From Nitrosopumilaceae archaeon (GTDB taxonomy: Archaea; Thermoproteota; Nitrososphaeria; Nitrososphaerales; Nitrosopumilaceae), in NCBI GenBank assembly GCA_030041535.1, contig JASHNR010000041.1, positions 1 through 38,367 of the forward strand: a stretch of 38,367 bases of DNA, written 5' to 3'. Under the pieces are notes generated by a model. That model ran no database searches. It was not told the origin of the DNA and worked only from the letters and a program-made list of their open reading frames with translations. A program made the position numbers and the translations under genes. Shown here piece by piece: positions 1-38,367 of this stretch (its first letter is position 1; each line of letters begins with the position of its first letter).

Positions 1-182
1 TGAGATAGTTTGAAGAGAGTACCGTTATCTCTTACAACATTAAATGCGTCAGCAGGTATCTGGACTGTATCATAATGAACGGATGGGTTCATAGTAGCTT
101 CTTGGGCATATGCCGGTAAAAGCGGCGTTACCAGTAGAAGTACAGCAACTATCACGCTACGCATAAGATGAGCTGGGTTCAT
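1..182 (-). CDS. Secreted protein, N-terminal part only (runs off left edge)
   Basis: Only the first 60 or so residues lie in the window. The reading frame opens at 182 with a hydrophobic stretch (about residues 8-25, rich in V and L) ending in an A-Y-A-Q type signal-peptidase site, so the product is exported or membrane-tethered. A second in-frame ATG at 164 gives a shorter and more typical signal peptide (M-R-S-V-I-V-A-V) and may be the true start. The mature part visible is too short to name a family. It is divergent from the TnpB gene at 296. Function is unknown; export is a sound inference, the rest is not visible. Confidence 0.6.
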   Translation of the reverse strand, partial: MNPAHLMRSVIVAVLLLVTPLLPAYAQEATMNPSVHYDTVQIPADAFNVVRDNGTLFKLS

Positions 183-295
183 TTCAATAAAAATCTAAGT
201 TCTGTCAAGTTATTGGTTCATGAATTATCAGGTAGATCGCAGTTATTGCAAAATAACCATCTGATTTATTATATGGTTTAGGTAGAACCTGCACC

Positions 296-1468
296 TTGTT
301 AGTATACAAAGTAATAAAGCAACGATTTACACCGTCACAAGAACTTTATTCCATGATGGAAACATTTCGACAGATAGTAAACGAATGCATCAGAATCGGT
401 CTTGATAACAACATATCAACACTGAGAAAATTCTCATCAAATCACTACCATGATCTCAAAAAATATGATATTCAATCAAAATACAAGCTTACAGCCATAT
501 CTCAGGCCTGTGTAAGACTAGCCCAAATGAAGCGCTCAATCAGAGAAGGCAAGACTCCAAAATTCCCATACATACAAAGACCATACCTTGTCTCATGTTA
601 TGGCTTTAAGATAAATGAAATGTTATTTTCAATTCCAGTCGGAGATAGAAGATACATCAATATCATATTGAGTCATTATGCACAAGCAATTCTCTTAGAC
701 AAATCACTCAAGGTCAAGTCGTTTGTAATCACTCCAGATTCAATCAGTCTTGGCATACAAAAGGAAGTTAAGGAAATTCAATGCTATAATGCAGTCGGAA
801 TAGACAGGAACCTACGAAATGTCACAGTTGGAAATCATGATAAAATAACAATGTATGACACGGAGGACCTTCCAAAGATTACATATAGAACCAAAAAAGT
901 AACAGCATCATTCAAGAGAAACGACTACAGGATAAGGCAAAAGATCTATTCAAAGATAGGTAACAGAAGGGCAAGAAGAGTTAGACAATTTCTTAATCGA
1001 GTCTCAAAAGACATAGTACAAAAGGCAAGAGAATCTTGTTCCATGATCGTGTTGGAGGATATCAAGGGAATCAGAAAGATGTATAGAAAAGGAAATGGTC
1101 AAGGAAATAAACACAGAGCAATGATGAACTCCTGGCCTTTCTATGAGCTACAAAGACAAATACAGTACAAATCTGCATGGGAGGGAATACCAGTACGATT
1201 CGTATCTCCAGTGTGCACCAGCATACTGTGTCCAATATGCGGGAGTAGAACCCAAGAGGACAGGTTTCAACATCGTCAATTGTGGTGCAGTAGTTGTAAG
1301 AAGTTAATGGATCGTGATGTCATAGCTGCCATGAACATATCTTACAAGGGGTTGCAACAGTTCTGCAATCCTAGTGGGCTTTCAGGTGAAGTAATGAAGA
1401 GGGGTTTGGATAACGCAATGCCAACAATCCTTCGAGTGGATGGAAGCAAGTTGGGTTTGAAGGTATGA
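296..1468 (+). CDS. tnpB: Orphan TnpB (IS200/IS605 OrfB family RNA-guided nuclease)
   Basis: The 390-residue protein has the TnpB layout: an N-terminal helical/wedge part, then a split RuvC-like nuclease with Asp170 in G-I-D-R-N-L, Glu254 in L-E-D-I-K-G, and Asp339/Asp341 in M-D-R-D-V-I-A-A-M-N, plus a zinc ribbon between the last two (Cys312, Cys315, Cys331, Cys334). All catalytic residues are present. TnpB proteins use a right-end RNA (omegaRNA) to cut DNA next to a transposon-specific motif. No TnpA transposase gene lies beside it and I could not identify clear element ends, so it is either an IS1341-type solo element or a retained nuclease. The start is TTG at 296; a TATA-like TTTATTATAT at 265-274 lies about 25 nt upstream, which fits a leaderless transcript. 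The gene runs toward sat and ends 25 nt before it. Confidence 0.9.
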   Translation: MLVYKVIKQRFTPSQELYSMMETFRQIVNECIRIGLDNNISTLRKFSSNHYHDLKKYDIQSKYKLTAISQACVRLAQMKRSIREGKTPKFPYIQRPYLVSCYGFKINEMLFSIPVGDRRYINIILSHYAQAILLDKSLKVKSFVITPDSISLGIQKEVKEIQCYNAVGIDRNLRNVTVGNHDKITMYDTEDLPKITYRTKKVTASFKRNDYRIRQKIYSKIGNRRARRVRQFLNRVSKDIVQKARESCSMIVLEDIKGIRKMYRKGNGQGNKHRAMMNSWPFYELQRQIQYKSAWEGIPVRFVSPVCTSILCPICGSRTQEDRFQHRQLWCSSCKKLMDRDVIAAMNISYKGLQQFCNPSGLSGEVMKRGLDNAMPTILRVDGSKLGLKV

Positions 1469-1493
1469 GCCGTAAACTTGACAGAACCAAAAT

Positions 1494-2624
1494 CTAGTCG
1501 ACGAATGGATTATCCCAATTCATAAGGATCTTTGATACCTCTGGTCGGATCATGTATTCTGATGGACTTTGTTTTCCAAGGATCATTGTCCTAAGCTTGG
1601 TACCACTAAGTTGTTCCTGAAACTCCTGTCCGTGTGGACAATTTCTTTCACTTGCAAAAGACAAACATTTTTTGCAATAGAAAAAGGCAGGATAGAAGAT
1701 GGGTTCAATTCCAATGTCAGGATAATCATCAAATATTCTCTGTGAAGCAAAGGGATCATAGTAATTGCCCACGCCAGCATGGTCCCTGCCTATTATGATA
1801 TTAGTACATCCAAAATTCTTTCTCATTATGGCGTGATGAATGGCTTCCTTTGGACCTGCGTATCTCATCTCGGTATGTAATGTAGCAAGATGGCACCTAT
1901 TCTGCGGATAGTAGTACTTGATCAGCGTTTCATAGGCTGCAACTATTACTTCATCCTTGTAATCGCCTGACTTTTTCTTTCCTATTAGAGGATTAACAAA
2001 AAGTCCATCGTGTGTGTTCAGTGATGCCTTTTGAAGCATCTCATGTGCAACATGCGGTACATTCCTAGTTTGAAATCCAACTATTGTCTTCCACCCTGCC
2101 TTCTCAAATAGTTCTCTTGTTTCTCTAGGGGTCTTTCTGTATCTGCGAATTAGCGTTTCTGCAGGTCTTGCAATATAATCAATTTTGCCTCCAATCAGAG
2201 ATTCTTTCATTGACATGGTTTTTGCTACTCCGGGATGTTTTTCATCAGTTGTGCCATAAACTCCCTTTGCTGTTGCATTTTTATCAAAGGGGTAGACTTC
2301 TTCTACGTGCAAGACTGCAAAATTTGTACCATTAACACTTAGAGCAACATCTTTTGCATCTTTCATCTTTGTTGCAGTTTCTTTATCAACATCAAGTACT
2401 ATTGGAATTGTCCAAGGAAGATCATTTGCTAATCTTCCTTTTGTGATCACCTTCTCAAAATCTTCTCGTAAAAGAAATCCCTCAAGTGGACTGAAAATAC
2501 CATCCGATATATTTTCAATATCGCTTGCTAGATCAGCATTGACTTGTATCGAAAACAGGTTATCTTGTTTTTTGCTTGTAGATCTGTTTACTAGCTTACC
2601 GCCATGTGGTTGTGCAATGCCCAT
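1494..2624 (-). CDS. sat: Sulfate adenylyltransferase (ATP sulfurylase)
   Basis: This enzyme makes adenosine 5'-phosphosulfate (APS) and pyrophosphate from ATP and sulfate, the first step of sulfate assimilation. The 376-residue length is usual for the single-domain archaeal/bacterial form. Residues 185-195 ([11 protein letters not shown]) match the QxRNPxHxxHE nucleotide-binding motif with Pro replaced by Val at one position, and 279-286 (G-R-D-H-A-G-V-G) is the second active-site motif. A Cys-x2-Cys near 318-321 with a further Cys-Pro-His at about 330 resembles the zinc site of this family. There is no fused APS kinase. It lies 18 nt downstream of cysH on the same strand, so the two form an operon for sulfate to sulfite. 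Confidence 0.95.
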
Positions 2625-2642
2625 ATCATACTACCAAGAATA

Positions 2643-3362
2643 CTACTTTCCGTGTTCCGCATGCAATCCACATTCTTTTTGAGGATCTGTTTCCCACCAC
2701 CAGCGTCCTGCCCGTAATGGTTCCCCTGGTTTGATTGCACGTGTACAAGGCTCACATCCTATGCTAGGGTATCCCTTGTCGTGAAGTTTGTTGTAAGGTA
2801 TGTTATTATTTTTAAGGTAATCCCAAGTTTGTTCCCATGTCCATTCAATTATCGGATTTACTTTTATGATACCATTGTGTTGCGGATCAATCTCAATTCT
2901 GTGGACGTTAGACCTCACTTCGGTTTGGTCAGCTCTTAGTCCAGTAATCCATCCATCTACGGTTGAGAGCATCTTCTTTAGTGGATGGACTTTTCTGATA
3001 CCACAGCATAGTTTACGATTTCCCATACTTTGATAAAATAAGTTCATGCCATTGACACGAACCATTTCTTCAACTTCATTAGAATCTGGAAACATTACTT
3101 CTATGTTCATGTTGTACTTGTTTCTTATCTCATCCATAACATCGTATGTCTCTTGATTTAATCTACCAGTATCAAGTGTAAAGATTCTTGCTTTTGAATT
3201 TATTTTCATCATCATATCAATTACTACAACATCTTCTGCTCCAAAACTTGATGCCATGGCTATTTTGGGATGAAGATTGTCTAATGCCCATTTGAGAACA
3301 TCTTGCGGAGTCCTCAGTTTTTCGTTTAACTGCTGTATCTGTTCAGCAGTAAAGCTATGCAT
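2643..3362 (-). CDS. cysH: Phosphoadenylyl-/adenylyl-sulfate reductase (CysH family, APS-type)
   Basis: The product reduces activated sulfate to sulfite with a thiol donor. The PP-loop-like S-S-F-G-A-E-D segment, D-T-G-R-L, and the C-terminal E-C-G-L-H with the catalytic cysteine are all present. A Cys-Cys pair (K-L-C-C-G-I-R-K) and a Cys-x2-Cys (C-E-P-C) are the four ligands of a [4Fe-4S] cluster, which in this family marks enzymes that accept APS rather than PAPS; the lack of an APS kinase beside sat agrees. The longest frame starts at 3374, but ATG at 3362 lies about 26 nt from the reverse-strand TATA-like TTATATGA (3384-3391), so I use 3362 (239 residues). It is first in the cysH-sat operon and is divergent from the gene at 3426. 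Confidence 0.93.
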   Translation of the reverse strand: MHSFTAEQIQQLNEKLRTPQDVLKWALDNLHPKIAMASSFGAEDVVVIDMMMKINSKARIFTLDTGRLNQETYDVMDEIRNKYNMNIEVMFPDSNEVEEMVRVNGMNLFYQSMGNRKLCCGIRKVHPLKKMLSTVDGWITGLRADQTEVRSNVHRIEIDPQHNGIIKVNPIIEWTWEQTWDYLKNNNIPYNKLHDKGYPSIGCEPCTRAIKPGEPLRAGRWWWETDPQKECGLHAEHGK

Positions 3363-3383
3363 AAGAAAATGCATTCATTTTGG

Positions 3384-3398
3384 TCATATAATTATTTA
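3384..3398. promoter_or_regulatory. Shared AT-rich promoter core for cysH (-) and the ThiI-like gene (+)
   Basis: The 51-nt gap between the two divergent genes contains one AT block, TCATATAATTATTTA. Its left half read on the minus strand (TTATATGA) is about 26 nt from the cysH ATG at 3362. Its right half read on the plus strand (AATTATTTA) is about 29 nt from the ATG at 3426. Both spacings fit archaeal TATA boxes of leaderless genes. Inference from spacing only. Confidence 0.45.
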
Positions 3399-3425
3399 GG
3401 TTGACTTTCTATCCTAGAATTATAA

Positions 3426-4574
3426 ATGAGTCAAAACATTGGAAATAGAATGAATGAGAAGACTGTACTGGTTGTTTTTCCATCCGTTTTCTCATTAAAT
3501 AAGATGGATAGTTTAGAAACAAGTATCTCAACGATTCTTAAGATCAAAAAACAGAATTTCACTTGCATACGAAAGAATAATTCTGTGATTGTAATAGAAG
3601 CAAGTGATCCTGTTTTTGCTTCCTCTACAATTGGATCTCTTTTTGGTATTGACCGAATAGCTATTGCAAAAGAAGTTAAGAATCAGTTTGACACAGTACT
3701 TTCTACAATTACAAGTACAAGTATGAATTTGTTGTTGAAAGGCGAGAAATTCTACATCAAGGTTGAAGGAAAATCTGCAGACTACTTGACAAAAGATTTG
3801 GAAGTCGCAGCAACTTCATCTTTAATTGAGAAGTCCATTGATCTACAAGTAAAGCCTGGTTTGGAATCAGATCATAGCAGAATGCTTTACACATATCTCA
3901 CAGAATCGCATGCTTATGTTTGCATTTTTGTAGATAAGGGACTGGGCGGAATTCCATATAATTCTCAAAAGGAAACCATGCTTTGTTGCATATATGACGA
4001 GTTATCTGCAATAGCATGTCTGCAAAGCATCAAAATGGGTTTTGATGTAAAGATACTTGTAAGTTATTCAAGTGATTCAGATCTTCTTAAGATATCTAAA
4101 ATGATAAACAGGATGTTACCATCAATTGTTCAAGAAAAAATTACACTTCAATTCTGTAAAATGCCCAAAACCCAAGACCCATTAATGAAAATTTTAGTAA
4201 TGATTTATCTCATAGTGTCTATTGCCTCTTCCAGAAAAATCAAGCGTGTAGCATTACCAATCCTACCCTTTGCATTACCTGTATGGTTTGTAGAAGATAG
4301 TACGAAAGCTGTTTTTCAGAAGAACTTGGTACCATGGCTTCCACTTGCTGGCATGGACTCTAGCATTCTTGAAAATTCTAGGCAAATAGGATTAGAGAAG
4401 TATCTTACAAATCTAGAGAACTTGTGTAAATCAAAATTTACCAAAAGAAACATTCCAAAAAAGAAAATTCAAAAAAACGTTAGCGATGCGTTGAAAAGCC
4501 TTGAATCAATATCGCTAACTGCTGGACCAAAAAATGTATATGATATAATTGATTCTCTGAGAATGAATCATTGA
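3426..4574 (+). CDS. ThiI-like protein: THUMP domain plus degenerate PP-loop domain
   Basis: The 382-residue protein has the size and order of ThiI, the tRNA 4-thiouridine synthase: an N-terminal ferredoxin-like plus THUMP RNA-binding part (about 10-165, with L-L-L-K-G-E-K-F-Y-I-K-V as the THUMP core and a conserved V-D-K-G-L-G-G-I-P-Y-N at 165-180) followed by an alpha/beta nucleotide-binding domain. Where ThiI has the ATP-binding S-G-G-x-D-S loop, this protein reads C-I-Y-D-E-L-S-A-I-A-C-L-Q, followed by the expected K-M-G-F-D-V strand. The glycines and the loop aspartate pattern are lost, so ATP pyrophosphatase activity is doubtful. It may act as a tRNA-binding partner or have another activity. 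The ATG at 3426 is supported by the TATA-like block about 29 nt upstream; Met9 (3450) is an alternative. Family assignment moderately sure; function unknown. Confidence 0.6.
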   Translation: MSQNIGNRMNEKTVLVVFPSVFSLNKMDSLETSISTILKIKKQNFTCIRKNNSVIVIEASDPVFASSTIGSLFGIDRIAIAKEVKNQFDTVLSTITSTSMNLLLKGEKFYIKVEGKSADYLTKDLEVAATSSLIEKSIDLQVKPGLESDHSRMLYTYLTESHAYVCIFVDKGLGGIPYNSQKETMLCCIYDELSAIACLQSIKMGFDVKILVSYSSDSDLLKISKMINRMLPSIVQEKITLQFCKMPKTQDPLMKILVMIYLIVSIASSRKIKRVALPILPFALPVWFVEDSTKAVFQKNLVPWLPLAGMDSSILENSRQIGLEKYLTNLENLCKSKFTKRNIPKKKIQKNVSDALKSLESISLTAGPKNVYDIIDSLRMNH

Positions 4575-4605
4575 GAATTTAAGTAGGGCTAATTTAGTTG
4601 CATGC

Positions 4606-5838
4606 ATGAAAAAGATAGGCGGATTCATTAATCCATGGGGAAATGGCCATTTCACCAGAATGATGGCACTTGATGATGTAATACGTAAAGATGTAGAGGA
4701 CGATCTGGATATTCATTACTCAAGTAGTGGAGAGATTTACCAAAAACTACTCAAGAAATTCCCTGCAAAAAAGGAAAATCTTCACAACATAGTAATTCCT
4801 ACACCCATCGATGGTAAATGCGGCCCAAGCATTACTTTATCGCTATTTAACATTCTTCTTCCTGTTGCAGGAAGGCAACCTCTTGTTTCAGTGATGGCAA
4901 AATACCTACGCGCCGAAGGAAAATTGTATGATAAGCAAAAATTTGATCTTGTTATTAATGATGGGGATGTAGGTTCAAACATCATAGCAGAAAAGAGAAA
5001 TGTCAAGTCCATCTTTATTACAAATCAATTCAGACCTAAGCTTTGGGTATCACGATCCTATTTTTATCCAGCAGTAATGTACATATCAAAGAAAATTGCA
5101 AAGGCTTCAAAGATAATTGTTGCAGATTCCCCTCCTCCTTACACCATATGTGAATACAACCTCAACTTTCCTGAAAGATTAAAGAAGAAAATAGTATATG
5201 CAGGTCATTTTTCAAACGGTACTACAATTAATCATGGTCCAAAGTCAGATTTGCAGAAATTAATTGAAAATGTAGACGGTTTTGGATACTGGATGATAAC
5301 TGGCAACAAGTCAACAAACAAGGCAACGGCCACCAAATATGAAAAAGTCTTTCATGCAACTAGAATGAATAATGAGAGAAGAATTGTCTCACATGCAAAA
5401 AATGACCCTTCCTTGGATAAGGTACTTGATAAGGACGGTAAGACATATTCAATTTCTGAAGCTTTTGAGAAAAATATCGATTGGATTCAGATAGATGTGG
5501 GATTTCTCTCTGAACAAGAAAAAGATACTGTCTTGAATTTGTGCAAATATGCTGTGATAAATGGTTCTCATACTGCAATGGGAGAGATATTAGGAACAAA
5601 GGCAAAGCCAATCATAGGAATTCCTGTCTATGATGAACATACAAATCAGATAAAATGGGCTGAAGAGAGAAATCTTGGCATTCTTGCTACTAACATCAAG
5701 CAAACAGTTAGTGCAGTTTCTGAAATACATAACAACTACAACAAGTATCAAGAAAATCTGGTAGAATTTGCCAAAAATTACGACAGAAATGGGACTAAGA
5801 AAACTGCAAAGATCATTTCAGAAATGCTAGAAGATTAG
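4606..5838 (+). CDS. GT-B fold glycosyltransferase (MurG / GT28-like)
   Basis: The 410-residue protein opens with G-G-F-I-N-P-W-G-N-G-H-F-T-R-M, the glycine-rich first strand and loop seen in MurG/UDP-glycosyltransferase type enzymes. Late in the protein A-V-I-N-G-S-H-T-A-M-G-E followed by P-I-I-G-I-P-V-Y-D-E-H-T-N-Q matches the nucleotide-sugar binding region of GT-B enzymes (glycine/His/Glu, then P-x-x-x-x-P-x2-D-E-x2-N). No signal peptide or membrane segment is seen, so it probably works at the cytoplasmic face on a lipid or protein acceptor. Donor and acceptor cannot be told. The ATG at 4606 lies about 27 nt after a TATA-like AATTTAAG (4575-4582), so the mRNA is probably leaderless and transcribed separately from the gene before it. 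Confidence 0.7.
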   Translation: MKKIGGFINPWGNGHFTRMMALDDVIRKDVEDDLDIHYSSSGEIYQKLLKKFPAKKENLHNIVIPTPIDGKCGPSITLSLFNILLPVAGRQPLVSVMAKYLRAEGKLYDKQKFDLVINDGDVGSNIIAEKRNVKSIFITNQFRPKLWVSRSYFYPAVMYISKKIAKASKIIVADSPPPYTICEYNLNFPERLKKKIVYAGHFSNGTTINHGPKSDLQKLIENVDGFGYWMITGNKSTNKATATKYEKVFHATRMNNERRIVSHAKNDPSLDKVLDKDGKTYSISEAFEKNIDWIQIDVGFLSEQEKDTVLNLCKYAVINGSHTAMGEILGTKAKPIIGIPVYDEHTNQIKWAEERNLGILATNIKQTVSAVSEIHNNYNKYQENLVEFAKNYDRNGTKKTAKIISEMLED

Positions 5839-5871
5839 AAAGGATTATAATTTTTAAAACAGAATTTCAAA

Positions 5872-5941
5872 TTCTGGTACGCGGCATTTTCGATGGGCGA
5901 ACTGACCAGTTAGGGATGAAGACATAGACCGCGTACCAGAA
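5872..5941 (+). ncRNA. Candidate small structured RNA closed by a 13-bp perfect stem
   Basis: Bases 5872-5884 (TTCTGGTACGCGG) pair perfectly with 5929-5941 (CCGCGTACCAGAA). The 44-nt interior holds a small hairpin at 5900-5911 (AACT-GACC-AGTT) and single-stranded GATG-containing segments on each side, somewhat like box C/D RNA elements but without clear matches to both C and D boxes. A TATA-like TTTTTAAAA at about 5850-5858 lies near 20 nt before the 5' end, so the element could be an independent transcript beginning at the stem. The strand could be either, because the stem is symmetrical; the promoter suggests plus. It could instead be a terminator or processing stem for the glycosyltransferase gene, but there is no T-run after it. 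Identity unknown. Confidence 0.45.
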
Positions 5942-5982
5942 ACTAGCAAAAGCTTTTATGGATAACTCTAGTGATCGCGTCA

Positions 5983-6204
5983 TTGACAGAGTGCCCTGAG
6001 TGTGCATCCAAGCAGGTTCAGATAGAAATGAAATTTGATCCTAATACAAAGCATTTCATTTGTAAAAAATGTGGATTGTTTGCAACCAGAGAACAGATAA
6101 GCGATATCAAATACAAATTAAATAGACGCGAGAAAACACGAGAAGACAAACATGATGAATATCGTGACTGGTGGCAATCAAGTAAGAAAGAAAAACAGGG
6201 TTAA
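5983..6204 (+). CDS. Small zinc-ribbon protein
   Basis: About 73 residues. A Cys-x2-Cys (C-P-E-C, residues 4-7) and a second Cys-x2-Cys (C-K-K-C, near residue 31) form a zinc ribbon of the type found in transcription or translation accessory proteins; the C-terminal half is highly charged and ends in R-D-W-W-Q-S-S-K-K-E-K. GTG at 5971 opens a slightly longer frame, but a TATA-like CTTTTATG (5953-5960) lies about 27 nt before TTG 5983, which favours TTG 5983 on a leaderless mRNA. It ends 18 nt before the gene at 6223 and is probably cotranscribed with it. Function unknown; a nucleic-acid-binding role is inferred from the ribbon. Confidence 0.65.
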   Translation: MTECPECASKQVQIEMKFDPNTKHFICKKCGLFATREQISDIKYKLNRREKTREDKHDEYRDWWQSSKKEKQG

Positions 6205-6222
6205 TTACAAAGGTGAGCAGAG

Positions 6223-6618
6223 ATGACTAAAGAAATTCCAAAGTGGGTACAAGATGAGATAAAGAATGCCAAGTTTGGAAAACCAGAGTCCATTACAAGA
6301 ACAGGGTACATACTTGAGATATACGACAAGGATATGAAAATAGACGCTCAGGTTTACGAAGCTGTAGAAGATGGTAGAAAAATCATAGAAGGTATGAGTT
6401 TGCCAAAAAAGATCAAGCCGTCAGACCTTATGAAAGGTGTGGTCTATGAGTTCACAATCAATGCTTGCAAGGCTCCTTTAGGCAAAAAACTCATAGAATT
6501 TCTCAAAAAGGAAATGGAAATCGACATGGATACGATATATCAATTTGATCTTGCAAGCCTTGAGATGATGGACGTTGATTCTGATTCTGCGAGTTCTGAT
6601 GAATCTGAAGAGGAATAA
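6223..6618 (+). CDS. Conserved hypothetical protein with acidic tail
   Basis: A 131-residue soluble protein that I cannot name. It begins K-E-I-P-K-W-V-Q-D-E-I, has an alternating strand/helix middle, and ends in a long Asp/Glu/Ser tail (about residues 115-131), a feature common in proteins binding basic partners. The ATG at 6223 is preceded by a Shine-Dalgarno-like AGGTGAG (about 6210-6216), as expected for the second gene of an operon after the zinc-ribbon gene. It converges on the dehydrogenase gene, whose stop codon lies 5 nt away. Confidence 0.65.
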   Translation: MTKEIPKWVQDEIKNAKFGKPESITRTGYILEIYDKDMKIDAQVYEAVEDGRKIIEGMSLPKKIKPSDLMKGVVYEFTINACKAPLGKKLIEFLKKEMEIDMDTIYQFDLASLEMMDVDSDSASSDESEEE

Positions 6619-6622
6619 GGGA

Positions 6623-7417
6623 TTAAAATTTCTGGTTGGCTCTTGATCTTCTAAAAATTCCACCAACTATGGGATTTATCAAGTATGGAAATGTCTGTTT
6701 GAACCATATTGCTATCCTCACAAATTGAGGAACCACAATCTCAAGCCTAGGCGAAGAGGCGGCTCTTACAACAGCTTTTGCTACAGTATTTGCGCTAAGA
6801 GCAGTGGTATATCTTGGCATTTTGTTAAATGAATTATGATTGAAGAAGTTAGTTCGTACCATTATTGGGCTTACGACTGTTATTCCTACACCACTTCCTT
6901 TTAGTTCATGATATAGCGATTCTGAAAAACCCAACATTGCAAACTTGGATGCACAATAACTTACCATTCCAGGAATGCCAAAACTTGCAGCGACTGAAGC
7001 CACGTTCACTATATGACCAGATTTTTGTTCTAGCATTTTTGGCAAAAAAATCTTGGTACAATATACCATACCCAGATAATTTGTTCCCATCTGCGATTCT
7101 ATTTCTTCTACTTTTAGATCATTGAAATTACCATAAATTCCAAAGCCTGCATTGTTTACAAGTACATCAATGGTGCCAAATTTTTCCAAAACTTTCTTGT
7201 TCATTTGATTTACTTGATCCTTTTGAGATACGTCACACATGCACACGAGAATTTGAGTTTGATACTTGGAGAGTTCTTTTGCAACTTCCTCAAGCTTGTT
7301 CATGTCCCTTGAAACAAGCACAACAGAAGCGTGCAATTTAGCAAATTCTAACGCAGATTCTTTTCCAATACCACTTGATGCACCAGTGATTACGACTACT
7401 TTTCCTGAGTAATCCAT
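6623..7417 (-). CDS. Short-chain dehydrogenase/reductase (SDR, DltE/COG0300-like)
   Basis: A 264-residue NAD(P)-dependent oxidoreductase. The cofactor motif T-G-A-S-S-G-I-G (11-18), N-N-A-G (88-91) and the catalytic Ser141, Tyr154 and Lys158 (Y-C-A-S-K) are in place. The tail is longer than in minimal SDRs and has a hydrophobic, basic segment (I-A-I-W-F-K-Q-T-F-P-Y-L) that could lie on the membrane, as in lipid-acting members of this subgroup. Substrate unknown. It follows the flippase-like membrane gene by 36 nt on the same strand, so the pair is probably one operon and may share a lipid or polyprenol theme (inference). Confidence 0.85.
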   Translation of the reverse strand: MDYSGKVVVITGASSGIGKESALEFAKLHASVVLVSRDMNKLEEVAKELSKYQTQILVCMCDVSQKDQVNQMNKKVLEKFGTIDVLVNNAGFGIYGNFNDLKVEEIESQMGTNYLGMVYCTKIFLPKMLEQKSGHIVNVASVAASFGIPGMVSYCASKFAMLGFSESLYHELKGSGVGITVVSPIMVRTNFFNHNSFNKMPRYTTALSANTVAKAVVRAASSPRLEIVVPQFVRIAIWFKQTFPYLINPIVGGIFRRSRANQKF

Positions 7418-7453
7418 AATGAAAAAGTAGAGGCGGTGAAGATAAAGTGCTTT

Positions 7454-8470
7454 CTATGCTGGCTTTTGATTTTTGATACTTGGATAGACTACCTTCATGA
7501 GAAATAGCCAACTTATGACTAGACCTACATGATAAGTTGCGATCCTCCAAGCTATAATGATATTCCACTGAAGGCTGTTCTTTGCAGCTTCATACGTTAA
7601 CGTATTCAAATGCCCAAGGTAGGCCCATATAGCAAACTCGGTCAGGCCAGAACCGCCAATAGTTACTGGAAGATTTCCTATCGCATTTGCGGCCATTGTA
7701 GCCAGTAGAGAATGGAAAAAGCCTATGACATAACCTGCTCCATTTGCAATTATCATAAATGAAAGTCCATAAAATGACCAAGTAAATACCGAAATTATCA
7801 TTGATACTGCAAAGGCTTTTTTCATTTGTTGATTGTGTCGCGTTTCCCTACTCATATCACAAATTTCTTTCATCCAAAGGTTTGTCTTTTCAATATATTG
7901 CAAAGAGCGGCCTTTTCCCACTCTTGCAGCAACTTTTGAAATCCATCCTGGTACCTGAAATGTTCTTTTAGACGATAAGAAAAATAGTGAGGCCCAAACT
8001 CCGGTTATGGGCAAGCTAACTGCAAGTATAGCTATACCTACTACATATGCTCCATAGGCAAAGGAAAAGGCTGCAGCAGTAATAGCAAATATTCCTGATA
8101 CCAAAACTTCTGTTACGATCTCTACAATTGTAACATAGGATGCTTTTCCAACTGGCACCCCTTTCTTACTTAACCACATAATTCTTACCAACTCTCCCCC
8201 AACAAAAGAGGGGGTTGTTGATGTAACAAACTCACTTCCAATCCTTACCGAAATTGTTCTCCAGCTTACATCTATGGGTCCTAAAAATTTTCTAACTAGA
8301 TAATTGAATTTCAAACCTTGAGTAAATAGCTTGCAGGCCATAGCAAATGCGGCTCCAATAAATGGTATCATGCCTACCGCAAGCAGATTTGCAAGACTAA
8401 CATTAAACGTAGCAGCAATAATTAGAAATGGTATTACGCTTACAGGCACTGCCAATAGCTTCCAATTCAT
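7454..8470 (-). CDS. Flippase-like integral membrane protein (LPG synthase TM / UPF0104 family)
   Basis: The 338-residue protein has seven or eight hydrophobic segments and the family marks G-G-E-L-V-R-I (near 92-98) and P-V-T-I-G-G-S-G-L-T-E (near 270-280), found in the lysylphosphatidylglycerol synthase transmembrane family. In archaea these are usually taken to handle lipids or lipid-linked sugars; a definite substrate is not known from the sequence. The ATG at 8470 lies about 27 nt from the shared TATA box at 8493-8502. It heads the minus-strand operon with the SDR gene. Confidence 0.8.
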   Translation of the reverse strand: MNWKLLAVPVSVIPFLIIAATFNVSLANLLAVGMIPFIGAAFAMACKLFTQGLKFNYLVRKFLGPIDVSWRTISVRIGSEFVTSTTPSFVGGELVRIMWLSKKGVPVGKASYVTIVEIVTEVLVSGIFAITAAAFSFAYGAYVVGIAILAVSLPITGVWASLFFLSSKRTFQVPGWISKVAARVGKGRSLQYIEKTNLWMKEICDMSRETRHNQQMKKAFAVSMIISVFTWSFYGLSFMIIANGAGYVIGFFHSLLATMAANAIGNLPVTIGGSGLTEFAIWAYLGHLNTLTYEAAKNSLQWNIIIAWRIATYHVGLVISWLFLMKVVYPSIKNQKPA

Positions 8471-8492
8471 CGCATGCTCTACTCATGGATGG

Positions 8493-8502
8493 AAATATAA
8501 GC
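8493..8502. promoter_or_regulatory. TATA box apparently serving two divergent leaderless genes
   Basis: The only AT block in the 56-nt gap between start codons 8470 (minus) and 8527 (plus) is AAATATAAGC. Its centre is about 27 nt from one start and 30 nt from the other, the spacing expected of a TATA box to the first base of a leaderless mRNA on both sides. Experimental proof would be transcript start mapping. Confidence 0.5.
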
Positions 8503-8526
8503 TCAACATAAAATAGTTGATCAAAA

Positions 8527-9291
8527 ATGAAAGTGATTTTTCTTGTAGGAACTGCAGGGTCTGGTAAATCTCTACTGGCTTCAAAAATTCTTGATTATTA
8601 TACTAGAAATAACCATTTTGTTGGAATGTTAAATTTGGACCCCGGAGTAGAAAATCTCCCATACACATGCGATGTAGATGTGAGAGATTATGTTGATATG
8701 GTATCAATAATGAGACAGTATGACCTAGGCCCAAATGGAGCCATGATCATGGCAAATGATCTCATTGCTTCCAAGATTGATGAATTACAACATGAGCTTG
8801 ATAACGTAAATCCAGATTATTTGATAGTCGATACCCCAGGTCAAATTGAATTATTTGCATACAGAGCTAGCGGGCTCTTTTTTGCGCAAAACCTAAATGC
8901 AGAACAAAAGACCTCGGTATTTCTTCATGACGGCTCTCTTATTACAACAGCAGTTAATTTTGTATCAATGGCATTACTTGCAACATCTGTTAAACTAAGA
9001 CTGGGTTTACCCCAAGTAAATGTAATAACAAAAGTAGATCTTATAGAAGACAAAATTAAAGACATACTAAAATGGTCTTCAAACATGGCAAGTCTTGAAG
9101 AAGCCATTGCAAAAGAATCAGATGGTGAGAGTTATACCCTTGCTTCAGGTCTTTTAAGAAGTATGAATTTGGGTGGATTTGCTCAAGGGTTGATACCAAT
9201 TTCAAACGCTACAGGAGACGGAATGATTAACCTTCATGCAGCATTGAGCAGAATTCTTAACATGGGAGAAGAGATGGAAGATTATGGTTGA
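8527..9291 (+). CDS. GPN-loop GTPase
   Basis: A 254-residue P-loop GTPase of the archaeal/eukaryotic GPN family (Gpn1/XAB1 relatives), thought to work as homodimers; the eukaryotic members help assemble RNA polymerase II, the archaeal role is not settled. The Walker A G-T-A-G-S-G-K-S (8-15), the family-defining Gly-Pro-Asn loop (68-70), D-T-P-G-Q-I-E (102-108) and the base-specificity T-K-V-D (168-171) are all present. Its last 8 nt overlap the homoserine kinase start, so the two are translationally coupled. The start is fixed by the TATA box about 30 nt upstream. Confidence 0.93.
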   Translation: MKVIFLVGTAGSGKSLLASKILDYYTRNNHFVGMLNLDPGVENLPYTCDVDVRDYVDMVSIMRQYDLGPNGAMIMANDLIASKIDELQHELDNVNPDYLIVDTPGQIELFAYRASGLFFAQNLNAEQKTSVFLHDGSLITTAVNFVSMALLATSVKLRLGLPQVNVITKVDLIEDKIKDILKWSSNMASLEEAIAKESDGESYTLASGLLRSMNLGGFAQGLIPISNATGDGMINLHAALSRILNMGEEMEDYG

Positions 9292-10201
9292 AAGCATAAC
9301 TGTAAAAGCTCCATGTTCTACTGCGAATCTTGGTCCAGGGTTTGATGTTTTTGGATTGGCATTGGATGCATATTATGATCAAATCCAGTTAAAAAAAGAA
9401 GGTAAGGGAATCAAAATTCAAAGTCTTGACTCTGTTCCCATCGAACCAGAAAAAAATTCTGCTGGCATTGTAATAAAAGAGATGGCTAGAAAATTTAAAA
9501 TAAAAACTGGCCTGGTTTTGAGAATTAAGAAAGGAGTGCCAACAGGCTTTGGAATGGGTAGCAGTGCAGCCTCAGCAGCTGCTGCAGCGGTTGCCTTTGA
9601 TGCCTTGTTCAAATTAAAACTTGATGGAAATAACTTGGTCAAATATGCAGGATTGGGTGAAATGGCTAGTGCAGGATCAGTTCATTACGATAATGTTGCT
9701 GCATCAGTTCTAGGGGGATTTGTCATAGTAAGAACAGATCCATTTAATGTAATAAAGATCGATCCTCCCAAAAACTTGATTCTTTGTGTTGCTATTCCAA
9801 AAATTCATGTACCTCAAAAAAAGACGGAAATGTCAAGAAAAGTTCTTCCAAAACAAGTAAAACTCTTAGATCATGTCAAGAATCTCTCAAACGCGTCGGC
9901 ATTAACTGCTGGATTTATGAGAAAAGATGTTAAATTGGTAGGTAGTTCCATAAATGATATCATAGTGGAACCGGCAAGAAAGCATCTGATTCCAGGTTTT
10001 GATAAAGTAAAGAATAATGCTCTTGATGCAGGCGCTATGGGAGTAACAATTAGCGGGGCTGGACCGTCAGTAATTGCTTTTACATCAATGTCTAGTAATC
10101 CTAGAAAGATATTGAGCTCCATGAAAAAGGGATTTGCTTCAGCCAAGACAGAATGTACAGTGGTAATATGCAAACCAAGCAGGGGAGCTACTGTTATCTA
10201 G
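9284..10201 (+). CDS. thrB: Homoserine kinase
   Basis: A 305-residue GHMP-family kinase that phosphorylates homoserine in threonine synthesis. Visible are the N-terminal P-C-S-T-A-N-L-G-P-G-F-D (10-21) that binds substrate, the ATP-binding P-T-G-F-G-M-G-S-S-A-A-S (86-97), and the C-terminal G-V-T-I-S-G-A-G-P-S motif 3. The ATG at 9284 lies inside the end of the GPN GTPase gene (8-nt overlap), suggesting reinitiation. Its stop codon TAG abuts the stop of the convergent crotonase gene with no base between. Confidence 0.93.
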   Translation: MVESITVKAPCSTANLGPGFDVFGLALDAYYDQIQLKKEGKGIKIQSLDSVPIEPEKNSAGIVIKEMARKFKIKTGLVLRIKKGVPTGFGMGSSAASAAAAAVAFDALFKLKLDGNNLVKYAGLGEMASAGSVHYDNVAASVLGGFVIVRTDPFNVIKIDPPKNLILCVAIPKIHVPQKKTEMSRKVLPKQVKLLDHVKNLSNASALTAGFMRKDVKLVGSSINDIIVEPARKHLIPGFDKVKNNALDAGAMGVTISGAGPSVIAFTSMSSNPRKILSSMKKGFASAKTECTVVICKPSRGATVI

Positions 10202-10954
10202 TTATTTTTTATGTAGAAAAGAATTCATTCTATCTTCTCGTTCCTTGGTTGAAAAACAAAGAGACCATGAATAAATTTCGAGCTTGAGTCCAGTATCTAA
10301 ACTTGCATCCATTCCTTTATTGACAAGCATTTTAGATATGCCAACTGCAAAGTTACTGTTTTTTGCAATACTTTCAGCATAAGATTTGGTTTCAGAGAGC
10401 AGAGTTTCTGATGGAAAAACTTTGTTGACTAGACCCATTGACAGCGCCTCCTCTGCACTAATTCGTCTACCTGAAAAAATCAAGTCTTTTGCTCTTGCAG
10501 GACCTACAATTCGCAACAGCCTTTGTGTACCACCCCATCCCGGACAGATACCTAATGTTACTTCGGGTTGGCCTAGTTGTGCATTTGGTGATGCAAACCG
10601 AAGATCACAAGAGAGTGCCAGCTCACAGCCACCTCCTAGTGCATAACCGTTTATTGCAGCTATTACTGGTTTTTCCAATTTTTCTATCTTGTTTAGAACC
10701 TCGTGTCCCCTGAGTGCATATTTTTCTGCTTCTGTAGGCCCAATCTTGCTCATGTATTCAATATCTGCACCTGCAGAGAATGCTTTTTGTCCGGCTCCTG
10801 TAATTATGATCACTTTTGATGAATCTTTCTCCAATTCGTCTAAAATTGAAATAAACTCATCCATGACTTCAAGATTCATTGCGTTTAGTTTATCTGCTCT
10901 ATTTATCGTAATTTGGACAATGTTATTTTCTTTTTCTACCTTGAGGTATTGCAT
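10202..10954 (-). CDS. Enoyl-CoA hydratase/crotonase (likely 3-hydroxypropionyl-CoA dehydratase / crotonyl-CoA hydratase)
   Basis: A 250-residue crotonase-fold hydratase with both catalytic glutamates: Glu111 in G-G-G-C-E-L-A and Glu131 in G-Q-P-E-V-T-L-G. The oxyanion-hole segments A-G-A-D-I and G-Y-A-L-G-G-G are intact. In thaumarchaea a single promiscuous crotonase serves both dehydration of 3-hydroxypropionyl-CoA and hydration of crotonyl-CoA in the 3-hydroxypropionate/4-hydroxybutyrate carbon-fixation cycle; this protein looks like that enzyme by overall sequence, but other crotonase paralogues exist, so the exact role is inferred. No other cycle genes are adjacent. Confidence 0.85.
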   Translation of the reverse strand: MQYLKVEKENNIVQITINRADKLNAMNLEVMDEFISILDELEKDSSKVIIITGAGQKAFSAGADIEYMSKIGPTEAEKYALRGHEVLNKIEKLEKPVIAAINGYALGGGCELALSCDLRFASPNAQLGQPEVTLGICPGWGGTQRLLRIVGPARAKDLIFSGRRISAEEALSMGLVNKVFPSETLLSETKSYAESIAKNSNFAVGISKMLVNKGMDASLDTGLKLEIYSWSLCFSTKEREDRMNSFLHKK

Positions 10955-11043
10955 ATCAAAACGTCATGAATCTCCAAATTAAACTTTAGAATTGAAAGAA
11001 AATAGAAACTGAGTTATACCTCACTTCGTACAATTGAGCTGCT

Positions 11044-11871
11044 TTGAATTCATTGGGTTTACTCTCTGCTGTTGGTGCAGCCATATGTTGGGGAAGTTTT
11101 TTTGTTCCTATTAGAAAGGTTAGAGTTACAGACATCTGGCAATTGCAGGGTGCTACTGGCATAGGTGTCATCCTGTTTGCTATTCCAATTGGCTTTTTCT
11201 GGGGGTTTCAAGTTTTGCCAGCAGGATTGCTAAGTGGGGCAATATGGACAACCGGGAATGTACTTGCTCTTTATTCTGTTAGATTGATTGGTCTTTCTAG
11301 GACATCCCCATTTCTTGCAGGTTTTAGCATTCTCGTATCATTTTTGTGGGGGATTTTGTATTTTAATGAGAAATTCAACTACATGGTTCTTGCTATTATT
11401 GCAGTGGGATTGTTGCTTGGTGGATTAATTTTTATCTCAAATACATCAAAGAACCAACCCGTACGGAAGAAAGGATACCTCATTGCAGTGGCTTCAGGAT
11501 TGATAGGAGGCTCTTACGTTATTCCTCTTCAAGCTACTCATTCACTTCAAGCCGGATTCTTTTCATCTAGTCTTTCCATCTTTGCAATTGGCATACCAAT
11601 GTTATTACTTTCAAGAAAATTTGCAAAAAGAGAAATGATGGCAGGAGTTCTTTCTGGAGGTTTATTCAACATAGGAAGCTTGTCGGTCTTGATAGCTGTT
11701 GGATTGATTGGAATTACTGTTGCCTATCCAATATCACAGACAGCTACACTATTTGCAATCTCTTGGGGAGTTTTGTATTTCAGGGAAATTGTTCACAAAG
11801 AGAGCATATTCAAAATCATTACTGGCGCTGGTCTAATATTGTGTGGAGCGGCATTGATCACAATTGCCTAG
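11044..11871 (+). CDS. Ten-helix membrane transporter, GRP/GlcU (EamA-like) type
   Basis: The 275-residue protein is hydrophobic throughout, with about ten membrane segments in two similar halves. The first-helix motif C-W-G-S-F-F-V-P-I-R and the repeat G-G-S-Y-V-I-P in the second half match glucose/sugar uptake (GRP/TMEM144) and drug-metabolite transporter relatives. Substrate cannot be told. The start is TTG at 11044; a TATA-like GTTATAC (about 11012-11018) is 28 nt upstream, fitting a leaderless mRNA. It ends 38 nt before queC and may be part of the same transcript, though queC has its own TATA-like box. Confidence 0.75.
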   Translation: MNSLGLLSAVGAAICWGSFFVPIRKVRVTDIWQLQGATGIGVILFAIPIGFFWGFQVLPAGLLSGAIWTTGNVLALYSVRLIGLSRTSPFLAGFSILVSFLWGILYFNEKFNYMVLAIIAVGLLLGGLIFISNTSKNQPVRKKGYLIAVASGLIGGSYVIPLQATHSLQAGFFSSSLSIFAIGIPMLLLSRKFAKREMMAGVLSGGLFNIGSLSVLIAVGLIGITVAYPISQTATLFAISWGVLYFREIVHKESIFKIITGAGLILCGAALITIA

Positions 11872-11909
11872 TCAAGCATTTTATTTGGTCAAAAATTACC
11901 TTATTCGAA

Positions 11910-12584
11910 TTGAAAGCAATTGTAGTATTTAGCGGTGGAATAGACTCTGTATGTACTGCTATCTATTTACGTAAACGTTATGATATTTACGGGATTACTT
12001 TTTCATATGGTCAAAAGGCTGATCAGGAACTAAGTGCGGCAAAGCATTTTTCCAAAGTACTAAAATTTCGGGAACATAAGATAATTGATATAGAATTTAT
12101 GAAAGGATTGTATGAAAAGACAAATGCTTTGACATATTCAAAAATGAGTATACCGTCCAAGTTTGACTATTCAATAGTTGTTCCAATAAGAAATGCTGTC
12201 TTTCTTTCCATAGCTTCTGCTTGGGCGTTTTCAAAAAATGCCAATCTAGTGGCATATGGAGCTCACAAAGATGATCAACTATATCCAGATTGCAGGCCCA
12301 AATTTTCCAGATTACTGGCAGATGCACTTAACGAGGGAGAGATTGATGGCATAAGAAAAGGTTTGAGAAAGAAGCTCAGAATATGGAGTCCGTTTGTTGG
12401 AGGCCTTTCTAAGAGTAATCTTCTCAAAATAGGTCATGGTTTTCTTGGAGATGACATATTCAAAACTTGGAGTTGTTATTCTCAGTCAAAAATACACTGT
12501 GGAAAATGTGAATCCTGCAATAATAGAAAGATGGCTTTTCATCAGGCAAACATGATAGATAAGACCAGATACAAAATTAGCTAG
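11910..12584 (+). CDS. queC: 7-cyano-7-deazaguanine synthase
   Basis: QueC converts 7-carboxy-7-deazaguanine to preQ0, the precursor of archaeosine in archaeal tRNA. The 224-residue product starts M-K-A-I-V-V-F-S-G-G-I-D-S with the PP-loop at residues 8-13, and ends with a zinc site made of C-Y-S ... C-G-K-C-E-S-C. A longer frame opens at 11763 inside the preceding gene, but the homologous N-terminus and a TATA-like CATTTTATTTG (about 11877-11886), 28 nt upstream, place the start at TTG 11910. The queE and folE genes, which make its precursor, lie on the other strand 300 nt further on. Confidence 0.93.
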   Translation: MKAIVVFSGGIDSVCTAIYLRKRYDIYGITFSYGQKADQELSAAKHFSKVLKFREHKIIDIEFMKGLYEKTNALTYSKMSIPSKFDYSIVVPIRNAVFLSIASAWAFSKNANLVAYGAHKDDQLYPDCRPKFSRLLADALNEGEIDGIRKGLRKKLRIWSPFVGGLSKSNLLKIGHGFLGDDIFKTWSCYSQSKIHCGKCESCNNRKMAFHQANMIDKTRYKIS

Positions 12585-12585
12585 T

Positions 12586-12837
12586 CTAGATTTTCAGTGC
12601 CGGTTTTCTTAAAAGGAGCGGACGCACGATAAGATAGTACAATGGATATGGTACACCGACGAGGCCCCAAAAGATCCAATTAGTCATAGATTCATCAAAA
12701 CCTAATTTTTTAAAGTAGTCCATTGAGTTTGCTGCAAGTAGCATTCCAACTGCCATTACGATGAAGAACTCTATTGCATACCATGCAAAGGCTGGCCAAG
12801 AGTCTTTTGGAATATGGACGTTGTTATGTACAACCAC
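12586..12837 (-). CDS. Small two-helix membrane protein inside the deazaguanine gene group
   Basis: An 83-residue protein with two hydrophobic segments (about residues 18-38 and 52-73), separated by N-S-M-D-Y-F-K-K-L-G-F-D-E-S. I do not recognise the family. The start is GTG at 12837; a TATA-like CTAAATAATA on the minus strand (about 12857-12866) lies about 25 nt upstream, so it has its own promoter. It sits between convergent queC (stop codons 1 nt apart) and folE. It may be a transporter accessory or unrelated to the pathway. Confidence 0.65.
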   Translation of the reverse strand: MVVHNNVHIPKDSWPAFAWYAIEFFIVMAVGMLLAANSMDYFKKLGFDESMTNWIFWGLVGVPYPLYYLIVRPLLLRKPALKI

Positions 12838-12876
12838 GTTTGTTGTGAATTGGATGTTATTATTTAGTTTTTCAGA

Positions 12877-13440
12877 TTAGACAATATTTGGTTGGGATCT
12901 ACCGCTATAAATTAAACTTAGAACATCGGTTCTTGCCTCTTTTGTATCATAAACGCCTCTTGAGGCAATAGTTGTTACCGTAGAGTCATTTCTTACGCCA
13001 CGCATCTTCATGCAAAGATGTTCTCCTTCCGCTATCACTAATACCCCCTTTACTCCTTCAGAATGCAATTCATCTGCGATATTTTTTGTAATTCTCTCTT
13101 GGATTTGCAGTCTAGCCGAGTATTTTTCTACAAGACGAACCAACTTCGATATGCCAAATACCTTACCGTTTGGAGCATATGCTACTGTAATCTTACCAAA
13201 GAATGGCAACATGTGGTGTTCACACATGGAGTAAAATTGTATATCTTTTGCTATAACCACGTCAGAATCTTCGGAGAACTTAACTGAGAGTTCTGACTCT
13301 GCATCATATCCCTTGAAGATCTCTTCATACATGTCTGCGATTCTGCTTGGAGTATCCACTAGACCCTCTCTTGTCGGATCTTCTCCTATCTCAGCAATCA
13401 ATTCTCGAATTAGTCTTTTTACTCTCTCTTTGTTCATCAT
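12877..13440 (-). CDS. folE: GTP cyclohydrolase I
   Basis: FolE turns GTP into dihydroneopterin triphosphate, the entry to deazaguanine (and pterin) synthesis. At 187 residues it is the classical type IA enzyme. Zinc ligands are Cys73, His76 (C-E-H-H-M) and Cys143 (H-L-C-M-K-M-R-G), and the substrate-binding E-D-P-T-R-E-G-L and D-T-P-x-R segments are intact. Its ATG overlaps the queE stop by 4 nt (ATGA), so the two are translationally coupled. Two ATG codons in tandem (13440 and 13437) could serve as start. Confidence 0.95.
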   Translation of the reverse strand: MMNKERVKRLIRELIAEIGEDPTREGLVDTPSRIADMYEEIFKGYDAESELSVKFSEDSDVVIAKDIQFYSMCEHHMLPFFGKITVAYAPNGKVFGISKLVRLVEKYSARLQIQERITKNIADELHSEGVKGVLVIAEGEHLCMKMRGVRNDSTVTTIASRGVYDTKEARTDVLSLIYSGRSQPNIV

Positions 13441-14150
13441 GGTGCTCCTATGAATTTGTGCAACTGAGGTATGATACGTACTTCTTCATAATAAGCATGA
13501 ACCGCGTCATAGAAGTCTAGAAGTTGCTTCAAATCTGGCTCTTCCATACCATATGTGGGCTGTATTATAAATCCTGCAACTTTAGACTTTGATGTGATAT
13601 CAAAAATGTTCTTGAGAAGCTGCCTGAAGTGTTCGATCTTGGTTCTTGAGCTTACAACTATTTTGATATAAGTCACTTTACCAGAATCGATGGCAAGTTT
13701 CAAACATTGTAATTCATTTTCTAAAAGTTTAGAATAATGATCTTCATCTACAAATTCAGAGTCAAGAGTTTTGAACTCAATTTTGATGTAGTCAAAGTAG
13801 GGTAAAACTTGGCCAAATCTCACAGAATCAAAACAAGATGACTCTAGGTAGGTTGGAATTTTCTTTTGTTGCACAAATTTTGCCAATTCAGATACCGCTT
13901 CAGATTGGACAAGCGGATCTCCTCCGGTAAAATTTACTTTGTATGTATTTTTTGCCAGACTGTTTTCAATTAGCGTTTTTGCTTCATCCAGCAAATATTC
14001 TCTTCCTGATGTCATAGGTAATGCTTCTTTTGTATCACAGTAGAAACATTTGAAAGGACACCCTGCTAGCCTAACAAAAAGCGTCTTGGTCCCATAGAGA
14101 ATTCCTTCTCCTTCCACTGATGTGAATATTTCGTACAGTCGTACCTTCAA
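13437..14150 (-). CDS. queE: 7-carboxy-7-deazaguanine synthase (radical SAM)
   Basis: The 237-residue radical SAM enzyme makes 7-carboxy-7-deazaguanine from 6-carboxytetrahydropterin. The cluster motif is C-P-F-K-C-F-Y-C (Cys31, Cys35, Cys38), followed by F-T-G-G-D-P-L for SAM binding; the N-terminal F-T-S-V-E-G-E-G is typical for QueE. The start is TTG at 14150, 26 nt from a minus-strand TATA-like AAATAAATAC in the block at 14169-14182. It heads the queE-folE operon. QueD (6-carboxytetrahydropterin synthase), needed between FolE and QueE, is not in this window. Confidence 0.93.
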   Translation of the reverse strand: MKVRLYEIFTSVEGEGILYGTKTLFVRLAGCPFKCFYCDTKEALPMTSGREYLLDEAKTLIENSLAKNTYKVNFTGGDPLVQSEAVSELAKFVQQKKIPTYLESSCFDSVRFGQVLPYFDYIKIEFKTLDSEFVDEDHYSKLLENELQCLKLAIDSGKVTYIKIVVSSRTKIEHFRQLLKNIFDITSKSKVAGFIIQPTYGMEEPDLKQLLDFYDAVHAYYEEVRIIPQLHKFIGAP

Positions 14151-14168
14151 GTATTCGCTCTCTGTTTG

Positions 14169-14182
14169 TTCAGTATTTATTT
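14169..14182. promoter_or_regulatory. Shared AT-rich promoter core for queE (-) and the NHL protein gene (+)
   Basis: The block TTCAGTATTTATTTAA contains AAATAAATAC on the minus strand, 26 nt from the queE TTG. On the plus strand TATTTATTTAA would place a transcript start near 14203, giving the NHL gene a leader of about 45 nt with a weak Shine-Dalgarno. Inferred from spacing. Confidence 0.4.
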
Positions 14183-14247
14183 AATTGGATTCCATGATGA
14201 ACAATTTTTACCAAATGATTTATCTGATTAAAGAGAGGGATCACACA

Positions 14248-16632
14248 GTGAGAAAAATAATTCTCCTACTCATGTTTGCAATTTCAGTAATTTTTATCAC
14301 TTACCAACAGGCAAATGCCATAACCATCACTACAATTCCCATAAATATCACTGCAACTCCCAAGACTCCTGTTTTTGGTCCAAATGACAACATAGTTGTG
14401 AATCTTAAAATTCAAGGATATAATGGTGGTCCAATATCTTGGATAGCCCATAGGCCAGATAATTCCACAATATCAGGTAACCTTACCAAGGTAAAAGGAG
14501 ACGGATTTGTTCAACATCGAATAGTAAGAAATGCTTTTGATAATTATTTTGGAAATTGGTCGATTGATTACACATACAACGGCGTAAATCAAACAGCTAG
14601 TTTCAAGGTAAATCCAATCGTGTTAACTGTTTTCACTGGAAAGGATCTCTATTATGAACCAGATATGATGAACATTAACATCACCACTTCATATTACATA
14701 CCGACTGCACAGCAAGCAGAATTTTTTTATCTAAATTTTTATGATCAAAAGGGAAATATTGTAAAGGACATACCTCAGATTGAAATAAGAGCAGCTCAGC
14801 ATAGTGTAATTTACAATTTTCACATGACAGAGCTTGCAGATTATGACGGGCCTGGATTGTATAAGCTAAATGTCCAGTATTATAATACAGTGGTCCAGGT
14901 GCCATTTCTTTTAGGTAAGTATTCTGATCTTATGCAGATATCCACACAGACAGACAAGAGTACTTACCAAGTAGGTGATGTCATCAATATGGAACTATTA
15001 TTCACTAGGGTTACACAATCTAATGGCACATTAACAATAACAAGTCCTTCTGGAAGTGTCACTACGCACCAGTTTCACGTATATTCTGTGGACACCCCTC
15101 TAGTTTTAGATGATGTAACAAAGGATGTTGGGACATACAATTATGTAGTCCAGTATGGAGGTGTCAGTCAATCAGGTTCGTTCAGTGTTATTGCAAATCC
15201 AGCACCACTACCAAACATAGAATTTGATGTATTTCTTGACAAGTTAAACTACAGACCAGGGGAAATCATTCATGTAAAGATTCACACCTCTCAAGTTATC
15301 ACAAATTCGACAAGCCTTTGGGTAGTAGATCCAAATTCTGTGGAATATCCAAGATTGTCTTTGCCAATAACTGCAGTTGATACAATATTGCCACGTGAGA
15401 TAAGTAAGAATGCCACTACAGGACAATGGGAACTTTACATAGATTATGATGGAATAGTCAGATCTGTACCTTATTTTGTTGGTGGTCCTCCAGTAGATGA
15501 CGCAGAAATGCTCAATGAATATCAGTTTAGCGTGCCTGCTTTTGTATCAAACTTTGCAACAAACTTTACTGCTCCAACTGGAATAGCTATTGATTCTAAT
15601 GGCGATATTTATGTAGTAGATTCTGGAAGCTCCCAAGTAAAAAAATTCGATTCTAATGGAAAATTGTTGTTATCATGGGGAAGTCTAGGATCAGGGAATG
15701 GTCGGCTATTGCATCCACATGGAATTTTTGTTGGAACAAAATACGTCTTTGTTGCAGATACAGGAAATGCAAGAATAGACATATTTGACAAAGATAATGG
15801 AAATTTCATTTATTCTTGGGGGAGTTATGGCAATAACGAAGGAATGTTTCATACTCCAGTTGGGCTTGCTGCAGATAGCCAAGAGGATATTCTTGTTGCA
15901 GATTCTGGAAGAAATACGATTCAAGAATTTAATACACAATTTACTTTCATGAATGAGTTCAAATCTTTACTTACAGATAATGGTAATTTTACAGCAACTA
16001 GCGGAATAGCGGTTGACTCCAAAGGCAATATTTATGTATCTTCTCCAGATGACAAGATTCTAGAATTCTCAAGTATTGGTAATTTCGTAAACTTTTTTGG
16101 TTCTCAAGGCTCAGAAGAGGGGAGATTCAACAATCCTACAGCACTAGCAATAGATTCGAATGGTAACTTTTACGTTGCAGATACCTGGAACCACCGCATT
16201 CAAAAATTCGATCCTTACGGAAATTTTGTCTTGAGTTGGGGAATAGAAGGAACCTCTGCAGGACAATTTGAGGAGCCTGTTGGGCTTGCAATAGATCAAT
16301 CAGATAACATCTATGTTGTGGACAAGAAAAATGGCAACATTCAAAAATTTTCATTATATGAAACTGTTGGACAAGTGATACCTACTTGGGTAAAAGACAG
16401 AGCTATTTGGTGGTCAGAGGGGGCTTTGAGTAAAAGAGACTTTGCTTTGGCTGTAAGATATATGACAGATCATGGCCTGCCTAACACAAATGAAAACAAC
16501 GAAACTTCTGTAGTGAAAATTCCAAATTGGTTAAAGCATGAAGCCGGCTGGTGGGGATTAGGTCAGATAGATGATGAAACTTTCGCCAGCACTCTCCAGT
16601 ATCTCATTTCTGCTGGAATTTTGAAAGTTTAA
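14248..16632 (+). CDS. Secreted NHL-repeat (beta-propeller) protein with Ig-like domains and W-rich helical C-terminus
   Basis: A large exported protein (794 residues from GTG 14248). The signal peptide is residues 1-24 (V-R-K-I-I-L-L-L-M ... A-N-A). Several beta-sandwich, Ig-like modules follow (about 25-430; repeated phrases such as T-Y-Q-V-G-D-V-I and N-Y-R-P-G-E-I-I), then six or so NHL repeats (about 430-710; recurring G-I-A-I-D-S-x-G-x-I-Y-V-V-D and I-Q-K-F), likely a propeller, and finally two copies of the thaumarchaeal module P-x-W-x-K-x2-A-x-W-W followed by a helix ending in L-I-S-A-G. The frame can be extended to 14185, but the signal peptide and a Shine-Dalgarno-like GAGAGGGA (14233-14240) favour 14248. 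Likely a cell-surface adhesion or scaffold protein; ligand unknown. Confidence 0.85.
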   Translation: MRKIILLLMFAISVIFITYQQANAITITTIPINITATPKTPVFGPNDNIVVNLKIQGYNGGPISWIAHRPDNSTISGNLTKVKGDGFVQHRIVRNAFDNYFGNWSIDYTYNGVNQTASFKVNPIVLTVFTGKDLYYEPDMMNINITTSYYIPTAQQAEFFYLNFYDQKGNIVKDIPQIEIRAAQHSVIYNFHMTELADYDGPGLYKLNVQYYNTVVQVPFLLGKYSDLMQISTQTDKSTYQVGDVINMELLFTRVTQSNGTLTITSPSGSVTTHQFHVYSVDTPLVLDDVTKDVGTYNYVVQYGGVSQSGSFSVIANPAPLPNIEFDVFLDKLNYRPGEIIHVKIHTSQVITNSTSLWVVDPNSVEYPRLSLPITAVDTILPREISKNATTGQWELYIDYDGIVRSVPYFVGGPPVDDAEMLNEYQFSVPAFVSNFATNFTAPTGIAIDSNGDIYVVDSGSSQVKKFDSNGKLLLSWGSLGSGNGRLLHPHGIFVGTKYVFVADTGNARIDIFDKDNGNFIYSWGSYGNNEGMFHTPVGLAADSQEDILVADSGRNTIQEFNTQFTFMNEFKSLLTDNGNFTATSGIAVDSKGNIYVSSPDDKILEFSSIGNFVNFFGSQGSEEGRFNNPTALAIDSNGNFYVADTWNHRIQKFDPYGNFVLSWGIEGTSAGQFEEPVGLAIDQSDNIYVVDKKNGNIQKFSLYETVGQVIPTWVKDRAIWWSEGALSKRDFALAVRYMTDHGLPNTNENNETSVVKIPNWLKHEAGWWGLGQIDDETFASTLQYLISAGILKV

Positions 16633-16826
16633 GACACGATTTGTGCGGTCTTTCTTGCAAATAGTCCTGCAATAAATATCAAAACACCAAGAATTCCGAT
16701 AAGACTTCCAACAAACTCTATGGTATCGCTAAGATTGAATTGCATTGGAGCAAGAAATACAGCAAGTATTGCACCTATTACAATCATTGGTATCCCAATA
16801 CCTATTGAGATTTGTTTTGAAACCAT
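16629..16826 (-). CDS. Small two-helix membrane protein
   Basis: A 65-residue protein with two hydrophobic segments (about 7-28 and 38-58). No recognisable family. The ATG at 16826 is about 27 nt from a minus-strand TATA-like TCATATAGAT (near 16850-16857). Its stop codon shares the palindrome TTAA with the stop of the NHL gene, so the convergent genes overlap by 4 nt. Confidence 0.6.
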   Translation of the reverse strand: MVSKQISIGIGIPMIVIGAILAVFLAPMQFNLSDTIEFVGSLIGILGVLIFIAGLFARKTAQIVS

Positions 16827-16934
16827 CAGCTATGCTCTAATCAAAAATCTATATGAATTTTATGAAATACGTCCTGTAGAAAACAATGGTTTCAGTCTAA
16901 ATAGAGACCATAGAATCAGAGTTTTTTATTAATT

Positions 16935-17933
16935 TTAATGGTGATTTTGGATTTCAGGTTTTTTATGATAGTTATATCCTGCACTTTGCCCTGCCGCTGT
17001 AATGTTTGTAGGTGAAGATGAGTATGTTGGAATGGGTGACGGTGTATTGTGTACAGTTGAGTTTGTATGGGAAGGTATACCTGCAGGCTTCTCAGTTAAT
17101 TGTGCTTTTTGATAAGCTTGAATTATCTTTATCAGATTTATTGCTTGGTCTACTTTACCCTCTGATACTAACTGCTTGAGTTCTGTGACCATATCTTTGG
17201 GATTGCTTTCTGTAGTAATGTTAAAATTGTTTGTAATATATGCAACACGAGACGAATTCAGAGGTATGAAGTTTTGTGTGGTATTAAGTTGACTAGTATT
17301 ATTGAGTTGCACAATTTGGTTTTCAGCAAAATTTTTCTCCCTTTCAGAAATTCTCTCTTGTGCAATATTAGTTAGAGAGTTATGTGTCTGAACAACAAAG
17401 TCGTTAGCATTTTGTAATTGTTTTGATGCATCACCCAAGTTTCCAGAATCAAGATCTTGGGTAGCGCTCTGAATCATTTCATCAAAGTTTGTAAAATTAA
17501 TATCTATATTATTTTCTGATGTGATTGACTTTAGAAGGCTTTCTATATTCTCTAGTCTAGATATCTCCCCTTTCAGTTGCATTATCTCCGTTTTTTGCTG
17601 ATCATTTGATGATGTTATATTAAGTGAGTTTATCTGATCATTTGTTTCCTGGAAGAATTTCATAGCAGCAAGAAAATGTTGTTTGGCTGAATTGGTATCA
17701 TTTTGATTTATTGCCTCTGCTAGCGCATCAGTTTCATTGGAACCTTGACTATAGAGCTGGTTAATCTCATCAGTCACATTACTAATTTGTGATATTGTTA
17801 TGCTGAGGTTATCTCTGGCTTGAGTAGCAATATTGAGCAAAGTATCTAACTGCGGATCAGCATAAGATTGGATTGGCATAACAAACATCATGCTTCCAAC
17901 CAGTATCAAAAGAAATGGCAATAGTGTTTTCAT
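16935..17933 (-). CDS. Secreted coiled-coil protein of unknown function
   Basis: A 332-residue product with a signal peptide (residues 1-25, M-K-T-L-L-P-F-L-L-I ... S-Y-A-D) and long amphipathic helices (about 30-210) rich in Gln, Asn and Leu, with many N-x-S/T sequons, then a low-complexity Ser/Thr/Pro stretch (about 285-315) and a His-rich end (N-Y-H-K-K-P-E-I-Q-N-H-H). The helix spacing and D-P-Q-L-D-T-L start fit an extracellular filament- or surface-associated protein. The start overlaps the stop of the preceding gene by 4 nt (ATGA), so it is the third gene of the 19445-16935 operon and probably works with, or is sensed by, the membrane protein encoded before it (inference). Confidence 0.7.
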   Translation of the reverse strand: MKTLLPFLLILVGSMMFVMPIQSYADPQLDTLLNIATQARDNLSITISQISNVTDEINQLYSQGSNETDALAEAINQNDTNSAKQHFLAAMKFFQETNDQINSLNITSSNDQQKTEIMQLKGEISRLENIESLLKSITSENNIDINFTNFDEMIQSATQDLDSGNLGDASKQLQNANDFVVQTHNSLTNIAQERISEREKNFAENQIVQLNNTSQLNTTQNFIPLNSSRVAYITNNFNITTESNPKDMVTELKQLVSEGKVDQAINLIKIIQAYQKAQLTEKPAGIPSHTNSTVHNTPSPIPTYSSSPTNITAAGQSAGYNYHKKPEIQNHH

Positions 17934-19153
17934 TCTTGACCCTCCTCAACTTTTCGCAGTTTTATGAGATTCTGCTGGTCTACTTTTTCTATTTCAACAA
18001 TTCCTTCTCGTTCTAATCGTTTTACTGCTCGCCATGTTGTAGTACGCGGTAGAAGGAATTTTTTGCGGAGTTCACTTTCAAAAACTCTTCCGCCCTTTTC
18101 AGAGATAAACACTACAATGTCTTTGTCTTCCTGACGTAGTTTTGGTTTGAGTCTAAATATTGTTTCTTTATCGGGAGGGATATAGTTGCTCTGTGGAATT
18201 TGAGGTACAGGTATTTCCTTTGTTATTCTAGATCTTTTCAATATAATAAACATGGCAATTACTGCTGCTATAGCACCACCTACAGCTAAAATTGAAATAA
18301 TATCATTATTGTTTCCAGTTGAGATTGGACCAGTATTGTTGTTTCCAGTTTGTTTTATAGAAAGAGTTGCTTGTTGTTCCTGAATAGCTAAATTCTTGGC
18401 ATCATCAGCGAATGCTTCTGCATCAGAATATCTTCCTTCATTAAAAGCTGTATTTGCTTCAGCAAGTTTTTCAGAAGCAAGGGGAGTGCTTATGCCTTCA
18501 GAATTTACTGTACTTATGAAATCTTGAGCATGCTGAATTGCCAAAGTTGCTGTCTGGCTTGTGCCTAATACGCCAAATATGTAACTAATATCTACAGAAC
18601 CGCTTGGAAATGAAATGAGTGATTGACCATTCACGACCTGCAAGTCTGATGGAGTCGTGCTCATGCCTACAATTACAGTATTTACAGGTAAGAGTATAGA
18701 ATAACCAACAGGAGAATTTACATGAAATGTCCAGGTCTTTCCATTCTTAGATACAAGATCGGGAGTATCATAGTCAACTTTGATTGCAGATGCTCCAAGA
18801 GTTTCTACATCTACATTATTTGTGTTCATTTTACTTGAAAGTAATGTCCCATTTTGATCTTGTACAACAAAGTTATCGGTGGTGTTGCCATACAAACCAA
18901 GTATGAAATCAGGGGATTGCGGGTCAACATCAGTTTGATAAAAAATGTGTGTAGTGCCATCAGTGTAAATAGTAAATTCAAGCACCTTGGATGAACCTAG
19001 TGCATACTGAATACAGGAAGAAAAAGCAAGCAAAAGAAGGCAGACAGCAATTAGCGGGGCCCTTACCATCGTTGTCAGGATATAGACGATCCTTACAAAA
19101 AGCATTGCTTCCGCTTGCATTTCTGTTGCGATCACCAAAGTTTTCTGGTACAT
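17930..19153 (-). CDS. Membrane-anchored winged-helix regulator with extracellular sensor domain
   Basis: Layout in order: a hydrophobic signal/anchor (about residues 29-52), an extracellular beta-rich domain (about 55-215), a short helical pair (E-G-R-Y-S-D-A-E-A-F-A-D-D-A), a transmembrane segment (I-I-S-I-L-A-V-G-G-A-I-A-A-V-I-A-M-F, about 285-305), and a cytoplasmic winged helix (about 340-400; D-K-D-I-V-V-F-I-S-E-K-G-G-R ... F-L-L-P-R-T-T-T-W-R-A-V-K-R-L-E-R-E-G-I-V). This is a one-component transmembrane regulator of the type found across archaea, able to bind DNA at the membrane. The frame opens at 19153; ATG at 19069 (M-V-R-A-P-L-I-A-V) gives a neater signal and may be the real start. 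Target genes unknown, possibly its own operon. Confidence 0.75.
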   Translation of the reverse strand: MYQKTLVIATEMQAEAMLFVRIVYILTTMVRAPLIAVCLLLLAFSSCIQYALGSSKVLEFTIYTDGTTHIFYQTDVDPQSPDFILGLYGNTTDNFVVQDQNGTLLSSKMNTNNVDVETLGASAIKVDYDTPDLVSKNGKTWTFHVNSPVGYSILLPVNTVIVGMSTTPSDLQVVNGQSLISFPSGSVDISYIFGVLGTSQTATLAIQHAQDFISTVNSEGISTPLASEKLAEANTAFNEGRYSDAEAFADDAKNLAIQEQQATLSIKQTGNNNTGPISTGNNNDIISILAVGGAIAAVIAMFIILKRSRITKEIPVPQIPQSNYIPPDKETIFRLKPKLRQEDKDIVVFISEKGGRVFESELRKKFLLPRTTTWRAVKRLEREGIVEIEKVDQQNLIKLRKVEEGQE

Positions 19154-19157
19154 TCTA

Positions 19158-19445
19158 CTAGTACCTTAGGTTAAGTCCCTGAGCTACACCTTGGAATCTC
19201 TGGAATTCCTGAAAGAATTTGATGCCTTTCTCTGTAATCCTAAATAGTCGATTCCTGCCAGATTTTATTGATTCTACCAAGCCTGCATCTATTAGCTTCT
19301 GGCACTTCTCCAATACTGCGTAGTGAGAGAGATTTGCTCTTCTGGAAATAGCAGAGACTATTACTCCTTGTATTCCACCATCCATGGTTACACCTAAGAT
19401 ATCAGCAATGATACCCATTTCGGACCTGTATTGTTGTTTTGACAT
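19158..19445 (-). CDS. Winged-helix DNA-binding protein (archaeal PadR/MarR-like)
   Basis: A 95-residue protein made almost wholly of one winged helix: helices I-I-A-D-I-L-G-V, then A-I-S-R-R-A-N-L-S-H-Y-A-V-L-E-K-C-Q-K-L-I as recognition region, G-L-V-E-S-I-K-S-G-R-N-R-L-F-R-I-T-E-K-G as the wing, and a C-terminal dimer helix. A longer frame starts at 19484, but ATG 19445 (M-S-K-Q-Q-Y-R-S) lies about 24 nt from a minus-strand TATA-like GATAAAAC and matches the usual N-terminus of these small thaumarchaeal regulators. It is the first gene of a three-gene operon, 4 nt before the membrane regulator, so the operon codes for two wHTH proteins in a row. Confidence 0.8.
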   Translation of the reverse strand: MSKQQYRSEMGIIADILGVTMDGGIQGVIVSAISRRANLSHYAVLEKCQKLIDAGLVESIKSGRNRLFRITEKGIKFFQEFQRFQGVAQGLNLRY

Positions 19446-19653
19446 GTACATCTTATAGTTGGGATGTTTTATCAGGGACAGCATGAAACATCAAGTGGAA
19501 CAATAGCGGAATAGCTGTTTCATACTCTGAAATGGCCTAAAATTAGGCATTTACGAAAGGGAGGAGAGTATCATTAACAGTACATTTTAGCAATTTTTTG
19601 AACAGATTTTATATTGTACTATTGTAGGTTTGATAACAAAAGGAGGTGCAACA

Positions 19654-19980
19654 GTGAGCTTTAACGACTCTGGTTTTGGCGAGAGCCCAAGACAAGGATA
19701 TAGTGGAAATAGAGGATACGGCAGAGGTCGAAGATTTGGAGGCGGTGGGCGACATTTTGATGATAGACCTAAGCCAGTAGAAAGTGGCAAAGAATATGAT
19801 ATATCCATAACAGAAATTAGTAGAAAAGGAGACGGTATTGCAAGAGTAGAAGGTTTTGTCATATTCGTCAAAGGCGGGCAAGTAGGCCAGAACGCGAAAA
19901 TAAAGATTACGCAGGTAGGCGAACGCTTTGCTACTGCTGATTTAGTAGAAGAAGGAACCCCACAGTCAGAAACAGAATAA
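19654..19980 (+). CDS. TRAM-domain RNA-binding protein with Gly/Arg-rich N-terminus
   Basis: A 108-residue protein. Residues 1-45 are rich in Gly, Arg and aromatic residues (G-Y-S-G-N-R-G-Y-G-R-G-R-R-F-G-G-G), like RGG RNA-binding tails; residues 48-100 are a TRAM domain (Y-D-I-S-I-T-E-I-S-R-K-G-D-G-I-A-R ... F-V-K-G-G-Q-V-G). Small TRAM proteins act as RNA chaperones in archaea and have been proposed to fill the role of cold-shock proteins. The frame can be read from TTG 19630, but GTG 19654 is preceded at the right distance by the strongest Shine-Dalgarno in the window, GGAGGTG at 19642-19648. A TATA-like TTTTATATT lies at about 19606-19614, giving a short leader of about 20 nt. Confidence 0.85.
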   Translation: MSFNDSGFGESPRQGYSGNRGYGRGRRFGGGGRHFDDRPKPVESGKEYDISITEISRKGDGIARVEGFVIFVKGGQVGQNAKIKITQVGERFATADLVEEGTPQSETE

Positions 19981-20011
19981 AACTGGTTGTCTAGACGGCG
20001 TTTCTAATTTC

Positions 20012-20395
20012 TTACAAATTACTAGTTTTCTTTTTTATATTATCTATAATTTCCAATTTTCTTGTGATATCCATGTTTGGTTCCATGGTAACATAGACTG
20101 TTCTGTGTTTTGGATAGACAACTATCTGCGTAACCTTCTGGCGTTCTATATGTACATAGTTGACAGAACCTAAACTCCTGTCAAATTGCTTTCGGATCTT
20201 TCTTCTTATGGCTACCTGTTTACAAAAATGTTCTTCCTCTTTTTGTGACTTGAGAGATGTTTTACCTTCTTTCATTATGGCTTCTGATATGTTCCCTTTA
20301 AGATCTATAATTGCAGCAAACCGCATCATTGGATCTAGCTCTAAGATATCCTCTACTATAGGAAGTAGGTTTATCTTGTGATTATTCTTTTTCAA
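20012..20395 (-). CDS. DUF6659-type (Roadblock-like) thaumarchaeal protein
   Basis: A 127-residue protein with D-P-M-M-R-F-A-A-I-I-D-L-K-G-N-I near residues 21-36, the phrase that marks a family of small thaumarchaeal proteins (DUF6659) that look like a Roadblock/profilin fold. Strands V-N-Y-V-H-I-E-R and T-V-Y-V-T-M-E-P follow. Their role is unknown; many copies occur per genome. The start is TTG at 20395 with a minus-strand TATA-like ATATATTTAG about 30 nt away. Confidence 0.65.
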   Translation of the reverse strand: MKKNNHKINLLPIVEDILELDPMMRFAAIIDLKGNISEAIMKEGKTSLKSQKEEEHFCKQVAIRRKIRKQFDRSLGSVNYVHIERQKVTQIVVYPKHRTVYVTMEPNMDITRKLEIIDNIKKKTSNL

Positions 20396-20562
20396 TTAAC
20401 GAAGAGCAAAAGAACTTGATTCTAAATATATCTTGGTTTAAACTGATCTGATCGCTAAATCATGCCTAAAAGAGGGTCTTTCTCCACTTTAGTAAATAAT
20501 CTGAGCAATTCTGTAATCTATTAACTTTTTATATATTACACATTACAGTAGTTATAAGCAAT

Positions 20563-21153
20563 ATGTTTGAAAAGTTTCGAAAGAAAAAGGATGAACTTGA
20601 ACCAGATTCCACTAAAAAGGAAGAAGAAGGTGTCATAGCTGAAATCACGCAACATAAACCCCAAGAAATAGAACCAGAGAAAACCCCTAATGTTGTTGAA
20701 CAACCTAATCCTAAGCCTTCTGAACAGGTAAAAATACCGGAACCTGTGCAACAAAGAACAGTGAACACTTCTGGAGAAGATATAGGAATTGGAGCCCTCA
20801 TGGATAAGCGAAATAAGCTTGAGGAGACGATCGATTATGTGGGTCTAATGATCAAGAATTTGAAAGATAAGAGGACAAATTTAGAGAAGAGCATAGAAGA
20901 CGAATCTGTAGATATTAAAAATCTCAAGGAGAAATTGGTTAAAGTAGGTCAGTATATAGAAGAAGAAAAACAGGGAATAAAGACCCTGCAACAGAAGAGA
21001 AGCAATGTTGAAAGAGAGGCAGACGATGTTGCTGTAATTATCAACAATCTGCGCGAAAAATTATTGAGTATAGATAGAGTAGTAAACGAAGAGGGCAGCA
21101 AGATAGAGAAATTTAAAGATGCTCGACCTAAGTCAGAATCTTCCTTCAGCTAG
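20563..21153 (+). CDS. Coiled-coil protein of unknown function
   Basis: A 196-residue soluble protein. Residues 1-75 are charged and Pro/Glu-rich, probably disordered; residues 80-185 form long heptad-like helices with internal repeats (N-L-K-D-K-R-T-N-L-E-K-S, L-Q-Q-K-R-S-N-V-E-R-E, N-N-L-R-E-K-L-L-S-I-D). ATG 20563 follows a TATA-like TTTTTATATATT (20525-20536) by about 30 nt. Its TAG stop forms a CTAG palindrome with the stop of the opposite gene. Prefoldin- or CdvA-like scaffolding roles are possible but not supported by a specific motif. Confidence 0.65.
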   Translation: MFEKFRKKKDELEPDSTKKEEEGVIAEITQHKPQEIEPEKTPNVVEQPNPKPSEQVKIPEPVQQRTVNTSGEDIGIGALMDKRNKLEETIDYVGLMIKNLKDKRTNLEKSIEDESVDIKNLKEKLVKVGQYIEEEKQGIKTLQQKRSNVEREADDVAVIINNLREKLLSIDRVVNEEGSKIEKFKDARPKSESSFS

Positions 21154-21512
21154 AAGGTAAAACCTTCTTTCAGCATACTATTCAGATTTTCCTTTATTTC
21201 TTCTTCGGATGATAATGAGTTAAGGTCTCTGATTAATACCTCTGTTGCAAGACATTGATTCTTTGAGAACTGATAATAGCAGTCTAGTTTTTCCTGATAG
21301 GTTTTTGCATTGTAATAGATAGTCCAAAAATTTTCTGTAGAATGTTGTACATAAAGTAAAAACTTTCGAATGGCTATCTCAATTTTATGAGATGGATTGT
21401 CTTTCATTAGTCCAATTAAAATCTGCTCTAGTTTACTGTCCAGATTAGATTCGTAAATGAGTTGGTAAATATCCCCGTCTTTTGTCACAATCGCTTTACG
21501 TGACTGCATCAT
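21150..21512 (-). CDS. Hypothetical helical protein
   Basis: A 120-residue, mostly helical protein with no motif I recognise. Features are a tyrosine-rich central helix (N-F-W-T-I-Y-Y-N-A-K-T-Y-Q-E-K-L-D-C-Y-Y) and an acidic C-terminal helix. It shares 4 nt with the convergent coiled-coil gene (CTAG, each strand's stop). Nothing is known of its role. Confidence 0.55.
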   Translation of the reverse strand: MMQSRKAIVTKDGDIYQLIYESNLDSKLEQILIGLMKDNPSHKIEIAIRKFLLYVQHSTENFWTIYYNAKTYQEKLDCYYQFSKNQCLATEVLIRDLNSLSSEEEIKENLNSMLKEGFTF

Positions 21513-21639
21513 AAAAGCTTTCGTTGATAATTTTCAAAAAATTCATCATTTGTATGTAACAATTTGAGTTATCTTAAAAAAATTAAGATTTCAACTATGA
21601 AATTATTCACAATACTTAAATAATTTGGGTGCGTATTAA

Positions 21640-21838
21640 TTATCCCTGCCAAAGGAAATCCTCCCAAGACAGGCATCATGCAGCAGACATGTGATACGGC
21701 TAGGAATCAACCCCTCCGTAAAAGTACCAAAAGGAGAAATCCCAAGGAAGTGACGACAATGGTCGCCATATCTTTGAATGCTGTGCATTCTCACATGACG
21801 TGTGAATCGCACACGTCTGCATGATAGAATTTTTTCCA
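21640..21838 (+). ncRNA. GC-richer, strongly foldable element; ncRNA or small protein gene
   Basis: In an AT-rich gap, about 195 nt stand out as much GC-richer. A TATA-like CTTAAATAA (21615-21622) lies 20-25 nt before the first base and a T-run (TTTTTT, about 21831-21836) ends it, which is the outline of a transcript. Folds by eye: an end-closing ATCATGCAG (21674-21682) with CTGCATGAT near 21817-21825, a GACGTGTG-AATCG-CACACGTC hairpin (about 21797-21817), GAATGC-TGT-GCATTC (about 21775-21789) and CTCC...GGAG. Two similar segments near 21650 and 21730 (CAAAGGAAATCC and CAAAAGGAGAAATCCC) look like an internal repeat. It matches no RNA I know; RNase P and SRP RNA marks are absent. A 48-codon frame inside it is listed separately as an alternative. 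Confidence 0.4.
21678..21824 (+). CDS. Possible small basic protein (alternative reading of the 21640 element)
   Basis: From ATG 21678 a 48-residue frame runs to TGA 21822-21824. It is basic and protein-like in the middle (R-N-Q-P-L-R-K-S-T-K-R-R-N-P-K-E-V) with two cysteines and several histidines (C ... H-S-H-M-T-C-E-S-H). The frame stays open upstream to about 21639 and would read P-A-K-G-N-P-P-K-T-G-I-M, but the only codon at the expected leaderless start (21639-21644) would be ATT or ATC. GC at third codon positions is near one half, higher than in neighbouring genes, which argues against a normal gene. Weakly supported. Confidence 0.25.
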   Translation: MQQTCDTARNQPLRKSTKRRNPKEVTTMVAISLNAVHSHMTCESHTSA

Positions 21839-21840
21839 AC

Positions 21841-22163
21841 TACAAACTGAACTACAATTTTTTATAATGATCAGAAGTTTGTAGTGGTAAATGTTATCAA
21901 TTATTTTATCATCTCCCAGTTACTAGATCTTCTATTTTTAGCATCAAGTTCAACCATCTTTTTCAAAAGTATACTACAAGATCTTGAAGGAAAATATCTA
22001 AAGTTAACAGTGTTGTGATTGGAATGATGTTTTTGTAGGTTCGCCTGTAACTGGCAAACTCACAAAGTTATTTGGTTATACGATACTCGTCTTCTGCAAT
22101 ATTGATTGTATCTCTAGTTCTGTTCAAGGTATATTTCCACAACAGACTATCTCACAAGACTGC
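21841..22163. other. AT-rich gap with no recognised feature
   Basis: No open frame with a start, no tRNA and no strong hairpin was found. A short stretch around 22020-22070 contains an ATGATG followed by CTGG, which superficially recalls C and D boxes but lacks a proper D box. Confidence 0.4.
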
Positions 22164-22799
22164 CTAGACAAAGCTGGAAGATGATTGACTGCCGGCAGGT
22201 GTTGAAGGCAACTTGTCATTGACAGCTGCCTCTGCAACTGCTGCGGCCTCTTGAATAATCTTCTCTGATTCCTCATCTGAAACTCCGGAATCGATTCCAA
22301 ATTCTCCGCCATGGAATGTATCCGTCATTAATCCTCCTAGCATATCAGTCATTCCTGATAGCTCACGATCTGCCTCTGGCATGAACTGTACCATAGATGA
22401 TCTTAGGCTCTTCATCAAGCCGATTGTTGGCATGATTGTAGTGACCATATCGCCTAGATCGTGGAAGGTACCTAGTCTAAGCTCGATTTGCTCAAGTGCA
22501 ATCCTGGCATTTCCTAGGAGCTTGGTAACTTTCCTGACCTCAGCTAATTCTTTTGATAAAACTCTACTAGCAGTGGTATCGTGTTGTTGAGTAGCAATTA
22601 CAATTCTTTTGAATAATTTTTCATCTCTTTGTTTTAATTTTGTAAGCATTCCGTCAAGTTTTCCAGTTTGGGCCTCAAGTCTTTTTACTGCCTGTTCCAT
22701 TCTTGGCTTCAGAGGACCTTTTGGTCTTATTGTATCATTAATTCTTTCATTAATACTAGGTGTTTGTGGCCTTTGCCAATTCTTATCAAACGTTGTCAT
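22164..22799 (-). CDS. cdvB: CdvB-family ESCRT-III (Snf7-like) cell-division protein
   Basis: A 211-residue ESCRT-III-like protein. The basic N-terminal helix region (K-P-R-M-E-Q-A-V-K-R-L-E-A-Q-T-G-K-L-D-G-M-L-T-K-L-K-Q-R-D-E-K-L-F-K-R-I) and the long second helix (E-L-A-E-V-R-K-V-T-K-L-L-G-N-A-R-I-A-L-E-Q-I-E-L-R-L) form the Snf7 hairpin, followed by the acidic regulatory end (V-S-D-E-E-S-E-K-I-I). CdvB proteins polymerise at mid-cell for division in thaumarchaea. Thaumarchaea carry several paralogues; this one lacks an obvious C-terminal winged helix, so it may be a CdvB1/B2-like copy rather than the main CdvB. cdvA and cdvC are not adjacent. Confidence 0.85.
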   Translation of the reverse strand: MTTFDKNWQRPQTPSINERINDTIRPKGPLKPRMEQAVKRLEAQTGKLDGMLTKLKQRDEKLFKRIVIATQQHDTTASRVLSKELAEVRKVTKLLGNARIALEQIELRLGTFHDLGDMVTTIMPTIGLMKSLRSSMVQFMPEADRELSGMTDMLGGLMTDTFHGGEFGIDSGVSDEESEKIIQEAAAVAEAAVNDKLPSTPAGSQSSSSFV

Positions 22800-22970
22800 G
22801 GATACGACTGATAAAATCTGTTATTAATTTCAGGTGTAAAATGTGGTTCACAGTATGCTAAATTTAGCTAACAAAACTTTGTATAAACATAGACAATGCT
22901 TGGTTTTCAATATAATTAAAAAATCAAAATTTTTGGATAACCTATATTGGACATATCCTACGTTTTAACC

Positions 22971-23073
22971 CCACTGCAGGGACCTATCGCATTACTTGAA
23001 TCGCAATACTTCTCTGCGGGTGGATCTTCTGTATGTGAATCGCGAGCGCGTTGCTTGATGGCTGTGATTCACA
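22971..23073 (+). ncRNA. Structured element upstream of TFB: candidate RNA or leader
   Basis: CCACTGCAG (22971-22979) pairs with CTGCGGGTGG (23014-23023) with one bulged base, and TGTGAATC (23034-23041) pairs exactly with GATTCACA (23066-23073); an alternative small hairpin GCTGTG-ATT-CACAGC (23061-23075) competes with the latter, so two exclusive folds exist. A TATA-like CCTATATTGG (about 22941-22950) lies 25-30 nt before the first stem. It may be an independent small RNA or the start of a long TFB leader. Pairing is visible; function is inference. Confidence 0.35.
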
Positions 23074-23102
23074 GCAAAGTGGACATTTTTCCATTTTATT
23101 TA

Positions 23103-23487
23103 TTGCCTGTGATCCAAAACTAACGTATTTAAGGTTTTGGTTGAATCACTCTGGCAACAAGAAAATTATCAAATTTTTGAAAATTTTTTCTGTCTCAAAA
23201 AAAGATGGGATGAAAACATTTTTTGAAAAAATAAAGCAGTCAAAAAAATGTTTTTCAAAAATAAAAAATTATTTTCAAAATATCAAGTTACAAAAAAATT
23301 GATAATGATGATCCGGATTAGATTCTCGCTTTATGATATTGGGGCATTGTGATTCAAGTTTTTACAATTAATTCAATATTATAATATATAATATATAATT
23401 TTATTAGAAAATTCTTCTAATTTTACCAATTTCACTTATAGTTAAACCTTTTTATTTATGTTAACCGAAATTCTTATAAGATATCAT
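23103..23487 (+). other. A/T-rich gap before TFB
   Basis: Very AT-rich sequence with A-runs (23195-23300) and a small tandem TA-rich tract. A frame of 83 codons starting at TTG 23051 crosses it but is lysine-rich, low complexity and overlaps the stems above, so I do not call it. The TFB TATA box CTTTTTATTTAT lies at 23446-23457. Confidence 0.45.
23377..23402. repeat. Short AT tandem tract (ATAATAT-type units)
   Basis: About three imperfect copies of an ATAATAT unit in a row, ending in AATTTTA. It lies 45-70 nt upstream of the TFB TATA box. It could be a melting or binding region, or just low complexity. Confidence 0.4.
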
Positions 23488-24402
23488 ATGACTCGCGAAT
23501 CTTTCGGTTCTGGTGGACGTTGCCCTCGTTGTGGAAAAGGTCCAATGGTTACAGACAGCACTACAGGTGAAATGTTTTGTGGTGGCTGTGGATTTGTTAT
23601 GACAGAACGTGTTGAGGAATCTGGCCCAGAATGGAGATCGTTTTCCAAAGAAGAGCATGAGGATCGAAGTAGAACAGGAACCCCAACATCGCTTGCAATG
23701 CATGACATGGGGCTAGCAACAATAATTGGTCCTGCCGATAAAGATGCATCAGGAAAACCGCTTTCTGCATCAATGAAAAGTACCATTGAACGACTTAGAA
23801 CTTGGGACAGTCGAAGTCAAGTTCATGAACCAGTAGATAGAAACTTTAGACAAGCTTTCAGTGAACTCGACAGACTAAAAGACAAACTTGCATTATCAGA
23901 TGCAGTAATAGAAAAGACCGCATACATCTACCGAAAGGCACTTGATAAAGGCCTTGTCAGAGGAAGATCAATTCCTGGACTTGTAGCTGCTGCACTTTAT
24001 GCAGCATGTAGAGATACTGAGACGCCAAGAACTTTAACTGACGTTGCAAGTGGAATCAACATTAAAAGAAAGGATGTTGCACGATGCTACAGACTTTTGC
24101 TCAGAGAGCTGGATCTCAAGATGCCGGTGGTTGATCCAATAAAATGTGTAGCAAGAATTGCAAGTAAAGCTGGATTAAGTGAAAAGACAAAAAGAAAGGC
24201 CCTGCAAATTCTAAAAGATGCGGCAGAGATTGAAATTTCTGCTGGTAAAGATCCAATGGGACTTGCGGCTGCAGCACTGTATCTCTCTTGTGTAATGAAT
24301 GGAGAAAATAAAACGCAAAAAGACGTGGCACAAGCTGCTGGAGTAACCGAAGTAACAATCCGAAATAGATACAAGGGATTAAAGGAATCCCTAAAACTCT
24401 AA
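23488..24402 (+). CDS. tfb: Transcription initiation factor TFB
   Basis: A 304-residue archaeal TFIIB. The N-terminal zinc ribbon uses Cys12, Cys15, Cys31 and Cys34 (C-P-R-C and C-G-G-C-G-F-V), followed by the B-reader (E-W-R-S-F) and linker (G-T-P-T-S-L-A-M-H-D-M-G-L-A-T-I-I), then two cyclin repeats (about 110-200 and 205-300), with the helix-turn-helix E-V-T-I-R-N-R-Y at the end. A frame opens earlier at ATG 23458, but that ATG lies in the TATA box; the box centre near 23452 puts the transcript start about 10 nt before ATG 23488, which begins with the M-T-R-E-S-F usual for this family. Thaumarchaea encode several TFBs, so this may be one of a set. Confidence 0.95.
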   Translation: MTRESFGSGGRCPRCGKGPMVTDSTTGEMFCGGCGFVMTERVEESGPEWRSFSKEEHEDRSRTGTPTSLAMHDMGLATIIGPADKDASGKPLSASMKSTIERLRTWDSRSQVHEPVDRNFRQAFSELDRLKDKLALSDAVIEKTAYIYRKALDKGLVRGRSIPGLVAAALYAACRDTETPRTLTDVASGINIKRKDVARCYRLLLRELDLKMPVVDPIKCVARIASKAGLSEKTKRKALQILKDAAEIEISAGKDPMGLAAAALYLSCVMNGENKTQKDVAQAAGVTEVTIRNRYKGLKESLKL

Positions 24403-24568
24403 ATTTTTCAAAATTAATTCTAGTTTCTTGATTACAACTTGGTTGATCTTGAAAAATAATCTCATGATAATTAGTTGCGCCATCAATACAATTGAAAATT
24501 TATCGAGAAAGCAAACACCAAATCATCTAAGAATCTTAACGTTTATCGTAAAATTATTGTAAAACAAT

Positions 24569-24656
24569 GGGGCGTGGCCATTACCGCAGACTTACAGAGA
24601 TTACCTCTTACAATCCACAAAGTGGATTCATGTTAAGGTCTGCGCAGCCACGCTCT
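24569..24656 (+). ncRNA. Candidate multi-branched structured RNA
   Basis: Nested pairing is striking. Outer stem: 24569-24578 (GGGGCGTGGC) with 24647-24656 (GCCACGCTCT), 10 pairs counting two or three G-U. Second stem: CGCAGAC (24585-24591) with GTCTGCG (24638-24644), continued by TTA/TAA past a bulged G. Two hairpins branch inside: AGAG-ATTAC-CTCT (24596-24608) and AATCCAC-AAA-GTGGATT (24612-24628). A TATA-like GTTTATCG (24540-24547) lies 25 nt before the outer stem. The 88-nt element therefore looks like a compact RNA with a three-way junction, longer than a terminator and unlike a tRNA. I cannot match it to a known RNA. It lies in a 520-nt gap between TFB and GtrA. Confidence 0.55.
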
Positions 24657-24922
24657 CTAGGCAGTAGATTTTACATCCTTCTGCATTAATTTCTATAGAA
24701 GTTCAAAGTATTTATCATTTTATATATATTTTTAATATTTTTGATTACAATTATGAAAAATATTTGAAAAAGAAGTCAGAACAATATACAATCACATAAA
24801 CCACTTGTACAATATTTACAAGAATTTAGAAACAGTCCTAACAATTTGAATTATGATTTAGTTGTATAATGAATCAAAAAAAGATTTAGCATTTATTAAT
24901 GCACGTAAGATTGAAAGCTTCA
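24657..24922. other. AT-rich gap before the GtrA-type gene
   Basis: Nothing recognisable except the promoter of the next gene: TATA-like CATTTATTA at 24889-24898. Confidence 0.4.
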
Positions 24923-25351
24923 ATGGCAACAGGCGAACAAGACGGGTTTGGTAGAGTTTCGCTTTTTGCTAAACACGCATTCAAGTATTATGTAGTTGGA
25001 GTAAGTGGAGTATTAGTAAACCTTGGAATTTTGTATGTTCTAAAAGAATATGTTGGGTTGTGGTATCTCGTTTCTTCCGCAATTGCAATCTACATATCCA
25101 TGACAACAAACTTCTTTCTGAATAAAGCTTGGACCTTCAATGACGCAATGATGAAACAGTCAGCAGTTTTTATGTATGTCAAGTTCATTGGAATAAGCAT
25201 TGTTGGTATGCTGATTCAACTTGGATTCAACTATCTATTTGTGGATAAAACACATTTGTACTATCTTCTGGCAGCACTTATTTCGATAGTGATTGCATCA
25301 GGTGTAAACTTTGTTCTAAATAGACACATAACATTTGGAATAAAACTCTGA
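24923..25351 (+). CDS. GtrA-family membrane protein
   Basis: A 142-residue protein with four membrane segments and the GtrA pattern: F-A-K-H-A-F-K-Y-Y-V-V-G-V-S-G-V-L-V-N at the start, N-F-F-L-N-K-A-W-T-F after helix 2 and N-F-V-L-N-R-H-I-T-F at the end. GtrA proteins are thought to move polyprenyl-linked sugars across the membrane. A frame starts at 24899, but the TATA box at 24889-24898 puts the transcript start at about 24923, exactly on ATG (M-A-T-G-E-Q-D-G). It is followed 12 nt later by an SDR gene and a small membrane gene, probably one operon. Confidence 0.85.
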   Translation: MATGEQDGFGRVSLFAKHAFKYYVVGVSGVLVNLGILYVLKEYVGLWYLVSSAIAIYISMTTNFFLNKAWTFNDAMMKQSAVFMYVKFIGISIVGMLIQLGFNYLFVDKTHLYYLLAALISIVIASGVNFVLNRHITFGIKL

Positions 25352-25363
25352 GATGTAAAACAG

Positions 25364-26104
25364 ATGAAATTTTCTGGAAAAGTTGTAATCGTTACAGGAG
25401 GTAGCAGGGGCATAGGAAAAGCGACGGCCAACCTTTTTGCAAAAGAGGGTGCAAATGTTGTGATCACTGCAAAAAACAATACAAGACTTCAGTCAACAGC
25501 CAAAGAACTAGGAATAGTTGGTCTGGTAGGGGATATTAGGAGAAAGGGGGATGTTGAGGGTGTTGTAAAAAAAACTCTGAACAAATTTGGTAAGATAGAC
25601 ATATTGGTAAATAATGCAGGAATATTTCCAGATGTAAAGCCGTTACATAAAACATCTGAAGAAGAATGGAATGAAATAATTGATATTAATCTGACAGGAC
25701 AATTTCGTTTTACAAAGGCAGTTATTCCACACATGACAAAAAAAGGAGGATGTATCATAAATATCTCATCAGATGCAGGGCTCAAATCATTTGAAAATTT
25801 TGAAGCTGATTCGTATTCGGCCACAAAGGCTGCTTTAATACACCTAACAAAGGCTTGGGCAATAGAATATGCCAAGTACAAGATTCGAGTAAATTGCATC
25901 TGTCCTGGGATAGTCGAGACAGACATGACAGAACCCTATCTTAGAACAGAGATAGATAGAGCCATGGCAATAGCTGAACACCCAATAGGAAGAATTGGCA
26001 ATCCAGAAGACGTTGCAAAAGCCATATTGTACTTTGCATCGGAGGATTCATCGTGGATTACAGGGGCAATTCTGTCAGTAGATGGAGGAGCAGCGACAAA
26101 GTGA
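25364..26104 (+). CDS. Short-chain dehydrogenase/reductase (FabG-like)
   Basis: A 246-residue SDR of classical type: T-G-G-S-R-G-I-G (11-18) binds the cofactor, N-N-A-G (83-86) stabilises the fold, catalytic Ser (135/136), Tyr151 and Lys155 (Y-S-A-T-K) are present, and the C-terminal W-I-T-G-A-I-L-S-V-D-G-G is the usual FabG-like ending. NADP preference is plausible from the Arg after the motif. The substrate is unknown; 3-oxoacyl or sugar substrates are possible given the GtrA neighbour. The start is preceded by a weak Shine-Dalgarno GAGATG, fitting its place as a downstream operon gene. Confidence 0.87.
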   Translation: MKFSGKVVIVTGGSRGIGKATANLFAKEGANVVITAKNNTRLQSTAKELGIVGLVGDIRRKGDVEGVVKKTLNKFGKIDILVNNAGIFPDVKPLHKTSEEEWNEIIDINLTGQFRFTKAVIPHMTKKGGCIINISSDAGLKSFENFEADSYSATKAALIHLTKAWAIEYAKYKIRVNCICPGIVETDMTEPYLRTEIDRAMAIAEHPIGRIGNPEDVAKAILYFASEDSSWITGAILSVDGGAATK

Positions 26105-26146
26105 ATCAGCCATATCAAATTAATAGAACTACCCCTTACTTATGAC

Positions 26147-26371
26147 ATGGACGCCAAGAGGAAACAATCACTTAAGATAATCATTACATTAGCTATAGTC
26201 TGGTTTGCTGCCGCTTTACCAGTACCATTTCTGTGGTCAAATCCCGATCCTCAACACCCAGAACAGTACAGAGTGTACCTAGAGATTGCAGCAATAGTTT
26301 CAGTTCCTTTCATAGCAATGGGGGTTGTCTGGACCTTAAAACCCGAGCTTGCAACAAGAGGATCTAGATAA
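26147..26371 (+). CDS. Small two-helix membrane protein
   Basis: A 74-residue protein with hydrophobic segments at about 9-29 and 45-63 and a proline-rich loop (W-S-N-P-D-P-Q-H-P-E-Q-Y) between them. The loop probably faces outside. Not recognised. Its last 8 nt overlap the convergent CARF-type gene. Confidence 0.6.
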   Translation: MDAKRKQSLKIIITLAIVWFAAALPVPFLWSNPDPQHPEQYRVYLEIAAIVSVPFIAMGVVWTLKPELATRGSR

Positions 26372-27107
26372 GAAATTCGACTGCACCATTTCCTTCCGGT
26401 GTAATCTTTATCCAACGAGTTCTCCCTATCCTTTCAATCTCAACAAACTTCCATTCATTTAAGAGCGGCTGTATTATGTTTTTGTCGAGACTTGCAAACC
26501 TAGCTTGCTGAAAGTTTTCCTCTTTTGCATTTATTACAATTAGCTTTTTTTCTTCCGCAAGCCTTGCCATTTCCTTTTTCGTTATTTTACCACCATTTTG
26601 TTTTATTATTTTTAGTGCTTGAACCAATACCGGCTTTGGTGTATGAATTTCATATGCGGGTAGCTTTACCACCGTCTTTAATCCTGAAGAAAGTTGTTCT
26701 CCCTTCACACTAGCATAGCTTTCTGGCTCTGCATAGTATGGAGTAAGCTTTGTCTTTCCTTGAAACATCATACACGCCATCATACACGCAATTGCCTGAA
26801 TTTTTGAACCGGAAGAACAATTTACAAAGACGTCATTGTCTTTTTCTTTTTCTACAATCTCTCTAACTGATTTGAGTATCTTGAAGAGATCAAATCTATC
26901 AGAATATTCTACGCGAACTTCGATCTTTTCTTTTCTTAATTGTACCCTTATCTTTTCCATGTAACTCTGAGCCCTATCTTTTGTTGGCTCGCCATGCATC
27001 AAAAGCCATACTCTGTCTGCCTTCATCTGCTTTGCAGCAATCGCAATTCTGTCGATCTCAAAGCCTACTGGAGCAATGTGCACGCGAAGATTTACAATGG
27101 TACTCAT
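26364..27107 (-). CDS. Stand-alone CARF-like / DUF6293 sensor with winged helix
   Basis: A 247-residue protein. The N-terminal part (about 1-130) has a Rossmann-like CARF arrangement: M-H-G-E-P-T-K-D near the first loop and N-C-S-S-G-S-K-I-Q-A-I-A (about 97-108) matching the (N/D)-x-(S/T)-G-G-x-K signature of CARF domains, here with Ser for Gly. The C-terminal part (about 155-247) is a winged helix (K-I-I-K-Q-N-G-G-K-I-T-K-K-E-M ... I-T-P-E-G-N-G). This looks like the HFX_2341/DUF6293 group of archaeal CARF-wHTH proteins, related to Csa3. CARF domains bind cyclic oligoadenylates or other nucleotides. A frame starts at 27212, but the conserved start M-S-T-I-V-N-L-R-V-H at 27107 lies about 30 nt from a minus-strand TATA-like ATATATCA. 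No CRISPR genes are adjacent. Confidence 0.75.
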   Translation of the reverse strand: MSTIVNLRVHIAPVGFEIDRIAIAAKQMKADRVWLLMHGEPTKDRAQSYMEKIRVQLRKEKIEVRVEYSDRFDLFKILKSVREIVEKEKDNDVFVNCSSGSKIQAIACMMACMMFQGKTKLTPYYAEPESYASVKGEQLSSGLKTVVKLPAYEIHTPKPVLVQALKIIKQNGGKITKKEMARLAEEKKLIVINAKEENFQQARFASLDKNIIQPLLNEWKFVEIERIGRTRWIKITPEGNGAVEFLI

Positions 27108-27246
27108 GATATTATGTATAGTGTGCATACTAAGATGATGATATATAATAATTGTGAATTCATATTCAAGACATGCAACAAAAATATGAATTGGAACAAT
27201 GCAAAGTTTCATTTTATCCCAAAGTAAAGTCTGTCTTTGAAGATTA

Positions 27247-27789
27247 CTAATTTTTCATCCAGCAAGTCTGTTCCAGATAATCTAGTGACTTGATCATCTC
27301 ATCAAGTTTTGCCACAACGGCATTAACTGCACGAAACTCTTCATACATCATTTTTTCCTCTTCTGGCGACAGGATTTGTTTTTCTGCAGTATCAAAAAAC
27401 TTGTCTTCCTTTGTCATGTGATCGTTTAGATAAACTGCATAAGTTTTAAGAAACCTTGCAACAGGTTCCCTTTCATTTTCTCCCTCTTTCCATTTCTTCA
27501 AATATCCTGAAATATTACTTGCAATACGACGACTAAACTCATGTTCTATCATAAATGCCTGTATCTCTTCTTTTAGGGATCCATAACTTCCAACGCAGGC
27601 AAAGTATGCATCTTCCTCTCTGGAATAATGAATGGCATCAAGAAATTCAGACATGATTATGACTATTTTTTCCAGATCTGAAAATGGAATGTCTTGTCCA
27701 GCATAGAGTTTTGTATAGCATTGAATAATTATCTTTTCAAGGCGACGCATCTGTTTGTGGTCGTTTCTTAGTATCTCGGTGGCACTCAT
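27247..27789 (-). CDS. Hemerythrin-like (HHE) di-iron protein
   Basis: A 180-residue four-helix protein with the ligand set of HHE domains: His11 (N-D-H-K-Q-M), His54 and Glu58/59 (I-H-Y-S-R-E-E-D), His83 (I-E-H-E-F), His124 and Glu128 (N-D-H-M-T-K-E-D). Such proteins bind O2, NO or act in iron or oxidative-stress handling; which here is unknown. The ATG is preceded by a Shine-Dalgarno-like GGGATGG and lies 18 nt after the phosphoesterase gene, so the two are cotranscribed. Confidence 0.85.
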   Translation of the reverse strand: MSATEILRNDHKQMRRLEKIIIQCYTKLYAGQDIPFSDLEKIVIIMSEFLDAIHYSREEDAYFACVGSYGSLKEEIQAFMIEHEFSRRIASNISGYLKKWKEGENEREPVARFLKTYAVYLNDHMTKEDKFFDTAEKQILSPEEEKMMYEEFRAVNAVVAKLDEMIKSLDYLEQTCWMKN

Positions 27790-27807
27790 AGTTTATCCAT
27801 CCCAGTC

Positions 27808-28647
27808 TCAGGTATATACTGTAAACAAAATTACTCGTTTTGGGTCATATTGAACAATCGCAAAATGAGGAACCTCAGAATCTTTTACATAGTGACCTTC
27901 AGGCCCACCAATACCCAATCTGATAAGATAATTGTTAGAAGAGCTAATTTCAATTTCCTTACTCTCAAGAATGTGACCGGAGATCTTTTCCTTTACTGAC
28001 TTCAAGGTGGGATAAATACTATGAATGTGACTATCCTGCATTATTATTTCCTCTTTATGTTGATGGCCACACAAAATGATATGGTCTTTCACATGTTTTT
28101 TGGCCTCGTCAAAAGCAGAAGAGGCTTTGTAATGATATCCAGAATAAGTGAAGAACTCAAAGTCTTCTTCTGTTAGCCTCTGCCAGGACCTTTGATATAG
28201 CCAAGCTTCTTCGTTTTGGATAGTTTTTGGCTTTATTTTTTCCGGATCAAGCGGACCTCCATGAACGCAAACAAGGCCATTTTTTTTATCGATAAATTCC
28301 TGGTTTCCAAACGTTCCATCACCATTTTCTTTGAAAAACGAGATATCTTCGGAATTTAGTTTTGCATGTTCATCTATGCTTTCAATCGAGCTTCCGCCTA
28401 CCAACCTATTATACAAAAATGCTTCATCATGGTTTCCCATTACAGAAAAAAGTGGATAGTTTGTTTCAACTGATTTTAATCTGGAAAGGACTTCTTTTGG
28501 ATGGGTTCCCCTTTCAAGAACATCACCCAGATTTATTATTCTTGAGAAAGTACCATACTTTTTTGTAAACTCTAGACTTGACGCTATGCCAAATATAGTA
28601 TCTAGAGCATGAATGTCTGCATGAATGTCAGAAAATACTAGATCCAA
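27808..28647 (-). CDS. Calcineurin-like metallophosphoesterase
   Basis: A 279-residue phosphoesterase with the full metal-binding set: D-I-H (Asp7, His9), G-D-V-L-E-R-G (Asp42), G-N-H-D-E-A (Asn72, His73, Asp74), V-H-G-G-P-L and G-H-Q-H-K-E. The E-R-G after the second motif is as in serine/threonine phosphatase or diadenosine tetraphosphatase-like members. The substrate is unknown. The start is TTG at 28647 with minus-strand TATA-like AAATTAGG about 28 nt away. It is the first gene of an operon with hemerythrin. Confidence 0.85.
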   Translation of the reverse strand: MDLVFSDIHADIHALDTIFGIASSLEFTKKYGTFSRIINLGDVLERGTHPKEVLSRLKSVETNYPLFSVMGNHDEAFLYNRLVGGSSIESIDEHAKLNSEDISFFKENGDGTFGNQEFIDKKNGLVCVHGGPLDPEKIKPKTIQNEEAWLYQRSWQRLTEEDFEFFTYSGYHYKASSAFDEAKKHVKDHIILCGHQHKEEIIMQDSHIHSIYPTLKSVKEKISGHILESKEIEISSSNNYLIRLGIGGPEGHYVKDSEVPHFAIVQYDPKRVILFTVYT

Positions 28648-28875
28648 TGACCTATCTGATATATCTCCTAATTTGTAATTTTTTGTATTAGTTTGGATAC
28701 AAATGTACTAAGTTATCTCAGTCATTCCACCAATTAATGAATAAGATTTGGGAAAAATTAATCAAAGATCTTTTGGCTCGGATATTCTCAGATCTTAGAA
28801 TAAGAAAGTAAAAGGTTGATTTAAGATAAATAAAAGACATGACAAGTAAATGATACCAAGCATTTGGAGTCACTT

Positions 28876-28903
28876 ACATCCTCAATCTACCCAATGAGGA
28901 TGT
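28876..28903. terminator. 9-bp hairpin just beyond the end of the cobalamin-binding-type gene
   Basis: ACATCCTCA (28876-28884) pairs with TGAGGATGT (28895-28903) around a 10-nt loop. On the minus strand the hairpin begins about 10 nt after the stop codon of the 28914-29840 gene. No long T-run follows, so it could be a processing or stability element rather than a true terminator. Confidence 0.4.
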
Positions 28904-28913
28904 CAGGACATTT

Positions 28914-29840
28914 TTATAATTCAGAGTCTATCTTCTGGATAGAATTCTTTGGAACCTGTAAATCTTTGAACGTATCAGGATTGATTATCTTTGCCAAGAT
29001 CTCAAGTCCTATTACAGTTCTTGGCCCAGGCTTGCTAAAGTATTCGTTTGCATTCACTGCATAAACTTGGCCTTGTTTTACTGCTTTCAATGATCTCCAT
29101 TTCTCCTTGTCTGCAAGTTTTTCATACTCTTGTATGGCTCGGTTTACATCAAAGCCGCATGGCATAAGCACGATTATGTCTGGGTCAAACTTGACAATTT
29201 CATCTATCTCCATTCTTCTTGACTGATCCCCTGTTGCACTAATTCCGTTTATTCCTCCTGCCAGTTCTACCATCTGTGGAACCCAATGACCCGCAGTAAA
29301 CAACGGATCAAGCCATTCAACACAGAGAACTTGGGGCCGTACAATTTTCTGCCTATATTGTATAATTTTGATTCTAGTCCTCAGGCCACGAACAAAAGCT
29401 TGTGATTCATTGAGTTTACCTATTTTTTTGCCAACCTCAATTATGTTATCAAGTATGTCACCGAGGCTTCTTGGGTCTAGGATTAGAACTTCTGGTTTGG
29501 CTCCAAGTATGGTAACTGCCTTGTTGATTTCTTTGGTAAAGGGTGAGCAAACCTCACAAATACCTTGAGCTACAATAAGATTTGGATTTGCGTTTTTGAG
29601 TACTTGTTCATCTAGTACATAGATATCTTTGTCTGTTTTCATAAGATCTACTACTTTTCTGTCAATTTCTCGGCTTGTCATTTTTTCAGGATCAAAGACA
29701 GAATGAATCACTTTTGGCTTGGCCTTTGCCTCTGATGGATAACTACATTCGTGTGTTACTGCAAGTACTTGGTCTCCCACCCCAAGTTCATACAATATCT
29801 CAGTTGCACTTGGGAGAAAGGAAACGATGCGGTTTTCCAT
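28914..29840 (-). CDS. BtuF-like cobalamin-binding-type ABC substrate-binding protein without signal peptide
   Basis: A 308-residue periplasmic-binding-fold protein (type III, as in BtuF/FhuD). The start R-I-V-S-F-L-P-S-A-T-E-I-L-Y-E-L-G-V-G-D-Q-V-L-A-V-T-H-E-C matches the cobalamin-binding BtuF-like subgroup (P-S-A-T-E); the second lobe has G-G-I-N-G and S-K-P-G-P-R-T-V-I-G-L-E. No signal peptide, lipobox or anchor precedes the domain, so the protein looks cytoplasmic, unlike classical BtuF. A role as a cytoplasmic corrinoid-binding protein or an ABC system whose anchor is elsewhere is possible. No permease or ATPase gene is adjacent. ATG 29840 is about 30 nt after a minus-strand TATA-like TTTAAAG. 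Confidence 0.8.
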   Translation of the reverse strand: MENRIVSFLPSATEILYELGVGDQVLAVTHECSYPSEAKAKPKVIHSVFDPEKMTSREIDRKVVDLMKTDKDIYVLDEQVLKNANPNLIVAQGICEVCSPFTKEINKAVTILGAKPEVLILDPRSLGDILDNIIEVGKKIGKLNESQAFVRGLRTRIKIIQYRQKIVRPQVLCVEWLDPLFTAGHWVPQMVELAGGINGISATGDQSRRMEIDEIVKFDPDIIVLMPCGFDVNRAIQEYEKLADKEKWRSLKAVKQGQVYAVNANEYFSKPGPRTVIGLEILAKIINPDTFKDLQVPKNSIQKIDSEL

Positions 29841-30073
29841 TCATCTTATTTTGTAAATGGCTTTCTTTAAACATATTCTATATTGTCATGCTAAGATCCC
29901 TCAAAACTTAAGGGGGTGTAGACAAAACGGTTCGATTTGACTAGCTATGAAAAATATGGCTTTGATTATTATGAGATAATAATCAAAAAGACTGCCCTTG
30001 TTACGAGTTGTGGCATATGTTTTGCCTTTATGATATTCATCAGATAGGGAATTAAATAAAATGATAACTGGTC

Positions 30074-30787
30074 TTAGTTTTTCCAATAAAAGTGGAAAAA
30101 TGAATTTGGTAGAACATTATTGAATTCTATGAAGTATTTTCCTTTCTTTAGTTTAAGTTTCTTTCTTGGTTTCTTTTTACCGTTAGATACCACCTCTATC
30201 TCAGGAGACTCTTTAAGCTTCGGTTTGAAAATTAATTTGAAACCTACTTTAGCATAACGCGTTTTGATTTCTCGATACCAATAATTGAAAGGTTTACTTC
30301 CTTCTATTGTTGCAAAATAATGTATTTTGCTTGTTTTCCCCGGAGGAATGCCAAACTCATAAGATACATATTTTGGTTTTGCCACACGATAATACGGTTC
30401 TATCGGATTGTTATCTTGATAAATTTTGAGATAGATTTTTTCACCATCGGCATTTTCAATATAGTCTTGAATGATTCGTTCTTTCTTTGAAGTGTTGGTT
30501 AACACTGATCTGTCTTTGAATTTAAAGACATTTCCTGATATAGTGTAGGTTGTTTCTGTTGTATCTAACGCTTTAGGCGATAGCATGTAATAAATGCCGT
30601 CCTCTCGTGGTCCCGTTATTAATTGGTAACCTGCATCTTCTATTTCTTTGAAGTATCGATAAATTTGGGTATCAAAAATTCCAGATTTCTTATGCAATTC
30701 CTTTAATGCAATTCCTTTTGGATATCTATTAAGAATACGAATTATTTTCTTTGATTTTTTGCTAAGTTGTTTGAATGAACCTGTCAA
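30074..30787 (-). CDS. HTH protein with a unique C-terminal domain
   Basis: A 237-residue protein. Residues 8-60 form a helix-turn-helix (I-I-R-I-L-N-R-Y-P-K-G-I-A-L-K-E-L-H-K-K-S-G), then a wing-like Y-Q-L-I-T-G-P-R-E-D-G-I-Y-Y. Residues 80-237 are beta-rich and basic (K-K-P-R-K-K-L-K-L-K-K-G-K) and match nothing I know. The start is TTG at 30787, 25-30 nt after a minus-strand TATA-like ATATAAAATT. It starts the accessory stretch on the right. It may be a regulator of a mobile or defence locus. Confidence 0.55.
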   Translation of the reverse strand: MTGSFKQLSKKSKKIIRILNRYPKGIALKELHKKSGIFDTQIYRYFKEIEDAGYQLITGPREDGIYYMLSPKALDTTETTYTISGNVFKFKDRSVLTNTSKKERIIQDYIENADGEKIYLKIYQDNNPIEPYYRVAKPKYVSYEFGIPPGKTSKIHYFATIEGSKPFNYWYREIKTRYAKVGFKLIFKPKLKESPEIEVVSNGKKKPRKKLKLKKGKYFIEFNNVLPNSFFHFYWKN

Positions 30788-30934
30788 ATAGCTTGATTTA
30801 TAGAAATTTTATATTAAATGTTTAATCTCTAATATGTTTGTGAGTTTTGCAGATTAACTGCATATATATGAAAAAGTGTGAATCAAAAATTTCGGATATA
30901 ATTGATATTTGTACTATAATATTGAGGTGAAACA

Positions 30935-31102
30935 ATGGGCGACGATGATGACAAATACCACTATCTTTCGAAAAAACACGATGGTCATTATGATTACAAG
31001 ACAACTGATACAATATCGACTGGCGACAAATCTTTTGCGAACGAAAGTGGGCTACCATACCATGATTGGAAAAAGCCTAAAGAACACATATACACAGATT
31101 AA
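30935..31102 (+). CDS. Small acidic/His-Tyr-rich protein (55 residues)
   Basis: This is below the usual length cut-off but well supported: ATG 30935 has a good Shine-Dalgarno GAGGTGA at 30924-30930, and the frame ends at TAA 31100-31102, 28 nt before a strong terminator hairpin (31131-31164). The protein begins M-G-D-D-D-D-K-Y-H-Y-L and is hydrophilic, rich in Asp, His, Lys and Tyr (H-D-G-H-Y-D-Y-K, G-L-P-Y-H-D-W). No signal peptide or membrane segment. A TATA-like GATATAATT lies near 30896-30904. No family recognised; a metal-binding or modulator peptide is only a guess. Confidence 0.6.
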   Translation: MGDDDDKYHYLSKKHDGHYDYKTTDTISTGDKSFANESGLPYHDWKKPKEHIYTD

Positions 31103-31130
31103 TTCTGTGAAGTGTCTTTGAATAACGTAA

Positions 31131-31178
31131 AAAGGACTATTATACGAGAAAACAATAGTCCTTTACAAAACTTTTTTC
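31131..31178 (+). terminator. Terminator hairpin after the small 55-residue gene
   Basis: AAAGGACTATT (31131-31141) pairs perfectly with AATAGTCCTTT (31154-31164) around a 12-nt loop, followed by a T-run at about 31172-31177. This is the clearest intrinsic-type terminator in the window. Confidence 0.65.
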
Positions 31179-31268
31179 ATTGCCATTAATTAAATCTAGA
31201 AAGTTAAAGTGAAAATCAGATGAGTTTTCTAAAATGCTATTTAGTCAAGACTGATAGTTGAAATTGAT

Positions 31269-31853
31269 TTGAAGGTATCAAAATTTGTAATAAGTTATCT
31301 CTCTGAGCCATTCATAATTTGGGAGATCTTTTTCACCGTTATTAGCCATCTTACTTTTATTCCATTTTTCTACAATTTGGTCAAATGGATATTAGAAAGC
31401 CAGATCTATCTAGCTATTTTCATTCCTTCCTTTGCATTTTTGTATCTTAGACACTCCCTTCCAATGACAAAAGCCAAAAAAGAAATCCAAAAGTCTCAAC
31501 GTCAGGATCACTGGGTAGTACCTAGAATTATGTCAGATAATCTGGCATTAGACGCATCATTATGGTTGGGTGGCGTCATATTCTTTGCTAACCTTTTGAT
31601 GAGTTTCGGAATATTAGATCCTAATGCAATTAGAGATAAAGAATTGTATTCTAAATTAGAATTAGTGCTTCCAGCGGTGGGGTTTGGCTTGGTTCGAGTA
31701 ATGTCCGATTATTTTTCTTGGCGCCTTGACAAATACTTTCAACAACTTAAAATTGAAATTTGTAAGAAAATTGAGCTTGAAACAATGATTCCTGCAATCT
31801 CTTTGTTTTTCTTTGGCACTTTGAGCTACGTAGCAGTAGTCAATATTTTATAA
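31269..31853 (+). CDS. Hypothetical four-helix membrane protein
   Basis: A 194-residue protein with hydrophobic segments at about 13-35, 44-62, 98-118 and 175-193, separated by a basic cytoplasmic loop (K-A-K-K-E-I-Q-K-S-Q-R-Q-D-H-W). The start is TTG 31269, with a TATA-like CTATTTAG 25-29 nt upstream. Not recognised; no conserved motif visible. Confidence 0.55.
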   Translation: MKVSKFVISYLSEPFIIWEIFFTVISHLTFIPFFYNLVKWILESQIYLAIFIPSFAFLYLRHSLPMTKAKKEIQKSQRQDHWVVPRIMSDNLALDASLWLGGVIFFANLLMSFGILDPNAIRDKELYSKLELVLPAVGFGLVRVMSDYFSWRLDKYFQQLKIEICKKIELETMIPAISLFFFGTLSYVAVVNIL

Positions 31854-31992
31854 AATTAGAAGATCACGCCTATTAATTTGCATATGCAATTCCAGTATTT
31901 TTTGTAAATTCCAAAAAATAGAGAGGGGTTTTGTAGCCACCCCTATGGCTTCTACCCTTCTTGATGTTGTTTTTGCGTCCATGCCTGTCTGA

Positions 31993-32071
31993 GCGGACCT
32001 AGATTGGACTCGAACCCTCGACCTGATTTTTTCGCAACCTACCGCACTATCCTAGCTGTACAATGGATCGC
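31993..32071 (-). pseudogene. Decayed tRNA-like sequence
   Basis: On the minus strand a 79-nt stretch begins GCGATCC and ends GGTCCGC, which pair at five of seven positions like an acceptor stem. A D-arm-like GTAC...GTGC with a GG-containing loop follows, and the T-loop GGTTCGAGTCC is intact, but the T-stem does not pair and three extra bases lie before the 3' acceptor strand. The anticodon stem is also broken; TTGCGAA could be the loop. It is therefore not a working tRNA as read here. It stands at the left side of the accessory stretch, as old integration sites often do. A tRNA with unusual introns is an alternative. Confidence 0.4.
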
Positions 32072-32110
32072 AGGATAATATTGTGCAAACAAGTTATAAT
32101 ATTTTATGAT

Positions 32111-32656
32111 TTATTCTAGAGCTTGTTTCATATCTTCGTATTCTTCTCTAGTAATTTCCCCTTTGGCAAAACGTCTCTTTAGTATTGTAAGAGGATCGTC
32201 ATCACTAGATTGCTGACTAACTGTAGCAATGGTTGGAGATTGAGATTGCCTGATGCCTTCACTTATGATTGATACAATCCTTGCAGCCTTGTCTTTTGGT
32301 ATCGCGTCAATGTATCCTTGTTGGTCCGAATTGAAATATCCTGATTTTATCAGCACTTTGGACGTAAAGACTCCCTTTTCGAGTTTTACATTGTTTATCT
32401 GGCTGTACGGAACTGCGTCAACCTCGGAACGAAGACCTAGCATATTTGGATCTTTGATTAAGACTCGTTTGTCTGTTACAAAGATTGTCTTTGGTGCAAT
32501 CAACTTTCCACCAGGGGCCATCTTGCTTTGCTTTGCCACCGCTTTTATTATCTCAGCAGCATCAAGCATGTTTTGAATTCTTTCAATCTCTGAGATTTCG
32601 TCCGAGTCAAACTTTGAGCGATCAAATATAGGAGTCTCTCTTTGCTTCTTTTCCAA
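32111..32656 (-). CDS. PH-like domain plus SHOCT domain protein
   Basis: A 181-residue protein. Residues 45-130 form a bacterial-type PH domain (T-I-F-V-T-D-K-R-V-L-I-K-D-P ... I-P-Y-S-Q-I-N-N-V-K-L-E-K-G-V-F-T-S-K-V-L-I), and the last 30 residues are a SHOCT motif (L-T-I-L-K-R-R-F-A-K-G-E-I-T-R-E-E-Y-E-D-M), a short oligomerisation element common in phage, defence and membrane proteins. Start TTG 32656 with a TATA-like AAGTTAATC about 28-30 nt away. It is divergent from another PH-like protein at 32794, which may be a partner. Confidence 0.75.
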   Translation of the reverse strand: MEKKQRETPIFDRSKFDSDEISEIERIQNMLDAAEIIKAVAKQSKMAPGGKLIAPKTIFVTDKRVLIKDPNMLGLRSEVDAVPYSQINNVKLEKGVFTSKVLIKSGYFNSDQQGYIDAIPKDKAARIVSIISEGIRQSQSPTIATVSQQSSDDDPLTILKRRFAKGEITREEYEDMKQALE

Positions 32657-32793
32657 CGCACCTTTTACTGTGGTACTTGTAGATTAACTTGATCCATGCG
32701 ATTTACTATTCACCCTATGGCGTGTACCTGAATCTAAAACTTGCAAGAAATATTCTAGAAAATCTTTATCCATCAAGTGCGCCAATATCGTAA

Positions 32794-33579
32794 ATGATGG
32801 ATTCTTTCTTGTTGCCGGGTGAAAAAATTCTTCAAAGAGAGATGTGTGAATGCGAGACAAGATATGATAATGGTAGTAGCAGCAAGAGACAACCGCTAGA
32901 ACTTGTTCTTACCGATAAGAGGCTTATTTATCTTGAGCCTTACAAGAACTCGGATAAAGTAATGGTTGATTGGTACATGAGCAAGATGGCACACACTTAC
33001 ATTGGAAAATCGTTCTTTGGCAAAGAACGCAGACTAGTGTTACAATTTAGCGATGATGAACACATGGATACATGGTATACAATAAGGAGGTTGTCTGATG
33101 TTGACAAGTGGAAAGATAGATTAGAACAAGTCAAGGAATACGATTCAAAATCAGAGTCGATCAAGTGGGAAATAATCAAATTGCTACAATCACAGGAGCA
33201 AACTACATTTGACGAAGTATTCAAAATATGCAAGAATTGGCTAGAATTAGCATTTGGAAAAGAATTTGTCAATCAACAAGAGCAAGCAGATGAGCTTGTA
33301 AAGACCATGATTTCTGAACTAATTGCCACAAACAAGGTTAAGGGCTTTATCGATAAAGAGAAGAGACAATTTGTGCATATAGAATCCTATAAACAAAAAT
33401 CAGAAGTTGTGCAGTATAATCTTGTCACATCTGTTGAATTTGGAAAAAATGGAGCAATCTCGCTCAAATGCCCTCATTGTGGGGCATCACAGCCTGTCAA
33501 GGAAAAGTCAAGCCAGATAGTCTGTGAGTACTGCCAAGGAACTTATCTTATTCCAAAAAAAATTCTTGATTTAATTTAG
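32794..33579 (+). CDS. PH-like domain protein with C-terminal zinc ribbon
   Basis: A 261-residue protein. The N-terminal 110 residues resemble a PH-like fold (L-E-L-V-L-T-D-K-R-L-I-Y-L-E-P ... S-K-M-A-H-T-Y-I-G-K-S-F-F). A helical middle (about 115-205) with a possible winged helix follows, then a zinc ribbon (C-P-H-C-G-A-S, C-E-Y-C-Q-G; about 229-251). The ATG at 32794 is 28 nt after a TATA-like CTTTATCC. Regulatory or scaffold role; not recognised as a named family. Confidence 0.65.
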   Translation: MMDSFLLPGEKILQREMCECETRYDNGSSSKRQPLELVLTDKRLIYLEPYKNSDKVMVDWYMSKMAHTYIGKSFFGKERRLVLQFSDDEHMDTWYTIRRLSDVDKWKDRLEQVKEYDSKSESIKWEIIKLLQSQEQTTFDEVFKICKNWLELAFGKEFVNQQEQADELVKTMISELIATNKVKGFIDKEKRQFVHIESYKQKSEVVQYNLVTSVEFGKNGAISLKCPHCGASQPVKEKSSQIVCEYCQGTYLIPKKILDLI

Positions 33580-33630
33580 ATGAAAATTATAGCGAATTTT
33601 TAAAAGCAAGTTGCTTGCGATCAGATCCAC

Positions 33631-34347
33631 TTGTACTTGATGTATGTTGATGATTCTGGAAACGCAAGCTTGTCAGATCAGACACTTCACTACATAATCT
33701 CGGGGGTAATCGTGGATACTGACAAGATGGCGGATCTGAAAAGACAAGTACTTGAATTCAAGTTAGCTAACTTCAAAGGTGCGTATTCTGACGCAGAGAT
33801 TCACACCCATCACATATTTGGTAATGTGGGAGAGTTCAAAGGAATAACACAAGCACAAAAGTATCAAATCCTCGATAACCTGTATTTGACCATAGAGAAA
33901 TTGCCTATAACAATAGTATCTGTTGCAATTAACAAGATGTTGCTAAAGCAGCGTTGTCCTACTTGGGATGTTTTTACAACTGCATGGATTTACCTTACCG
34001 AAAGATTTGATAATTTTGTAAAGGAAGAAACTAGTTGTCAAGAGGGTACAGTAAGAGTTGACAAGAGCACAAAGGAACAACAAGCAAATGTTCAGCAGAT
34101 AATTGCAGATTTACAAAAGAAAGAGTCAAAATTTGCAAGTTTCCAATATGTAAAAGGTACGCCTACTTTTCAAAACTCTGAATCAAGCGAAGGAATACAG
34201 ATAGCAGATGCAGTAGCATTTTGCACTATTAAGCATATGCGAAAACATCACCGCTTTATACCATATTGGGATAAAATCACAAAACGCATGCGTTCAGATG
34301 GTAGTGGTAGATTCGAGGGCTATGGTTTCAAAGAATTTCCAGTCTAG
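33631..34347 (+). CDS. DUF3800 domain protein
   Basis: A 238-residue protein beginning M-Y-L-M-Y-V-D-D-S-G, the Y-x-D-E/D-S-G start of DUF3800, with a late G-I-Q-I-A-D-A-V-A-F segment; together the acidic residues suggest an RNase H-like fold. DUF3800 proteins are common in phages, plasmids and defence islands and probably act on nucleic acid; the reaction is not established. The start may be TTG 33631 (TATA-like TTTTTAAAAGC 27 nt upstream) or ATG 33640. A hairpin at 34398-34416 probably ends the transcript. Confidence 0.8.
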   Translation: MYLMYVDDSGNASLSDQTLHYIISGVIVDTDKMADLKRQVLEFKLANFKGAYSDAEIHTHHIFGNVGEFKGITQAQKYQILDNLYLTIEKLPITIVSVAINKMLLKQRCPTWDVFTTAWIYLTERFDNFVKEETSCQEGTVRVDKSTKEQQANVQQIIADLQKKESKFASFQYVKGTPTFQNSESSEGIQIADAVAFCTIKHMRKHHRFIPYWDKITKRMRSDGSGRFEGYGFKEFPV

Positions 34348-34397
34348 TAAAAATTGCGAAGATACACAGCGGAGAACAGTCCACCGTATATCTTCTG

Positions 34398-34416
34398 GTG
34401 ATGGTACCACCATCAC
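34398..34416 (+). terminator. Hairpin after the DUF3800 gene
   Basis: GTGATGGT-ACC-ACCATCAC is an 8-bp perfect stem with a 3-nt loop, 50 nt after the stop. No strong T-run, so it is a weaker terminator or a protein-binding palindrome. A second palindrome, GATCTAAA (34457-34464) with TTTAGATC (34472-34479), follows. Confidence 0.4.
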
Positions 34417-34555
34417 AGAATAATAATGTAATTTGAACTTTATATCGCGTTAGCAAGATCTAAATACTTGTTTTAGATCCTCCATGCGTATCTTATCTAA
34501 TTCATTCTTGTTTCAATGAAAATTATAGCTAACATATGTGCTAGGGGTTTATCCA

Positions 34556-34592
34556 GTAGATCTGCGTAGGACTAGGTAGATCGTGATCTACC
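34556..34592 (+). promoter_or_regulatory. Operator of the ribbon-helix-helix gene
   Basis: A perfect inverted repeat GGTAGATC-GT-GATCTACC occupies 34575-34592, directly before ATG 34594. The same half-site GTAGATC occurs once more at 34556-34562, exactly 20 bases before that of the palindrome (34576-34582), two turns of the helix away. This is the expected form of a site for a dimeric ribbon-helix-helix repressor bound cooperatively, so the downstream gene is probably autoregulated. Confidence 0.65.
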
Positions 34593-34593
34593 A

Positions 34594-35073
34594 ATGAAAA
34601 CAGTATCAACCAAACTTGATTCAAAATCGCATGAATACCTCATAGACCTAGCAAACAAGAATGGCACAACGGTAAGCGATATGATGCGCGAGATGGTAGA
34701 CGGGTTGATTCAAAACGAAGGCATGCAAGACAAGACACTCTCAGATGTAGACCGTAGAAAAAAGATTGAACAATTACATGCAGAGATGGATAAGATAGGT
34801 AGACTGTTAGACCAGGATATATCAGTGGAGAAGAGGCAACAATACCGAGAGCAGATTTCCAAACTTGAGGATAAACTTTCAGACCTTTTGGGTGAGGAAT
34901 CTGACATGCTTGAAAATTCGTTATTGAATATCTTTGGGTACGAGTCTTGGTTTTACGGTGTAGACGAGTTTTTGGATTATGTTAAAAGGCATGACATATC
35001 TCTCTTGGAGGCCTTGAATGGTGCCATGGGGCGTTACCTAGAATATAGGAATGAAGTAGATCAAACAAGGTAA
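34594..35073 (+). CDS. Ribbon-helix-helix (CopG/Arc-type) regulator with coiled coil
   Basis: A 159-residue protein. The N-terminal 45 residues are a ribbon-helix-helix: strand T-V-S-T-K-L-D, helix S-K-S-H-E-Y-L-I-D-L-A-N-K-N-G, then T-T-V-S-D-M-M-R-E-M-V. Residues 55-110 are a coiled coil (R-R-K-K-I-E-Q-L-H-A-E-M-D-K-I). The C-terminal 45 are a helical unit (F-Y-G-V-D-E-F-L-D-Y-V). No toxin gene is obvious on the same strand; the next genes are on the other strand. It sits against its own palindromic operator. Confidence 0.8.
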   Translation: MKTVSTKLDSKSHEYLIDLANKNGTTVSDMMREMVDGLIQNEGMQDKTLSDVDRRKKIEQLHAEMDKIGRLLDQDISVEKRQQYREQISKLEDKLSDLLGEESDMLENSLLNIFGYESWFYGVDEFLDYVKRHDISLLEALNGAMGRYLEYRNEVDQTR

Positions 35074-35081
35074 GATATTCC

Positions 35082-35489
35082 TTATTCAACATGATATCTG
35101 ATTACATGTAATTGGTCAAATCCCTCATCTTTTTGTGGGATTTCAAGTTGCTTTAACATCTTATTTATGACTATCATATCCACATTATCTGGCCGTATCC
35201 ATCTTCTACGTGCAAGAACCTCTCTTGGTGTATCCATGTAGATTCCTATTACTTGTGCACTGTATTTTCTTGCAAGGTCTATGTGCGTTTTACGAATTTT
35301 TCTAGTCAAATTAGTATCATCGACCACAATATTTTTTCCTGATTTGAGATGCTCTTCGATTAAACTCATCTCGTCTTTACGATTAGAATTGAGATCAGTT
35401 AGTGACACAAATTCATGGTTTTGACAGTTTTTTCTAGAATATGTCGTTTTACCGCTTAATGTACTGCCAATCATAATGACATAATCCAT
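35082..35489 (-). CDS. PNK/AAA-type small P-loop kinase
   Basis: A 135-residue P-loop protein: Walker A G-S-T-L-S-G-K-T-T near the start, then V-V-D-D-T-N-L-T as the Walker B-like segment, and L-A-R-R-R-W-I-R as the lid. The order resembles the kinase domain of T4 polynucleotide kinase and adenylate-kinase-like proteins; the substrate (RNA or DNA 5'-OH, nucleoside or other) is unknown. A frame starts at GTG 35510, but ATG 35489 lies 26 nt from the minus-strand TATA-like AAATTTATGAG (35510-35520), so I take 35489. It lies tail to tail with the RHH gene. Confidence 0.7.
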   Translation of the reverse strand: MDYVIMIGSTLSGKTTYSRKNCQNHEFVSLTDLNSNRKDEMSLIEEHLKSGKNIVVDDTNLTRKIRKTHIDLARKYSAQVIGIYMDTPREVLARRRWIRPDNVDMIVINKMLKQLEIPQKDEGFDQLHVIRYHVE

Positions 35490-35521
35490 GCCATAGATTG
35501 TATCAAACACTCATAAATTTT

Positions 35522-35827
35522 TCAAATGTTTCTCAATCTTGTTATTAGATCTCTAATGTCAAATCTTACTTCGTCTACCAAGTCCATGACTTGTGCTTTT
35601 TCTTCTTTATTCAACGGTCTTTTCAATGTCATGCTTGCAGTAGATGCTGCTGAAGCAAATAGCTGGCCTACTATGGAGCCTTGTATGAATGAGAATGGAT
35701 CGCCTTGGTCTTCATCGCCCCATCGTTGAATAAGATCGTCAAAGGCAAGACGCATATCTTCTGTCTCTTCCATTGTTTTGCTAATGCCTTCTCTTAGGAC
35801 TGATACAAGCGAATCAGGTAAGACCAT
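35522..35827 (-). CDS. Hypothetical small helical protein
   Basis: A 101-residue helical protein with an acidic first half (M-E-E-T-E-D-M-R-L-A-F-D-D-L) and Ala/Ser-rich middle (A-S-A-A-S-T-A-S-M-T). Not recognised. It ends 32 nt before the kinase gene start and probably has its own promoter. Confidence 0.55.
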   Translation of the reverse strand: MVLPDSLVSVLREGISKTMEETEDMRLAFDDLIQRWGDEDQGDPFSFIQGSIVGQLFASAASTASMTLKRPLNKEEKAQVMDLVDEVRFDIRDLITRLRNI

Positions 35828-35969
35828 ATGCTATTTTATCACATGAAATATCTAAAGTTTTATTTTCTTTTTTTGATAGATTTTATTATCTAGTCCTATC
35901 AGCACATCATCTAGTCTTTATTCAGTAGGGATTTCATGTTTAATGAAAATATCAGGAACTAATCCTAAT

Positions 35970-36794
35970 TCAAGTATTGTTATGAGGATATAGCGTCACT
36001 TCCAATTCTAAGATCTCATGCCAAACATTGCCTAGATCTTTTTTTGATATTGAATGTTTGAATCCCTCATGACTCATAGTATCTCTAGCAGTTTTTACTC
36101 CATTTGAAAGTAATAATGCGAACGATACTTCTCGTTTTTCATTTTCTTTGATCAATCTTGTCAGCTTTGAAATTAAAGAGCGAATAGATTCGTCTTCTTT
36201 TATATCGCCTCCCAAATCTACTATTTTTTTCTTAATGAGGTTTTCATGTAACTGTATTAATGAAAGACAAACTAGCCAATTATGATCAAAACCGAATCTA
36301 CGCTGACTCATATTGACAGCTTCAGTAAATTCGTAGAATTCTAGATTGTTCTGAGTCCAAAGTACATCTGTTACAATCATTTGTCGATAGATGAATATTA
36401 GAAACCGTTCAAGCTGTTTCTTACTTAAAGATATACTGTCAAACACTTCAAATAATTCCTGATTAGCTTTTTTTGAAATATTTTTTAATTTTTGATATTT
36501 TTCATAATCCTTAGCACTAGTTGAAGTTTTCAACATCAATGTATCAACTTTATCAGAAATTTGTTTACTTTGTTCAACGATTGGTTCAAAAAGCTCATTC
36601 ACATATTCGTCCCATTTAGAATCCGATAAGTTCTTAATTTCCGTTAATACAATTTGTAATCTCTTTTTTAATATCTGAAATTCTAATTTTGCCCGTTTAA
36701 TTTCATCCCTTTCTGTCTCTAGTTTTTTAAAATATGATTCACATTGTTTGTCTGCTTTTTCTCGTAATAGTTGAAGGGGGCTTTTTTCATTCAT
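35970..36794 (-). CDS. Coiled-coil protein with HEPN-like C-terminal motif
   Basis: A 274-residue, nearly all-helical protein. Residues 5-130 form coiled coils (K-L-E-T-E-R-D-E-I-K-R-A-K-L-E). The C-terminal half (about 165-270) has the outline of a HEPN/Abi-type helical bundle: L-S-L-I-Q-L-H-E-N-L-I-K-K-K, then R-D-T-M-S-H-E (Arg237 and His242), an exact R-x4-H arrangement. HEPN proteins use this Arg and His for RNA cleavage in toxin and defence systems. No sequence identity to a named family was seen. The gene follows the 36800-37699 gene by 5 nt and shares its promoter. Confidence 0.55.
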   Translation of the reverse strand: MNEKSPLQLLREKADKQCESYFKKLETERDEIKRAKLEFQILKKRLQIVLTEIKNLSDSKWDEYVNELFEPIVEQSKQISDKVDTLMLKTSTSAKDYEKYQKLKNISKKANQELFEVFDSISLSKKQLERFLIFIYRQMIVTDVLWTQNNLEFYEFTEAVNMSQRRFGFDHNWLVCLSLIQLHENLIKKKIVDLGGDIKEDESIRSLISKLTRLIKENEKREVSFALLLSNGVKTARDTMSHEGFKHSISKKDLGNVWHEILELEVTLYPHNNT

Positions 36795-36799
36795 GTAGT

Positions 36800-37699
36800 T
36801 TAATTGTTATGGCCAATTTCATTTATGACGTAATCGAGAATTTTGATATACTGGTTCATTTTGTTCTTGTCTTTATCGATCTTGTCTCTATCTAAATAAA
36901 TTTCAAGAATGTGCGTACTGGTATTTGCCTTCTCTCTGAATTCGTCAAGAAAAGTAAAGAAATCCTCATCAAATGATTTTGCATGTGGCGCAAATTCATG
37001 TTTTTTCTCTTTCAAATTGTCTATTAGTCTAGAAAAATCTAGTGCACCTCTCTTTCCCATATACAAATTTGATTCATTAGGGAATCTTTTCTTTAACAGT
37101 TTGAATACCAGATTCTCAAAAAGAGTTCTCAAAAGAACATGTGTTGAACGATAAAGCTCGTACCCATACGAGTCATTGATCTCTTGAATTAGTTTTACAA
37201 AAAATTCTTCTTTTATTGATTGTTCAATCAACATGTCAGTGGTTCTAGCCTGTGGAATGGCTCTATCTCCAGATGGTTGGATCAAAATGGTACCATTAAC
37301 CATTCTTCTTGGAAAAACTTCTTGTATTTTTTGATCATATTTGTCCAAAACAGTTAGAAGTGTGAAATCTAAGTAATCTCCTTCTCGTATACCGTAATTC
37401 TTCACAAACTCATCAGGAATCATCATTGCATTAGTCTTGCCTGCATATTCATAATAAGAAGAATTTGAGTAGGAATACCTAACCTCTTTAGAGTCGAGAA
37501 TTGCCTCCTCTCCAAAAGTCATAGCAATTTTACCTTCAAAATTCAGCAATCTGGCAATTTTACATTTAACAGATTTATCATCCATTTTAAAAAGATCCCA
37601 TGTCTCAGGGAAAGGTTCAACATAGTATCTTCCTGAAGCAGAACTTACGTTAGTATATTTTGGAAATTTAACTATTCTTTGAATATACCATTCTGGCAA
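36800..37699 (-). CDS. AbrB-like plus HEPN/DUF4145-like two-domain protein
   Basis: A 299-residue protein starting at TTG 37699, about 27 nt after a minus-strand TATA-like GATAAATATT (37720-37729). The first half contains A-M-M-I-P-D-E-F-V-K-N-Y-G-I-R-E-G-D-Y-L-D-F (91-112), like the DNA-binding loop of SpoVT/AbrB proteins (v-x-I-P-x3-R-x3-G-I-x2-G-D). The second half (about 155-299) ends with L-D-E-F-R-E-K-A-N-T-S-T-H (Arg255, Asn259, His263), the R-x3-N-x3-H order found in Abi/DUF4145-like HEPN proteins. It is the first gene of a two-gene operon and begins 53 nt beyond the cas1 stop. A role in defence or in coupling to adaptation is inference. Confidence 0.6.
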   Translation of the reverse strand: MPEWYIQRIVKFPKYTNVSSASGRYYVEPFPETWDLFKMDDKSVKCKIARLLNFEGKIAMTFGEEAILDSKEVRYSYSNSSYYEYAGKTNAMMIPDEFVKNYGIREGDYLDFTLLTVLDKYDQKIQEVFPRRMVNGTILIQPSGDRAIPQARTTDMLIEQSIKEEFFVKLIQEINDSYGYELYRSTHVLLRTLFENLVFKLLKKRFPNESNLYMGKRGALDFSRLIDNLKEKKHEFAPHAKSFDEDFFTFLDEFREKANTSTHILEIYLDRDKIDKDKNKMNQYIKILDYVINEIGHNN

Positions 37700-37752
37700 T
37701 ATTGGATCGATCTAAATCTAATATTTATCAATTGTTGCCATAAGATGACGCA

Positions 37753-38367
37753 CTAGAACATATGAGTAAGTTCTCTAGATTTGATCATAATCATTGTCTG
37801 CCATTCCCTCATCATTCCTTTGTAGAAAGTTTTTGCTCCAAATTGTTTTGCAATTTCTTCTAGCACAATTTTTACTGCACTTGGCTTTAGCATGACATTT
37901 CCCTCGTCGGTTGTCAGAAAATCAGTCTTCTTTACTTTCTTTTCATGCATTATTTTCAAAACTGCCATCTCTACAAGCCATCTGAATGGTTCTTGCAAAT
38001 CATAAATCAATGGAGCTTTGTTGAGATACGTTTTATGGATAAAACCAATGTATGGTTCAAGACCAACTGTATTGACAGTCTTCCAGCATTCTGATTCCAG
38101 TACTGCATAACCATAGTTCAAAAGTGCATTTATCGGGTCATCTGCATCTCGGGAACTTTTGTTTGTGGTAGAATTTCTTCCGACAAATTCCCATTTCTTG
38201 TCAAATATAGAGATCAAGGCCTTCCAGTATATCCATGAAGCCGAAGCCTCTGCCCTGTTTACACGAGTAAGATTTGGTGCTTTTTCAAGGTCACGGACTA
38301 GCTTTTCTATCTCATCATCTCCCTTGAAATCAGGATAGTTCTTTTCAATCCAGGCAAGTACCTTCAG
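37753..38367 (-). CDS. cas1: Cas1 integrase, C-terminal part (runs off right edge)
   Basis: The frame stays open from 37755 to the window edge, giving at least 204 residues of a Cas1 endonuclease/integrase. The three metal-binding residues are visible in order: Glu in N-R-A-E-A-S-A-S (with Y-W-K-A-L after it), His in G-F-I-H-K, and Asp/Glu in I-Y-D-L-Q-E-P-F-R; D-P-I-N-A-L-L-N-Y-G-Y-A-V-L marks the helical domain of the family. Cas1 inserts new spacers (with Cas2) or acts as a casposase. No CRISPR repeats, cas2 or other cas gene is visible here; genes 3' of it are hypothetical. The N-terminus and upstream genes lie beyond the edge, so CRISPR or casposon origin cannot be decided. Confidence 0.9.
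   Translation of the reverse strand: MKVLAWIEKNYPDFKGDDEIEKLVRDLEKAPNLTRVNRAEASASWIYWKALISIFDKKWEFVGRNSTTNKSSRDADDPINALLNYGYAVLESECWKTVNTVGLEPYIGFIHKTYLNKAPLIYDLQEPFRWLVEMAVLKIMHEKKVKKTDFLTTDEGNVMLKPSAVKIVLEEIAKQFGAKTFYKGMMREWQTMIMIKSRELTHMF

Follow-up and report, generated by a model that had tools for sequence, protein, structure and literature searches.

A candidate translation-coupled RNA family with a conserved mini-ORF in ammonia-oxidising archaea of the Nitrosopumilaceae

The minus strand of a 38,367-nucleotide stretch of DNA from a Nitrosopumilaceae archaeon (hereafter, the window) carries a gene for a structured RNA, and comparative evidence makes it close to certain that this gene belongs to a genuine RNA family. 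The family was previously uncatalogued, and these searches found it in a single GTDB family, that of ammonia-oxidising archaea from marine and soil habitats. Comparison of the copies supports the RNA gene, its strand, its structure and a conserved open reading frame (ORF), with no detected constraint on the peptide and no fixed neighbour. The best explanation, which we hold with evenly balanced confidence, is a stand-alone, multi-copy, translation-coupled regulatory RNA whose conserved function would be to have ribosomes load and terminate on a leaderless mini-ORF rather than to make the peptide. The features of the window's copy are as follows, from the promoter to the 3′ tail.

24709..24715, minus strand: TATA box ATAAATA, its last base 22 nt before the predicted +1; box and spacing are common to every copy examined
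24571..24686, minus strand: RNA gene of 116 nt, a full-length match to covariance models R1 and R2; alignment of 28 genus copies, homologues in 18 genera
24657..24686, minus strand: predicted leaderless mini-ORF AUG CAG AAG GAU GUA AAA UCU ACU GCC UAG (MQKDVKSTA*), start and stop kept, with retention above neutral simulation
24661..24684, minus strand: 5′ hairpin GCAG-AA-GGAU-GUAAA-AUCU-A-CUGC within the mini-ORF, fold −6.8 kcal/mol
24647..24653, minus strand: P1 5′ strand GCGUGGC, beginning 3 nt after the stop codon
24638..24644, minus strand: P2 5′ strand CGCAGAC, with both-side changes in six of six counted P2 pairs
24612..24628, minus strand: P3 hairpin AAUCCAC-UUU-GUGGAUU, varying freely in sequence across the family
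24596..24608, minus strand: P4 hairpin AGAG-GUAAU-CUCU with a GNRA-like pentaloop, the most conserved internal element
24585..24591, minus strand: P2 3′ strand GUCUGCG, changing with its partner
24572..24578, minus strand: P1 3′ strand GCCACGC, covarying with the 5′ strand in other genera (GC, AU, GU and UA at the same pair)
24561..24564, minus strand: U4 run in a U-rich 3′ tail, a likely terminator; UUUU lies within 20 nt of the 3′ end in 100 of 145 copies

Strand, promoter and fold of the RNA gene

An earlier note on this DNA had placed a compact branched RNA on the plus strand at 24569–24656. The plus strand of this interval has a folding energy of −37.7 kcal/mol, compared with a mean of −19.7 kcal/mol for shuffled sequences (z −5.98), and 0 of 200 shuffles reached it, in agreement with the view that the fold is too ordered to be chance. 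The fold consists of a 10-bp outer stem, a 9-bp inner stem and two hairpins, so that the outer stem and the hairpins are as described while the inner stem does not exactly match the 7 bp plus 3 bp given. The minus strand of the same interval folds nearly as well (−34.8 kcal/mol, z −4.02), and so folding alone leaves the strand undecided. In an alignment of 84 copies, however, the paired positions contain 102 G-U wobbles and no A-C mismatches, as would be expected if selection acts on the minus-strand transcript. A plus-strand RNA was ruled out by this wobble pattern and by the lack of conservation of the upstream region and promoter on the plus strand. The TATA-like box seen 25 nt upstream on that strand is not kept among homologues, and the conserved TATA box belongs to the minus strand. 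The reported interval is part of the RNA gene, but its strand, promoter and ends have to be revised: the 5′ end reaches 24686, and the conserved 30 nt that hold the 5′ hairpin and the mini-ORF lie outside it.

In a DNA-level search, 31 of the 37 genomes in the genus, counting the one that holds the window, gave hits at E < 1e-10, and the conservation extends past 24656 to about 24690. Read in the window's minus orientation, 29 complete copies, together with one that stops short at the end of its contig, have the 5′ block ATGCAGA..GAT..A..ATCTACTGC in common, and all but one that is cut off by its contig have the TATA box (ATAAATA or CTAAATA) with the 22-nt gap. Across 145 copies of the family, the distance from the TATA box to the predicted +1 is 22 nt in 123, 21 nt in 19 and 23 nt in 3. 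This spacing of 21–23 nt, for which the calibration on protein genes is thin, suggests that the start codon lies at or within a few nucleotides of +1. The gene is taken to begin with the first base of AUG (24686) and to finish with the conserved ...ACGCC, and a few further nucleotides of the U-rich tail likely belong to the RNA as well. The U4 run resembles an archaeal terminator and likely acts as one. The promoter motif and the U-rich tail are kept across copies, and on this basis a stand-alone transcript is predicted.

Covariance models brought out the compensatory changes in thaumarchaeal homologues on which the earlier note had made its structure depend. Within the genus (28 copies), P1 hardly changes and P2 shows covariation. 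Across the whole family (84 copies), compensatory changes are found in 14 of 21 pairs and 98.6% of cells are paired. These counts lean somewhat towards the genus structure, as the model to which the copies were aligned came from the genus, a part of the family. The observed covariation was reached by 0 of 500 shuffles, and slid registers gave at most 5 pairs. The inner GAG/CUC pairs of P4 are invariant in 84 of 84 copies and the loop is GNRA-like in most, suggesting sequence-specific recognition or a tertiary contact at P4 while the other helices covary. The GAGG and AUC of P4 fit by eye the thaumarchaeal anti-Shine-Dalgarno sequence, which has been published (PMC10783764). A role of P4 (GAGGNAAUC) as a Shine-Dalgarno-like element towards the 16S 3′ end was rejected, since its two middle bases vary to mismatches.

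The mini-ORF and its proposed coupling to the folded domain

All 145 copies have an NTG codon at the predicted +1, which lies 21–23 nt from the TATA box (ATG in 140, GTG in 4, TTG in 1); the ORF is also kept in the paralogue-2 copies that start with GTG. The first in-frame stop follows 8 codons in 14 copies, 9 in 120, 10 in 9 and 12 in 2, and so comes after 8–10 codons in 143 of 145. A conserved ORF inside a structured RNA, as in dual-function small RNAs, is therefore present in nearly every copy. In two loci (L087 and L095) the usual stop is lost and the ORF extends to 12 codons.

The 145 copies comprise 97 distinct ORF sequences and 85 peptides. On the copy tree, the identity of the stop codon switches among TAA, TGA and TAG about 29 times, a frequency similar to that of changes in codon 2 (33) and in the last sense codon (31). 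Neutral codon simulations with a similar number of changes kept the stop in 55–72% of tips on average, and the observed retention was reached in 0 of 1500 runs per setting. The mini-ORF is thus very probably under selection as an ORF, as judged from these sequence comparisons.

A purely non-coding RNA, in which initiator preference and the 5′ hairpin would incidentally produce the 5′ NTG and the later stop, is the strongest of the alternatives and nevertheless unlikely. Archaeal promoters usually have a purine at +1, and the ORF overlaps the hairpin in most copies (mean z −2.7 over the 97 distinct ORF sequences), so that this overlap could explain part of the ORF conservation. Against it, an NTG with an ORF of 8–10 codons occurs in 143 of 145 copies but at only 11 of 622 other TATA-like boxes in the same loci, two of the 11 being further copies of the RNA; this gives a background rate of about 1.5–1.8% for the loci around the copies. 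The stop, moreover, changes its identity but is almost never lost. In most groups the ORF also keeps its length of 27 nt, even as the hairpin changes register from group to group, and it is kept in the several copies that have little or no hairpin.

Somewhat less probable still is a micropeptide gene, whose product would be the peptide of 8–10 residues and whose folded domain would be a stabilising 3′ UTR. Start, stop and length are kept as this would require, and some residues recur (KD at positions 3–4 and a final ID). The amino acid sequence, however, shows no sign of constraint by either measure applied. Closely related nine-codon ORFs showed 68 single-codon changes, of which 19 are synonymous (0.28, against 0.22–0.28 expected without constraint), a small sample confounded by the 5′ hairpin, and third codon positions are not more variable than the others. 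A conserved peptide of the ENOD40 type was accordingly not found among the 85 peptides, and the 3′ domain is conserved more strongly than the peptide.

These observations lead to the hypothesis that the act of translation is what is conserved. We infer transcription, the exact +1, translation, coupling of the ribosome to P1 and a regulatory output. Transcription of each RNA would start from a TATA promoter of its own, on the NTG or no more than one base from it, and a ribosome would initiate on this NTG without a leader. Archaea translate leaderless messages (PMC7531240), which makes such initiation plausible. The ribosome would then read about nine codons through the 5′ hairpin and stop 0–5 nt before the long closed P1/P2 helix of the branched domain; the gap between stop and P1 is 3–5 nt in most copies, and in ten-codon copies the stop lies directly against P1. 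Given the size of the ribosome footprint, a terminating ribosome would extend into P1, and one paused at the stop would cover the hairpin as well. The 3′ domain may therefore switch state with ribosome occupancy, or the RNA may hold ribosomes. That translation rather than the peptide matters, and couples to the folded domain, appears about as probable as not when put in this general form; any specific output is less certain.

A bolder and more tentative version is that the family represents a class of archaeal RNA that works by being translated. Ribosomes would load on the fixed-length leaderless mini-ORF, about one ribosome footprint long, and their presence there would switch or hold a structured RNA that acts in trans; the peptide would be incidental. 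We know of no RNA family that keeps the length of a mini-ORF while its sequence is free.

Distribution, copy number and genomic neighbours

Model R1 detected the RNA in 160 of 241 genomes of the family. Of 350 genomes from across the order, the broader model R2 detected it in 190, which all belong to the window's GTDB family and represent 18 genera. No credible copy was found among about 145 genomes of the order's other families, and in five other-family genomes searched closely the best match had an E value of 0.53 over a 43-nt stretch. Four genomes of the family with a completeness of at least 90% (G055, G057, G239 and G241) gave no match even at E 1, possibly reflecting losses or strong divergence. 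A narrow scan of viral contigs with one pattern found no viral carriage.

Fourteen genomes searched closely contain 1–4 copies each at E < 0.01. This genome (G000) has four, on contigs C35 (the window), C14, C30 and C31. The other three are divergent, and each has its own TATA box: the C14 copy (L067/L199, G000:C14:15902-16031) has the ORF MFTKPQKMA, the C30 copy (L204, G000:C30:6223-6346) MPCVSADN, and the C31 copy (L208, G000:C31:14917-15038) MRKYANSID together with a different P4. In genome G238 two copies lie in tandem about 190 nt apart (L191 and L201, G238:C184:10092-10208 and 10401-10516), with ORFs of 9 and 8 codons.

In the window, tfb (PF00382) is the next gene downstream and is convergent with the RNA, and gtrA (PF04138) is divergent. 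The structured RNA proposed for the gap between these genes is real for the window's copy, but the tie to this gap does not extend to other genomes, where the neighbours differ. They vary between copies, and the downstream gene is usually convergent or unrelated. The commonest context is a convergent small protein with an N-terminal hydrophobic stretch, for which the fragment tested had no Pfam match. Another is convergence with a weakly YtkA-like protein, and others are unrelated genes. A protein of about 143 residues with a hydrophobic N-terminus (in L079 and L097, for example) is convergent in about 50 loci, mostly ending 2–5 nt from the RNA 3′ end.

The overlap of convergent 3′ ends may matter. 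That the RNA serves the convergent gene, whose stop codon is often 2–7 nt from the RNA end, as a terminator or antisense element is nonetheless improbable: in about 60 of about 128 copies the convergent gene encodes a small secreted or membrane protein, in most cases ending within 14 nt, but the RNA has a conserved promoter of its own, that neighbour is missing next to other copies (the window's among them), and the wobble pairs indicate the window's minus strand as the selected one. Marginally less probable again is that the RNA acts in cis on a neighbouring gene, as a leader, attenuator or riboswitch. A leader-peptide-like ORF followed by structure recalls bacterial attenuators, but no co-directional downstream gene is fixed across copies, which argues against such a leader; the downstream tfb of the window is convergent, the downstream genes elsewhere are mostly convergent or unrelated in varying contexts, and a U-rich tail follows the RNA. 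Regulation of tfb or gtrA in cis was ruled out by their convergent and divergent arrangement and by the other contexts elsewhere. A mobile or repeat element of the MITE type, whose inverted arms would give the fold and which would account for several copies per genome, is hardly credible, as same-genome copies are divergent, each has its own promoter and compensatory changes are maintained.

Relation to known RNAs and significance

The earlier note saw no tRNA, 5S, SRP or RNase P pattern, and the searches agree. ARAGORN found 0 tRNA or tmRNA genes in the window, and neither the whole window nor seven loci that hold other copies matched any Rfam 15 family at its gathering score. At E values up to 10, the surroundings of the window's element gave only two chance-level snoRNA matches, and the copy in L186 gave no credible match at permissive E values. 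No published description of the family was found in the literature searched, mainly open-access papers.

The nearest known systems share single features with the RNA. tmRNA combines RNA structure with a short frame some ten codons long; the archaeal RNA resembles it in this, but has no detected tRNA-like domain, and its frame has its own 5′ start codon. Bacterial leader-peptide attenuators of the trp, tna and erm types act in cis on a downstream gene, often in a codon- or peptide-dependent manner. They too place a short ORF directly before an RNA structure that a ribosome could disturb, whereas the archaeal RNA has neither a fixed downstream gene nor conserved codons. ENOD40 is a plant dual RNA with a short ORF of 12–13 residues and conserved structured domains (PMC10578108). 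The likeness drawn here is one of features and lies in the combination of a very short ORF, free of any downstream gene, with conserved structured domains in one RNA. ENOD40, however, is a long RNA, and its region-I peptide, where it occurs, is conserved; in the archaeal family the peptide varies, the ORF length is fixed and the ORF stands at the predicted 5′ end. Dual-function and ribosome-associated small RNAs have been reported in Haloferax volcanii (PMC12482152); these are likewise small archaeal RNAs, found on ribosomes and in some cases translated, while the present one is a lineage-wide family, known from sequence, with a same-length ORF at the predicted +1 in nearly every copy. Tan1, an abundant non-coding RNA of marine group II Euryarchaeota with a predicted complex structure (PMC5069720), is also a lineage-specific archaeal RNA, but it is 229 nt long and belongs to another phylum, a distinction drawn from its description.

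Genes of this kind are missed by routine annotation, being below the length used for calling protein genes and absent from Rfam. If the proposal is true, abundant ammonia oxidisers hold several copies per genome of an uncatalogued RNA in which a tiny reading frame is the one near-universal 5′ feature. The family would then provide a handle on leaderless initiation in archaea and a natural setting in which to ask whether an RNA can have translation itself, and not a peptide, as its conserved function.
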